From Antedon mediterranea (lineage: Eukaryota > Echinodermata > Crinoidea > Comatulida > Antedonidae): a stretch of DNA of 64,000 bases. The DNA is taken from assembly GCF_964355755.1 (NCBI RefSeq), contig NC_092679.1:19024932-19088931 (forward strand). The letters are read 5' to 3'. This document shows, in pieces, positions 1-64,000 of the stretch (position 1 is its first letter; each line of letters starts with the position of its first letter). The notes beneath the pieces were generated by a model, which saw only the letters and a list, made by a program, of their open reading frames with translations, was not told the DNA's origin and did not search any database. The position numbers and the translations under genes are program-made.

Positions 1-593
1 AAATAACTTCCAAAAAATAAATAATTTTAGTAGCTATAATTATTAATTAATAGTACTCTTTCATATTCGTTTTCGTTTGGCTTTTATTAATGCATTGAGA
101 TCGACTACCAAAAGAAGTCATTTAAAACAATGAATACAAATAGATTTTCATTCTATGTAGTATTATTCTCAATTTTTGTTTTAAAAAATGTAATAAAATT
201 TGCATTTTGTAATACTTTTTACAGGCAACTTATCAATGTTGTGCGCTGTAAAATGTTAAACTGCAGCTTTCCAGTTTCAGTTCCACAGAGGAAAAATTCA
301 GAACTATTTTAATTCATATTTGCTTTGATTTTGATCAACCCTTTAGCTTTCTATTCTATCATCAATGAATGCACTGCTATTCAAAGATCTTGTAGACTGA
401 ATAATATCTGCATCTAATTTGAATGATAATTTGCATATTTGAATAATGCATGGCTATCTATTCCAGGTGCCCTTATTGACCTATCAAGACTTGATCCTAG
501 AGGTACAGTTGTGTGTGTGTGTGTGATACAAGTTTTGTGTACATCTTGTTGCTTACTGTATGTTACGGACACATCAGCTTAAAGTGAAACTAA

Positions 594-756
594 AATCTCT
601 GTCTACACTACACTTTATGTGACAAAAAAAATGTGATGTGCCCATACTGTATGGACATGATGATGTCATATCACTACCATATTTGGGTATATCACTACCA
701 TATTTGGGTACATTACACTTTTTTTTTTCAGACTAGTTTGATAGTGTAGAGAGACC
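594..756. mobile_element. MITE family M1, copy 1
   Basis: Ends in CTCTGTCTACACTA and, inverted, TTTGATAGTGTAGAGAGA. The interior has ATGTGATGTGCCCATA, TGGACATGATGATGTCATA and two CACTACCATATTTGGG units. Typical short non-coding inverted-repeat element. Confidence 0.8.
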
Positions 757-963
757 TTCTTCCAAACTAAGAAGAGCATTTCGAATGAATTAATTCTTTT
801 TTAAAATGATTATAAAACTTTTAAAATATTAACAGATTTTACTTTTAGCTGATGTGTCTGTGTATTAAGTATACTAAACCATGTTCAGACTATCAAATTG
901 AATTACAAATTACCTGCTTAATTTGTGTAATAAAAAATAATTATTTCATGATATTTTCATCAG

Positions 964-1316
964 TTAAAGATATATTGTCCCCCTAAAAAAATTTTTTTTA
1001 CATTTTTTTTTTGAATATGTTATTTTAATGTCACATTATAGTTATTCACTCTCACAAAAAATTGGGTCTGAAAAAATTTATTTACCTGAGAAAAATGTAA
1101 TTTAAAGCAAAAAATTGTCAAATTGTCTGGAAGGCAATGAGTTTTTGGGTAATTTAACTGTTTATTTTGTCTTTTTAAAGGTGAAATAATTTTTTCCCCT
1201 CGTTTTTTTTCTTATGGAAGTGAACAACTTCATTAAAACTGCAAAATGGCCTATTCAAAGTCCGATTTTAAAAAATCTTTATTTTTCATGATTTTGGGGG
1301 ACAATACATATTTAAA
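964..1316. mobile_element. MITE family M2, copy 1
   Basis: Terminal inverted repeats TTAAAGATATATTGTCCCCC (left) and GGGGGACAATACATATTTAA (right). About 350 bp, AT-rich, no coding capacity. Confidence 0.8.
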
Positions 1317-2148
1317 TCATTACCAACAGTACTATAAAATAAAAAGACCATCCCCATGTTTTTGCTTACCTTAATTTTTTTTTAAATCGGACAACAATTA
1401 AAAACTCCAAGCTTGTGTTTTTTTCGGGAAATACAATGAAATTTGTAAGAAGGAATAGTATGAAATACTGCCAAGTTCGTCAATAAATCCGCTGAAAAAA
1501 AAAAATTTTTATTGGACAAAATAATATTTTTAATCTCTGTATTTTACATTACAGTCCTGTACATCATAATTTAATTGAAGGCATGAATGCTATCATTTTG
1601 GCGTAATAACATAGCATTTGATAGTCTGAAAAAACCTAGCCACTGCTCAGTGCTAATCATGTCTTGTATTTGTAACTGATTCACAACCTACATGTGTCTG
1701 TCTGTCTGGTTGGTTCATTAACATTCTTTATATTACAAAACATATGGCTAGACTCTCACATACTGACTATCATAAATATGTTTTTCTATTAATAGATTAT
1801 TCATGTTTTTTTCATAGTCATTTGAATAGTGTGATGTTTATGAGTGTTTGATAAGAATGTGTGATATAATCATTATCATTTGTAGCATATTTCATTTGCA
1901 GTAACATGTTATAGGTTGTTGTGAAATAATTAATTCATATGTACCATACATTTCACTGTACTGTAGATCCATATTGCACTACAGTAGCTCTGGATATTAT
2001 CAGACAGTATGGCAAAGTTAGCTTAATGCTGACTTGGCAATGGCATTAAAGTAAAATCCTTTTCACAGACTATATTATCAGTAGCATGTTTTAAAATGCT
2101 AAAAGTATGTGATCTATTCTGATCCTAAAGTGAAAGAAGTAATTGTAA

Positions 2149-2259
2149 CACTCTGTCTACACTATCAAACTTTATGTGACCAAACAATGTGATGTGCCCA
2201 TATATAGGGTACATCACATTTTTTTTGTCAAGTTCTGATAAGTGTAAACAGAGTTTAAG
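2149..2259. mobile_element. MITE family M1, copy 2 (short)
   Basis: CTCTGTCTACACTATCAAAC at the left and GATAAGTGTAAACAGAGTTT at the right. The interior is shortened and lacks the TTTGGG units. Confidence 0.8.
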
Positions 2260-4055
2260 ACTATTCCTCCTCTTTGTGTTGTACTGTACTTCCTTTAAAG
2301 TATCATCACAAACAACATACACAGTCATCTTTTGAAACCAAAATTTGTGCGGTCATGTTTAATTTTAACAATTTGCTAATTTCATTGAATGGGTTTATAG
2401 TAAAAATGGTTAGTCATCATATAATCTAGTTTTTGTTTTAAGGCAGAGACATAGACTTTAGTCTTGGCAGGAAAGATTGAAATTTCGCTCTTCCATCGTG
2501 TTGGCTATTTTCTTAATCTAGGCCCTTTTCTAGAGGCTTCCTTTGGGTACCGAAATGGTCTCGCCTATTATTAATATTAACTTTTTGAATATTATATTAA
2601 ATCTTAATAAAATCCCTGCTACTGTATAACCAAGTATCTGTAACCATTCAGGAAATTAACCTGATAGTATTATATTATCAATTACTAATTTTTTTTTTTT
2701 TTTTGTGCTTGAACAAAAGAATTGGCTTCCACCCTTTCTTAATATTTTTGTGTAATTCAAACATTAAATTGACAAGAACAAATTAGTTTTCCTGGTCATA
2801 CTGTAAGTCAAAGGTCACACACTTTTGACATTTTCAGGGGTTCGCTATTAAACAGGTGTTGAGAAATTTGATAATTTCATCACTTTATCATCTAATTAAC
2901 CTTCGGGGACCATCTCAAATTATCTGTTGAAGTTCAAGTTGAAGTACAGTATACACTGATTGATTTAATTCATAGACCAATAACAAAATCTGTTTCAATT
3001 AAACCAATTTCCAACATTATTTAATTAAGACTCGAGAGCATACGAATTGAACTATTGACTATGCAGTACATAGCAAATTGACTGCATAATGTAATTTACA
3101 CTGCAGATTTTTATGTGAAAGAATAGCTGGTTTTTTTTGTGTTTGGTAAAAATTTGCAAAATGTCCTGATTTTTTTGGACCAATATTTTTTTTTAAATCC
3201 AGAAATACATTACGCTACAACAGTACAATACATACAACACTGTATAAAGTAAATCTTTTGATTGTAGCACAGGACGAACACACAACAAAGGATAATTTGT
3301 AATGGGTTATTTTGTTAGGTTGTCATTGTTAACCTATTGAAATGTGACAATTTTGACATTGTCCTAAATAGGCCATCTTTATTGTGTCATTCATTAGAGT
3401 ATCAATTGATGTCATTATCTATTGTTGCATAGAAGCTGCTACTGACATCTTTCAGAACATCCCTAATTACTAACTAGGTTTCCATAGACCATAGTCCAGA
3501 GGTCACAAAGTACTCTTAGATATGATTGCACATCATACTTGATAACATCAGTAAAGGGGTATATTTAATGTGATAACAGACGTACAGTATAGTTGCTTTA
3601 AGTTTGATAGAATAGTATTGCTTAAGTAACATTTGAGAGGAATTGAGAGCTGGAGCAAGTAGGCAGCCACGGTATACTGTAAACTATCTTGTAAATTGTA
3701 CATCAGGACAGCTACGTTTGGGACTTAAACTTGGCTAAATAAATACGTTTCAGCTATCTTGGTAGAATACATACTTTACCACGCTTATCTCTGGTCTTTA
3801 GCAAATATATGATCCACGTATACAACTTGTTTGGCTGTTCTTAACACTTTTGCAGTGCCTATGTGTGGTGCTTTTACATTCTTGACGGTGTGTGATGTAT
3901 ATATCAGCGGTGTAAGGATATAAATTACCATATTGCAACTACTGTACTGTATTTTGGCGGAAGATAGACCACAATTCATTGCTATTAGGAAATACACAGT
4001 ACTATTTCTCTGTTTTCAATAGTTTATTCAGTTATATTATAATTTTTACTTGGTT

Positions 4056-7000
4056 ATGGCTAGCGTTGGTGAACAAACAACCCTTCAAAAGAAGTTAGAA
4101 ATTGCAATTGAATTAGGTAAGTTATACCTCCCTGGTTGAAGGATATTGATTCAGATTGAATATGTTTATTATTTTTATAAGTCTGAAGTTTTTTTCAGGA
4201 ATGATAGTATGTAGTTTTTAATAATACAACATGCACTATGTGGAGCCATAATATTTATCACATGTCGCTATAATACAACATGCACTATGTGGAGCCATAA
4301 TATTTATCACATGTCGCTATATAGTCTGGGCTCCAGACGGAGTTTTTTCTTAATATTAGTAAAAATATAAATATTTTTGCACATATGGCGTTTCATACGT
4401 GTATTACTTGAGTTTGGATACTCCGTCTGGGGAAACACGCAAAAGTCACGTGGTTTGACACCAAGAATTCTTGGTGCATAGATTATCCGGTTGACTAGTT
4501 TCAGCTGCATGCGATTGGCTACTCACTCGTACACCGTTTTAATATTCATATTCCAGAATTTCAAAGACTCAACAAATAAGATGGTACGCATGCGCTATGT
4601 TACGTTTAGACAATGTGTACTTGGGTACATTGATGAAAGTTTCTGAAGGCTAGAAAGGATTTTATATGGATCATTTAATCAGGGAGATGTAATTTACATC
4701 TCCCTGATTTAATATTACGCGGAGATAATTTGATTTAATTCCCACCCAGACCCTGTCCTGTTCTGTGTAGTGGTGGTGTAGCCCTGTCTGTTGTGTGTGA
4801 ATCCTGTTGTGTGCCGGTGGTGGTATTATGTAGGCCTACCTTATTGGCGTTTTATTTGGCAGGTCATACGTGCGAGTTGAGTAGGACCTACGAAGGAGGC
4901 CTAGGCTAAGGACTAAACAATTAATAAACAAAACAACTTGGCAACAGGAATTCACAGTCTCGATCGTACATTCAGCACTGTACGTAGGCCTACTCGATCT
5001 TTTTCATTTTGAAACAAAATGATCATTGGTTGATTCAAAATCCATATTTACATACCGCCCGCCCCATATAGCCAAATACGGTATGATAACCTACGTCATT
5101 CTTATCAGATGTTTGCGGTCTGCAAATCGATTTCTATACGTGTTTCACAAGTCTGTATTTTCAGACAAAAATCGCGGTCGAAATAAAAACAAATAAAACA
5201 ATACAGACTTGGGGCAAGTCTAGTCGCTATAATACAACATGCACTATGTGGAGCCATAATATTTATCACATGTCGCACATCTACAGTAGTTCTACACTGT
5301 AGACAGCAATTTGACTGAATTGTTAAAAAAAAAAGTAATTTTGCCATACATGTTGGCTGTACCATAACTCTTGAGCTTGATGGGCAAAAAAAATGGAAAC
5401 AGCGTATTGTACTGTATGTTTCTAGCACATTTTCAGGTTCAACTATTAAAATGAATATTCTTTAGTAACCTTAGTCTATTTCGTGCGTATCAATACCCGG
5501 ATTAAACGACAATACTATAAAAGTTCCTAGAACACCCTACTTCCATAATGGACTAATCTGTCTATCATGCCCTCATGTGGGCACATCCCAATGTATTACC
5601 GTCACTTTTTTCCTTGTAGACTATCAAAAAAACTGTTGGTTTGTGTGTTTTTATTGTCAGTGACTGATAAATCTGGCAAATTCTAGAAAACTTTCACAAG
5701 CCTACAAAGTAAAGTTTCCTAGATTCTTCAAAAGCCAGAAATTAAAGTTAAGCTCTGTCTACACTATCAAACTTTATGTTATGTTTGGACATGATTGCGT
5801 CATATTACTATCATTATTTGGGCATATCACCACCATACTTGGGCATATCACATAGTTTGATAAGTGTAGACAGAGCTTAAGAACTACGCTGGTCATTAGA
5901 TAGTTGTTACTACCAGAACCAGCTAAACCTTGATATTAAATCCATCTCTGATCTGTGACATGTTTTCAGAAGATTTGTTTTGTATTACTTTATTTCTTTG
6001 TTTGATCACCTTGGACTTAAGTCTAGATTTATTTGTGGTCTTTTTTAATTCATTCTGTTATCTTTGATAGCTTTTCACTGTGACTGTACTAATAAACCAC
6101 ACTTAAAAATCAGTTAGTTAAATATAAATATCTTTGAATAAATTTGACTCATAAGTCTTCTTCTTTTCTAAATTCAGTTATCTTTTGTAATTCTTTAGTA
6201 TTGGTATTATAGATTATGAAAACTTTAAGCTTTGTCTACACTATCATATCAAACTTTATGTGACAAAAAAAATATAATGTGCTCATATATGGACATGATG
6301 ATATCATATCACTGCATTTAGTAGTGTAGACAGAGCTTTATGTTTTAATATCAATGTTTGTTGCAACCTTTCCACATGTGGTTTTTATACAGTTAAGTAG
6401 ATGCTTTCGTTTCAGCATTTTGTCCTGAATTTACTAGGAAGTTAATATTAACATATTATTGCTGACATATTGTTGCAATTCTCAAGTGACCTCATTTGAC
6501 CTTTTTCATCTGATCTTCATGAAAAAAATACATAGATTCAGAGAATTGTAGTTTGAGTAATGATTGCTAGTATAGACAAAATATTTCTTATTAATTTGTC
6601 ACTGATGAAAAGGTGTTTCTTGAAGCATATTACTGGTTACTATAGTATATCGTAAATAGAAGGGATGTCTTAAAAGATTCATGAAACTAACGAGGTTCAA
6701 TTTAGCATTAACTCGGCGTACAGTTCAATGTCTAATTTATGAAAGCATAAACTCTGTAGGTCTGAACAGGCCCTTAGTGGCATACTGTCGGCTAGTTGAA
6801 AAAGATTAATGCCACTATTAATGTACATGGCAGCATCTATTTCTGTATTAAATAATACTGTAATAATTTGTTTATCATAGAATGTACAGTAGTTTGAAAT
6901 AAAACAATTGGTAGTTAACCAGCAAATCAACTATATAAAACCAACATTCTTATTCTATCGGTAAAAAATACTGAATGTGTTTTTGTTTTGTTCTCTTTTT

Positions 7001-10000
7001 GGTTTAATTGAGAACAAAATATTTAATAATCTCATTGAAACATATTTACAATAACAAAACACTTGAACAATCTTTTTGTTTAGAAAAATGTCTTTTTAAT
7101 ACACAGTTCTGATTATAAATGATGAACAATGAATGCAAAATATATATTTGATGTATGGTAAATTAAACTCATTATTATATATTAATAACAGATGACTTAT
7201 TATGTTAATAAGTTACTTGAAATGTTCATACAATAATTACGTTTATTCAAACCAAGATGTTTTAATATGTGTAGTTCAACTTTATCTGACCTATGCATTA
7301 CATTAAGGGCCTGATTGTTGTGTTGGGTGAAAACCGTATTTTCTTGCCAGAAGAAACGGGTCTACATAAAAAAAAATAATCGATTTTTAAATACGATTTT
7401 AAAAACCTTGTTTGCTCCATTCGAGTTTCCAATAATTGTGCTTCCCCCTGCCTGCATAAAATAAAACCTGATTGGTTGCGTCAATGTTCCTTTCAGCATA
7501 GACATTGACTTGGTTCAATCTGCGTAGTTTACTACGTGATGTACTACTCGGCTCACACTTGTGATTACGCAATATAGCACTTTGCGTTGCTCCATTGCGT
7601 TGCATCACGTTAGAAACCACGCTTAAGGAAATTATTTCAGTGAATTTTGGTGTTATTTTTATGATGTTCGGTACTAATTTTTAAAAAAATGAAAATAAAT
7701 GGAAATAAATTATAGTAATTAATACAATGGAACCTTCAAGAAGCAAGACTCTAAATTAACATTTTATTTTTTAAAATACATTTTTCAAAAACTAAATCCC
7801 AAATCATGTCAAATTCAATTATCAGAATTTTGGGAGAGTTTGTCTGTATTAAATAAAGCAATGATGGCAGTGAGTGAGATATTGCAATATTAGAACATAT
7901 TTATAGAAGAAAATCAATTTTTATAAATGTACATTATGCTTTATATTATACTGCCTGTGTTATTAAAATTGATGGCAAGATTATTCTGCTCGCAACGTAT
8001 ACTGTATTTTTTATGTTGATAGAAATAACTCAAGTTGATAACGAATCATAGATGTGCAATAATAATTAAAATAAAGTTAATTAAATGCATTGTACTGTTT
8101 ACTTTAATGGATAGGCTAATAGTACGTTGTCTCTGTGGGCCTAGGTTAATCATAATCTATGTGTAATGCGTTAGTTGTACCGTTGCGTATATCAAACTGA
8201 CATCTTATTATTAGGCAACGCCTAATACTCGTTCAACCAGCTCTCTTTGTACACGATTCGTTGACTACATGCATTGTGTTGTCAAACAGTCGAATAAATT
8301 ATTGATTTCATCAGTAGGGTAGTAGATATGCAGCTAGTGTAATTACAATTATACTATGGAGTAGTGTGTACAGTAGTACAAGCGGGGTACAAGCTATACG
8401 CGGCTGTGCAATTCAAATGTGTATTTGAAGTACATTTTTATGGGGGAATATCAAATATATTGATGGTGATTATTTAATCATTGGGCCTAACAATTTATTG
8501 GCTCCAGATGCATTATGTATGCCAAATGCTAAACAGTTCAACTACGCATATTTTTAAAGTTACCATATTTTCTGTTAACCAACATTATAGTATATTTCTG
8601 TTAACTAACAAACATTTTACAGTACATTTTCTGTTAATCAACATTACAGTATGTTTTCTGTAACCAACATTTTATACTGTTATTTTTAGTATATTTCTGT
8701 TAACCAATATTGTACAGTATATTTCTGTTTAACCAACATTACAGTATATTTTCTGTTAACAAACATTTTATACTGTATTATTATTTTCTGTTAACCAACA
8801 TTTTACAGTATATTTCTGTTAATCAACATTACAGTATATTTTCTGTTAACAAACATTTTATACTGTAGTATTATTTTCTGTTAACCAATATTGTACAGTA
8901 TATTTCTGTTTAACCAACATTACAGTATATTTTCTGTTAACAAACATTTTATACTGTATTATTATTTTCTGTTAACCAACATTTTACAGTATATTTCTGT
9001 TAATCAACATTACAGTATATTTTCTGTTAACAAACATTTTATACTGTAGTATTATTTTCTGTTAACCAATATTGTACAGTATATTTCTGTTATAACCAAC
9101 ATTACAATATATTTTTTCTGTTTTTCCCCTATTCTTGCAATGAAAAGGCATGGCAGGTGTTGTATTATTAATTAGTTATTATTTTAATATTTTATTTTCT
9201 GCATGAAATTTTACTTTAATAATAATCTGCTTTGGTACTTATTATTTGTCTTTGAATATGAATTTCTTTTAAATTTTGTTTATAGTTCAAACAAAAATAT
9301 TTTTATTTTATGTGATTTTAAGTCTCACATTAAATTTACTTTAATGTAAATGAGCGTTTACATTTTTCTCTGTAAAATGTTTATAAATGTGATATTACAT
9401 TTAAATACAATATTTTAATGTACTGTACTGTAGCCTCCTAATCCAAATCCTAAATGTCAGTTCCGATAATAGATCAAAATAACTTTAAAAAAAAAGCAGA
9501 ATCACTTTGTGTGTCTAGTATTTTAAGAGATACTGCACAGTACTGTACTTAAAATACATCTGTGATTAATGATATTGATGTAATGTAATTAACATACCAA
9601 TCTTATCCTAATAATGTTGTTTATACAATCAAACACATGAACAGTGTAAAGCCATAGTTGCTTGTTGCAGATGACTCGCAGTGTTCTGTTGCATTTTAAA
9701 GCCTGTTTTTATGGTTCAGATTTAAACAAAAAAGGTATTTAGGCTATTTAGACTTGAACATAGTGACATTTTTTGATTATGAATAATATTAATTTCCTAT
9801 TTATTCAAGAAATACAATCTAACATACGCACAGTGTATAAAGCCACAGTCAGGTGACCATTTAGTGTTCGGTTGCATTTTAAAGCCTGTTTTTATTATTA
9901 AGATTTAAACAAAATGGAATTAATTTAAATTTAAGTTAAACATAGTGACATTAACATTTTTTTTTATTATGAATAATATTAATATCATATTTATTTAAGA

Positions 10001-13000
10001 AATAAATCAAACACATGTACAGTGTATAAAGCCACAGTCACTTGCAAATGACTGTTTAGTGTTTCATTTTAAAGATTCTACATAAGGCAAAGATCTTTTT
10101 TTCCATTTCTTGTATTTAGCCATCACATAAATTGCAATTAGATAAAATTAACCAACCTTTAAGGACCATAAATTATTGGTTCCCTAATTTGATCATATCA
10201 TCATGGTTGTCTCAATTATTCTTGTCAAGTTTATGCTTTAAGGAGTCATCATTAGTCACTGGAACGTCACTCATCCACCTACATATATACCTACTTCATA
10301 TATTGTTCATTGTATTATGGTTATGGGCTTTTCTTTTTTTACTGTATTGCAGCCAACTCTCCCAATACTGGAAACCCTTGGGCTGGCCTATTTTTAATAT
10401 ATCTTTTCCATGGTTTTCCAAATCTGTTTTTAATTGAAAGAATTAAGGATATTTACTGTAGGACCTCAAGAAAACTTTTTTTTTTGGGAGGATTTTCTGA
10501 AAATCCTGTACAGTATTGGCAGAGTCGACTGCATTCATTTTTCTTACTCTCTGTATGGTGGTATAGAAATTTCCATTTTATGTTTTATTTTATAATTTAT
10601 ATAAAAATAATCTGTATTTATATAATCATTTTCGCATTGTTTCCACAATTATATACTCTATGCAAGAAAAACATTCTGTAGGCTTCTGAATGATAAAAAA
10701 TATATAATTCTTTGCAGTTGTAGAGTTGGTGTATTGGCGTGACCCTAAAAAGAGCGGCGTAGCCTTCGGATCGATTCTGATTGTTCTGCTAGCATTTGCA
10801 AACTTCTCATCCATCAGCGTGATAGCTTACTTGCTTCTCTCCATTCTGACGGTGACAATCAGTTTCAGAGTCTACAAGAGTGTACTACAGGCAGTGCAAA
10901 AGACTGGTGATGGCAATCCATTCAAGTAAGTAGACTACGCTTCCACAGTGGCGGATCCAGGATTTTGAAATAGCGGGGTGGGGGCCTAAAGTAGTGAAAC
11001 TAAGTGCTTAACTTAATTTGATGTCCTATCTTTTGCTATACAATTTGTGAAATTTAGAGGGGTTCCGGGCCGACTGGGCCTGCTGCTTCCAGACACAGAA
11101 CCAGCATTAAAGATCCACACAACTAAGCAGCTGTTGAAACAGTTATTCTGTAAATGTTCATGCATTTCTAAGTGCTTCATGTTGTGAAAACGAAAGGTGT
11201 TTATTTTACACCAAATTGAACATGTTTGACCTAATTTCTGTCTAATTTTCAGACCATATTTGGAGAAGGATATCAGCATCTCTGAAGACGTAGTTAACAC
11301 CTATGCTGCTCAAGCTGTAGAGAAAGTAAACTGTTACTCTACTGCCCTCAGGAGGTACATCCTGGTTGAAGATTTGGTTGAGTCCATTAAGGTAAACATT
11401 CACCACATAATATACAAGCTACATCTTTGAATTGAGATTAATAGTTCAGGTACAATTACCCAACCAACATCGATTTCACACAAAGAATATTTCACAAGCG
11501 AGTGAGTGGCCGAGCGGTTAAGACAGTGAAAATGTAATTATGTAACCATAACATCGGCGATGGTTCGAGCCTCACTTGCTACATGGTTCTTGTGGTAGGC
11601 TAACAAGTTTAATTGGGTAAGGACAATAACCTGTAGGTCCAGTGTACACATCTAGCTCATGTGCATTTTAAAGAACCTAGTACATCTTTCGAGACGAGTA
11701 GAAGTTACCCCGGTGTACTAGTACATCACATCCACTGGTCATAACTGGGGCCCTTGCAGACCAGTCTGAAGAGGTTACCCAGTAAAAATATATAACAAAT
11801 ACACATAGTGCTTTGCTATTCTGTATGAACTAATATTGAAACTGCTGTCCATAGATACTTTTCAAAAAGACTATTTACCATGTATGTGTATGAGGCTGTG
11901 CGAACTATCTTGCACTTGTTGTGAGGTATCCCACAATGCAAAATTCAAAGTCATCTTTCACATTTTAGCACATCAGTTACGACATGAGCCAATTTAGAAA
12001 TTCTCAATTTGTTTTTCTTTACAAAACTACTTTTTTTTAAAATTTCTTTGCAATATTTAATAAATATCTAAAATAATAAAATTGATGGTTTTATTATCAT
12101 TACAGTTTGCTGTGTTCTTGTGGTTCCTGACCTACATTGGATGTATGTTCAATGGCCTAACTCTTGTCATCTTTGGTAAGATTTGCTTCTTTCGGTTATC
12201 AGTTTTGTTAGATTTATTAAACTTTAGCTAACTTTACAGATCTACAGTATCTCTCTGCACAATTTTAAATTTGAATGTGGATGATATTTTGCTCTGACAT
12301 AATTTTACCAAGGGAATCTAACAACAGGATGCTCAGCTTGCCTTGCCAAGATAGGAACTCGTAACAGTCCTTTTATCTTATGTCTGGCTGCGACAAATAC
12401 CAACAGTACTGTACTATGTACACATTCTCTGTGGCACGCTGTTAATGTTAAGGGGCGGGGAACTGATTGTGTCGTAGCCACCAATAAACCGTTTTATCTC
12501 TGGAGCATCCTGTTGTTAGATTGCCTTGATTTTAATCTTTATTATTTGAACTCAAATTTATTTTATGTTTTTCCCCTTTGGGTGCAGTGAAAAATAATGA
12601 ACTTTCTCTTTTTTTAAACTTATAGCTCACATTGGTTTGTTTAGCCTTCCTCTTGTCTATGAGATGAATAAGGTATGTTGTTTTAAAGCATTACAAATAT
12701 CACTGAAAGTTGAGGTCAATATTGCTTGGATCCTTAGGCTGGCTGACTGGGATTGAGTTCACTGGTGGAGTTCCCCGGGTCTAGCATTTCTGTTGTAGTG
12801 TGTATTGTTCATGTAAAATCAAGAATAAAGTGAATTGAATTGGCAAAGATACTGTTAACTTTCTTTGCCTCACCCTTCGGATGGGACTTAAAGCTGTTCA
12901 TACTGTGTACATGCAGTGCACATGAACTTGGTACATTATTTGAAAAGAGTAGTAGGATCGTTTCGTGGTAGACACTGCACTGTGGCCGCAGTGAATCTAT

Positions 13001-13924
13001 AGAGGACCTAATCCGAAATTCTTCAGTTTCAGATTAACCGAGCGCAATAAATAATAAAAGTAATTATTTGGTCCCAATGCGCGACATGACGACACAAAGA
13101 ACAATGTTAATGTTTATGCGGTGTTTTCGGTAACACACACACAAATGTGTGTAGTGAACTCTTAGTTTATGCGTAAATGCAGTTGTGATTTATATCAAGA
13201 TGTATCCGGTGTACATACTGTAGTGTTTGATGTGAGTATATTAAATGTTGTGGTATGTACAGTAATTAATGTGTTTGCATCACTAATTCTGTCATTTCAA
13301 TTGGGTTTTTATTATAGGCTCAAATTGATGATGTGGTGGGAAAAGCCTACACCAAGGTCAATGCCATATACGAACAGTGAGTAATCTATATTATGTATAC
13401 AGTATTATACCTGCCAACTCTCACGCATAATGCGTGCGTGAGTCTCGCGAATGAGGGCCGATTTGTTATGCCTCGCGCATACGTGGCTATTTCTCACGCA
13501 TCCATAAAAATATTCAGAAAAAAATAGCCTAAGATTACACATTATTTAATTAATTTTAGCATAATTAGCTAAGCCTATGTTAATTGTATTTTATGGTGGT
13601 TCTTGGGGCATTGTCTTGTGTCCTGAAGTATATATACAAATATTTAAAAAAAAACATTACTTTCAAATTAACTCGCCTGTTTTAAAGAAAAAATAGCCTA
13701 GGATTACACATTATTTAATTAATTTTAGCATAATTAGCCTAGGCCTATGTTTATTTGTATTGTATGGTGGTTATAAGGGGGACACCCCTATATATTAAAG
13801 AGGCACTGTCTTGTGTCCTCAAGTTGTCCCCTACTTTAGTAGCTAGCATACTAAATCATTGTTTGATTTTTATTTTTATAGGGTAAAAGACAAGATTCCA
13901 TTCTTAAAAAAGAAGAATGATTAA
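4056..13924 (+). CDS. RTN: Reticulon, short (RTN-C-like) isoform, 7 coding exons
   Basis: Coding exons are 4056-4116, 10718-10925, 11253-11391, 12106-12175, 12626-12672, 13318-13376 and 13882-13924. They sum to 627 nt (208 aa plus stop) and all junction phases agree. The first exon gives a 20-residue leader beginning [10 protein letters not shown]; its phase-1 donor fits exactly the exon that opens the reticulon homology domain ([13 protein letters not shown]). The domain then has two long hydrophobic hairpins (about residues 32-75 and 137-175) separated by a hydrophilic loop containing [13 protein letters not shown] and [12 protein letters not shown], both typical of reticulons. The protein ends KKKND, which fits a KKxx ER-retrieval signal. 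Reticulons are ER-membrane proteins that stabilise tubule curvature. Only the short form is visible; longer isoforms could use first exons upstream of the window. An AATAAA near 14006 or the AATAAA at about 14399 could be the poly(A) signal. The family call is secure; the first exon is an inference from phase and position. Confidence 0.93.
4223..5279. repeat. 49-bp tandem repeat, three units interrupted by the hAT-like element
   Basis: Units start AATACAACATGCACTATGTG at 4223, 4272 and 5231. The first two are adjacent; the third is displaced by the transposon. Confidence 0.85.
4321..5222. mobile_element. hAT-like non-autonomous element inserted in a 49-bp tandem repeat
   Basis: Begins ATAGTCTGGGCTCCAGACGG and ends ACTTGGGGCAAGTCTA. 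Both sides carry the same 8 bp, GTCGCTAT (4313-4320 and 5223-5230), which is a target duplication: without the element the 49-bp repeat units read through perfectly. An 8-bp duplication is characteristic of hAT transposases. Contains a perfect 33-nt palindrome at 4679-4711. No transposase frame. In reticulon intron 1. Confidence 0.75.
5749..5880. mobile_element. MITE family M1, copy 3
   Basis: Flanked by TTAAGCTCTGTCTAC and, inverted, GTAGACAGAGCTTAA, the cleanest pair of ends in the window. The outermost TTAA at both ends could be a TTAA target duplication or part of the inverted repeat. Confidence 0.85.
6226..6340. mobile_element. MITE family M1, copy 4
   Basis: AAGCTTTGTCTACACTATCA at left, TAGTGTAGACAGAGCTTT at right; the left end has a small duplicated ATCATATC. 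Confidence 0.8.
8568..9117. repeat. AT-rich minisatellite with higher-order structure, reticulon intron 1
   Basis: Units of about 25-33 bp built on TTTCTGTTAACCAACATT and ACAGTATA. From 8759 they group into alternating ~89- and ~91-bp blocks, so a ~180-bp block recurs at 8759 and 8939. Confidence 0.85.
9627..10075. repeat. Long tandem repeat, ~185-bp period, about 2.4 copies
   Basis: Each copy contains ACAGTGTA(T)AAAGCCA, CATTTTAAAGCCTGTTTTTA and AACATAGTGACAT followed by ATGAATAATATTAAT. Starts near 9627, 9823 and 10006. In reticulon intron 1. Confidence 0.75.
11498..11800 (+). mobile_element. tRNA-derived SINE
   Basis: The head resembles a class II tRNA, with A box GTGGCCGAGCGGTTAAGA and B box GGTTCGAGCC, but no proper acceptor pairing follows. 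It continues into a ~200-bp body (CACATCTAGCTCATGTGCAT, GAGACGAGTAGAAGTTACCC) and an A/T-rich tail. A second copy at 36295 shares the body. In reticulon intron 3. Confidence 0.75.
12309..12528. mobile_element. Inverted-repeat element M3 in reticulon intron 4
   Basis: Terminal repeats AATCTAACAACAGGATGCTC (12315-12334) and its exact complement at 12503-12522; adding the outer bases gives 26 bp with one mismatch. The interior contains GTCTGGCTGCGACA. Non-coding, 220 bp. Confidence 0.8.
13518..13830. repeat. Direct repeat, ~168-bp period, two copies
   Basis: AAAAATAGCCTAAGATTACA at 13518 recurs with few changes at 13686, as do ATTAATTTTAGCATAATTAG and CTTGTGTCCT(G/C)AAGT. In the last reticulon intron. 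Confidence 0.8.
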
Positions 13925-14924
13925 GAAAATCAGCTTAAAAACAGGATTTTAAACATACACTACAACTTCCCAATTACTCTACTACAAGATGTTGCTTGCT
14001 ACCAAATAAATACACAATGCCACACTGCTTGTCTATGGAGGAATTACCTGAACTAACTACTCCATGATAGCTGTCATAAATTTATGATTTTAGTGCCTGT
14101 AGAGGGCGACATTCAAAAGTAACCTTTTATGATGGTGTGGTGCAATGACAGAAAGTAGGTCACTATGTCTGGGTCAAAGGGTAAATAATAATATTTGAAT
14201 GTATTAGGTATCTACATTGAATTGTAGGTGCATTAATACTAGTGCATAAATATTATTTACACTGTATGTATCCATTATTACTTCCAAAGAAGTGCGTTAA
14301 ATGTTAAAACAATATTAAATTTATTTCTTAATTTTGATGGTTTTAATTATTTTACTGTACTTAATTATTTATTTAATTCTAGTTTTGATTATTTTTATTT
14401 AATAAAATACAACTTTGACTGTAGTATAGCTGGTAATATTTAAATTGAACAAAAGTGTGCAAGTTGAACTAAGACTAAGACTGAATTATATTTCGTTTGT
14501 TTCTTAGGTTGCTAAGCAACCAATAACAGCCCTATTCTATGTGCTTGTTAATACAATTAATATTTACTTAATATTTCAAAAAAAAAGTTGAAATCTGTAG
14601 ATAAATGTTTTGACGGCAAGAGTACTTGGAAATCATTTTTAAAATATCGAAATTTTCTTTTCCTAAAGAGGTGTAACATTCTCATCTTGTTTTTCTTTTA
14701 ATTTATAATTTATGAACAATCCAACTAATAATAATTACCATCTTAAGTGAATATAATTTATTGTTAACCAGGCAACAGCACTCACAAAATTTACAGATAT
14801 TTTTCGCATGAAAAGATAAATGCAAACATCGGCCACAACCAACACATACCCACTACACAACTCTTTAATATTTGATTTACATTTGGCGACAAAAACCGTA
14901 TGTGGTCATGCATCAATTAGATGT

Positions 14925-15107
14925 AAAGCTCTGTCTACACTATCAAACTTTATGTGACAAAAAAATGTGGTGTACCCAAATATGGTAGTGACATGCTTAA
15001 ATATGGTGGTGAAACTGTATGCTTAAATATGGTAGTGATATAACATCATCATGTCCATATATGGGCACATCAAATTTTTTTTGTCACATGAAGTTTGATA
15101 GTGTATG
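14925..15107. mobile_element. MITE family M1, copy 5
   Basis: Starts AAAGCTCTGTCTACACTATC. The interior is in the opposite sense to copy 1 (TATGGTAGTGAT units, then CATCATCATGTCCATATATG), with a decayed right end (TTTGATAGTGTATGTGA). Lies 3' of the reticulon gene. Confidence 0.8.
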
Positions 15108-16827
15108 TGAAGTCGAATTATTCAACTTTTGATATTATAGTGTTAAAACACAGCATCGTTTAATAGTTATGAAATTTGTGGAGTTACTGAACAAGCCTTT
15201 AATGTTGTGTCGTATCAAAAGCGTACATAAATCAACTATGGTAGCCCCATTTATACTTATTTGCCCATCCTAAATATCCTTGCTCAATGGACGTCTCAAT
15301 GTTCTCATGTTTCAATATGTTGAATAACATGAATCACTCTTAAACAGGCGCAAGTTTGTGTTGTGCAGCGTTTGTGCGGTTATTCTTGTCCGCGAAACCA
15401 ACCAAATGTGGCCTATATAATAGTAAGTAAATCGGGTGTGTAAGGTGTTGTGTTGAATCGTAGCCGATCTGCCATTTTCTTTGATGAAACTAAAATTAAA
15501 AACTGCTTTGTATTCTAAACTTTAAAATCTGTATATCTCCAATTGCAATTTTTTAAATGCAATGTTTTTGATCGAATTAAATGTAAAAAAATTAAGATTA
15601 TTATTGTTAAATGTAGGTTTAATCATTGTGAATTATACATATACCAACCTTAGTATATAGATACTGTAAAACTTAATGTTTAAATATTACACTGGTGGAA
15701 TCTGTCTATGTCTATGTGAACTGCATGTAATTCTCAATAGTAGTCGTGGTGATATTAAAATGTACAATATTCAAGAAAATGAAACGTTTTTGTTCCAAGA
15801 CAAAAGTGCTTATAATTTAAAATCAAGTTTGTTTGCATATAAAACATGTTGTTTTCGGTAGAGTTGCTCTGTTGCAAAGTATTTGAGTCGACTATCAATA
15901 CTTTGTTTAATCATCTCATTGTAATAAAAGTATTCATCATTCTTTTACGTCCGGTTTTGCTATATAGATCATTTTTATATACTGATTTATCGTGATTTTT
16001 TCAAAAGATTGTCGTCGTCATACAATGTACATATAGTAAAGTGTGCTAAAATCATAAAGATGTCCGACGTCACTCACAAAATTCAACCAAAAAAAATGTT
16101 GAAAAAAAAAATAAAAGTGTAATGCGTCAATGTAGTTCTGTGCTTTCAACTCGAGTTTACACTTACTTTAAGTGAGGTTATTCATCTTATTTAAGCCCAA
16201 TAAAATGTTGCAATATGTAAGAAAATCATGGTTGTTCATAGTCTGTAAGGTATGAGGCGCCAAGGGTTCATTATTATGTGGTTAGTAATGAAGCAAAACT
16301 CGTATTTGGTATGAGGCGCCAGGAGTTCATTAATTTGATGTGGCAATATTGATAATACACTTTAAAGAGCGGAACGAGTATACATGTGCTGCGACTGTAA
16401 TAATGTAATGGTTGCGGTAGTGTTGTTTGTTCTCTAGTTACGATGGGACTGTGCTAATTGTAACAACCAAACAATTGCGAAACAACACAATGTTTACTTT
16501 TTAGTTTAATAGTTTAATAAACAGTTAGCATATGCATTATAATGTGCTGGTTATGTATAGTACAATTTTCATCTTGGAAAACTCCCAAAAAAATGTTAGG
16601 CTATTTCTTGCGCTTTCTGGAATAAGCTATTAAACAGTTACAAAAATATATATGTCTATATTAACACTAATTGAATAAAAGAGTGATGGTTGGAAATGGA
16701 GTATTGAAGTAAATTTATGTGGTCGTTCGTAACTTTACAAACATTTTCTGGTTTGCAATTTAGCTGCTCCTCCTATACATTTGCACTTTAAACATTATTA
16801 TTAATTATTATACATTACGTTATAGTG

Positions 16828-16954
16828 TAGACTTGCCCCAAGTATTGTCTTTTTTATTTTTTGTTTGTTTATTTCAATTTCTGTCTGAGTTTAGTATACG
16901 TATGAAACGCCATATGTGCCAAAATATTTTTTCTCCGTCTGGAGCCCATACTAT
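16828..16954. mobile_element. Short (127-bp) relative of the 4321-5222 hAT-like element, inverted
   Basis: Starts TAGACTTGCCCCAAGT and ends CTCCGTCTGGAGCCCATACT, the same two ends in the opposite orientation with most of the interior deleted. It shares an internal block GTATGAAACGCCATATGTG. Flanked by TTATAGTG and CTATAGTG, a 7-of-8 match consistent with an 8-bp target duplication. Confidence 0.7.
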
Positions 16955-17206
16955 CTATAGTGTTACGGAACTTGTTTAACGTTCAAGCCTTGCAAAAGTA
17001 AGTCACGTAGAACAACTTTTCAAGGGCCTATTTCACAACGCTTGTTCCAATTCATTCACTGATGTGTTCAAATATGTGGGGTTATTCCCGATCTTGTTGG
17101 AAGGGTTTATATTTCATAGAAAAAGAGCTAGAGCTATACCTTGAATTGCCAGATTATTGTAAACTCTGTACGATAAAGCTACACTTAACTTGGACCTGAA
17201 TGCTCC

Positions 17207-17270
17207 TTGTCATGGAACGGAAGACGTCGCCGTTCAATTCTTAAATCAATCGTCTTCCGTTCCGTGAACA
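17207..17270. other. Inverted repeat capable of a hairpin, downstream of the UNC5CL-like gene
   Basis: GGAACGGAAGACG (17214-17226) is repeated as its exact complement CGTCTTCCGTTCC (17251-17263), with weaker pairing beyond and a 24-nt loop. It could be a transposon end pair or an RNA hairpin; nothing else identifies it. Confidence 0.5.
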
Positions 17271-17322
17271 AGAGTTTAACATACCGCATCAACCATTCAG
17301 AAGGATTTTTCTCCATCGTTAA

Positions 17323-20300
17323 CTATTTTTTAGAACAGTCTAACTCGACATAATTCATTTCGGACTTGGCCTTCAATATTTCCGTTACAGCATCTTTCCG
17401 ACCAATCTTCTCAAAAATCTGCTGGAGATGCAACCAGTCTTCGGCATCGTTTCTCGAGCGAGTAGCTTCCCACGTGTTTAGTAATTCATACGTTGGACTG
17501 CCGTGTTTTTGTTTTTCTAGTTTTGGTATCATATCATCCAATTCTAATTCGTGAGCAAACATTCGCCAGTCAACCAAGCCGTCTGGGTCCAGGAGTTCCT
17601 TTAGTGTTCGCCGTAGAGGTTGTTTAAGTAGCACAGACGATCGCATCGGAATCGCCTTCCTTTTTATCATTTTGTCCTCATTCTAAAATTTAAAGTAATT
17701 ATATTTATGATTACGTAATCTAAGTATAGTGAGTGAAATTGACCAATCACAAAGCGACAATTCGGGTGTCCATCGCGTTGTTATTTTGAAATTACTTGCG
17801 GTGCGCTTTTATTTTCAGGTCCCAAAAATAGAAATAGACAATGATAACATACCTCTTGCGCTAGTATATGAAGTGTTTCTTTTAAGTCATCCGATTGGCC
17901 AGCCTGAGTCACATGAACACTTCCAACTAAGCTGTTTTCAATAATAGTGTCTCTCTTTAGCAACATGTAGGATTTTGTTACGTAGAGGTTTTCCCGCAAC
18001 GTGTCCGCCGGGATAGTCTGCAAAAACAAACATTTGTATTATTTTATTTTGATCGCCATATTCATAGACTATCGGTATGGTTAAGCATTGCAGTAATGTG
18101 TACTCATTAAGAAGGTTAACTCGCCTCTTCGCAAACTCGTCCATTGTAGACAACAATATTTGTAATGTCTGTATGTTTATATTTCTTCAAATGGCATGGC
18201 ACTGTTACATTATTATGGTCCTTATGTAGAAAGTGTATGGAATTCTTGATGGCATGTAAAAATATTTGCTTATGTAAAAGAAAAACAATTATATTAAATT
18301 AAGAATCTTACTAGCTTCGGATTTCTTGTTGTCCAATTATTTTCAATTTCCAATAAACTGGTTGCGTCAAGATTTGTTTTAAATGACCATGTCGTAAAAG
18401 GTGTTCTTTTCACTCCATTTATACTTTCCTCTTCACACGCAACCATCTGCGAATTAAAAATCATCAGTATATATTAAAGCTTTCTCTATAATTCTCTTTT
18501 AGAAATAAATAAATATCTTAAACAAACAAATCATATTTTTTTATTTCTTTTTAAAATTTGCTTTTTGTTAAAACCCGTAAATCATCTGGGATTTCATTTT
18601 ACATCTTTGCACTAGAATACCTGATAGAATGTGGTCCTACATTTGTTATATTTTGGTATATACACATTTGTTCTCGTCTGTGACCTTGTTGAATGGCCAA
18701 GCAACAGAGTAATCATTTCGTTTGGACTTTTTGCCAAAAATATAAATGGTTTATTGACAGTTTCCTTTTAATCAACTTTATTTTCTATGTTCTGGCGGTT
18801 CCAACACATTTTTAAATAAAAGATAAATACAATGAGTTGAACTTACTTGTATTGCATCTGCAGTTTTATGAACAAAGTACAGTCTTAATATCATCCGGGT
18901 AGCAGTAGCTTGAACTAAGGAACTGTACACAACTAAGTTCATGTATATTTCCGCTGGTAGATCTGGACTGGTCGATGTTGCAATGCTCGAAAACCCTGTA
19001 AAATGTGATATCAATATCGAACACCGTCCTCGTCTTTTGATGACCAAGACATCCTCTTCTTCATCTAGGCTCTTATAGTCTAAATTTTCATTAGGTCGAG
19101 AAGAGGTAAACATAGGAACCAATTTGGTGCTTGCGTCATCGATGTTCGCGCAATGTTCATATGAAAGTATGACACGCTCAAGAAAACCAATGCCCTGCGG
19201 ACCGCAGAAGATTGTTGGACCCACTCGAGCCTGAGTGAGATCGATAGAAGGCATATACTGTAAATCCTTAGCAATATACATATATATCAGCTTAGCTTCT
19301 CCTTCGATTGCTCCCGGTGGTACGAATAGTCGGATGCCCATGTGATCCATATTTAACATCCCTCCTTGTTCATCAAACAAACCAGCAATGAATCTGGTCG
19401 TGGTGAAACAGACTTCATGTAAATTGGCATCGCAATGGCGCTGTTTCCATTCTTCGGCTTGAGAAATTAAATCATCATATTCAGTGTCATTTGAAGTAGG
19501 CAGCACGGAAGTTTGTGGCACAGAATCTTCCTCTGGTACCATGTCAATAATTACAGGGTTATCATAAGAAGCGTCACCACCATCAAACGCGGTTGATACT
19601 CGTCCTGTTGGTAGCTCTCGTATTTTGGTTACCTTACTTGAGACTCGTTCTCTGAAAACACGCAGTGCATCTGAATAGCGGTTCACCGAATCATGTCCTT
19701 GACTCCTTACCGACGCTCCTCCTTCTACCTAAGATAATTTAAGTAATAAATACGCGTGTTGTTAATTTCAGTGGGTTTTCGTAGATCACGTGATCATTAT
19801 ATTAATATACATCTTTTTCCTTCTGCTTGTTTCTGAATCTGATTCAAAGATACCTTTATCAACTATACTGTTATGAAGTACGCACATTGTATTAATGACA
19901 TTTTCAAAAACGGGTTTGGCACTTACGTCCGGCATAACAGTGCTATCTTCAACGAATACATGTCCAAACTTCTCGTAAATCCACGTACAACAACAATTTA
20001 CCTGTTTTGAAACGAAAGTAAATAATACAATAAGTCAAATACAACATACTGTAATAGTACCCCTCTCCCCTCCCCGTCAAGAAAAAGAAAAAGGAGAACA
20101 ACACTATTTATGGAAAATTATTATGTGGACATTTCCTGTGAAACGAACAATGAGAACTGTTTGTATTCACACTCGGTAAATCACAAGTAGATACCTCTAT
20201 TAAGGGGGCACCGAAGTTAGGTCCCAAAGGTGTCCAATTATGGGTTCAACTGTAAACAAGTCAGACTTAGGGGACATCCAATTAAAGTGAAACTATTGTT

Positions 20301-20468
20301 GCACAGCATATGTTTGACCGAAATCTGTTTTAAAAAACATCATAAAACCCTCACATAAAAAGTGTTACTTGCCTTATATATAAAAATGAAGCTCAATACA
20401 ATTAGAATAAAAACACCAACAATACAAAGAAGAACGATGGCCCACTTAGGGAATTGTTCACTCTCCAT
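17323..20468 (-). CDS. UNC5CL: UNC5CL/ZUD-like membrane-anchored ZU5-UPA-Death protein, 570 aa
   Basis: Read on the - strand, coding exons are 20373-20468 (within exon 20373-20498), 19927-20001, 18847-19728, 18312-18446, 17853-18017 and 17323-17682. All introns are phase 0. The N terminus is eight residues (MESEQFPK) followed by a transmembrane stretch (about 9-30), then a juxtamembrane Cys triplet (NCCCTW) that could be palmitoylated. A ZU5 domain lies at about 164-300 (LFVPPGAIEGEAKLIYMYI), ending in ISHFTGF. A UPA domain lies at about 315-450, and a C-terminal Death domain at about 470-555 (LLDPDGLVDWRMFAHEL, WLHLQQIFEKIGR). This is the cytoplasmic half of UNC5 netrin receptors, but no Ig or thrombospondin modules are seen upstream. 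That matches vertebrate UNC5CL, which signals to NF-kB and JNK rather than binding netrin. The first intron uses a GC donor. If further 5' coding exons exist, the protein could instead be a UNC5-type receptor. Confidence 0.85.
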
Positions 20469-20530
20469 TATTCCATTCAACGGCGAAGAACACAGGTCCT
20501 AATGTATAAAAAAAGTATTGTATTATTAAT

Positions 20531-21110
20531 ACACAGACGTCGTATCTAGATGACTGTCAATAGTCAGTTACAATATACCTAGTGACAGCAGAAGACTCGT
20601 ATCTAGATGACTGTCAATAGCCAGTTTCAATATACCTAGTGACAGCCGCAGACTCGTATCTAGATGACTGTCAATAATCAGTTACAATCTACCTAGTGAC
20701 AGTTGCAGACTCGTATCTAGATGACTCTCAATAGTCGTTACAATCTACATAGTGACAGCCGCAGACTCGTATCTAGATGACTGTCAATAGTCAGTTACAA
20801 TCTACCTAGTGACAGCCGCAGACTCGTATCTAGATGACTGTCAATAGTCAGTTACAATATACCTAGTGACAGCAGAAGACTCGTATCTAGATGACTGCCA
20901 ATAGTCAGTTACAATATACCTAGTGACAGCTGCAAACTCGTATCTAGATGACTGTCAATAGTCAGTTACAATCTACCTAGTGACAGCTGCAGACGCGTAT
21001 CTAGATGACTGTCAATAGTAAGTTAAGATATACCTAGTGACATCTGCCAACTCGTATCTAGATGACTGTCAATAGTCAGTTATAATCAAACTAGTGACAG
21101 CTGCCGATTA
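20531..21110. repeat. ~57-bp minisatellite, ten copies, UNC5CL-like intron 1
   Basis: Unit includes CTCGTATCTAGATGACTGTC, AATAGTCAGTTACAAT and CTACCTAGTGACAGC. Copies diverge by a few bases each. Starts 30-40 bp upstream (gene sense) of the exon at 20373-20498. Confidence 0.9.
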
Positions 21111-21466
21111 GTTACCCAATATAGCACCAGCAGCCTAGTCATAAAATCGTGTTTTTTTTATACTACTACAGTACGTACCGTATTTTGTAATGATTTCTTA
21201 ATTCGTCTGATAAAATAATACCTTTGATTGCACGTAGAATATATACTTTTGGTATACAGTTTAGTTTGATGGGTTGTTCAATGAGCATTCAAGAAGAAGA
21301 ACTATTACTATGCTTTATACTTTAGCATATGTATACCAGTAATTGTATCATAGCTAATCGTCCTATTTTAACAATAACATTAAATCAGTTTATGAATTCT
21401 TAAATCCCATTTTTTCACTTTTCAAATTGTGTTATTTGTATATAATGTAGGCCTATGATAGAAATA

Positions 21467-22048
21467 TAAAGCCTTGTCTACACTATCAAACTAGTTTTAC
21501 AAAATGTTTGACGGTGCCCAAATATGGTATAGTGATCTGATGCCATTTTGTCCATATATCAATTTAATTCAATTTCTATTTATTTCGAAAATATCACCCA
21601 TATTAATAAACTTATAAACAGAAAAAGAAAAATCGTAAACTCTAAACTTAAGTATATAGAATGCTTCTCAGCTCTTGGAGGTATGGCGAGCATACAAGCA
21701 ACAAGGATGTTACCACTATTCAACATACGTTGCATTTAACCCTAGGTAGATTTTCGCATGTACTCATTAAAAGAAGGGACACCATGTTCAATAAACATTG
21801 CACTGGCAGTACTACTTCTAGAGACATTAAGTATATTCTTCTTCTTTATTGTATCAAACAAAAAAACAATTTAATACAAAAGGTAGCCAAGGTATAGCCG
21901 AAGCTAATCAAGCTTGGTACCTTTTACCTTAACTAACTTAAGCTACAAAATTAACAAATAAATAACAGAACTTAAAAGAAAATAAAAATTTGATAACGTC
22001 AAAGAATATGGACATATCATATAGTTTGACAGTGTAGACAGAGCTTAA
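21467..22048. mobile_element. MITE family M1, copy 6, split by a ~440-bp insertion
   Basis: Left end AAAGCCTTGTCTACACTATC at 21467 and right end TTTGACAGTGTAGACAGAGC ending at 22048. The central part is replaced between about 21558 and 22005 by an unrelated insert that begins with AATTCAATT and TTTATTTCG words, like the simple-repeat tail of a LINE or SINE. Lies in the large first intron of the UNC5CL-like gene. Confidence 0.65.
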
Positions 22049-22149
22049 CCTGTAACACCTTTCCTGAATATAAGAATCGTTTGCTTTTATCTCTCTGATA
22101 TTTATAACTCTGAGAATTTATCATGAATCGTTTTCTCAGACCAGTTGAA

Positions 22150-22292
22150 CACTACACACTATAAAACTAGTTTGCCAAAAAAAAAACGGGTAGGCCCAAT
22201 TATGGTATTGATATGACATCACCGTGTCCATATAGGCACATCACATTTTTGTTGTCACATAAAGTTTGATAATTAGTGTAGAAAGAGCATTA
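22150..22292. mobile_element. MITE family M1, copy 7 (degenerate)
   Basis: Contains AAAACTAGTTTGCCAAAAA, TGACATCACCGTGTCCATAT and AAAGTTTGATAATTAGTGTA. Ends decayed; sits 100 bp from copy 6. Confidence 0.7.
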
Positions 22293-23024
22293 GAAACTGC
22301 GAAACTAGAGAACGGTCATAACACGCAAAAATGGCACGTGGAACAATGAAATAATTACAGAAATAGGTCTACTTGACGGAAGTGGTTTTGATAATATACA
22401 TAGGTTTCATTATATTGAAATCAGATTGTGTGTATCGAACCATTGAATATCTAACTATGCAATTTTTCACACAATTAAGATAATATACAGTACAGAAATA
22501 CAGGACAAAGTTCAGATAGGAAATGGGAATTCCCCTAATACACCTTTATCAATACATTTGGAAAGTGGGCGGTCTGTTGACTTTATTGCTCCATGGTTTC
22601 ACTATAAGGTATCCGCAAGGACGTAGTCGTTGCACAGTGAATTACGGTAACTGACCAATCACAAATGCCAAAGTTGTATGATCCATCGCGTCGTGATGAT
22701 CAAACTTTGGCGTTGCGTCAAATTTAAGTAATCAAGCTTAATTGAGGAAAACAAAACACCGAAGCAACATTTTTATCAGCAAACTACATTTTTTATGTTT
22801 TCATGTTATAGTAGTCCTACTAGAGACCTATGTTATACCTTTCCCTTTTTTCAGAAGTAGACAAGTTTGTAGTATACAAGCCGTAGCGCTGTATAGGCTA
22901 GGCCTATATACTTCTTCCGAGGATCATCAAACTATATACCATCTTCAATTAAAATTATTATTCATATTATTATATATTTATTCCTTAATTACCGTTTTAT
23001 GATGAAATCAATTCTTCAACTTAC

Positions 23025-23150
23025 CTTAAAAATTACACCTTCTTCAATGCTAGGCCTAGTTCCATACACAGGACAGACTCTCTACGGACAAAGACTAAAA
23101 GCCGCTTTTGCGATTACAATAAATGCCCACAAGTGAATGCAGCAGAAATG
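23025..23150 (-). other. Probable 5' untranslated exon of the UNC5CL-like gene
   Basis: On the - strand this stretch ends in a clean splice donor (AAG then GTAAGT, junction at 23024/23025), placed to join the acceptor before 20498. In the frame that continues into the next exon it is open only back to a TAG near 23093 and has no ATG. Translation would therefore start at the Met at 20468. The upstream limit shown is arbitrary because the transcription start cannot be seen. An alternative is an internal coding exon using the CCGTAG acceptor, which would add about 22 residues plus more exons elsewhere. Confidence 0.4.
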
Positions 23151-23487
23151 AAAATTGTGCTGGAAAAATACTCTTTTCACACTTGAGTGAACATTCTGCA
23201 ATAAAAGCAAAATTTCGAATATGATATCCTTGAAATGAATTTCTTTATGCTCTATTTAAATGTGTATTTAGGAGACAATTGTTTTCACAGCTCCGGAATC
23301 CATGGCCTTTTTGTTTATAAATATATACAATCAACGTGGACCCAAATTATATACGAGACGTAACGTAATTACGTAGTTATAATTATATGATTACAATACA
23401 AACAAAAATCTCATCAAAATCATTAAAAACGCACATAAAATAATTCATGCGTGCTACATCTGCATTGGCTATACTTTGGGGAATGTA

Positions 23488-23829
23488 TTAATTTGATTTT
23501 ATTTATTTCGATACCATACTTTTTGTTTATGGACAACAATTTAGGTAAACAGACATTAAATGTAGATATACTTGTTACGTATTAGCATAGGACTAAATAA
23601 TCTAAGCAGCTAAAGCTAGATAATTATAAACCCCCTTCATAAATTTTTTGCGCAATCAATCAAATTTATTAATTTGATTTTATTTATTTCGATACCATAC
23701 GTTCTGTTTATGGACAACAATTTAGGTAAACAGAAAAACAGGACATTAAATGTAGATATACATTTTACGTATTAGCATGGACTAGATAATTATAAACCCC
23801 CTTCCTAAATTTGTTGCGCAATCAATCAA
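23488..23829. repeat. Direct repeat, ~181-bp period, two copies
   Basis: TTAATTTGATTTTATTTATT at 23488 and 23669, each followed by TATGGACAACAATTTAGGTA and ATAAACCCCCTTC. Lies between the divergent UNC5CL-like and RCOR genes. Confidence 0.8.
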
Positions 23830-23979
23830 AGAAGTAATCGACAATTTACACCACCTTTTAAATTAGAATCCTACATTTTTAGAATAGGCTTAGAAATATT
23901 TCTTAAATACATTATATATCGGGTTTTAAAATGTTATATATTAATTATATTCAGTGAAAACTTATTGGCGCATTGATAT

Positions 23980-24130
23980 CGTCAATGATCGAGTGGTAAA
24001 TTTAGGGTTATCGTCCCTCTTTTAACGTCGACGTCGTCCCTGAATCCGTCCCTAGCTAGCCGGTTCGAGCCTGGCGAGAGAGCCTGAACAAAGAATGAAT
24101 GGAATCTTCCATATACAGTTACTCTCTCGC
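23980..24130 (+). other. tRNA-like relic upstream of RCOR exon 1
   Basis: Contains a weak A-box-like GATCGAGTGGTAAATTTAG and a good B box GGTTCGAGCCT, followed by GAGAGAGCCT. The spacing is too long for a tRNA and no cloverleaf can be drawn. Probably a SINE relic; it lies within ~250 bp of the RCOR start codon. Confidence 0.3.
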
Positions 24131-24222
24131 GACGAATTAAAACTTATTTATTTTAAACTTTAGGCTATTTTAAGTTTGTTTAAGTAGCAGAATAAAAAAA
24201 ACTGACATCTAGATTGATAATC

Positions 24223-27200
24223 ATGGTCGTTGTGGAAAAAAATGGAAATGCTGATGCTGTCGAAAGATCAAATGGAGCCAGGCCCGGTTCAGCCAGTACT
24301 TCCAACGGGCACAGATCGGATGAAAGCCCCGGGAGCAGTTCCGATGAAGAACATGGTTTGTTCATACTTCTTGACTTCAAAATTTCAAATTATCGTTATT
24401 TATTATTACGCTGTTTACTATTTGTACACAATTTTTTATTTTTTAAAATCAATACATTAAGTAGGCCTAGGCCCTAGGCCTAAGTCTGGTCCTTATTTTA
24501 ATTATGTGATGTGCAAAAAATTGAAATAAATGAGGTCAATCAATTCAAGATATTTATTAGAATTTTACCTAGGCCCTACTTATACTGTAGCTCTATCATT
24601 GAATGAAAGGGAGGGGGGTAGTCAGCTATGCAATGCAGATGTTCACATCAGATCAGAACTGCCAATTGGCAGGTAAAATATAAAATAAAGTTTTAATTGC
24701 TTTGGTGACTATAGTATTAGTAGTAGTAGGTTTACAACAATATGATATCGATCGCATTTGAAATCAGTCGTATTAGCACTGAGCAGATGCAGACATTTCC
24801 CAATCATCACTTCTATTTTAATTTCTTATAAAAATATTGATAAATTTAACATTATTTGCACACTTAATGAAGCTTCCATATTGTAAACGTGCAAAGTACA
24901 TCGACCTAATTTCTTTCATTTTTCATTTTAAATTAGATCCCCTTTCCGCTCTGGAAAAACAATTAGAAATCACATTGTTTTTTCTGTGGTATTAATAACA
25001 AAAATATGGTTCTTTCAACTTCCTTATTCATTTTTAATCCTTTGTCTTTATGTCGTCAAGATATTTCAAGCGTTAACCAATTTTAATAAATTTCATAAAA
25101 GATTATTTTGTTAGTAAATTATATATTTATAATAATAGTAATAATTAATACACACAGACAAAATGTGAAAGAAATATTATGAACACTGGTAATTTTTTAG
25201 TTGCAAAAAATACTAGATACTGTAGTACTACAAGCCTTCTGCAAAGTAGTAACTATAAAGTAGTAAAAGTAAAAAATACAGTAGCTCCAAATAAAGAAGA
25301 ATATTATAAATTGAGAATTTCACACTTCGATATTTTGGTCATGTTCATGAAAATGATCTGTAATTTAATGTAGAAGAAATCTGGATCAGATCCGAATTTG
25401 TTTCATTTTTCTTTTAAAATTATATCGGGATTCCTTAACCAGAAAGAAATAATTAAATTTTTTTTGGAAATGGTAAAATATTGTAATTTTCCTGACTTCC
25501 TTGAACAAATTGTGGACAAATCCTCACTTATGTCCACACAATTTTTGTAAACTCCATTTTTTTATCATAAAGAAAATACATTTATTGCGTATCTGCCTTT
25601 AAAGCTCTGTCTACAGTATACAACAAAATGGGATTTTTTACTACAGCCATATATGGACATGATGATGTCATATCACCACCATATTTAAGCATATATCACC
25701 ACCATATTATTTAAGCATACACAGTATCACTAACATATTTAAGCATACACAGTATCACTAACATATTTAAGCATACAGTATCACTACCATATTTTTTTGT
25801 CAAACTAGGTGGATAATGTAGACAGAGTTTAACAATACTGATACAAAGCAAAGTTCAGTACCTACTGCATATTCAGTGCCATAACACTGAGGCCCTTGGG
25901 TTTAGCCAGTGAGCACTCATAGCCATTAGGCCACTGTGTATTATTCCTGCTGTTCCAAAATTCCTACTTAGGGGACACCCTTTAAAGGACATGCTTTGTT
26001 AGGTCCCTTAATAGATGTTCTACTGTATCTTTCTAATTGGTACAACATTTATTTCTTTTTAAGAGCCTGGAATGAGAATCGGTGCTGAATACCAAGCAGT
26101 CATACCAGATGTCGTTGAAAGTAAGTTCAAAGTTCATACTACTCTTTATCAGGGGAAATAGATTAGAAGTTTAGTAATAATAATAATAAATAATAGTAAT
26201 TACAGTATAAGGCCTTCCAAAAAAAAACAGAGCGGCATACATACATCAAATACATAAAATGATAAATCTTAAAATTATACGCATTAATTTTATTTTGTAT
26301 TTTACTTAAATTATTTAATAAAATTATTTGTAAATTTCCCTTCTAACTGTCGGGGAACATTCATTAAAAACTGGTGACCAATTTTAGAATAGGAGACACA
26401 CAGTAGTTTTGTACATGAAGTAGTATATTGCCTGGAGGTTTTCTCAACAGTTCAAACAATCATCTACAGTACCTCTGTCCTACCTATAAGTTAGTATAGT
26501 ACTTTCAACCAACTAATGAAGGCCTTATATTTTCTTACCTTACTGTTACTCACAAATAGTTGATGTGTCGTTTCTTTCTTATAAGTTTGAAATATTGAAT
26601 TTCTATCGCAGTGTTATTGTTAAAATGGTGAAAGAAAGCTGGTAGTAACTACTGTAAATCTCTGAAACCAGTACAGTAATTGAATAACAATGATTAAATA
26701 TTAACATTTACTATAGAGTAATCTAAACAGGGAGTTGTAAAATAAAAAATATAAAATATTTTACATCCTCCCTGGTCTAAATCTCTGTCTACACTATTAT
26801 TATTAACTGATTTGACAAAAAAGTGTGATGTACCCAAATATGGTAGTAATATGATCATCATGTCCATATATGGGCACATCACATTTTTTTTGTCATATTA
26901 TAAAGTTTGATAGTGCAGACAGAGCTTTAGACTTACTTACTACCAGCTACCATACAGTGTGAACTTCAATGTGAGTTTGCCAGACAAATAAAATGTTGTA
27001 CAGTAGAACTCAAGTCTGTTGTAATGTTACTGGCTAATTAGGAAAAATTACATAAAAAACACCTACACAGAATTAAAGTAAATACTTACTGAACAATGAA
27101 ATTAAAGCCACCACAACATGCCCACTTTGTGAAATAAAATGTTATTGTTATATTTGTTCAAATAGGAAGAATTATCCCTTCATCACTGAACAATAACCAC

Positions 27201-30200
27201 AATGTGAATTGATAATAATCATATTACGGATCTTAGTAGTTTGTTGTGAGGGAAGCAATCCACAAAAATCAAATTGTAAATAGAAACAGTACGTGATAAA
27301 TCAAAGTTTAAACATAATTAATTGAATGATAAATTGGTGGAGAATTATCAAAGTGCAGTGACTAAACCGTGCTGTAAAAATCAAATAAAGAGGAATAGAT
27401 ATCCTTTTATGATGCAATATGTACTTTACTATGCCTACTGTGTATTATTCAATCTGCCTTTGTTGATTTATGTGCAAGCAACCATATACTATTTTATTTA
27501 CCATACAGTAGATTGCTATATCCACTCTTACCCTTATATACTGTACTGTAGCCAATTTACATAGAAGAGCAGTAACGTAAGCGGTAAACCACATAGCTTG
27601 TACCATGTAGAATCTGTATCTATCTTGAGCAGAAACAGCCCATCCTGTCCGTGTTGTGTGTAAATGGTCATAAGGAATAACATAGATTCTATATTTTTAT
27701 TACCATTACCTCTTGTCTTTGTAAATTGGCCTTAAACCTAAATAATCATGTCTGCTTTTCCAAAAAGTCTGTTTTCAGAATTCTTGAAACAAAAAATATC
27801 CCTATTCAGCAGACACACCTAATTGCTGTATGGGGACACTTTCCTGTGAAACTATTCAAGGAACACCCCTTATAGGGGTAAGGTTCTATACAAATGTATT
27901 TAATTTAGTGTTATTAATTTACATGTCACATGTAACACAATATAACTACAACTGATTTTTCAACACACTGCCTTTAGTGCACAAACTTTAAGAATTGGGC
28001 ATTATAGTATATTGTAATTTTTTGGGTTTTTTTTATACAGCGTCTGGACCTATGAAAACAGACTCTCGTCCTGAGGCACTACTTGTATGGGCACCGTGTA
28101 TGGATGTATCGGAAGTTAAACGTAAATAACAGTTCTACAAATTTATTGTATTTTGTGTCTAAACTAATATTCTTTATTTATGTGAAATCAAACGGTAAAA
28201 TTGGATAAGGAGGTGAATAAAAAAACTACAAAAAATAAAGTTTTTGGAGATGACTTGCAAAAATAACCATTCATTCCAATTGAAGTGTAATGTAATTGTA
28301 CAGTATTCTTGCATACTGATATTTATTTAAAAGATTTTAAAAAAAAAACCAGATCAAAGTTTAATAATTCAATATGTTTTTTGTTCATTTGGTATTGTAG
28401 AAGTTGATTCGTGGGTGGATTTTCATTTCTAAATAATTTCTAAATATTACCTCGACTTACTTAACAGTGTAACAATGCTTAAAACAGTTTACTTCAAATT
28501 TTTACAATAGGTACACTGTACCATTTTGTACTACAGTAAAAATCTAGATCAAATGAGGCTTTTATCACATTGGAAACTGGGGTATGCCCAAATACGGTAG
28601 TGATATGGCATCATGTCCATGTATTGATAGGCACATCACATTTTTTTGTTACACAAAGTTTGATAGTATAGAAAGAGCTTTAAGATGCAAACATGTACAC
28701 AAACTTTTGCCTTCTCACATGTCAGTCCTTAACATTGTGCCATTCTTTTTGTTTACTTCAGTTGATGAATACATTCACGTTGCTAAGGAGAAGTATGGTT
28801 ACAACACAGAGCAGGCACTTGGCATGTTGTTCTGGCATAAGTACAACGTTGCTAAATCACTCGCCGATCTGCCAAACTTTACCCCCTTCCCAAGCGAGTG
28901 GACGGTCGAAGACAAGGTTTTGTTCGAGCAGGCGTTCAGCTTTCACGGCAAAAGTTTTCACAGAATACGACAAATGGTAATTACTTTAAAGATATTTTCA
29001 CACTTTATACTTTTTATCTATTAACTCGACCAAGGATAACAAGAGAGGGTGCTTCTCAAAAACTGAAATTACATATCACTTTTATTGTCAAAATGTAAAA
29101 TATTAGTAATAATAACATTGATCAACTTATATGACAAAAAGACCAAATAAAAAGCCGCTTTGGATTTGGCCTTGTAAAAATGAAATACAAAGTAATTATT
29201 TAACAGACACTAGAAAGTTATTAAATGAATATAGCATATATGTAATACTTACACATAAAATAAAAATTAGATACAAATAGATTTCAGGGAATACTGTAGG
29301 ACAGTAGAACTGATGACTACTAAAAATAACCTAAGAACAATATTTGGATAGTAAATAATGTTGAACTTTAATTGTAAACATTTTTTTTAATGAGATCAAT
29401 CTTAAAATTCAATATTAACCACTTGATTTTAATATTTGTTTTTTGACAGCTTCCTGATAAATCTATCAGCACTCTTGTGAGGTACTATTACCAATGGAAG
29501 AAAACAAGAACAAGGACTAGTTTGATGGATAGACACGTACGCAAGCTTGCCCTCGCCCAGAAAGAGAACGAAGAGTAAGTAGTAGACCAGAATTATAATG
29601 CCAAAGGCATTGTCACTGTGTTCCCTCAGCTGCCTAGAAAAAAAAATGGAATATGACCATATAAAACCATTATGTATCCAATATTTTTACTTTTTGGGCA
29701 AATTATGTAGAGAATTTATCATTTCTTTTACATGGAATTGATGCTAGAATTTTATAGTTAGCAAAATTGGTGAAAGCTTCTAATTTTGGCATCTTTTATA
29801 AAAGCGAAAAAGTTACCTTTTAATGTCCCTCTATGATTTAAAAGGTAAATCTTAAAGCTCTCTCGACACTATCAAATCATGATGCTGTTATGTCACCACC
29901 ATATTTGGGCACATTACACTTTTTTTAAACTAGTTTGATAGTGTAGACAGAGCTTAAGTCACTGCACTTTGATAATTCTCCATGAATTTATCATTCAATT
30001 AACTATGTTTAAACTTTGATTTATCACATACTATACCTATTTACAAGCATATCACTACCATATTTAGGCACATCACTACCATATTTGGGCATATCACCAC
30101 CATATTTGGGCAAATCAGTTTGTCAAACTAGTTTGATAGTGTAGATAAAGCTTAAGATTATGAAATGTTATTTGTTTATAGGGATGAAAGTGGTGAAAAC

Positions 30201-32340
30201 AGCAATGACAGTGACTTTGACCCAGAGAAAGAAGCTCAAAAGGTATGCTTTATTGATTTTTTATGGCTTATTTGTATCCAGTTAAACTGTGAATTCATTC
30301 AACATATCGAACATTATTTGATCATTATTTTCTGTATTTGTATTGGGCACTTTACATTATCTAGATTTAGTCTGGCATGCTGAGTAGTAACATAGAATTG
30401 ATAGAATTTATTTGCGTGTTTGTTTCAGGGTGATGGGACAAAAGGCGGCTGTTCAAATTGTGCTGCCACTGTTAGTCAGCTTCATACAACTCCAAAAGGC
30501 CAACTTTGTAACCAGTGTTACAGTTACTGGAGGTAAGACACAGCTCCTGATGTGTGGTTGCACAGATATGGGATGAAATGACCAGCCTAACTTTGTACAT
30601 GGGCTTGCAACCATTTTTCCCCTAGCACTCAACAAAACCTTTTAACGTGTAAACAATGCAGATAATTTTTCATCAATACATCTTTGTTTTCTTGTCACTA
30701 GACGTACTGGAGTAATGCGTGTGCACATTGGCCCGGTACGTAGTGAGTCACACAGTTTACGCCATCATCCGGTACGGACGAGAAAGAGGCCACCAAAGGG
30801 GATGTACATAAGCGCTGAAGACCTAATGGTGATGACCAACGCTGCCCAGTCAGAGGTTATATTTAAGGAGTTGGATACAGAAATGACCAACAAGAAGAGA
30901 GAGGTATTGGAATGTTTAAATATATTATTATTTCTATGAATAAATGAATGGATAAAGTTTGCATACTCTGTTCATGCCCATATTGATGTTGAAATTCCTA
31001 ATTTACGAAGTGTCTATACAATAAAATGTTAAAAATAAAACACAATCCGTACACAAAATGATACAAAAGCCTTTCAAGAAATGGGACTTGAGGGGTATTG
31101 TTCCTCTCCATCCATGGTTGACAAAAATGTGAAATATTTAATATTTTTTCAATATGTATAGGTACAATACAACAAACAGCTACTAAGCCAACAACGCAAC
31201 AGCATGAATGACAAATTTGAGGAATACCGCCCTCAAGTTGCCCCTCCACGCAATAATGTACGATGGACAAATGATGAATTGTTATTAGCTGTTCAAGGTA
31301 AATTTATTTTACAAATACAAAATAGAACAAAACCTTTTCATAATAGGTATGGAACAAACCATTTTATAATAGGTATGGAACAAACCATTTTATAATAGGT
31401 ATGGAACAAACCATTTTATAATAGGTATGGAACAAATACATCTAACTTTCTACCACCCCACCTGAATATCTCCACATATGGCATTAATGTCCATAGGCAA
31501 ATCCTGTAATACACTGTCACATATGTATCACATGTTAGTTAGTTTTTACTATAAGCAAGCACCCGAGATATTTTCTGGTGTTTTTTAACAGCTGTGAGAA
31601 AGTATGGGAAAGATTTTCAGGCAATAGCGGACGTTGTAGGCAACAAGAACGTACAACAATGCTCCAGCTTCCTAATCAATTATAGGAGGCGCTTTAATTT
31701 GGATCAGGTCCTTGAGGAATACGAGTGCGATCAGGCTGCTAGTAACGACAACAAAAATAGTGAGGTAACACTTATTTTTTACACTTTGTTTAGCTTTTTT
31801 ATACAATTGCTTTTTAGTGAATAATGTGTAATACATTACATGTAATATATTGTTGATGTTTTCTTTTATTTATATAGATATCTGAAAAGCAACTGCCACT
31901 ACCAAGCCAAGTGACCGGTGTTGTGGCTAATATACCGCCCCCTCTACTTCGACCAACCAGCCAACCACCACCAAAAACTACCATACCTGCTCAAGCAAGG
32001 TGAGTGGTTCAAAACATTTTAGTATTTTGAAATATGCTTAGAGAAATATACTTATATATAAATATTACAGTATATTGAATAATAGAAAAACAACTATAAT
32101 TATAAAAAATAAATATAAGTTCAATACATCTGACAATTATTGCTGTATTATTGTTTTTCTAAAAATAGATTTTTGCAGCCTCCCAGGTCATCGTTGCAAC
32201 AACTTCCTCCGCCTCTGATTCGACCAGCATCGCACCCTCAAGTCAACCAGCATCGAGCACATCCCTCTATTACCGGCCCACTCTCTAGGCCGCCTCAGCT
32301 TCTAGGCAACCAGAATCTTCATGAAACCCCTATGTCATAA
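24223..32340 (+). CDS. RCOR: CoREST (REST corepressor) with ELM2, SANT1, GATA-like zinc finger and SANT2, 526 aa
   Basis: Twelve coding exons: 24223-24355, 26064-26120, 28041-28121, 28762-28976, 29450-29574, 30182-30242, 30429-30532, 30702-30903, 31162-31297, 31592-31764, 31878-31999 and 32169-32340. They sum to 1581 nt with matching phases. A Ser-rich leader is followed by ELM2 ([19 protein letters not shown], about 46-110), SANT1 ([20 protein letters not shown], about 140-190), an acidic linker, and a four-Cys finger C232-x2-C-x15-C-x2-C254 followed by YSYWRRTG. The LSD1-binding linker comes next ([15 protein letters not shown], about 283-360), then SANT2 ([20 protein letters not shown], about 363-415, ending [14 protein letters not shown]) and a Pro/Gln-rich tail. 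CoREST scaffolds the LSD1-HDAC1/2 nucleosome demethylase/deacetylase complex in the nucleus. Vertebrate RCOR proteins, as I know them, lack this finger, which resembles that of MTA proteins. Exon 1 has a plausible ATG with no upstream in-frame ATG nearby. Confidence 0.95.
25598..25831. mobile_element. MITE family M1, copy 8, internally expanded
   Basis: AAAGCTCTGTCTACAGTATA at left, ATAATGTAGACAGAGTTT at right. The interior TATCACTA..CATATTTAAGCATAC unit is repeated four to five times, making this the longest uninterrupted copy. In RCOR intron 1. Confidence 0.8.
26777..26930. mobile_element. MITE family M1, copy 9
   Basis: Flanked by CTAAATCTCTGTCTACACTA and TTTGATAGTGCAGACAGAGC. The interior reads GATGTACCCAAATATGGTAG and ATCATGTCCATATATGGGC. 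In RCOR intron 2. Confidence 0.8.
28576..28684. mobile_element. MITE family M1, copy 10 (left end lost)
   Basis: Interior ATGCCCAAATACGGTAGTGA onwards and right end GTTTGATAGTATAGAAAGAG. Lies directly upstream of the RCOR SANT1 exon (28762); an open frame running from it into that exon is chance. Confidence 0.75.
29852..29957. mobile_element. MITE family M1, copy 11
   Basis: TTAAAGCTCTCTCGACACTA at left and GATAGTGTAGACAGAGCTTA at right, short interior with one CACCATATTTGGGC unit. In RCOR intron 5. Confidence 0.8.
30043..30154. mobile_element. MITE family M1, copy 12 (left end lost)
   Basis: Three to four TATCACTACCATATTTGGGC units then GTTTGATAGTGTAGATAAAG. Ends only 27 bp before the RCOR exon at 30182, i.e. 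it provides part of the sequence just upstream of the splice acceptor. Confidence 0.75.
31338..31436. repeat. 26-bp tandem repeat, about four copies, RCOR intron 9
   Basis: Unit AATAGGTATGGAACAAACCA plus TTTTAT, nearly identical copies. Confidence 0.85.
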
Positions 32341-33298
32341 TGGAAGATTCCATTGCAATTTCCTCATCAGTACATCGTAAATTATTACCGTAAACAATAG
32401 TTGCCATGTCAACTGTGAAAATACTATATTTTCTGGTATAATTGTCCAAATTGATGATAAATTAGAAATAAAAAAATTTGAGTAATTTTTTTTTATATTG
32501 AAATTTTTTGTAATCAACTTAAGATACCACGACTATAACTTTTCAATTAGTTATAATGAAGTCCTGATGAATCCAGAATAAAAAAAATAATGTTTAGTAG
32601 GTTTTGTGCAATTGTAACTTGTATACCTCCATGTAAGAAAAATACTAATTGTCTGTTCAGAATAAGAAAGTAAACTAGTTTCATTCATTACGTGGTTCTG
32701 TAAAAAGAAAGGAATTAAACAGACAAATGAACTTTTAATATAATTGTACAGAAATTAATATAAAACCAAGTTTTCAATTCATTATCACCACACTGACATT
32801 CAGATTTTGGCAGGTTTGGCTCGCCATAGATTTATGTAAAATAAGTTATTTCTGTGCCTTTACAATTTCCATGGAGGAATTCAAAAATTTTGATTCATTT
32901 AGATATAGTCTTCAAAGGGAGGAAGTTTTAGAAATGTTGATGTTTTTTTTTATTTGAAAGTTAATTATTTTCATTCATTGTGTGACTCTCCATGATATCT
33001 TAAATTATTAAACTGATTATATTACCGCAAATAATCAATTAAAGCACCGCAAAATTTATATAATTTTCCGCAGTTTCAGTAGGCTTACGACTGATGTTCT
33101 GCAGGCGATCAACATTTCTAAAAGAAAAGGATTAAGTTCTAAGTAATGTGCATCGTGTGCGCATTCCGAATATAACCAATTTTCATTTGAGGATACATGA
33201 TGCTTAGAACACCGAACCGCGCGGCGCTTATTTGACTGCACGGTGTTGTGAGCGCGTTTTCAATCATTTGCGGCGTTAAATTTGTCCTGCTAATGCGT

Positions 33299-33448
33299 GG
33301 TTCCCACTAGGACGAAAGGACGTAGAGACAACCAATTTTCCTCCATGAGACAATACAAGCAAGTTGAACAATCACAAGCGCGCGAAAGTTCCGATCGCTT
33401 TGTGATTACTAACGTTGCGTACTACATCGTTGCGTCCAAGTGGGAACC
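33299..33448. mobile_element. MITE family M5, copy 1
   Basis: Ends GGTTCCCACTAGGACG and, inverted, CGTCCAAGTGGGAACC. About 150 bp, with CAATCACAA near the middle. Between RCOR and gene C. Confidence 0.75.
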
Positions 33449-33832
33449 CAATTTTATGATTATCTAATTGGAAAATCTTAGTTATCTAACTAGGTTATGC
33501 AATAGGTTAGTTTTAGTTACATTATTTATTTACAATTGAGATGTATGTGTTTGATTGTGTTTAGCTTTGGTCACAAGAAATTAATAAACTGAAATTCATT
33601 GTCATGTAAAACATACATATTTAAATTGTAGTGGATACTGTGTTAAAAAAACAACTAGTTTGTATACATCATAGTTTATTCTGCAGTGACTATAGGAGGC
33701 CTACATTATTATTTGAATTTCGATACAGTATTTATCCTCTAACTATCCGTCAGTCAATTTACTTCTAAATGTTACCTATACAGTGCTTATTTGACTATGA
33801 CAATTTATTTGGTGGTATATACTTAAAGATGT

Positions 33833-34120
33833 ATTACCTCACTACCCCCCCCCCCCCCCAATTTTTGTTTTACCATTTTAATGTCATAGGCCCCTAATAG
33901 TTATTCACTTTGTTCAAAAATTGAATCAAAAAAAATATATAGGGCCTATATTTAGGCCTACCTGAAAAAAAAACTGTACGGTAATCTAAAGCAAAACAGT
34001 CAAATCAGAAAATGGATTTTTGTTAAATGTTATCGTTTTGTTTTTATAAGTACAATCATTAATTTGTTTTTCTACGGAACTGAATAACTTTACTTAAAAT
34101 TCTATGGCCTAAACTAATTT
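33833..34120. mobile_element. MITE family M2, copy 2 (decayed)
   Basis: Left end TTAAAGATGTATTACCTC followed by a C-run, then the interior shared with copy 1 (AATGTCATAGGCCCCTAATA, GTTATTCACTTTGTTCAAAAA, TACGGAACTGAATAACTT). No right inverted repeat is recognisable; the end given is approximate. Confidence 0.55.
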
Positions 34121-34220
34121 GGCACGATTTGACGACGGCGCGTAACGCGAAAAGAAATGGGTATGGCGCGCTACTTGTGTTAATAATCGGTAATTTACGG
34201 CACTATTCCTGTCTTTGTAG

Positions 34221-37200
34221 TTAGTAGTCATCTACAAACCGCTCTGGCAGAATGTCTAAGGAAAATATATCCGCCAAATAAATCATGAACAGCCCAAGCC
34301 AAGACATACACGAAATCCAAGACATAGCCTGAAAAGGAACAGAATTATATGTATAAAGTCAGTTTTAGCTATATCAGAACGAAAACGAACGACGTCAAGA
34401 ATAGCGTTGGTTTATGCGCATGCGTACTCATATTCTATCATTATTTATTTCGGTATTATAAAAACCATACAAACATCAGCATTTTTAAAGACTGAAAACG
34501 TTTGTTAAACATAAAAACAAATCATGAAAGTTCGCGCGAACCTAAAAAAACTGGTTTAAACTCGTTTGATACATGTTTTCAGAAAATAAGACTAATATAA
34601 AATATATATAATATAAAAGTTCATCTTTTAGTTTGTTTGTTTCACTCTCTATTGTTTTTCAGTACCTGGGCAGTTCGTAAAAGTGGTATGAAACTTATTC
34701 CCAGATTGTCTACATCCGCTTGCCAGATTCCAGGAGCTTCGAAATCTTTGCAGGTTCTGAAAAGAAATTCACAAAAATGTGTAAACACCAACATTTTATT
34801 TTAATCCAAAGTTCTATTCGATACGATAACACGGAACATCGAACAAAAGGTATGATTTTAAGTATTTATCCCACACATATCACAGCTCCCACCCGGCCAC
34901 AGAATTTTCTGTAAAATTAGAAATTGCAGTGTGTTGTGAGGAGCGCAGTGAGCAGAAACAAATAATTTAAGCTGTGATTCCAGCCACCAGGTGTCTAGTA
35001 GATTTCGAGGCAGCTAGCTTTAACAGATTAATGGATGGCGTCATGCGTTAGTTTCGTAGTTGTTTGTTTTCACACATCATTGTTATAGCTTTGAATATGT
35101 ATGTCCTTTTAGTTTAGGACATGTTGTTTCTGTGATTAAAATATTGAATTCTTGCATCTTTATTTATTTCTTGCGTTTGCCTAAAATAGATAAATTTAAC
35201 TTGCTTGATATTTTAAACATTGAATTCTTACGGATGAGATGGTAGCTCTACTTTGAGTAATCCATTACAGAGTTTGTGGTAGGCTGCGAGTAAAATGCAA
35301 GCCGATGCCAGTGACAGTAAACAGTAGATGATGGATGTCATGCCTAGCACATAAACACCCCTGCAAAAGAAAATAGCAAATATTATGCTTAAATGGATTT
35401 GGCTAGTCTAAAAATAATATGTACCGATTAACTCTCGTTCATTTCATATGTTCACAGGAGATTGCATGCCTCCTTAAAGCTTGGTTCCCACTAGGACGCA
35501 ACGCAAGGACGTATAAACGCAACGCAAGCGTGTTAACCACCAATGACAAGCGACAGTTCGAATAATCTATCGCTAGTGAATGGTCAACTCACTTACGTTG
35601 CGTTAACGTCTTTGTGTTGCGTCTCTAGTGGGAACCAAGCTTTACGTTGCGTCACGTCTTTGTGTTGCGTCTCTAGTGGGAACCAAGCTTTACGTTGCGT
35701 CACGTCTTTGTGTTGCGTCTCTAGTGGGAACCAAGCTTTATATAAATGGCATAAAGGAAAAGGGGGTCGGGGGTTATACTGTATATCCAAAACATTGTTA
35801 TTGTTTAGTATTTTATCCTATGTGAATTAATCTAGAAAACCTTGATTTACTCACCGGCTATATTCATATTCTCTACTCAGTCTGATGATGGTATAGACAA
35901 ACCAAATAACACTGATAGAGCAAGCCCAGTATTCGTATTTGACTATAAAAAAACAAGTTGACGGCGTGTCTAACACCATGACACAATGTTCTTTCTTCTC
36001 CCCATTGGCATCCTCACATTGGTATTTAGGGTCATCCCAAACAACATCAGATAAAATGATACAACTGTTAAATTTCGACTTTAAAAGATAGAAAAACAAT
36101 GTGTAATAAAAACCAGATTTCGAAGAAATAGCATGGTTTCTGTCAAATAATAATTATCTGCCGATTTTCCTTCCGATCTCCATAATGATGTCCAGACTTT
36201 AATCTAACCTCAACAAGTTCTAGACTGATCTTTAAAAAATAATAGAAGTAGCCGACTGGCTTTTTTGCGTTGGGCTTTACAAAATAAATAAAAACTCGAA
36301 CCCATAACATCGGCAAGGGTTCGAGACTCACTTGCTCCATGGTTCGGGTAGAAGAACGAGTCTTCTCGCGGATAAGGACTATAAACCATAGGTTCAGTGT
36401 ACACATCTAACTCATGTGTACTTTAAAGAACCTAGTGCATCTCTCGAGACGAGTAGGGGGTTACCCAGTGTACTAGTACATCACAGCCACTGATCATAAC
36501 TGGGCCCTATGGGAGACCATCCTTTGACTGAAGAGGTCACCCAGTATAAATAAATAAACTGGAATTAATGAATGAATAGTATATATTGGTTAACTTCCAA
36601 AAAAAAATAATGAATTCAATTACTGGTATGATGAATTTCAATTTAAACATTTCGCAAATGGTTAGAATTTGCGCAATCTGCACAACAAGTAAATGTAATT
36701 TCACGCAAGACAACTTGTTTCTCCAGCATAAACTGAGATATTATTTATTTGCACTGTTGGTATTTCAATTCAAACACAGTTGCATCTAGACTTCCTTTTC
36801 GATGTTTTCTTCTAAGTTGATATTATATTTATAAAAATGTATTTCACGAATGTATATTACAAAACATGGTACCACAATGAAAGGAAAAACAGTGTTTAAA
36901 CTGTAAACGTACTTTTCTAACCACCTTCGTGCTATTATTTTATAAACATGTTCAATGAATAAACATCCCTGGTGTTTATATATTTAGGATTTGGTATTTA
37001 GATACTACCAACTTGGTGTTCAGATATTGAACAGTTGGTGTTTAGTATTAAACATTTGGTGTTTAGATATTATGCAGTTAAACATTTGGTGCTTCGACAT
37101 TAAACAGTTGGTGTTTAGATATGAAACAGTTAACCATTTTGTGTTTCGATATTAAACAGTTAAACATTTGGTGTTTCAATACTAAACATTTGGTGTTTCA

Positions 37201-37764
37201 ATATTAACCATTTGGTGTTTAGGCCTAGATATTAAACAGTTAGTATTTAGATATTAAACGTTTGGTGTTTAGATTCGATACTAAAACAGTTGATATCTAA
37301 ATATTCTGTGTGTGTGTCATTTTAATGTTTAAAAACATGTTTATAAATGGTTGCAAGAAAGTACGTTGGAAAAGTGTTCATAGTTTAAACATTGGTTATA
37401 GAGTGGAGTTTTATTTTTGACTATACTTACTGTATGTACCCTAGTCCTATTAATTTCAATCACTAGTAGAAAATGTTTCAGTCGAGACTACTATCTGTAC
37501 TGATAAAATTGTTTCTCTATATATAGACATTTTATATAGATATCTTCAGAATAAATGCGCATCCGTTTGCCTGTATATCATGCACATGCAGAATCGCATT
37601 CAATATTTTGCTCTTGTTTACCAATTATAGATATCTATAAAAAGTTGTGTAGGCCTACTTACCTCCAGTGCTGTCATGGTACCAATAACTGTAATGCCAG
37701 AGCTGAAGGCAACGATTAAGAGTCCAAGACGGATACAATTGTATACAGACTCTTTTTCTGCCAT
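34221..37764 (-). CDS. TMEM179B-like four-transmembrane protein, gene C, 217 aa
   Basis: Exons on the - strand: 37663-37764, 35855-36078, 35232-35360, 34666-34756 and 34221-34328; total 654 nt, phases consistent. The start is MAEKESVYNCIRLG. TM1 is about residues 12-33. A long first extracellular loop contains CIILSDVVW, KYQCEDANGEKKEHC and a STC just before TM2 (FFIVKYEYWACSISVIW). TM3 is in the third exon (SIIYCLLSLASACILLAAYH), followed by KLCNGLL. A second loop starts TCKDFEAPG and leads through LLRTAQ into TM4 (SWISCMSWLGLFMIYLA). This order of cysteines (before TM2, after TM3, start of loop 2) and the Q-x2-SW TM4 entry match TMEM179/TMEM179B, a family of unknown biochemical role. Family assignment is from memory of motif order; an unrelated tetraspan family is less likely. 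Its tandem neighbour D is clearly its paralogue. Confidence 0.82.
35478..35740. mobile_element. MITE family M5, copy 2 with its right end tandemly repeated
   Basis: Starts AGCTTGGTTCCCACTAGGAC. The inverted end CTAGTGGGAACCAAGCTT occurs three times because a 48-bp unit (TTTACGTTGCGTCACGTCTT...) is repeated at 35641-35688 and 35689-35736. In gene C intron 2. Open frames across it on both strands are artefacts of the repeat. Confidence 0.8.
36295..36565 (+). mobile_element. tRNA-derived SINE, 5'-truncated copy
   Basis: Begins at the anticodon-arm side (CCCATAACATCGGCAAGGGT) with the B box GGTTCGAGAC, shares the body of the 11498 copy (GTACACATCTAACTCATGTG, CTCGAGACGAGTAGGGGGTT) and ends in ATAAATAAATAA. 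In gene C intron 1. Confidence 0.7.
36975..37300. repeat. Degenerate ~25-30-bp repeat array, gene C intron 1
   Basis: Repeated AACAGTTAAACATTTGGTGT and TTTAGATATTA words with variable spacing. Confidence 0.75.
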
Positions 37765-38315
37765 GTTTTTAGCCGCGTATTTTTAACTAGTTTGAAAAGC
37801 TTCCTCAAACAAGTGATTAAAAGCGATTGGAATTCGTATCATTGCACATCCATATTACGTAAGCCCATCCTTGCGCAAACCAACCATACTAATTCCGCTC
37901 ATGCGCATGTTTTGTTTCGTTTCAGAAGAAATGATCAGGCTGATCTAGGTTTCGCTTTATGGTTGTGTTCTGACAGCATTAGCGAAATGAAGTCGTGTAT
38001 CAAGTACTGTACATAATTGTAACTTGATGTCTCTGACTTTTTTTCTTTAGTTTTGTGGGCCATCGTTTTCATGGTTCTCTAACTAGGCCTACTAGTTATT
38101 TGCAATTGAGGTGTACGTCTGTTTCATTGTCTTTAGCTTTGGTCACAAGAAATAGAAATTAACTGACATCAATTTAATTGTCACATCATACATTTATTTT
38201 TTAAGTACTGTGTTTAACAATAAAAAGGTTGTAACTATTTACTATAGGCCTAACAATGCTTCAAAAACAAGTTTACAATGCAGTACCAGTTAAAACTTGT
38301 ACGACACCGTAAAGC

Positions 38316-38875
38316 TAAAAGATGTATTGTCCCTTGAAACACAAAAAAATGAAGGTCAAAATATTCTAAATTTAAAGTAGCCATATCAAAGTAATATTAA
38401 AGTTATTCACTTTAAGTCGAAAATTCGAGCTAAAAACAACAAGTTTACGTAATTAACAGGTAAATTAGTTTGATTACATTTTATCTGGAAAATCGTCGCG
38501 AGCGAAAGTAAACAAAGATTTCAAACCATGATGAGTACGCATTATGCATATGCTAATTAGGATTTTGTTTACAACTCGTCACGGTTGAGAAGGTATTTTC
38601 ACACAGATCATAAGGAATTTTTATGATTATGCATACAGAGTAGCCAAACAAGCGCGTTTCATTATGGGATATGTTTTGATCGAAAACTTTGACTGGAAGT
38701 CAAAGTTATTTTTTTAACAAAAAAACGTCTGTATTTCAGTTAAATGATTTTTTTTTTCGAAAAATTTTTGGTGAAAGTTAATAATTATTATGATACTTCA
38801 AAATTAGCCACCTTTTTCCGAAATCTTTTATTTTTTATTTTTTTAGAATTAGTCAAAGGGACAATACATCTTTAA
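38316..38875. mobile_element. MITE family M2, copy 3 (longest)
   Basis: Left TAAAAGATGTATTGTCCCTT, right AAGGGACAATACATCTTTAA. At 560 bp it is the longest member and has a middle segment not seen in the others. Downstream of gene D. Confidence 0.8.
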
Positions 38876-38991
38876 CGATTGCCTTGGATAAAGTGACTGA
38901 ATTCGATTAGGTATAATTAATTACCTTCATCTACTCGGTAGATAGAATAATACATTGTTTACGGTATTACTCCTCCATTTTTAGTATTGGA

Positions 38992-41245
38992 TCATATGTC
39001 CGCCATGTAGATAATAGACAGGCCAAGCCAAGAAATACTCGATATCCAAGACATAACCTAAAAAGAAAGCCAAACATATACAACTATAGTAACGAATGAG
39101 TCTGAGGGGGAAAAATGGGTAATTTAAGATAAATAGGTCTACCTATAATTTATGAAAATCTTGCCGCAAAAGCAATCGCCACATCAAATTTTAAAAATGT
39201 ATTGTCCCCTATGAAAAAATAATTCTTACAGTTTTTTTTAATAATAGTTAGATAAAACAAAATATTTACCTGTAATTAATTAGGCCTACTAGCAAATTAA
39301 TTTTTGGTTGAATTTAACCATTTATTTTGTCATTTTAAAAGTGAAAACATTATTTTTGGGGTTTTTTTTGTCACTGAAGAGATATTAAAACTACAAAATA
39401 ACCTATCTAAAGTCTTATTTAATTAATCTTCATTTTTCATGTTTTTGGGGAACAAATATGCCCTACATCTTTAATTTGTAATGTACTGACTAATAATAGG
39501 TAACGATTTATAAGTTAGATTTTACTAGTTATTTGTGTTTTGTTTATTTCTTCCAGTACCTGGGCACTACGTAGAAGAGGTATGAAGATAAACACGCCTA
39601 GACTGTCTACATCCAGTTGCCAGATACCAGGAACTTCGAAATCTTTACAAGTTCTAAAAAAGTAATTTGGAAAGACTGGACAATCTTATTCAGTCAAACA
39701 TTTCTATCGGATATGATATAATTATACAAGTTTCACAAAAAAATCGAGCCAATATGAAGGTGTGACTTGGGTTGGGTATTTACCCTCACAAACCACAGCT
39801 CGCGCGGTTACATTTTACCGTAATTAACTGGTGTTTAGTCGCATGCGTGCAACTCGACTCTACAGCTCGCTATGTCGGTCGGTCGGTTGGTCGGTAAACA
39901 TTATCTCGAGCAGCTAACTGCAGCCATGTACTCTATATGGCCTTGTTACAATGTATAAAGTGTTGGTAGTTTCGTGTTTCTACTGTATTTCATTGTAAAT
40001 TTACAAATTGTGTTCTTTACAAGTTCCTTGTGTTTATTCATTAGATATGATTGATGAATTATTTGATGTATTGCAAATATTTAATTCTTACGGGTTTGAT
40101 GGTAGGTCTACTTTGAGTAATTCGTTGCATAGTTTGTTGTAGGCAGCGACTAAAATACAAGATGATGCCAGTGAAAGCAAACAATCGATGACTGATGTTA
40201 TTGCGATCACATACACAAACCTGAAATAGTAAAATACTATTATTCATCTATTCTATTGCAAAAAATAGATAGTGTTTCAGTATAATGAACTCCGTCAACA
40301 TACGGGTACTCGTCGACAGACGGCACTTCTCAAACAGAAGATGGCACTCGCCGCCAATAGCCGGAACTCGTCACAGACGACACTCAACAGACCATATTCG
40401 TCAACTTATCGAATAACTTGTTAAAGACAGATAGTACTCGTCAACGGGCGGCAATCGTTCATTCTCGTAAGAAATTCAAATTTTAAAAACTGTATTACTC
40501 ACCGGCGATCATGTTCTGTTTTTAGTTTGATTGTATAGACAAACAAAACAACGCTGACAAAGCAAGCCCAGTATTCGTAATTGACTATAAAGGAACAAGT
40601 TGACGGCGTATCTAACACCATGACACAATGTTCTTCCTTCTCTCCATTGCCATTTACACAAAGGTATTTAGGATCATCCCAAACAACGTCAGATAAAATG
40701 ATACAACTCTCGAATGTCGCCTTTAAAAAAGTTAGAAAAATAAAATTCCCAACAATATATTTCTCTACCCAGCAATGTTTTTATAGAGTTTTCTCTCCGG
40801 AAAAAAAAACTAATCAGGCAAGATACGTGAGTAATCTACGTATGTTTGGTTACTTCTATTTTAGTTATTTTCGCATATCATGCTGTTTTATTTGAAAAAT
40901 AGGCAATGTCTCTTTTAGAAATTAATGAGATTTAGAAGATATTAGGTAACGTTTCTATGCCTAGATGTTTCTATTATTGTGGTTTATTAATTTACTTTAA
41001 TGTTACTTCTGTTTCACATAGTGTCTATATCGTAGTGGAAATATCTATTTGAAACTAGACAGACTAATGTTTAGCTTCACAGAATGTCTCTTCGCCGTTC
41101 CCCGTTCATTTATCTATCAATACCTGATTATTTCTATTCCTACCTCCAGTGCTGACATGATACCAATAACTGTAATACCAGAACCAAAGGTAACAATTAC
41201 GAATCCAAGACTGATGAAATTGTAAATTGATTCTTTTTCTGTCAT
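38992..41245 (-). CDS. TMEM179B-like four-transmembrane protein, gene D, 202 aa
   Basis: Exons on the - strand: 41144-41245, 40503-40720, 40092-40220, 39560-39653 and 38992-39057; total 609 nt. Exon sizes and phases mirror gene C (identical for exons 1 and 3). The start is MTEKESIYNFISLG. TM1 contains FGSGITVIGIM. Loop 1 contains SCIILSDVVWDDPKYLC and EEHCVMVLDTPSTC, TM2 follows FIVNYEYWACF, TM3 is CLLSLASSCILVAAY followed by NKLCNELL, loop 2 begins TCKDFEVPG, and TM4 is MSWISSISWLGLSIIYMA. The C-terminal tail is 15 residues shorter than that of gene C because of an earlier stop. The gene lies in tandem with C (same strand, ~1.2 kb apart) and head-to-head with gene A, start codons about 790 bp apart. 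Confidence 0.82.
39191..39475. mobile_element. MITE family M2, copy 4
   Basis: Left TTAAAAATGTATTGTCCCCT, right GGGGAACAAATATGCCCTAC with ATCTTTAA after it. In intron 4 of gene D. Confidence 0.75.
40290..40470. repeat. Degenerate ACTCGTC repeat, gene D intron 2
   Basis: Loosely repeated ACTCGTC(A/G)ACAGACGGCA-like words every 20-30 bp; no coding frame. Confidence 0.45.
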
Positions 41246-42033
41246 GGTTGATCTCAATCGTGTTTTCAACAATTTGGAATAAAACCTCATGATTAGGATA
41301 AAGTGATCGGTGAGGTAACGTAACTGCTAGCCAACCAAATTGCATTTAATTTACGCAATATACCACAACATACATTCCTATGTTACATACCGGTAAACTA
41401 TTGTTCGACCAATTACAACCATTCACATTTTCCAGGATTATCGGTATAATAATGCGGCGAAACATAAATTTGAAAAAAAAGCTCATTTCAATGAACTTTA
41501 GAAAGAAAGTGCATTGTTCCTTCCCTCGCTTTCCCTAAAATAATGTAAACTTAGAATATAATCATGTTATTAGTCAGTTTAGTTTTGATGTAGTTTCAGT
41601 TTTAAGTGAGTGACTTTATGAGGAATATTATTTTGTATTTAACTTTATCGCACCTGTGAATGTGTGCTAAACATCGGTCAGTTGGTATTGAGATATTCTA
41701 GCATTTACTGAGTATTGTCACAGAACTCTTACTAACGTTCTCCCTCTCAACTTAGTAATCACAATATCAAGACATACGGTTTGTTATAAATTGCCAGACA
41801 CTGGTTGTGTCTGAAGACAAGCAAAGCTACCAAACTTTCCTCTGATCTTGTCCAACGCTCTGTTTCATTTTAAATACCGCTACCATATATCTTTCTAATC
41901 TTGACAGTTTCTGAGATCTCTACGTGACATTGTGACATTTTGGGTGTCATTTGACAACAATAAAATCACTACTAAACAACTTTTTGATCTCATCCCCTTT
42001 TGAGTCTTCGAGTATTCTGAGTTCTTTCCGACC
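41246..42033. promoter_or_regulatory. Head-to-head intergenic region of genes D and A
   Basis: Only 788 bp separate the two start codons, so both promoters must lie here (or share it) unless untranslated first exons exist. No repeat element or clear TATA box was recognised. Confidence 0.4.
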
Positions 42034-44371
42034 ATGGATGTACGAAACAATAATATCTTACGATACTTCAAACATGCTTTAATCGTAATGGCATTTATCT
42101 CTGGTCTTTCAGTAATTTCAATCATATTAACATTAAAGGTAAGAAATAAGTTAATTTAAGAATAATATTTGAATTAAAAATTAATTCAATATCTTTTCTT
42201 TTGGTTACCCTAAGAAAGCAATAGGCCTATACACTCTTTTTTGTGGTTGGTGTTTTTCTTATAAGATAGGGATTTTACTAATTTTCAAACCAGTTTCTTA
42301 CAAACGTGTTAACTATTTTCTAATAATAATAATATTTTACTATAAAATTGATTCATCTTTTACGTTTTTTTTAGAGAAAACTTTACATAAATGGTCCTGT
42401 AGCATCGCTTATTTTAAGACTTTCATTCTGCTTTACCGCTGGCGAATAATAAGTTATTGTTGTTGCGAATGTTTTAACAAATAAAATGTTACACCGCTAC
42501 ATTCTCCACTCCCAAAGACTTGTAATAAGACTTTGTTTATGTAGAGCATCTTGAGTATATGTTTGTCTTGTGAACCTCTGAGGGTCCCTAATGATCAGCA
42601 ATAGCTGGATGGATCACCCTCATTAAATATGGTTTAAAAAAAAAACAAAAAAACAAAACCGGAGGTACCCTTTTGCTATAGAATGATGAATCCTATTAAC
42701 TCATTTTTTTATCTTATTAAAGGCAAAAAACGAAGGGGATTGTATTGTATTGGCTAAAGTTGAGTGGACATCGAAATCTAAAGTGTACTATTATCATCTT
42801 GACACTTCATCTTCGAGCTGTTCATTTATTATGTTGTATCAAGGCATAGCATGTGCTGTGTGTTTAGGCTATTGCGTGTATGTTATCTTTTCGAGGACAG
42901 AAAATGTAAACCCAAGGTGAATCATTTTTCGATAGTCGCCCTACCATTTCCAAAACTTCTTTTTTTTCTAAAGATAATTATCTTCTCCGTGTAAGCCAAC
43001 AATCGGCGTATTAGGTTAAGTGGGTTCACTTTGGACCGTCCTAAATGAGATTGAAATGGAGTGTTGCCAGATTGTGTTATAAACCTTTCGGATGTAGGCT
43101 TACTACTACCTTTTATTTTTTATAATTAAATATAATATGTGATTTAAGTAACTTGATAATATAAATTAACAAATGAAATCCATGTATTTATCCTTTTTTT
43201 TCACTAGGATTTTACCGTGGTTTACAATTGAGTGCATCATTGCGGCCTTGTTCTCGCTCATATGTGCAATTATTTTTCATATTGGTCTCCATAAATTATG
43301 TAACGGATTTTTGGAGAAAAATAAAGGGTGAGATCTTTTAAAGTATTAATTGATATAGGTTTTACCTGAAACAACAATCTGAAGTGTTAATAAGGAAAGC
43401 AAGGTCATGATTAATACTAAAGAAACAAGGTGATACGAGTTGCATGTGGTTTCTTTAACGGGGAAAAAGGTGATGATACGGTGTATCAATTCCGTCACTA
43501 TTCCCTTAATTGTAGTCTACAGTTATGATACGTTATGATAGCACTAAATTGATATTGACGATAAATAAATGTAATGAATGTAAAAATAAAGAAAATGATC
43601 TCTGCTTTTTCTTTTAGTTATACATGTGAAGAGTTCGAATCTTTTTACGATGGTGACAAATTCATAAGCCTTTTCAAAGGCGCTCAGGTATCAGCATCTT
43701 AAATTTCTACATTAGTCGTTTTTAAATAAAAAATAAAACAGCAGATACAAATTCGCCCCTACAGTGGTTAACAGAAAAACAAAAAGAAACAATTATACAA
43801 TCTCGAAAACACTTACACTACGATGAAGGTTTAGAATAAACGATACCAATAAAGGGATGGGCCTGAACTAAATTATTATTAAGATAAATTTAATTTTGCA
43901 TTCTTTTTACTCATCTCATGCATTTTTGTCTTGGTGAATTTTTATATTCCTCCCCTCTCCCCTTTTATATTCCATCCCCTCTCTACCCAACACGAACACG
44001 AGCTTTACAAAATAATGACAACTGTCAAAAGTACGTTTTTAATCAATTTTCGTCTTTTTATTGTCATTTTGTTACTTATTTTATATATTTAAATAACTTT
44101 TTTTTAAATGTAATATAACGAATGCAAATATGGTTTTAAAAACATCAATCATTTTATGTATAGACTAAAAAAAACTGACAGAGAAGATCATGCAAAATGT
44201 ACAACATTTAACTTAAGATAACATATTTTCCTTAAAACTTATCAATATTATATAATTATTTTATATCTTTATTATTTGTGTCATTGTTTATAGGTAGCCT
44301 CGTGGATGTCGTGCGTTTCCTGGGCCGCCATGGCTATTGTCTTGTTTGTTAAAATAAAATGTTCCAGTTAA
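42034..44371 (+). CDS. TMEM179B-like four-transmembrane protein, gene A, 188 aa
   Basis: Exons: 42034-42138, 42723-42916, 43208-43327, 43618-43687 and 44294-44371; total 567 nt, phases 0,2,2,0 as in C and D. The ATG sits in a good context (ACCATGG). The protein runs MDVRNNNILRYFKH, TM1 (ALIVMAFISGLSVISIILTL), then loop 1 with DCIVLAKVEW and SSSCSFIM leading into TM2. The third exon gives TM3 (ECIIAALFSLICAIIFHIG) followed by HKLCNGFLEK. Loop 2 is YTCEEFESFYDG...LFKGAQ and the last exon is TM4 (VASWMSCVSWAAMAIVLFV) with a very short tail ending KCSS. The family's characteristic cysteines are all present. Exons 4-5 lie inside the duplicated 8-kb unit while exons 1-3 lie outside it, so the downstream copies carry only the 3' end of this gene. 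Confidence 0.82.
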
Positions 44372-45099
44372 GAAGAAGATTGAATTTAAGGAACTCATTA
44401 CAAACAATACGTGCGCTAGTTGGCAATAATAACCTGAATAATTTCATCCAAATTTATGTATTATTTTCATAAAAATATAAATTACATGGTTTCATTTTTG
44501 TTCCGGAGATCACAGGTATTATATCACAATTTAACAATACAATATCAAAAAAGCAGAAATTAGGTTAGACTATTGCATAATATAATTTTGTTTTCTTCGT
44601 TACAAAAGTCGATCAGCAATTGTTAATCCCATTTTCTAAAAATAACGACCATTTTAAAAATAATGGAGAAATTGAATGCCATTGATTTTCAGGAAAACCA
44701 CAACCTATGTTATTATTAAGATTTTTTAGCAAATGTGTGTTGAAAACCACCGAACCGTTGTTACAATCATTGTGATGATATAGATCTTGTTGAGTCGCTG
44801 ATATAAGAATAAATATTTTGGCACACATGGCGTGTCATACGTATAATACTGTTATATTGAGCTCGCGTAGTTGCTAAAATTACGATGGGACAAGTCTTAG
44901 ACTAGCTAAACAGAGTTAAGTGGATGTGTTTAAAACTTTCCACAAATCTACCTGTATGTTTAACACATCAAGATTTGATTTGATTTGAATTAATATTCAG
45001 ATATATGTGGTAAACAAAAACTGGTAATTTTTGACATCTTGTTCTTCACAATATTTCGTATTACTGGTTTCGTTTTCCCGCGATCATCCATTTTCTAGA

Positions 45100-48000
45100 A
45101 TGAGTTTCAGAAAAGATATGTTACGATACGGCACTCTTGTAATTCTAGCGGTCATATTCATCGCAGGACTTTCTGTAATTATTATCACAGCAGAAATAAA
45201 AGTAAGTAACGTAGGCAACAAAGTTAAGTAGGCCTATGATATCATTTTTTTATTTCTAAGCTAGCAACAACAGGCCTTATTTTCATACTGGTATTGGTTC
45301 CAAAAAATAGTCTGCTAGGTGAAGGCAATCTTACCTTATGTAGGTTAGAATTTATTATTTAGCAATCTTTCTTGTTTGGGTTTCTATTCTAACTTTGTAA
45401 AATAGGTTTGTAGGCCTATGTTCTGCCTGATCGATGCCATTGTAGGCTACTTCGGCTACTGTATAAACTAACTATAGGGCCTAAAGGCTATGGGCTTTGC
45501 AAATCCTTGTTGTACCAGGGAGATGTCTCCCTGGTTGTAAAGTGCGGTAATAAACTGCTGCATGTAAATGAAAGTAAAACAGATGCTGAGGAATTTCCGG
45601 GGGAATTTCCCGCATAGTCAACATACCGGCGGACGTTTTATCATATTACTACTATTATAATTCGGGTTATTATATACCATGGAGGAAAAATCCTCCGTGT
45701 ATACATATGACAAATTATGAGGCCTAATAACAATTTTTTGGTAGGCATATTATAAAAAATCGATTAGTTAGGCCTAATGTAGCATCGCTCATTTTATTTC
45801 ACAATGCTTATTCTCCTCTACCGCTTTTAAAAAAAAGAAGAAGCCTGGGGTAGTACATTATCAATGTTGTTTCCTAGGTTCCTATAGTAAACAATATAAC
45901 AAACAAGTTAATATTAAAAATTACTATTTTCACCTATATTTTAAGTACGACGGGGAATGTATGGTTTCGGCTGTTGTTGAGTGGAAGTCATCCAAAGGAA
46001 GTTCAGTGAACATTTACGTTCTTAATACTTCATCCGCAAGCTGCTCATTCATTATGGGGTACCATGGCCTAGCTGTAGCTGTATGTTTTGTCTTTTTTAT
46101 ATATTTCATCTTGTTGCTGAGGAAAGTAATCGTAAACCCACGGTAAATTTACTTTTGTTTACCTTTTCCTGAAGATAGTAATATTGAGGTTTGATATGGG
46201 TGAGAATTATATCCGTAAAAACAATGTTTTTTTTTAATCGCCGTGCCGTATATCGTCAATTATTAGGTCTTCAATGAACAACTTGCTATAAATTTGACCA
46301 AGGCAATCAAACAACATGACTGCTGTGGAGCTAGCTCTGGAGATCAAAGGGTTTCATCTGTGGCTGCGATACGATCAGTTCCTCTAACAGACACCGCGCG
46401 TCGCAGAGAATAATATGTAGATACCGTAGCGTTGGTATGTCGCAGCCAGACAAGATCAAAGGACTGTTATGAGTTCCTATACTCGAGCTCAGTGTCATGT
46501 TGTTAGATTGGCTTGCTTCTACCCAGGACCGTATACAGCCCAAAACTTGACCTAGCCAGGATTGGAGTTTCGTACTTATTTTTATTGTCGAGGTTCAGTA
46601 AAGAAAAATAATTGTAGAAGAATTTGCAATAATTGAATGCGTCACATTGACTGCTATCGTTATATTTTCTGTCTTCAGGTTTTTGCCGTGGTTTGCATTA
46701 CTTTGCATTATTGCGGCCGTTTTCTCGCTCGTGTGTGTGATGGTTCTTTATATTGGTCTCAGTAACTTATGTGACGGATTTCTGGAACGATACGAAGGGT
46801 AAGTTAATGTTTCTTTGCAAAATTTATTTATTTGCATTTATTTTTTCGTAAACTTCCTCTTTCCAAAGGAGTCACAATGTTTATCACATATCTTAACCTA
46901 ACAAGTAAAGTGAATACCGTATAATATCAGGTTCTTAAACGAAAATTATTATTTTTTAGTTACACAACATGTGAGGCGTTTGAATCTTCTTACCATTACG
47001 ATCGCAAAGGTTTCACCGGACTTTTCAAAGGCGCTCAGGTAGTCATATTTTCAAAAATATAATGGTTGAACCTTTTAATTTGCAAAAAGTCATATAAGTA
47101 TTGTTATATACGGTACACAACGCCATTGAACAACAACCAATAGATGCACTATATTATTTTCCACTGATTTCAATAAATTTAAATGCAACATACGTGTATA
47201 GCGTATAATATATGAATGGAAGGAGGTCACAGTAAGTTAATTTAAGTCGTAATCCGCGTATCAGTATAATAATAGAGAGGTTTCGCAATCTTACGAATAC
47301 GATAACGAAAACGGATACGTCACCGACACGTATTCGTTTTCGTAAGCCATAAAAAAATCTGTTTCGCATGGCAACGAAATATTGAGGCGCGTCCAAAATA
47401 TGACTGCGGTAAATTTGAGCGAAGCGCAGGTACGTGTTGCTTGGCTGCCTATGCCTAGCGTAACATCAAAGCGAGTGAGGACTTTAAAAACTGCTGTTTA
47501 TCAAAATTGACCTGGCATTTTAGTAAATTACTTTATAATTACTTTCAATAAATCTATAATTATATTATAATCATGAATCATTCCTAATTCAAATGCAAAA
47601 TGTGCAAAATAGATCAAATTTGTAGTTACGAATATGACTGGTGATATTCGGCAACACGAATACGATTTACGAATATGAAATGGGGATCAGCTCAAAAGTT
47701 TCACAAATGTATGACGTATCCGTTTTCGTTATCGTATTCGTAAGGTTGCGAAACCTCCCTATTGTTGGACGTTATTTGCATTTTATCAAACAAATACTGA
47801 TTACAAAGAATGGAGAATATAACAGTTGGTTGTACGGCTGATACTGTATGTATTTTAGTATATTTGCCTTTACATTATTGTAACGATTAGGCATTCTACT
47901 ATCTATACACTTTTCATGTTTATCGATTACGTTACGGTGGCCTACTGTTAAATAGGCCTATCTATCGATCCTATAGCCTACGCACGAACTAATGATGATG

Positions 48001-48272
48001 ATCAAATAAAGATCGAAACGTTGAATAATGGCTTACCTCTCGTTATTTGGAGTCAGTTTTATATTACAATACAAGCTATTTAACAAAGTGCCGATAATTA
48101 TTAAAAATATATTTTGTGTTTTTTAATTTGTATTTTTTTTTTAAATCTCATTTAGATTGCGTCGTGGTTATCGTGTGTTTTCTGGGCCGTAATGGCGTTG
48201 ATGCTGTTTGCTCAAAGAAAGTCATTCCGGATCAGAAGATCTTTGAGAGTTGAAAATTCCATCCAAACATAG
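45100..48272 (+). CDS. TMEM179B-like four-transmembrane protein, gene B (copy 1), 204 aa
   Basis: Exons: 45100-45201, 45946-46142, 46679-46798, 46960-47038 and 48156-48272; total 615 nt. The start is MSFRKDMLRYG; an in-frame extension upstream has no ATG. TM1 is LVILAVIFIAGLSVIIITA. Loop 1 is YDGECMVSAVVEWKSS...SSASCSFIM, TM2 is GLAVAVCFVFFIYFILLL, and TM3 is ALLCIIAAVFSLVCVMVLYI with SNLCDGFLERYEG after it. Loop 2 begins YTTCEAFESSYHYDR and ends LFKGAQ. TM4 is WLSCVFWAVMALMLFA, with a basic tail (QRKSFRIRRSL). Close paralogue of gene A, with matching intron positions. Introns 2 and 4 each carry an inverted-repeat transposon that is also present in copy 2. Confidence 0.82.
46299..46514. mobile_element. 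Inverted-repeat element M3 in gene B intron 2
   Basis: Ends CAAGGCAATCAAACAACATG and, inverted, CATGTTGTTAGATTGGCTTG. Related to the element at 12309 through its ends and the TCGCAGCCAGACAAGATCAA interior. Confidence 0.75.
47272..47762. mobile_element. Inverted-repeat element M4 with ~51-bp ends, gene B intron 4
   Basis: Left end ATAGAGAGGTTTCGCAATCT and right end (inverted) ATAGGGAGGTTTCGCAACCT continue as near-identical repeats for about 51 bp (TACGAATACGATAACGAAAA within both). The outer TA could be a TA target duplication, as in Tc1/mariner derivatives. The ~390-bp middle has no coding capacity. Confidence 0.8.
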
Positions 48273-48829
48273 GCCCCCTAATAATATTTTATTTGCGTTT
48301 TTATATGCGTTTTGTGTAGCGGGTCCGTTAAAACTGTTAAACTTTGTGTTGATTGTGATTGGGTCGCATTCATTTGTATTCGCTACGTTTAAATCCGGGT
48401 TTATATCACGTGAAACGACGTTTGAGGCAGAGTAACTACTATTAATACGAACTATACGACGTCTTATCAGATAATATGATGCCTAAAGTAACATTTTTCT
48501 GAAGATGTATAGTATTGTGAAAACCTCGACTTATAAGTTTTGGTTTGATAGATTAGGCCTATAACTCGCAGTTCGTTTCCACAATGAAAATATTTTATAT
48601 ATTCCTCAGAAAGTTTATTGTGAAATAAAAAAAACGGCGGGTGCGTTCTAAAGAAATCATACTGATTAACATGGTATGACATGCTGTTAATATTGCAAGT
48701 TGAGGGCACTATATAACAAAAGCAAAATATATATATGTATGTATAATAGGGGTCAATGGTTCACGCACATACGAATACATGAACGGGAGACATTGTATTT
48801 AGAGGCCGCATAGGAACATTAATGTAATT

Positions 48830-50923
48830 ATGAGCGATCAAATAACAGAGTTTCTAAAGACGAATTATATCCCCATTACATCAGCTGCAGCTGTCGGTAT
48901 GTTCTATTTTTATTTTATTAAATTTAGAGAGACTAGGACTTATACTTATTTAGTATGTTACGCCTATGTTTTCATTCATGACAAAGAAACTACCAGTTTC
49001 TATATTTCTTAACATACTCTTGCATTTTTTACTTATAAGGGGGCTATAGCTTAAATATGCTTTAAAAACGGTCTAATTGTTCGTTGTCAAACTATGTTAA
49101 AGTTTGCTTTATATAGTACAGATATACATTTTAATAGTCTCTTCCATACAATTACAATACCGTGATATTATTCAATTCATATTCTGTATTGAGATGTGTG
49201 ACAAATCGAATATAAAACCTAAATTTATAAACGTTATAGCCTAGGCCTAGTTAGTAGCCTACTATGCACTTTCCTGAAACTAGAGGTGTTGAGGGACAAA
49301 CTCTCACCCCAAACATGCATTAATTAATTAATTAATTTCTACAAAATACCTTTAGGAATCGGTTTTATGATGCTTAGGAGGTACTCATCTGGTGGGAAAT
49401 GTTACAGTGATGCAACATAAAATGGTTAGGTGGTGATAGTGACAGGAGCGAATACAGGCATAGGCAAGGAGACAGCTTTAGATCTAGCCAGACGAGGTAA
49501 ATGCGTAATAAAGATATATATATACTTTAATATTAAAGTTAGGCCTAAAGCAAAAATTAGTAAAATTGGCTGCCAGCCGAGTTGAATAACCGTTTAGCCT
49601 TTGTTATGAATATGAAAACATTTTTTTGTCTGCAGAAGTGATTAGCCTAACTCTATTAAAATAAAAAATTACCTATAGGCCTAATCACGTAAGTTGAGAG
49701 ACAATACATTTTCAAAGGCAAAAAAGTAAATACACTAGGCCTATCACCCTACATTTAAACTGACCATCAAAGGTGGCATAAAATATTTATACTGGATTAC
49801 ACAATCAGGTAAATGAAAACCTGTTTTGCATTTTGTGTCTCGAATACAAAAAAAATCAAAAAATACTAACCTACATGCTTTGCATTTGCGACGACGGGCG
49901 ACCTAAAAAAGTTATGTTAATTCATTATGGGCATGCGGGTAAATGCTCCCCCACCTCGACATATTTTTGGTTGTTGACACATTGACAATGACATAGCCTA
50001 AACTTGTTCTTCGTCGCAAAATCTGAAATCCTCTACGCCACAAATTGAATAAGTTTAGATAATAAAATGTTCATGGAAACGTAATTTCGAGGGATCTTTA
50101 AACTGTATATTTATTGCGAAACAACTCTACCCTATCGACACTCAACATGGTTATTACTATTTAGTATTATGCACACATTTTATTTTCAGGGTTATTTTAT
50201 TTCTATTCTGATAGTCGCCGAGAAACATCAGATGGCTTCGAACAAGTTTTTGGTAGAAATCACCTTGGACCATTCTTGCTAACAAACCTTTTACTGGACT
50301 TGCTGAAGAAGTCGGCACCAAGCCGAATTGTCAATGTTTCCTCTTCGGGTCACGCTGAGGCTAAAATTAACTTTGATGACATTAATTCTACGGAATCTTT
50401 TGAACCTGTAGCTGCTTATTGCCGAAGTAAACTAGCAAATATTCTCTTTACAAAGGAACTTGCAGAAAGATTAAAAGGTAATTCACATGTTATTATTAGT
50501 CGGATCTTAAGTTCGATTCATCTAGGATGCATTTCATTTTGTCCAAAGATTTAAAGTTTAATTTTACGTTACGGTTGAATTTCGTATGCGCATACACGCA
50601 GCCGGTTCTCTCGGTCTGTATCAGTTTCATAAACGCAAAAAATATGTCATGAAACGCGGAAGATGTCATGAAACAGTTCATAACCAGCAGACCAATACAT
50701 ACATAAAAAGTGCTCATCAAACTTAAATCGTTTTAACTTATTCATTTACAGGAACAGGCGTAACTTGCTACTCGCTTCATCCAGGCTTCATAGCAACAGA
50801 CGTCTTCCGTAGCATGCCACATTGCTCAATGTGATTCTGCTTCTAATCTCCAAGAATTGTAAAGACCACAATACACTGTGCTGTTGAAGAGAGTCTAGCA
50901 AATGAGTCTGGATATTACTACTG
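48830..50923 (+). pseudogene. Short-chain dehydrogenase/reductase (retinol-dehydrogenase-like) pseudogene, unit 1
   Basis: Recognisable exons: 48830-48896 (MSDQITEFLKTNYIPITSAA), 49356-49496, 50190-50477 and 50752-50923. Exon 2 carries LRRYSSGGKCYSDAT, then TAA, NG, TAG, then the NAD(P)-binding VVIVTGANTGIGKETALDLA, so there are two in-frame stops between the leader and the Rossmann motif. The exon that should carry strands 2-4 and NNAG is absent between 49.5 and 50.19 kb. The next exon has [16 protein letters not shown], the catalytic Ser region (IVNVSSSGH) and YCRSK, which keeps the YxxxK pair. The last exon (VTCYSLHPGFIATDVFR) is frameshifted before its tail (KTTIHCAVEES in another frame). 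Family: RDH11-14-type SDR with an N-terminal anchor. Too broken to be an enzyme. Confidence 0.85.
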
Positions 50924-51615
50924 GTAGGTTGGTTGTTCACACACACACACGTTATAGAAACGTATCCATTGTGATCTTGCAAAATTAGTAAATCTATCCA
51001 AATAAATAAACTTCAAATTTATGTCCATGTTACGTACTATATTCACTACTATTCAAAGGAGGTTGTGTGTGCTACTTCACCGTACAACGTTAAGAGTGAA
51101 GATAGTTTCTGTCCATTCGGTCGTGAGGAACATGCCATGATCAAGGCGCGAGTAAGGCTAACTTAGACAGACGAGGGCCAATCGTCGGGAGAAAATAAAC
51201 ATCCCGCAACGACAACGCCCGACGGTATCGCAAGACGGCTCGTCACGTCGGTTATTAACTCAAACAGCACCGACGAGTCAAGACGTTTCGTCGGGCCTCG
51301 TCGTACGATGCTGTCTCAGGTGGCCGATGGCATCTGCTTATACAAGCGGAATAATAATTTGAGTCTCCTTGGTGTTGTGTTGACTTCTTTGACTCGCATG
51401 TTTTTACGATAGGCCTATACTTCACTTTACATTTAAATACGTTTGCATGTGGTTTCTTTAACGGGAAAAGGCGATGATACGGTGTAATTACGTCACTTTT
51501 CCCTTAATTGTAGTCTACAGTTATGATACGTTATGATAGCACTAAATTGATATTGACGATAAATAAATATAATGAATGTAAATATAAAGAAAATGATCTC
51601 TGCTTTTTCTTTTAG
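50924..51615. other. Junction of units 1 and 2
   Basis: Contains a (CA)n tract near 50939, a G+C-richer patch at 51160-51310 rich in CGTCGGG/CCCGACG words, and the duplication junction at 51442/51443. No gene beyond the SDR relic. Confidence 0.6.
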
Positions 51616-52370
51616 TTATACATGTGAAGAGTTCGAATCTTTTTACGATGGTGACAAATTCATAAGCCTTTTCAAAGGCGCTCAGGTATCAGCATCTTAA
51701 ATTTCTACATTAGTCGTTTTTAAATAAAAAATAAAACAGCAGATACAAATTCGCCCCTACAGTGGTTAACAGAAAAACAAGAAGACACAATTACACAATC
51801 TCGAAAACACTAACACTACGATGAAGGTTTAGAATAGAAGATACCAATATAGGGATGGGCCTGAACTAAATTATTATTAAGATAAATTTAATGTTGCATT
51901 CTTTTTACTCATCTCATGCATTTTTGTCTTGGTGAATTTTTATATTCCTCCCCTCTCCCCTTTTATATTCCATCCCCTCTCTACCCAACACGAACACGAG
52001 CTTTACAAAATAATGACAACTGTCAAAAGTACGTTTTTAATCAATTTTCGTCTTTTTATTGTCATTTTGTTACTTATTTTATATATTTAAATAACTTTTT
52101 TTTAAATGTAATATAACGAATGCAAATATGGTTTTAAAAACATCAACATCAATCATTTTATGTATAGACTAAAAAAAACTGACAGAGAAGATCATGCAAA
52201 ATGTATAACATTTAAGATAACATATTTTCCGTAAAACTTATCAATATTATATAATTATTGTATATCTTTATTATTTGTGTCATTGTTTATAGGTAGCCTC
52301 ATGGATGTCGTGCGTTTCCTGGGCCGCCATGGCTATTGTCTTGTTTGTTCAAACAAAATGTTCCAGATAA
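51616..52370 (+). pseudogene. Orphan exons 4-5 of gene A (unit 2)
   Basis: Exon 51616-51685 encodes the loop-2 segment YTCEEFESFYDGDKF...FKGAQ and exon 52293-52370 encodes TM4 (ASWMSCVSWAAMAIVLFVQT) ending KCSR and a stop. Both splice sites and frames are intact, but no exons 1-3 lie upstream within the unit, so no complete protein can be made locally. The pair is a gene fragment created by the duplication breakpoint. Confidence 0.8.
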
Positions 52371-53139
52371 GAAGAAGATTGAATTTAAGGAAATCATTAC
52401 ATACACAGCAGGCTTGGACACATTAAAAAAACAATACGTGCGCTAGTTGGCAATAATAACATGAATAATTTCATCCAAATTTATGTATTATTTTCATAAA
52501 AATATAAATTACATGGTTTCGTTTTTGTTCCAGAGATCACAGGTATTATATCACAATTTAACAATACAATATCAAAAAGGCAGAAATTAGGTTAGACTAT
52601 TGCATAATATAATTTTGTTTTCTCCGTTACAAAAGTCGATCAGCAATTGTTAATCCCATTTTCTAAAAATAACGACCATTTAAAAAATAATGGAGAAATT
52701 GAATGCCATTGATTTTCAGGAAAACCACAACCTATGTTATTATTAAGATTTTTTTAGCAAATGTGTGTTGAAAACCACCGAACCGTTGTTACAATCATTG
52801 TGATGATATAGATCTTGTTGAGTCGCTGATATAAGAATAAATATTTTGGCACACATGGCGTGTCATACGTATAATACTGTTATATTGAGCTCGCGTACTT
52901 GCTAAAATTACGATTGGACAAGTCTAGCTAAACAGAGTTAAGTGGATGTGTTTAAAACTTTCCACAAATCTACCTGTATGTTTAACACATCAAGATTTGA
53001 TTTGATTTGAATTAATATTCAGATATATGTGGTAAACAAAAACTGGTAATTTTTGACATCTTGTTCTTCACAACATTCCGTATTACTGGTTTCGTTTTCC
53101 CGCGATCATCCATTTTCTAGAATAAGTTTCAGAAAAGAT

Positions 53140-56100
53140 ATGTTACGATACGCCACTCTTGTAATTCTAGCGGTCATATTCATCGCAGGACTTTCTGTAA
53201 TTATTATCACAGCAGAAATAAAAGTAAGTAACGTAGGCAACAAAGTTAAGTAGGCCTATGATATCATTTTTTTATTTCTAAGCTAGCAACCACAGGCCTT
53301 ATTTTCATACTGGTATTGGTTCTAAAAAACAGTCTGCTAGGTGAAGGCAATCTTACCTTTATGTAGGTTAGAATTTATTATTTAGCAATCTTTCTTGTTT
53401 GGGTTTCTATTCTAACTTTGTAAAATAGATTTGTAGGCCTATGTTCTGCCTGATCGATGCCATTGTAGGCTACTTCGGCTACTGTATAAACTAACTATAG
53501 GGCCTAAAGGCTATGGGCTTTGCAAATCCTTGTTGTACCAGGGAGATGTCTCCCTGGTTGTAAAGTGCGGTAATAAACTGATGCATGTAAATGAAAGTAA
53601 AACAGATGCTGAGGAATTTCCGGGGGAATTTCCCGCATAGTCAACATACCGGCGGACGTTTTATCATATTACTACTATTTTAATTCGGGTTATTATATAC
53701 CATGGAGGAAAAATCCTCCGTGTATACATATGACAAATTATGAGGCCTAATAACAATTTTTTGGTAGGCATATTATAAAAGAATCGATTAGTTAGGCCTA
53801 ATGTAGCATCGCTCATTTTATTTCACAATGCTTATTCTCCTCTACCGCTTTTTAAAAAAAGAAGAAGCCTGGGGTAGTACATTATCAATGTTGTTTCCTA
53901 GGTTCCTATAGTAAACAATATAACAAACAAGTTAATATTAAAAATTACTATTTTCACCTATATTTTAAGTACGACGGGGAATGTATGGTTTCGGCTGTTG
54001 TTGAGTGGAAGTCATCCAAAGGAAGTTCAGTGAACATTTACGTTCTTAATACTTCATCCGCAAGCTGCTCATTCATTATGGGGTACCATGGCCTAGCTGT
54101 AGCTGTATGTTTTGTCTTTTTTATATATTTCATCTTGTTGCTGAGGAAAGTAATCGTAAACCCACGGTAAATTTATTTTTGTTTACCTTTTCCTGAAGAT
54201 AGTAATATTGAGGTTTGATATGGGTGAGAATTATATCCGTAAAAACAATGTTTTTTTTTAATTGCCGTGCCGTATATCGTCAATTATTAGGTCTTCAATG
54301 AACAACTTGCTATAAATTTGACCAAGGCAATCAAACAACATGACTGCTGTGGAGCTAGCTCTGGAGATCAAAGGGTTTCATCTGTGGCTGCGATACGATC
54401 AGTTCCTCTAACAGACACCGCGCGTCGCAGAGAATAATATGTAGATACCGTAGCATTGGTATGTCGCAGCCAGACAATATCAAAGGACTGTTATGAGTTC
54501 CTATACTTGAGCTCAGTGTCATGTTGTTAGATTGGCTTGCTTCTACCCAGGACCGTATACAGCCCAAAACTTGACCTAGCCAGGATTGGAGTTTCGTACT
54601 TATTTTTATTGTCGAGGCTCAGTAAAGAAAGATAATTGTAGAAGAATTTGCAATTGAATGCGTCACATTGACTGCTATCGTTATATTTTCTGTCTTCAGG
54701 TTTTTGCCGTGGTTTGCAATACTTTGCATTATTGCGGCCGTTTTCTCGCTCATGTGTGTGATCATTCTTCATATTGGTCTCAGTAACTTATGTGACGGAT
54801 TTCTGGAACGATACGAAGGGTAAGTTATTTCTTTGCAAAATTTATTTATTTGCATTTATTTTTTCGTAAACTTCCTCTTTCCAAAGGAGTCCCGATGTTT
54901 ATCACATATCTTAACCTAACAAGTAAAGTGAATACCGTATAATATCAAGTTCTTAAACGAAAATTATTATTTTTTAGTTATACATGTGAGGCGTTTGAAT
55001 CTTCTTACCATTACGATCGCAAAGGTTTCACCGGACTTTTCGAAAGCGCTCAGGTAGTCATATTTTCAAAAATATAAGGGTTGAACCTTTTAATTTGCAA
55101 AAAGTCATATAAGTATTGTTATATACGGTACACAACGCCATTGAACAACAACCAATAGATGCACTATATAATTTTCCACTGATTTAAATAAATTTAAATG
55201 CAACATACGTGTATTGCGTATAATATATGAATGGAAGGAGGTCACAGTAAGTTAATTTAAGTCGTAATCCGCGTATCAGTATAATAATAGAGAGGTTTCG
55301 CAATCTTACGAATACGATAACGAAAACGGATACGTCACCGACACGTATTCGTTTTCGTAAGCCATAAAAAAATCTGTTTCGCATGGCAACGAAATATTGA
55401 GGCGCGTCCAAAATATGACTGCGGTAAATTTGAGCGAAGCGCAGGTACGTGTTGCTTGGCTGCCTATGCCTAGCGTAACATCAAAGCGAGTGAGGACTTT
55501 AAAAACTGCTGTTTATCAAAATTGACCTGGCATTTTAGTAAATTACTTTATAATTACTTTCAATAAATCTATAATTATATTATAATCATGAATCATTCCT
55601 AATTCAAATGCAAAATGTGCAAAATAGATCAAATTTGTAGTTACGAATATGACTGGTGATATTCGTCAACACGAATACGCTTTACGAATATGAAATGGGG
55701 TTCAGCTCAAAAGTTTCACAAATGTATGACGTATCCGTTTTCGTTATCGTATTCGTAAGGTTGCGAAACCTCCCTATTGTTGGACGTTATTTGCATTTTA
55801 TCAAACAAATACTGATTACAAAGAATGGAGAATATAACAGTTGGTTGTACGGCTGATACTGTATGTATTTTAGTATATTTGCCTTTACATTATTGTAACG
55901 ATTAAGCATTCTATACACTTTTCATGTTTATCGATTACGTTACGGTGGCCTACTGTTAAATAGGCCTATCTATCGATCCTATAGCCTACGCACGAACTAA
56001 TGATGATGATCAAATAAAGATCGAAACGTTGAATAATGGCTCACCTCTCGTTATTTGGAGTCAGTTTTATATTACAGTACAAGCTATTTAACAAAGTACC

Positions 56101-56282
56101 GATAATTATTAAAAATATATTTTGTGATTTTTTTAATTTGTATTTTTTTTTTAAATCTCATTTAGATTGCGTCGTGGTTATCGTGTATTTTCTGGGCCGT
56201 AATGGCGTTGATGCTGTTTGCTCAAAGAAAGTCATTCCGGATTAGAAGATCTTTGAGATTTGAAAATTCCATCCAAACATAA
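53140..56282 (+). CDS. TMEM179B-like four-transmembrane protein, gene B' (copy 2), 197 aa
   Basis: Exons: 53140-53223, 53970-54166, 54700-54819, 54978-55053 and 56166-56282; total 594 nt. Duplicate of gene B in the second 8-kb unit, with all splice sites intact. The codon aligned with the gene B start is ATA (53122-53124), so the first in-frame ATG is seven codons in (MLRYATLVILAV), still ahead of TM1. The other differences from gene B are few: TM3 has SLMCVIILHI in place of SLVCVMVLYI, loop 2 lacks one Thr (YTCEAF), and LFKGAQ reads LFESAQ. Stop is TAA rather than TAG. The reading frame is open throughout, so it is probably functional, but the start-codon change makes the N terminus uncertain. 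Confidence 0.75.
54323..54539. mobile_element. Inverted-repeat element M3 in gene B' intron 2
   Basis: Orthologous position to 46299 in the duplicated unit, so the insertion predates the duplication. Confidence 0.75.
55287..55777. mobile_element. Inverted-repeat element M4, gene B' intron 4
   Basis: Duplicate of the 47272 element at the matching position in unit 2, differing by a few substitutions. Confidence 0.8.
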
Positions 56283-56834
56283 TAATATTTTATTTGCGTT
56301 TTTATATGCGTTTTGTGTAGCGGGTCCGTTGAAACTGTTAAACTTTGTGTTGATTGTGATTGGGTCGCATTCATTTGTATTCGCTACGTTTAAATCCGGG
56401 TTTATATCACGTGAAATGACGTTTGAGGCAGAGTAACTACTATTAATACGAACTATACGACGTCTTATTATCAGATAATATGATGCCTAAAGTAACATTT
56501 TTCTGAAGATGTATAGTATTGTGAAAACCTCGACTTATAAGTTTTGGTTTGATAGATTAGGCCTATAACTCGCAGTTCGTTTTCACAATGAAAATATTTT
56601 ATATATTCCTCAGAAAGTTTATTGTGAAATAAAAAAAACGGCTGGTGCGTTCTAAAGAAATCATACTGATTAACATGGTATGACATGCTGTTAATATTGC
56701 AAGTTGAGGGCACTATATAACAAAAGCAAAATTACCTATATGTATGTATAATAGGGGTCAATGGTTCACGCACATACGAATACATGAACGGGAGACATTG
56801 CATTTAGAGGCCGCATAGGAAAATTAATGTAATT

Positions 56835-58924
56835 ATGAGCGATCAAATAACAGAGTTTCTAAAGACGAATTATATCCCCATTACATCAGCTGCAGCTGTC
56901 GGTATGTTCTATTTTTATTTTATTAAATTTAGAGAGACTAGGACTTATACTTATTTAGTATGTTACGCTTATGTTTTCATTCATGACAAAGAAACTACCA
57001 GTTTCTATATTTCTTAACATACTCTTGCATTTTTTACTTATAAGGGGCCTATAGTTTAAATATGCTTTAAAAACGGTCTAATTGTTCGTTGTCAAACTAT
57101 GTTAAAGTTTGCTTTATACAGTACAGATATACATTTTAATAGTCTCTTCCATACAATTACAATACCGTACCGTGATATTATTCAATTCATATTCTGTATT
57201 GAGATGTGTGACAAATCGAATATAAAACCTAAATTTATAAACGTTATAGCCTAGGCCTAGTAGCCTACTATGCACTTTCCTGAAACTAGAGGTGTTGAGG
57301 GACAAACTCTCACCCCAAACATGCATTAATTAATTAATTAATTTCTACAAAATTCCTTTAGGAATCGGTTTTATGATGCTTAGGAGGTACTCATCTGGTG
57401 GGAAATGTTGCAACATAAAATGGTAAGGTGGTGATAGTGACAGGAGCGAATACAGGCATAGGCAAGGAGACAGCTTTAGGCCTAGATCTAGCCAGACGAG
57501 GTAAATGCGTATAATAAAGATATATATACTTTAATATTAAAGTTGGCCTAAAGCAAAAAATAGTAAAATTGGCTGCCAGCCGAGTTGAATAACCGTTTAG
57601 CCTATTTTGTTATGAATATGAAAACATTTTTTTGTCTGCAGAAGTGATTAGCCTAACTCTATTAAAATAAAAAATTGCCTATAATCACGTAAGTTGAGGG
57701 ACAATACATTTTCAAAGGCAAAAAAGTAAATACACTAGGCCTATCACCCTACATTTAAACTGACCATCAAAGGTGGCATAAAATATTTATACAGGATTAC
57801 ACAATCAGGTAAAAGAAAACCTGTTTTGCATTTTGTGTCTCGAATACAAAAAAAATAAAAAAATACTAACCTACATGCTTTGCATTTGCGACGACGGGCG
57901 ACCTAAAAAAGTTATGTTAATTCATTATGCGCATGCGGGTAAATGCTCCCCCACCTCGACATATTTTTGGTTGTTGACACATTGACAATGACATAGCCTA
58001 AACTTGTTCTTCGTCGCAAAATCTGAAATCCTCTACGTCACAAATTGAATAAGTTTAGATAATAAAATGTTCATGGAAACGTAATTTCGAGGGATCTTTA
58101 AACTGTATATTTATTGCGAAACAACTCTACCCTATCGACACTCAACATGGTTATTACTATTTAGTATTATGCACACATTTTATTTTCAGGGTTATTTTAT
58201 TTCTATTCTGATAGTCGCCAAGAAACATCAGATGGCTTCGAACAAGTTTTTGGTAAAAATCACCTTGGACCATTCTTGCTAACAAACCTTTTACTGGACT
58301 TGCTGAAGAAGTCGGCACCAAGCCGAATTGTCAATGTTTCCTCTTCGGGTCACGCTGAGGCTAAAATTAACTTTGATGACATTAACTCTACGGAATCTTT
58401 TGAACCTGTAGCTGCTTATTGCCGAAGTAAACTAGCAAATATTCTCTTTACAAAAGAACTTGCAGAAAGATTAAAAGGTAATTCACATGTTATTATTAGT
58501 CTGATCTTAAGTTCGATTCATCTAGGATGCATTTCATTTTGTCCAAAGATTTAAAGTTTAATTTTACGCTTGGTTGAATTTCGTATGCGCATACACGCAG
58601 CCGGTTCTCTCGGTCTGTATCAGTTTCATAAACGCAAAAAATATGTCATGAAACGCGGAAGATGTCATGAAACAGTTCATAACCAGCAGACCAATACATA
58701 CATAAAAAGTGCTCATCAAACTTAAATCGTTTTAACTTATTCATTTACAGGAACAGGCATAACTTGCTACTCGCTTCATCCAGGCTTCGTAGCAACAGAC
58801 GTCTTCCGCGCAGCATGCCACATTGCTCAATGTGATTCTGCTTCTAATCTCCAAGAATTGTAAAGACCACAATACACTGTGCTGTTGAAGAGAGTCTAGC
58901 AAATGAGCCTGGATATTACTACTG
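56835..58924 (+). pseudogene. Short-chain dehydrogenase/reductase pseudogene, unit 2
   Basis: Duplicate exons at 56835-56901, 57362-57500, 58190-58477 and 58751-58924. It shares with unit 1 the TAA before the Rossmann motif, the missing NNAG exon and the frame break in the last exon. It also has its own 8-bp deletion in exon 2, yet keeps Lys (AAG) where unit 1 has TAG. The last exon carries two extra bases (GTCTTCCGCGCAGC against GTCTTCCGTAGC), changing the frame locally. The gene was therefore already dead before duplication and each copy has decayed further. Confidence 0.82.
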
Positions 58925-59207
58925 GTAGGTTGGTTGTTCACACACACACGTTATAGAAACGTATCCATTGTGATCTTGCAAAATTAGTAAATCTATCCAA
59001 ATAAATAAACTTCAAATCTATATGTCCATGTTATGTACTATATTCACTACTATTCAAAGGAGGTTGTGTGTGCTACTTCACCGTACAACGTTAAGAGTGA
59101 AGATAGTTTCTGTCCATTCGGTCGTGAGGAACATGCCATGATGAAGGCGCGAGTAAGGCTAACTTAGACAGATGAGGGGCAACTGAGTCGTCTCGTCGGG
59201 AGAAAAC

Positions 59208-59590
59208 AGAGAGCTTTCGCTATCTCGGATCGGGAACGAGAACCAGTTAATTAAAATTTCACATAAACTAATGACGTCATACACAAAAAACCCTTACTTT
59301 CTCGGCCGCTCGTTCCCGATCGAGATAGCGAAAGCTCTCTAAAAATAGAGAGCTTTCGCTATCTCGGATCGGGAACGAGAACCAGCTCCTGTATCTCGGG
59401 CTACGAGCATTAGTTAATTAAAATTTCACATAAACTAATGACGTCATACACAAAAAAAACCTTACTTTCTCGGCGGCTCGTTCCCGATCGAGATAGCGAA
59501 AGCTCTCAAATGTTCTTAAAACGAGTACGAGATCGAGAACCGGTAATTAATGCTGGTTCTCGTTCCCGATCCGAGATAGCGAAAGCTCTC
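59208..59590. mobile_element. Nested/tandem palindromic elements M6 at the end of unit 2
   Basis: Terminal repeat GAGAGCTTTCGCTATCTCG and its complement delimit one element at 59208-59340, a second at 59346-59507 and a partial third to 59590. Both complete elements share the core TAATGACGTCATACAC. Absent from the equivalent place in unit 1, so it arrived after, or with, the duplication. Confidence 0.8.
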
Positions 59591-60047
59591 TATTAACTCA
59601 AACAGCACCGACGAGTCAAGACGTTTCGTCGGGCCTCGTCGTACGATGCTGTCTCAGGTGGCCTATGGCATCTGCTTATACAAGCGGAATAATAATTTGA
59701 GTCTCCTTGGTGTTGTGCTGACTTCTTTGACTCTCGCATGTTTTTACGATAGGCCTATACTTCAATTTACATTTAAATACGTTTGCATGTGGTTTCTTTA
59801 AAAAAGGCGATGATTACGGTGTAATTACGTCACTATTCCCTTAATTGTAGTCTACAGTTATGATGAGTTATGATAGCACTAAATTGATATTGACGATAAA
59901 TAAATGTAATGAATGTAAATATAAAGAAAATGATCTGTGCTTTTTCTTTTAGTTATACATGTGAAGAGTTCGAATCTTTTTACGATGGTGACAAATTCAT
60001 AAGCCTTTTCAAAGGCGCTCAGGTATCAGCATCTTAAATTTCTACAT

Positions 60048-60052
60048 TAGTC
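60048..60052. repeat. Target-site duplication TAGTC, left copy
   Basis: Pairs with 62965-62969. The empty site in units 1 and 2 reads CATTAGTCGTTTTT, with a single TAGTC. Confidence 0.85.
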
Positions 60053-60333
60053 AATTCAATTCAATTCAAAGCAACATTTATTTTCTCCTTTCATATACAA
60101 AATAGATTTCAGTGATCAATAAATATGTAAACAAAATTCGAAAGAAGAAGGTACACGCCCAGAAAGATGAAAAACACATCTTGTGGAGGACGTACCTATT
60201 ACAGACACAGACAATGACAATTTATAAAAAATAAAAAAAAATATAAAATAAAAAAAAAAAATAAAAAAAAAAAAAATTGACCGAGTAAAAGTTAATATTT
60301 GGCAATAAGGTGACTTTTAAGTTTAGATAAAAA

Positions 60334-62247
60334 TTATTTACTAGAAACAGAGTTTAAGATGGGGAGTGGCAGATCGTTCCAAAAAGTGGGTCCGGAATAC
60401 CTAATGTTGTGTTGAAAGTGGTTGGTTTTATGGGTTGGAATATGTAATTTTGAACAAATACGGGTATTATGATAATGAATTGAAGAATTTGGAGTGAACA
60501 TGGAGCAGAGATGTTTGGGAAGGTTGGAATTAATAGAAGAAAAGATGAACGAGCCTTGTTGGGTTAGATTGATATCGGAGACTTTGAGAAGATTAAGCTT
60601 TGAAAAAAGATGAGATGAATGAGACAGGGGTGGGGCACCAGATATAACCCTGATGGCCTTTTTTTGAAGAGTTTGAAGTCTTTTAATACTGGAAGGGTAA
60701 GAGTTGCACCAGACAATATTGCAATAGTTAAGATAAGGCAGGATGAGGGAGCAGTACAGGATACGAAGAATGTTAGGGGGTGAAAAAGAAGAAAGTCTAG
60801 TGATGATGCCAAGACTTTTTGAAATTTTATTCTCAACAAAATTGATGTGATTTTTCCATGAAAGTCGACTGTCAAGATGAACTCCTAAAAATGTAGCAGA
60901 TTGGACTGAGGGAATATCATGATTGTTAATAGAAATGTTATAGTTTGCAGTATCAATGTTTTTAATTTTCTGAGGGGTCCCAAACAGGATGAAGTTACAT
61001 TTTTTGTGGTTAAGAGAAAGTTTGTTAGCTGAAAAGTATTGAGACATGAGGGTCAAATTGGTATTAACAGTATTAAATAAGGTTTGAATATCAGGGTCAG
61101 AGTAATAAACAGTGGTGTCGTCAGCATATAGAAAAAAATTAAGAATTGCAGAAGAAAGATATATATCATTAATATATAGAATAAATAGGAAGGGGCCAAG
61201 AAGAGAGCCCTGGGGAACACCACAAGTAACAGGGTTGAAGTTGGAGACAGAATTAGAATACTTGGTACATTGGAAACGATTGGTAAGGTAACTTTTGAAA
61301 AGATCATATGCGGGCCCTCTAATTCCATAGTGGGATAGTTTAAATAAAAGTATGTTGTGGTCTATTGTGTCGAATGCCTTTGACAAATCTATAAAAACGC
61401 CGATGGCTAGATGGCCACTTTCAAATGCGTCAACAATTTTGTTTGTTAAGTCAATGAGAGCCATGGGTGTGTTGTGACCTTTTCTAAAGCCATATTGATT
61501 TTTGTGAAGAATGTCATGTTTTGAGATAAATGAAAATGTACGATCGTAGATTACCCTTTCTAAAGCTTTAGAGAAAATAGAGAGGACAGAGATGGGGCGA
61601 TAGTTAGAGAAATCAGATTTGTTTCCAGATTTGTAGATAGGGGTAACGCGCGCAAACTTCATCCCGTCTGGGAAAACACCCTTTAATAAAGCAAGATTAA
61701 AAATATGGGTAAGTGGAAAAGAAATGAGATCGGCAATATGTTTGATGGGCTTGGTTTGGAAATCATCAATACCGGGTGATTTGTTGTTTTTAAAGATAGA
61801 AATGATTTTAAAAACTTCGGCCTCATTGACTGGAGTAAAGAATATTGAGTTAGGGGTAAGGTTGGGTAAAAAGTCTTTAAATGATCTGTTACTATTGGGA
61901 ATTTTATTAGCAAGTGAAGGGCCGATTTCAGAAAAATATTTGTTAAAGGCATTTGAAATTATATTGGAATCATTAGTCAACTCACCTTGAAAATTGAAAG
62001 AAGTATTTGTATGTGTATTATTTGATTTATTGAGCAGGGAATTAATTGATTTCCAAGTTGCCTTAATATCATTTTTGTGTTTGAGAAACGTTTTGTGAAA
62101 ATAATTTTTTTTTGCAGCTTTAATTGTAGTATTTAATTTATTACGGAATTGTTTAAAGGCTGTTTCATTTATTTGGGTGGGACAATGGATAAATTTAGAG
62201 TACAGTTTATGTTTGTGTTTAATTGAATTAAGTAGGCCATTAGACAT
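60334..62247 (-). CDS. Retrotransposon reverse transcriptase region
   Basis: A 637-residue open frame. It carries the classic non-LTR reverse-transcriptase blocks in order: a SPGIDDF block, RVTPIYKSGNKSDFSNYRPI, QYGFRKGHNT, VFIDLSKAFDTIDHN, GVPQGSLLGPFLFILYINDI, and the catalytic LYADDTT at about residue 370. The thumb region follows (KLSLNHKKCNFILFG, FLGVHLDSRLSW) and then YCNIVWCNSYPSSIKRLQTL. The frame is uninterrupted, suggesting a recent insertion. The Met used as a start is only the first Met after a one-base slip that separates it from the endonuclease frame just upstream; the native protein would be one fused EN-RT polypeptide. Confidence 0.93.
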   Translation of the reverse strand: MSNGLLNSIKHKHKLYSKFIHCPTQINETAFKQFRNKLNTTIKAAKKNYFHKTFLKHKNDIKATWKSINSLLNKSNNTHTNTSFNFQGELTNDSNIISNAFNKYFSEIGPSLANKIPNSNRSFKDFLPNLTPNSIFFTPVNEAEVFKIISIFKNNKSPGIDDFQTKPIKHIADLISFPLTHIFNLALLKGVFPDGMKFARVTPIYKSGNKSDFSNYRPISVLSIFSKALERVIYDRTFSFISKHDILHKNQYGFRKGHNTPMALIDLTNKIVDAFESGHLAIGVFIDLSKAFDTIDHNILLFKLSHYGIRGPAYDLFKSYLTNRFQCTKYSNSVSNFNPVTCGVPQGSLLGPFLFILYINDIYLSSAILNFFLYADDTTVYYSDPDIQTLFNTVNTNLTLMSQYFSANKLSLNHKKCNFILFGTPQKIKNIDTANYNISINNHDIPSVQSATFLGVHLDSRLSWKNHINFVENKISKSLGIITRLSSFSPPNILRILYCSLILPYLNYCNIVWCNSYPSSIKRLQTLQKKAIRVISGAPPLSHSSHLFSKLNLLKVSDINLTQQGSFIFSSINSNLPKHLCSMFTPNSSIHYHNTRICSKLHIPTHKTNHFQHNIRYSGPTFWNDLPLPILNSVSSK

Positions 62248-62255
62248 CCATGACT

Positions 62256-62964
62256 TTAATTTATTATTTTTTTTTCGTTTTTGAGGAGAGGAAAGTGTTT
62301 ATCATATATTGATTTTAATATAAGTTCAAAGTGTGAATAAGCCTTATTTGGGTCATCAGTGTTAATAACATCAGTCCAATGTTGGGTGGAAATTTCAAGA
62401 CGAAAGTTTGCCAGTGAAGTAAGGTTAAATTTTCTAAAAGTATAGTTTTTATTTGGATTAAGATTATGGAAGGAAGCGTTGAGAAGAGAAATATTGAAGA
62501 CAGGAAGATGATCGGAAATGTCGCTATAAAGTAGACCACTTGTGTTTTGGTATTCAGTCTGATTAGTAAAAATGTTGTCTAATAAAGTGGCAGAAGTTTT
62601 ACTGATACGGGAAGGTCTATGGATACAAGGAAGGTAATTATTACTGAAAAGCGAGTTGATAAAATCACGAGCATTGTTGTCAGTATCGTATTTAAGGATA
62701 TCGATGTTGAAGTCTCCAAGAATGTAGACAATCTTGTTTTCTGTTGATAAAGAGGAAAGCACAGAGTCAAGTTCATTAGTAAATTGTTTAGGGTCAAGTG
62801 AAGGCGGTCTATAAATGGTTCCAACAAGAATATTTTTTAGGTTGGGTCTAACAATTTCAATAAAGATGGATTCAGAAGTAGAGGGTTGCAGAGTTAGATC
62901 ATTTCTAAGGAAAAATTCAAGGCCATCACGGATATATAAGGCAACCCCACCACCGTCTTTATAA
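62256..62964 (-). CDS. Retrotransposon AP-type endonuclease, N-terminally truncated
   Basis: The frame begins within the element at DYYKDGGGVALYIRDGL and carries ILGDFNIDIL and the C-terminal SDISDHLPVF catalytic block of APE-like endonucleases. It ends at a stop just after a run of nine A residues (- strand), where the frame shifts by one base relative to the reverse transcriptase. The open frame reads back 24 codons into flanking host DNA, which is chance. The N-terminal catalytic part is missing because of 5' truncation. Confidence 0.88.
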
Positions 62965-62969
62965 TAGTC
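62965..62969. repeat. Target-site duplication TAGTC, right copy
   Basis: Pairs with 60048-60052 on the other side of the retrotransposon. Confidence 0.85.
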
Positions 62970-64000
62970 GTTTTTAAATAAAAAATAAAACAGCAGATAC
63001 AAATTCGCCCCTACAGTGGTTAACAGAAAAACAAGAAGACACAATTACACAATCTCGAAAACACTTACACTACGATGAAAGTTTAGAATAAAAGATACCA
63101 ATATAGGGATGGGCCTGAACTAAATTATTATTAAGATAAATTTAATTTTGCATTCTTTTTACTCATCTCATGCATTTTTGTCTTGGTGAATTTTTATATT
63201 CCTCCCCTCTCCCCTTTTATATTCCATCCCCTCTCTACCCAACACGAACACGAGCTTTACAAAATAATGACAACTGTCAAAAGAACGTTTTTAATCAATT
63301 TTCGTCTTTTTATAGTCATTTTGTTACTTATTTTATATATTTAAATAACTTTTTTTTAAATGTAATATAACGAATGCAAATATGGTTTTAAAAACATCAA
63401 CATCAATCATTTTATGTATAGACTAAAAAAAACTGACAGAGAAGATCATGCAAAATGTACAACATTTAAGATAACATATTTTCATTAAAACTGATTAATA
63501 TTATATAATTATTTTATATCTTTATTATTTGTGTCATTGTTTATAGGTAGCCTCGTGGATGTCGTGCGTTTCCTGGGCCGCCATGGCTATTGTCTTGTTT
63601 GTTCAAATAAAATGTTCCAGATAAGAAGAAGATTGAATTTAAGGAACTTATTACATACACAGCAGGCTTGGAGACATTTAAAAACAATACGTGCGCTAGT
63701 TGGCAATAATAACCTGAATAATTTCATCCAAATTTATATATTATTTTCATAAAAATATAAATTACATGGGTTCGTTTTTGTTCCGGAGATCACAGGTATT
63801 ATATCACAATTTAACAATACAATATCAAAAAAGCAGAAATTAGGTTAGACTATTGCATAATATAATTTTGTTTTCTCCGTTACAAAAGTCGATCAGCAAT
63901 TGTTAATCCCATTGTCTAAAAATAACGACCATTTTAAAAATAATGGAGAAATTGAATGCCATTGATTTTCAGGAAAACCTCAACCTATGCTATTGTTATT

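Follow-up and report, generated by a model that had tools for sequence, protein, structure and literature searches.

UNC5CL (ZUD) is known from vertebrates, where it signals via IRAK kinases to NF-kB and JNK. It combines an N-terminal anchor, with no Ig/TSP1 ectodomain, with a ZU5-UPA-Death tail, and presumably carries an HFS motif at the end of its ZU5 domain. The netrin receptors UNC5A-D have the same tail behind an ectodomain with Ig and TSP1 modules, while PIDD1 has LRRs and two ZU5 domains ahead of its Death domain.

It was reported that PIDD, NLRP1, and CARD8 cut themselves at an HF/S or SF/S site at the end of ZU5, that the Phe of this site is essential and is replaced by Leu in UNC5B, and that the nucleophile of such self-cleavage may be Ser, Thr, or Cys (PMC3210808). 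UNC5C-like genes have been named in oyster hemocytes (PMC13070813) and in a clam (PMC4769524), and an invertebrate gene of the UNC5CL type is therefore not new in itself.

The gene described here lies in a window of 64 kb (the whole stretch of DNA that was analysed) from the crinoid Antedon mediterranea. It most probably (a probability of about 0.62) encodes an N-terminally anchored ZU5-UPA-Death adaptor that belongs to a three-gene clade of its own, apart from both the true UNC5 gene on C6 and an UNC5CL-like gene on C3, and that would act in the manner of UNC5CL, PIDD1, or NLRP1. What was less to be expected is an anchored clade that stands apart.

Gene model and domains of the predicted protein

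The gene comprises six exons on the minus strand (20498-17323), which form a single open frame of 570 amino acids. AG is present at each acceptor and GT at each donor with the exception of the first, which is GC (ATAAG/gcaagt), and every intron is in phase 0. The features of the coding region are as follows:

20373-20498, minus strand: exon with the ATG (20468) and the transmembrane segment (20376-20444), GC-AG donor (gene model)
19927-20001, minus strand: juxtamembrane exon of 75 bases, opening VNCCCTW, with three cysteines side by side (gene model)
18847-19728, minus strand: exon with a linker, ZU5 (19120-19383), the HFT motif, and the opening part of UPA, at about 18948 onwards (gene model, Pfam, alignment)
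18997-19005, minus strand: His299-Phe300-Thr301, aligned with the place where PIDD, NLRP1, and CARD8 have their HF/S and SF/S autocleavage sites (alignment)
18312-18446, minus strand: second UPA exon; the intron 5' of it has the position and phase of an intron in the species' own UNC5 (gene model, alignment)
17853-18017, minus strand: third UPA exon; the intron 5' of it likewise has the position and phase of an own UNC5 intron (gene model, alignment)
17323-17682, minus strand: final exon, with the Death domain (17374-17610) and the stop codon (gene model, Pfam)

From the predicted start at 20468 the product opens with MESEQFPK, and these eight residues are followed by the transmembrane segment, just as the original prediction had stated. 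Because the N-terminus ahead of the helix is so short, an N-out, C-in orientation would be the natural topology. The domains follow one another in the order ZU5 (residues 173-260), UPA (about 318-451), Death (476-554). Pfam detected the first of them at E=2.8e-19 and the last at E=2.7e-10, over its cut-offs and far past chance, and these E-values led to the rejection of chance open frames as an explanation. A pseudogene was also considered and rejected, as the six exons are intact, their phases consistent, and the paralogues constrained.

The original prediction of a full ZU5-UPA-Death tail thus stood for its two ends and needed another method for its middle, since the Pfam UPA model gave no match at E<=1 in the 570-residue product; the same model scores over its cut-off in the C6 UNC5 and in the C3 gene. 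UPA was seen by profile-profile comparison only: an hhalign run of the window gene plus both paralogues against the C3 gene, the own UNC5, and rat UNC5B gave 96.9% (E=1.6e-10, score 63.8), the highest score among 60 column-shuffled controls being 19.7. In addition, the UPA introns of the window gene, after TADAIQ and NPKL, fall in the same column and phase as those that follow NTPDALE and AANYQ in the own UNC5. Each of the two genes has a third intron at the UPA/Death junction, where the alignment is ambiguous. The hhalign match and the coinciding introns indicate that this region is a divergent UPA sharing descent with that of UNC5. On the other hand, the window gene differs from UNC5 in lacking the introns within and right after ZU5 and in Death.

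The nearest solved structure is that of UNC5B, presumably from rat (3g5b, 2.1e-12). Structure prediction for the ZU5 exon alone gave a pLDDT of 32 and was uninformative. In contrast to PIDD1, no second ZU5 and no LRR were found by Pfam in the 570-residue product.

The upstream region and the missing ectodomain

Two further features bear on the 5' end of the gene:

23025-23250, minus strand: candidate untranslated leader exon, inferred from its donor, TTTTTAAG/GTAAGT at 23025/23024 (23250, given here as its 5' end, is arbitrary)
24223-28985, plus strand: RCOR (REST corepressor) orthologue, first part only, the divergent neighbour that bounds the gene (sequence match)

When the leader is joined through its donor at 23025 to 20498, a TAG stands in frame and no in-frame ATG follows ahead of 20468. 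For this reason the leader is plausibly untranslated, in line with what had been proposed for the preceding splice partner. The divergent RCOR neighbour was likewise confirmed: its N-terminal reading frame starts near 24223, and its exon at 28758-28985 (plus strand) matches the solved REST corepressors 1 and 3 at 4e-43. A short tandem array (25671-25794, with periods of 54 and 28 bases) lies inside this first part of RCOR.

Two other elements were observed upstream of the coding region. A minisatellite (20534-21104) with ten copies of a 57-base unit, matching at 90%, ends at a distance of about 35 bases from the transmembrane exon's acceptor, and intron 1 contains a degenerate reverse-transcriptase-like frame (SASAMFIEHGVPSFNEYMRKST; 21742-21870, minus strand) that resembles a frame in another locus of the genome (L053).

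With regard to the ectodomain, no TSP1 module was detected on either strand of the 64-kb window with queries consisting of the own UNC5 TSP1 and a TSP1 consensus, while the same queries recovered both TSP1 exons of the C6 UNC5 locus, at most 12 kb from its transmembrane exon. TSP1 was also absent from the loci of the two C10 paralogues. Neither Ig nor any other relevant Pfam domain was found in ten upstream open frames (21.1-23.8 kb). The predicted lack of Ig and TSP1 exons is accordingly upheld for TSP1 across the window and, for Ig, within those ten frames. Since the Ig search covered these ten frames, the absence of an ectodomain rests mainly on the TSP1 search, the paralogues, and the leader exon.

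A hidden UNC5 ectodomain was rejected on the negative TSP1 search with its working control. That the gene is an UNC5 whose Ig and TSP1 exons were overlooked farther upstream, within or beyond RCOR, appears very improbable. The frame of the exon at 20498 is open back to its acceptor (DLCSSPLNGI), which would formally allow a coding exon upstream of it, and another donor, at 21729, would add 39 open codons; however, that stretch adjoins the reverse-transcriptase relic. The distance at which the C6 control found its TSP1 exons, the presence of an own UNC5 already in the genome, and the short N-termini of the C10 paralogues all speak against such missed exons.

Relatives in the genome and the position of UNC5CL

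In the genome that was scanned (354 Mb, 18 contigs), ZU5 was matched at least 63 times and Death at least 150 times, in many cases within arrays. The Death matches, which occur on C3, C5, and C9 and are often arranged in repeated arrays, suggest a large lineage-specific expansion of this domain in Antedon mediterranea. Many near-copies of a ZU5 gene are also found at C4:13.4-26.8 Mb (for example L010-L014 and L022-L033), 18 rows of which fall in one tree clade.

The true UNC5 gene (C6:19.22-19.25 Mb) has two TSP1 exons, a transmembrane exon, and ZU5-UPA-Death exons. Its product is 42% identical to rat UNC5B, with which it pairs at 100/99; the window gene does not group with UNC5B. The C3 gene (C3:36961400-36963205, plus strand in locus L057) encodes 602 residues from the Met and shares the TM-ZU5-UPA-Death architecture with the window gene, but differs from it in an intronless coding region and a canonical UPA. 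Its missing introns suggest an old retrocopy. A scan of prokaryotic and viral contigs found no relative of the C3 protein.

Two further anchored genes lie on the chromosome of the window gene, at C10:19.88 and C10:24.19 Mb. Identity is 71% between these two and about 32% between them and the window gene. They share with the latter the short N-terminus, the membrane helix, and three phase-0 introns in and after UPA, and are under constraint as a pair (dN 0.16, dS 0.60). The genes at C1:40.0 Mb have ZU5, UPA, and Death domains in a similar exon layout, and no membrane anchor was seen in the stretch of them that was read.

The human UNC5CL sequence used for comparison is not a database entry, and all figures involving UNC5CL are provisional. 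The window gene and the two C10 paralogues form one clade with support of 100/100 and 100/99 (9-row tree). When this UNC5CL sequence was removed, the clade was still recovered at 99/99, with the C3 gene outside. It is the C3 gene that occupies the place of sister to UNC5CL, at 92/95 in the 7-row tree and, provisionally, 100/99 in the 9-row tree. It is 39% identical to the UNC5CL sequence used over 305 residues, compared with about 25% for the window gene, and shares with it the runs FLNNTPCALQ, SEGW, and IWHGKCP. The C3 gene is thus the probable UNC5CL orthologue of this species, a placement to be taken, given the provisional UNC5CL sequence, as a strong lead and not as a test against database entries.

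The original prediction had identified the window gene itself as the UNC5CL/ZUD orthologue, and this identification was not supported. Its architecture is identical to that of UNC5CL, and in the 7-row tree its clade, the C3 gene, and UNC5CL stand on one side against UNC5 at 100/99, which would suit a true orthologue, or a co-orthologue of the C3 gene produced by duplication within the lineage and fast divergence. This grouping falls to 71/78, however, once the C1 genes are added, and the AU test rejects a tree that joins the window clade to UNC5CL and leaves C3 out (p=0.014 with 7 rows, 0.003 with two more genes, 9 rows). The window clade with C3 but without UNC5CL is not formally rejected with 7 rows (p=0.084) but is rejected with 9 (p=0.003). 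With the higher identity and shared runs of the C3 gene also against it, such orthology is distinctly unlikely, and a deeper co-orthology of the whole clade with UNC5CL is possible. The window gene could, on the other hand, be a lineage-specific immune-type ZU5-UPA-Death gene of the C1 kind that gained its anchor independently, its likeness to UNC5CL being parallel. The abundance of ZU5 and Death matches in arrays suits this idea, a tree of ZU5 only places the window clade with the C1 and C2 genes (92/84), and a pairing with C1 is not rejected in the 9-row tree (p=0.24). Yet the full-length tree weakly favours C3/UNC5CL over the C1 genes as neighbour (the same 71/78), and the anchor is common to all three genes of the clade, so its gain is not recent; an independent gain is therefore judged unlikely as well.

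The cleavage-type motif and the proposed mode of action

The reading of the window gene as an anchored adaptor in a clade of its own draws further on the motif at the end of ZU5. HFT occupies the putative cleavage site in the window gene, in both C10 paralogues, and in the C3, C1, and C2 genes, and HFC occupies it in several copies of the C4 expansion, whereas the netrin receptors have HLG (own UNC5) or QLG (rat UNC5B). By this alignment, the ectodomain-less forms keep a cleavage-type motif that is absent from UNC5 receptors. As in PIDD1, NLRP1, and CARD8, a ZU5-UPA unit with an HF/S-type site precedes a Death-fold domain (PMC3210808). The window protein differs from these three in the lack of LRR and NACHT, in its membrane anchor, and in having Thr instead of Ser after the Phe (HFT, compared with HFS in proven cleavers).

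Briefly, the protein, if expressed as modelled, would be held at the membrane by its single helix, with eight residues outside, followed by the cysteine-bearing juxtamembrane stretch and then ZU5-UPA-Death. ZU5 may cut itself between Phe300 and Thr301, and both products would presumably remain associated at the membrane. The UPA-Death part might then recruit Death-domain partners, the counterparts in vertebrate UNC5CL signalling being IRAKs that lead to NF-kB and JNK.

Beside UNC5 and UNC5CL, these genes could, at somewhat under an even chance, represent a third class of ZU5-UPA-Death protein that is anchored, ectodomain-less, probably self-cleaving, and expanded in this lineage, with an anchoring that arose or was kept in parallel to that of UNC5CL. 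The suggestion that an invertebrate UNC5CL type would be old is probably right, through the C3 gene rather than the window gene; because of the former, the type probably predates vertebrates. The co-occurrence, within a single genome, of a true UNC5, the UNC5CL-like gene on C3, and an anchored clade distinct from both implies an old origin and a diversification of UNC5-type adaptors that lack an ectodomain. In addition, since HF[ST] is found in all short forms and is absent from UNC5, the sequences suggest that self-cleavage may be ancestral to the ZU5-UPA-Death tail.
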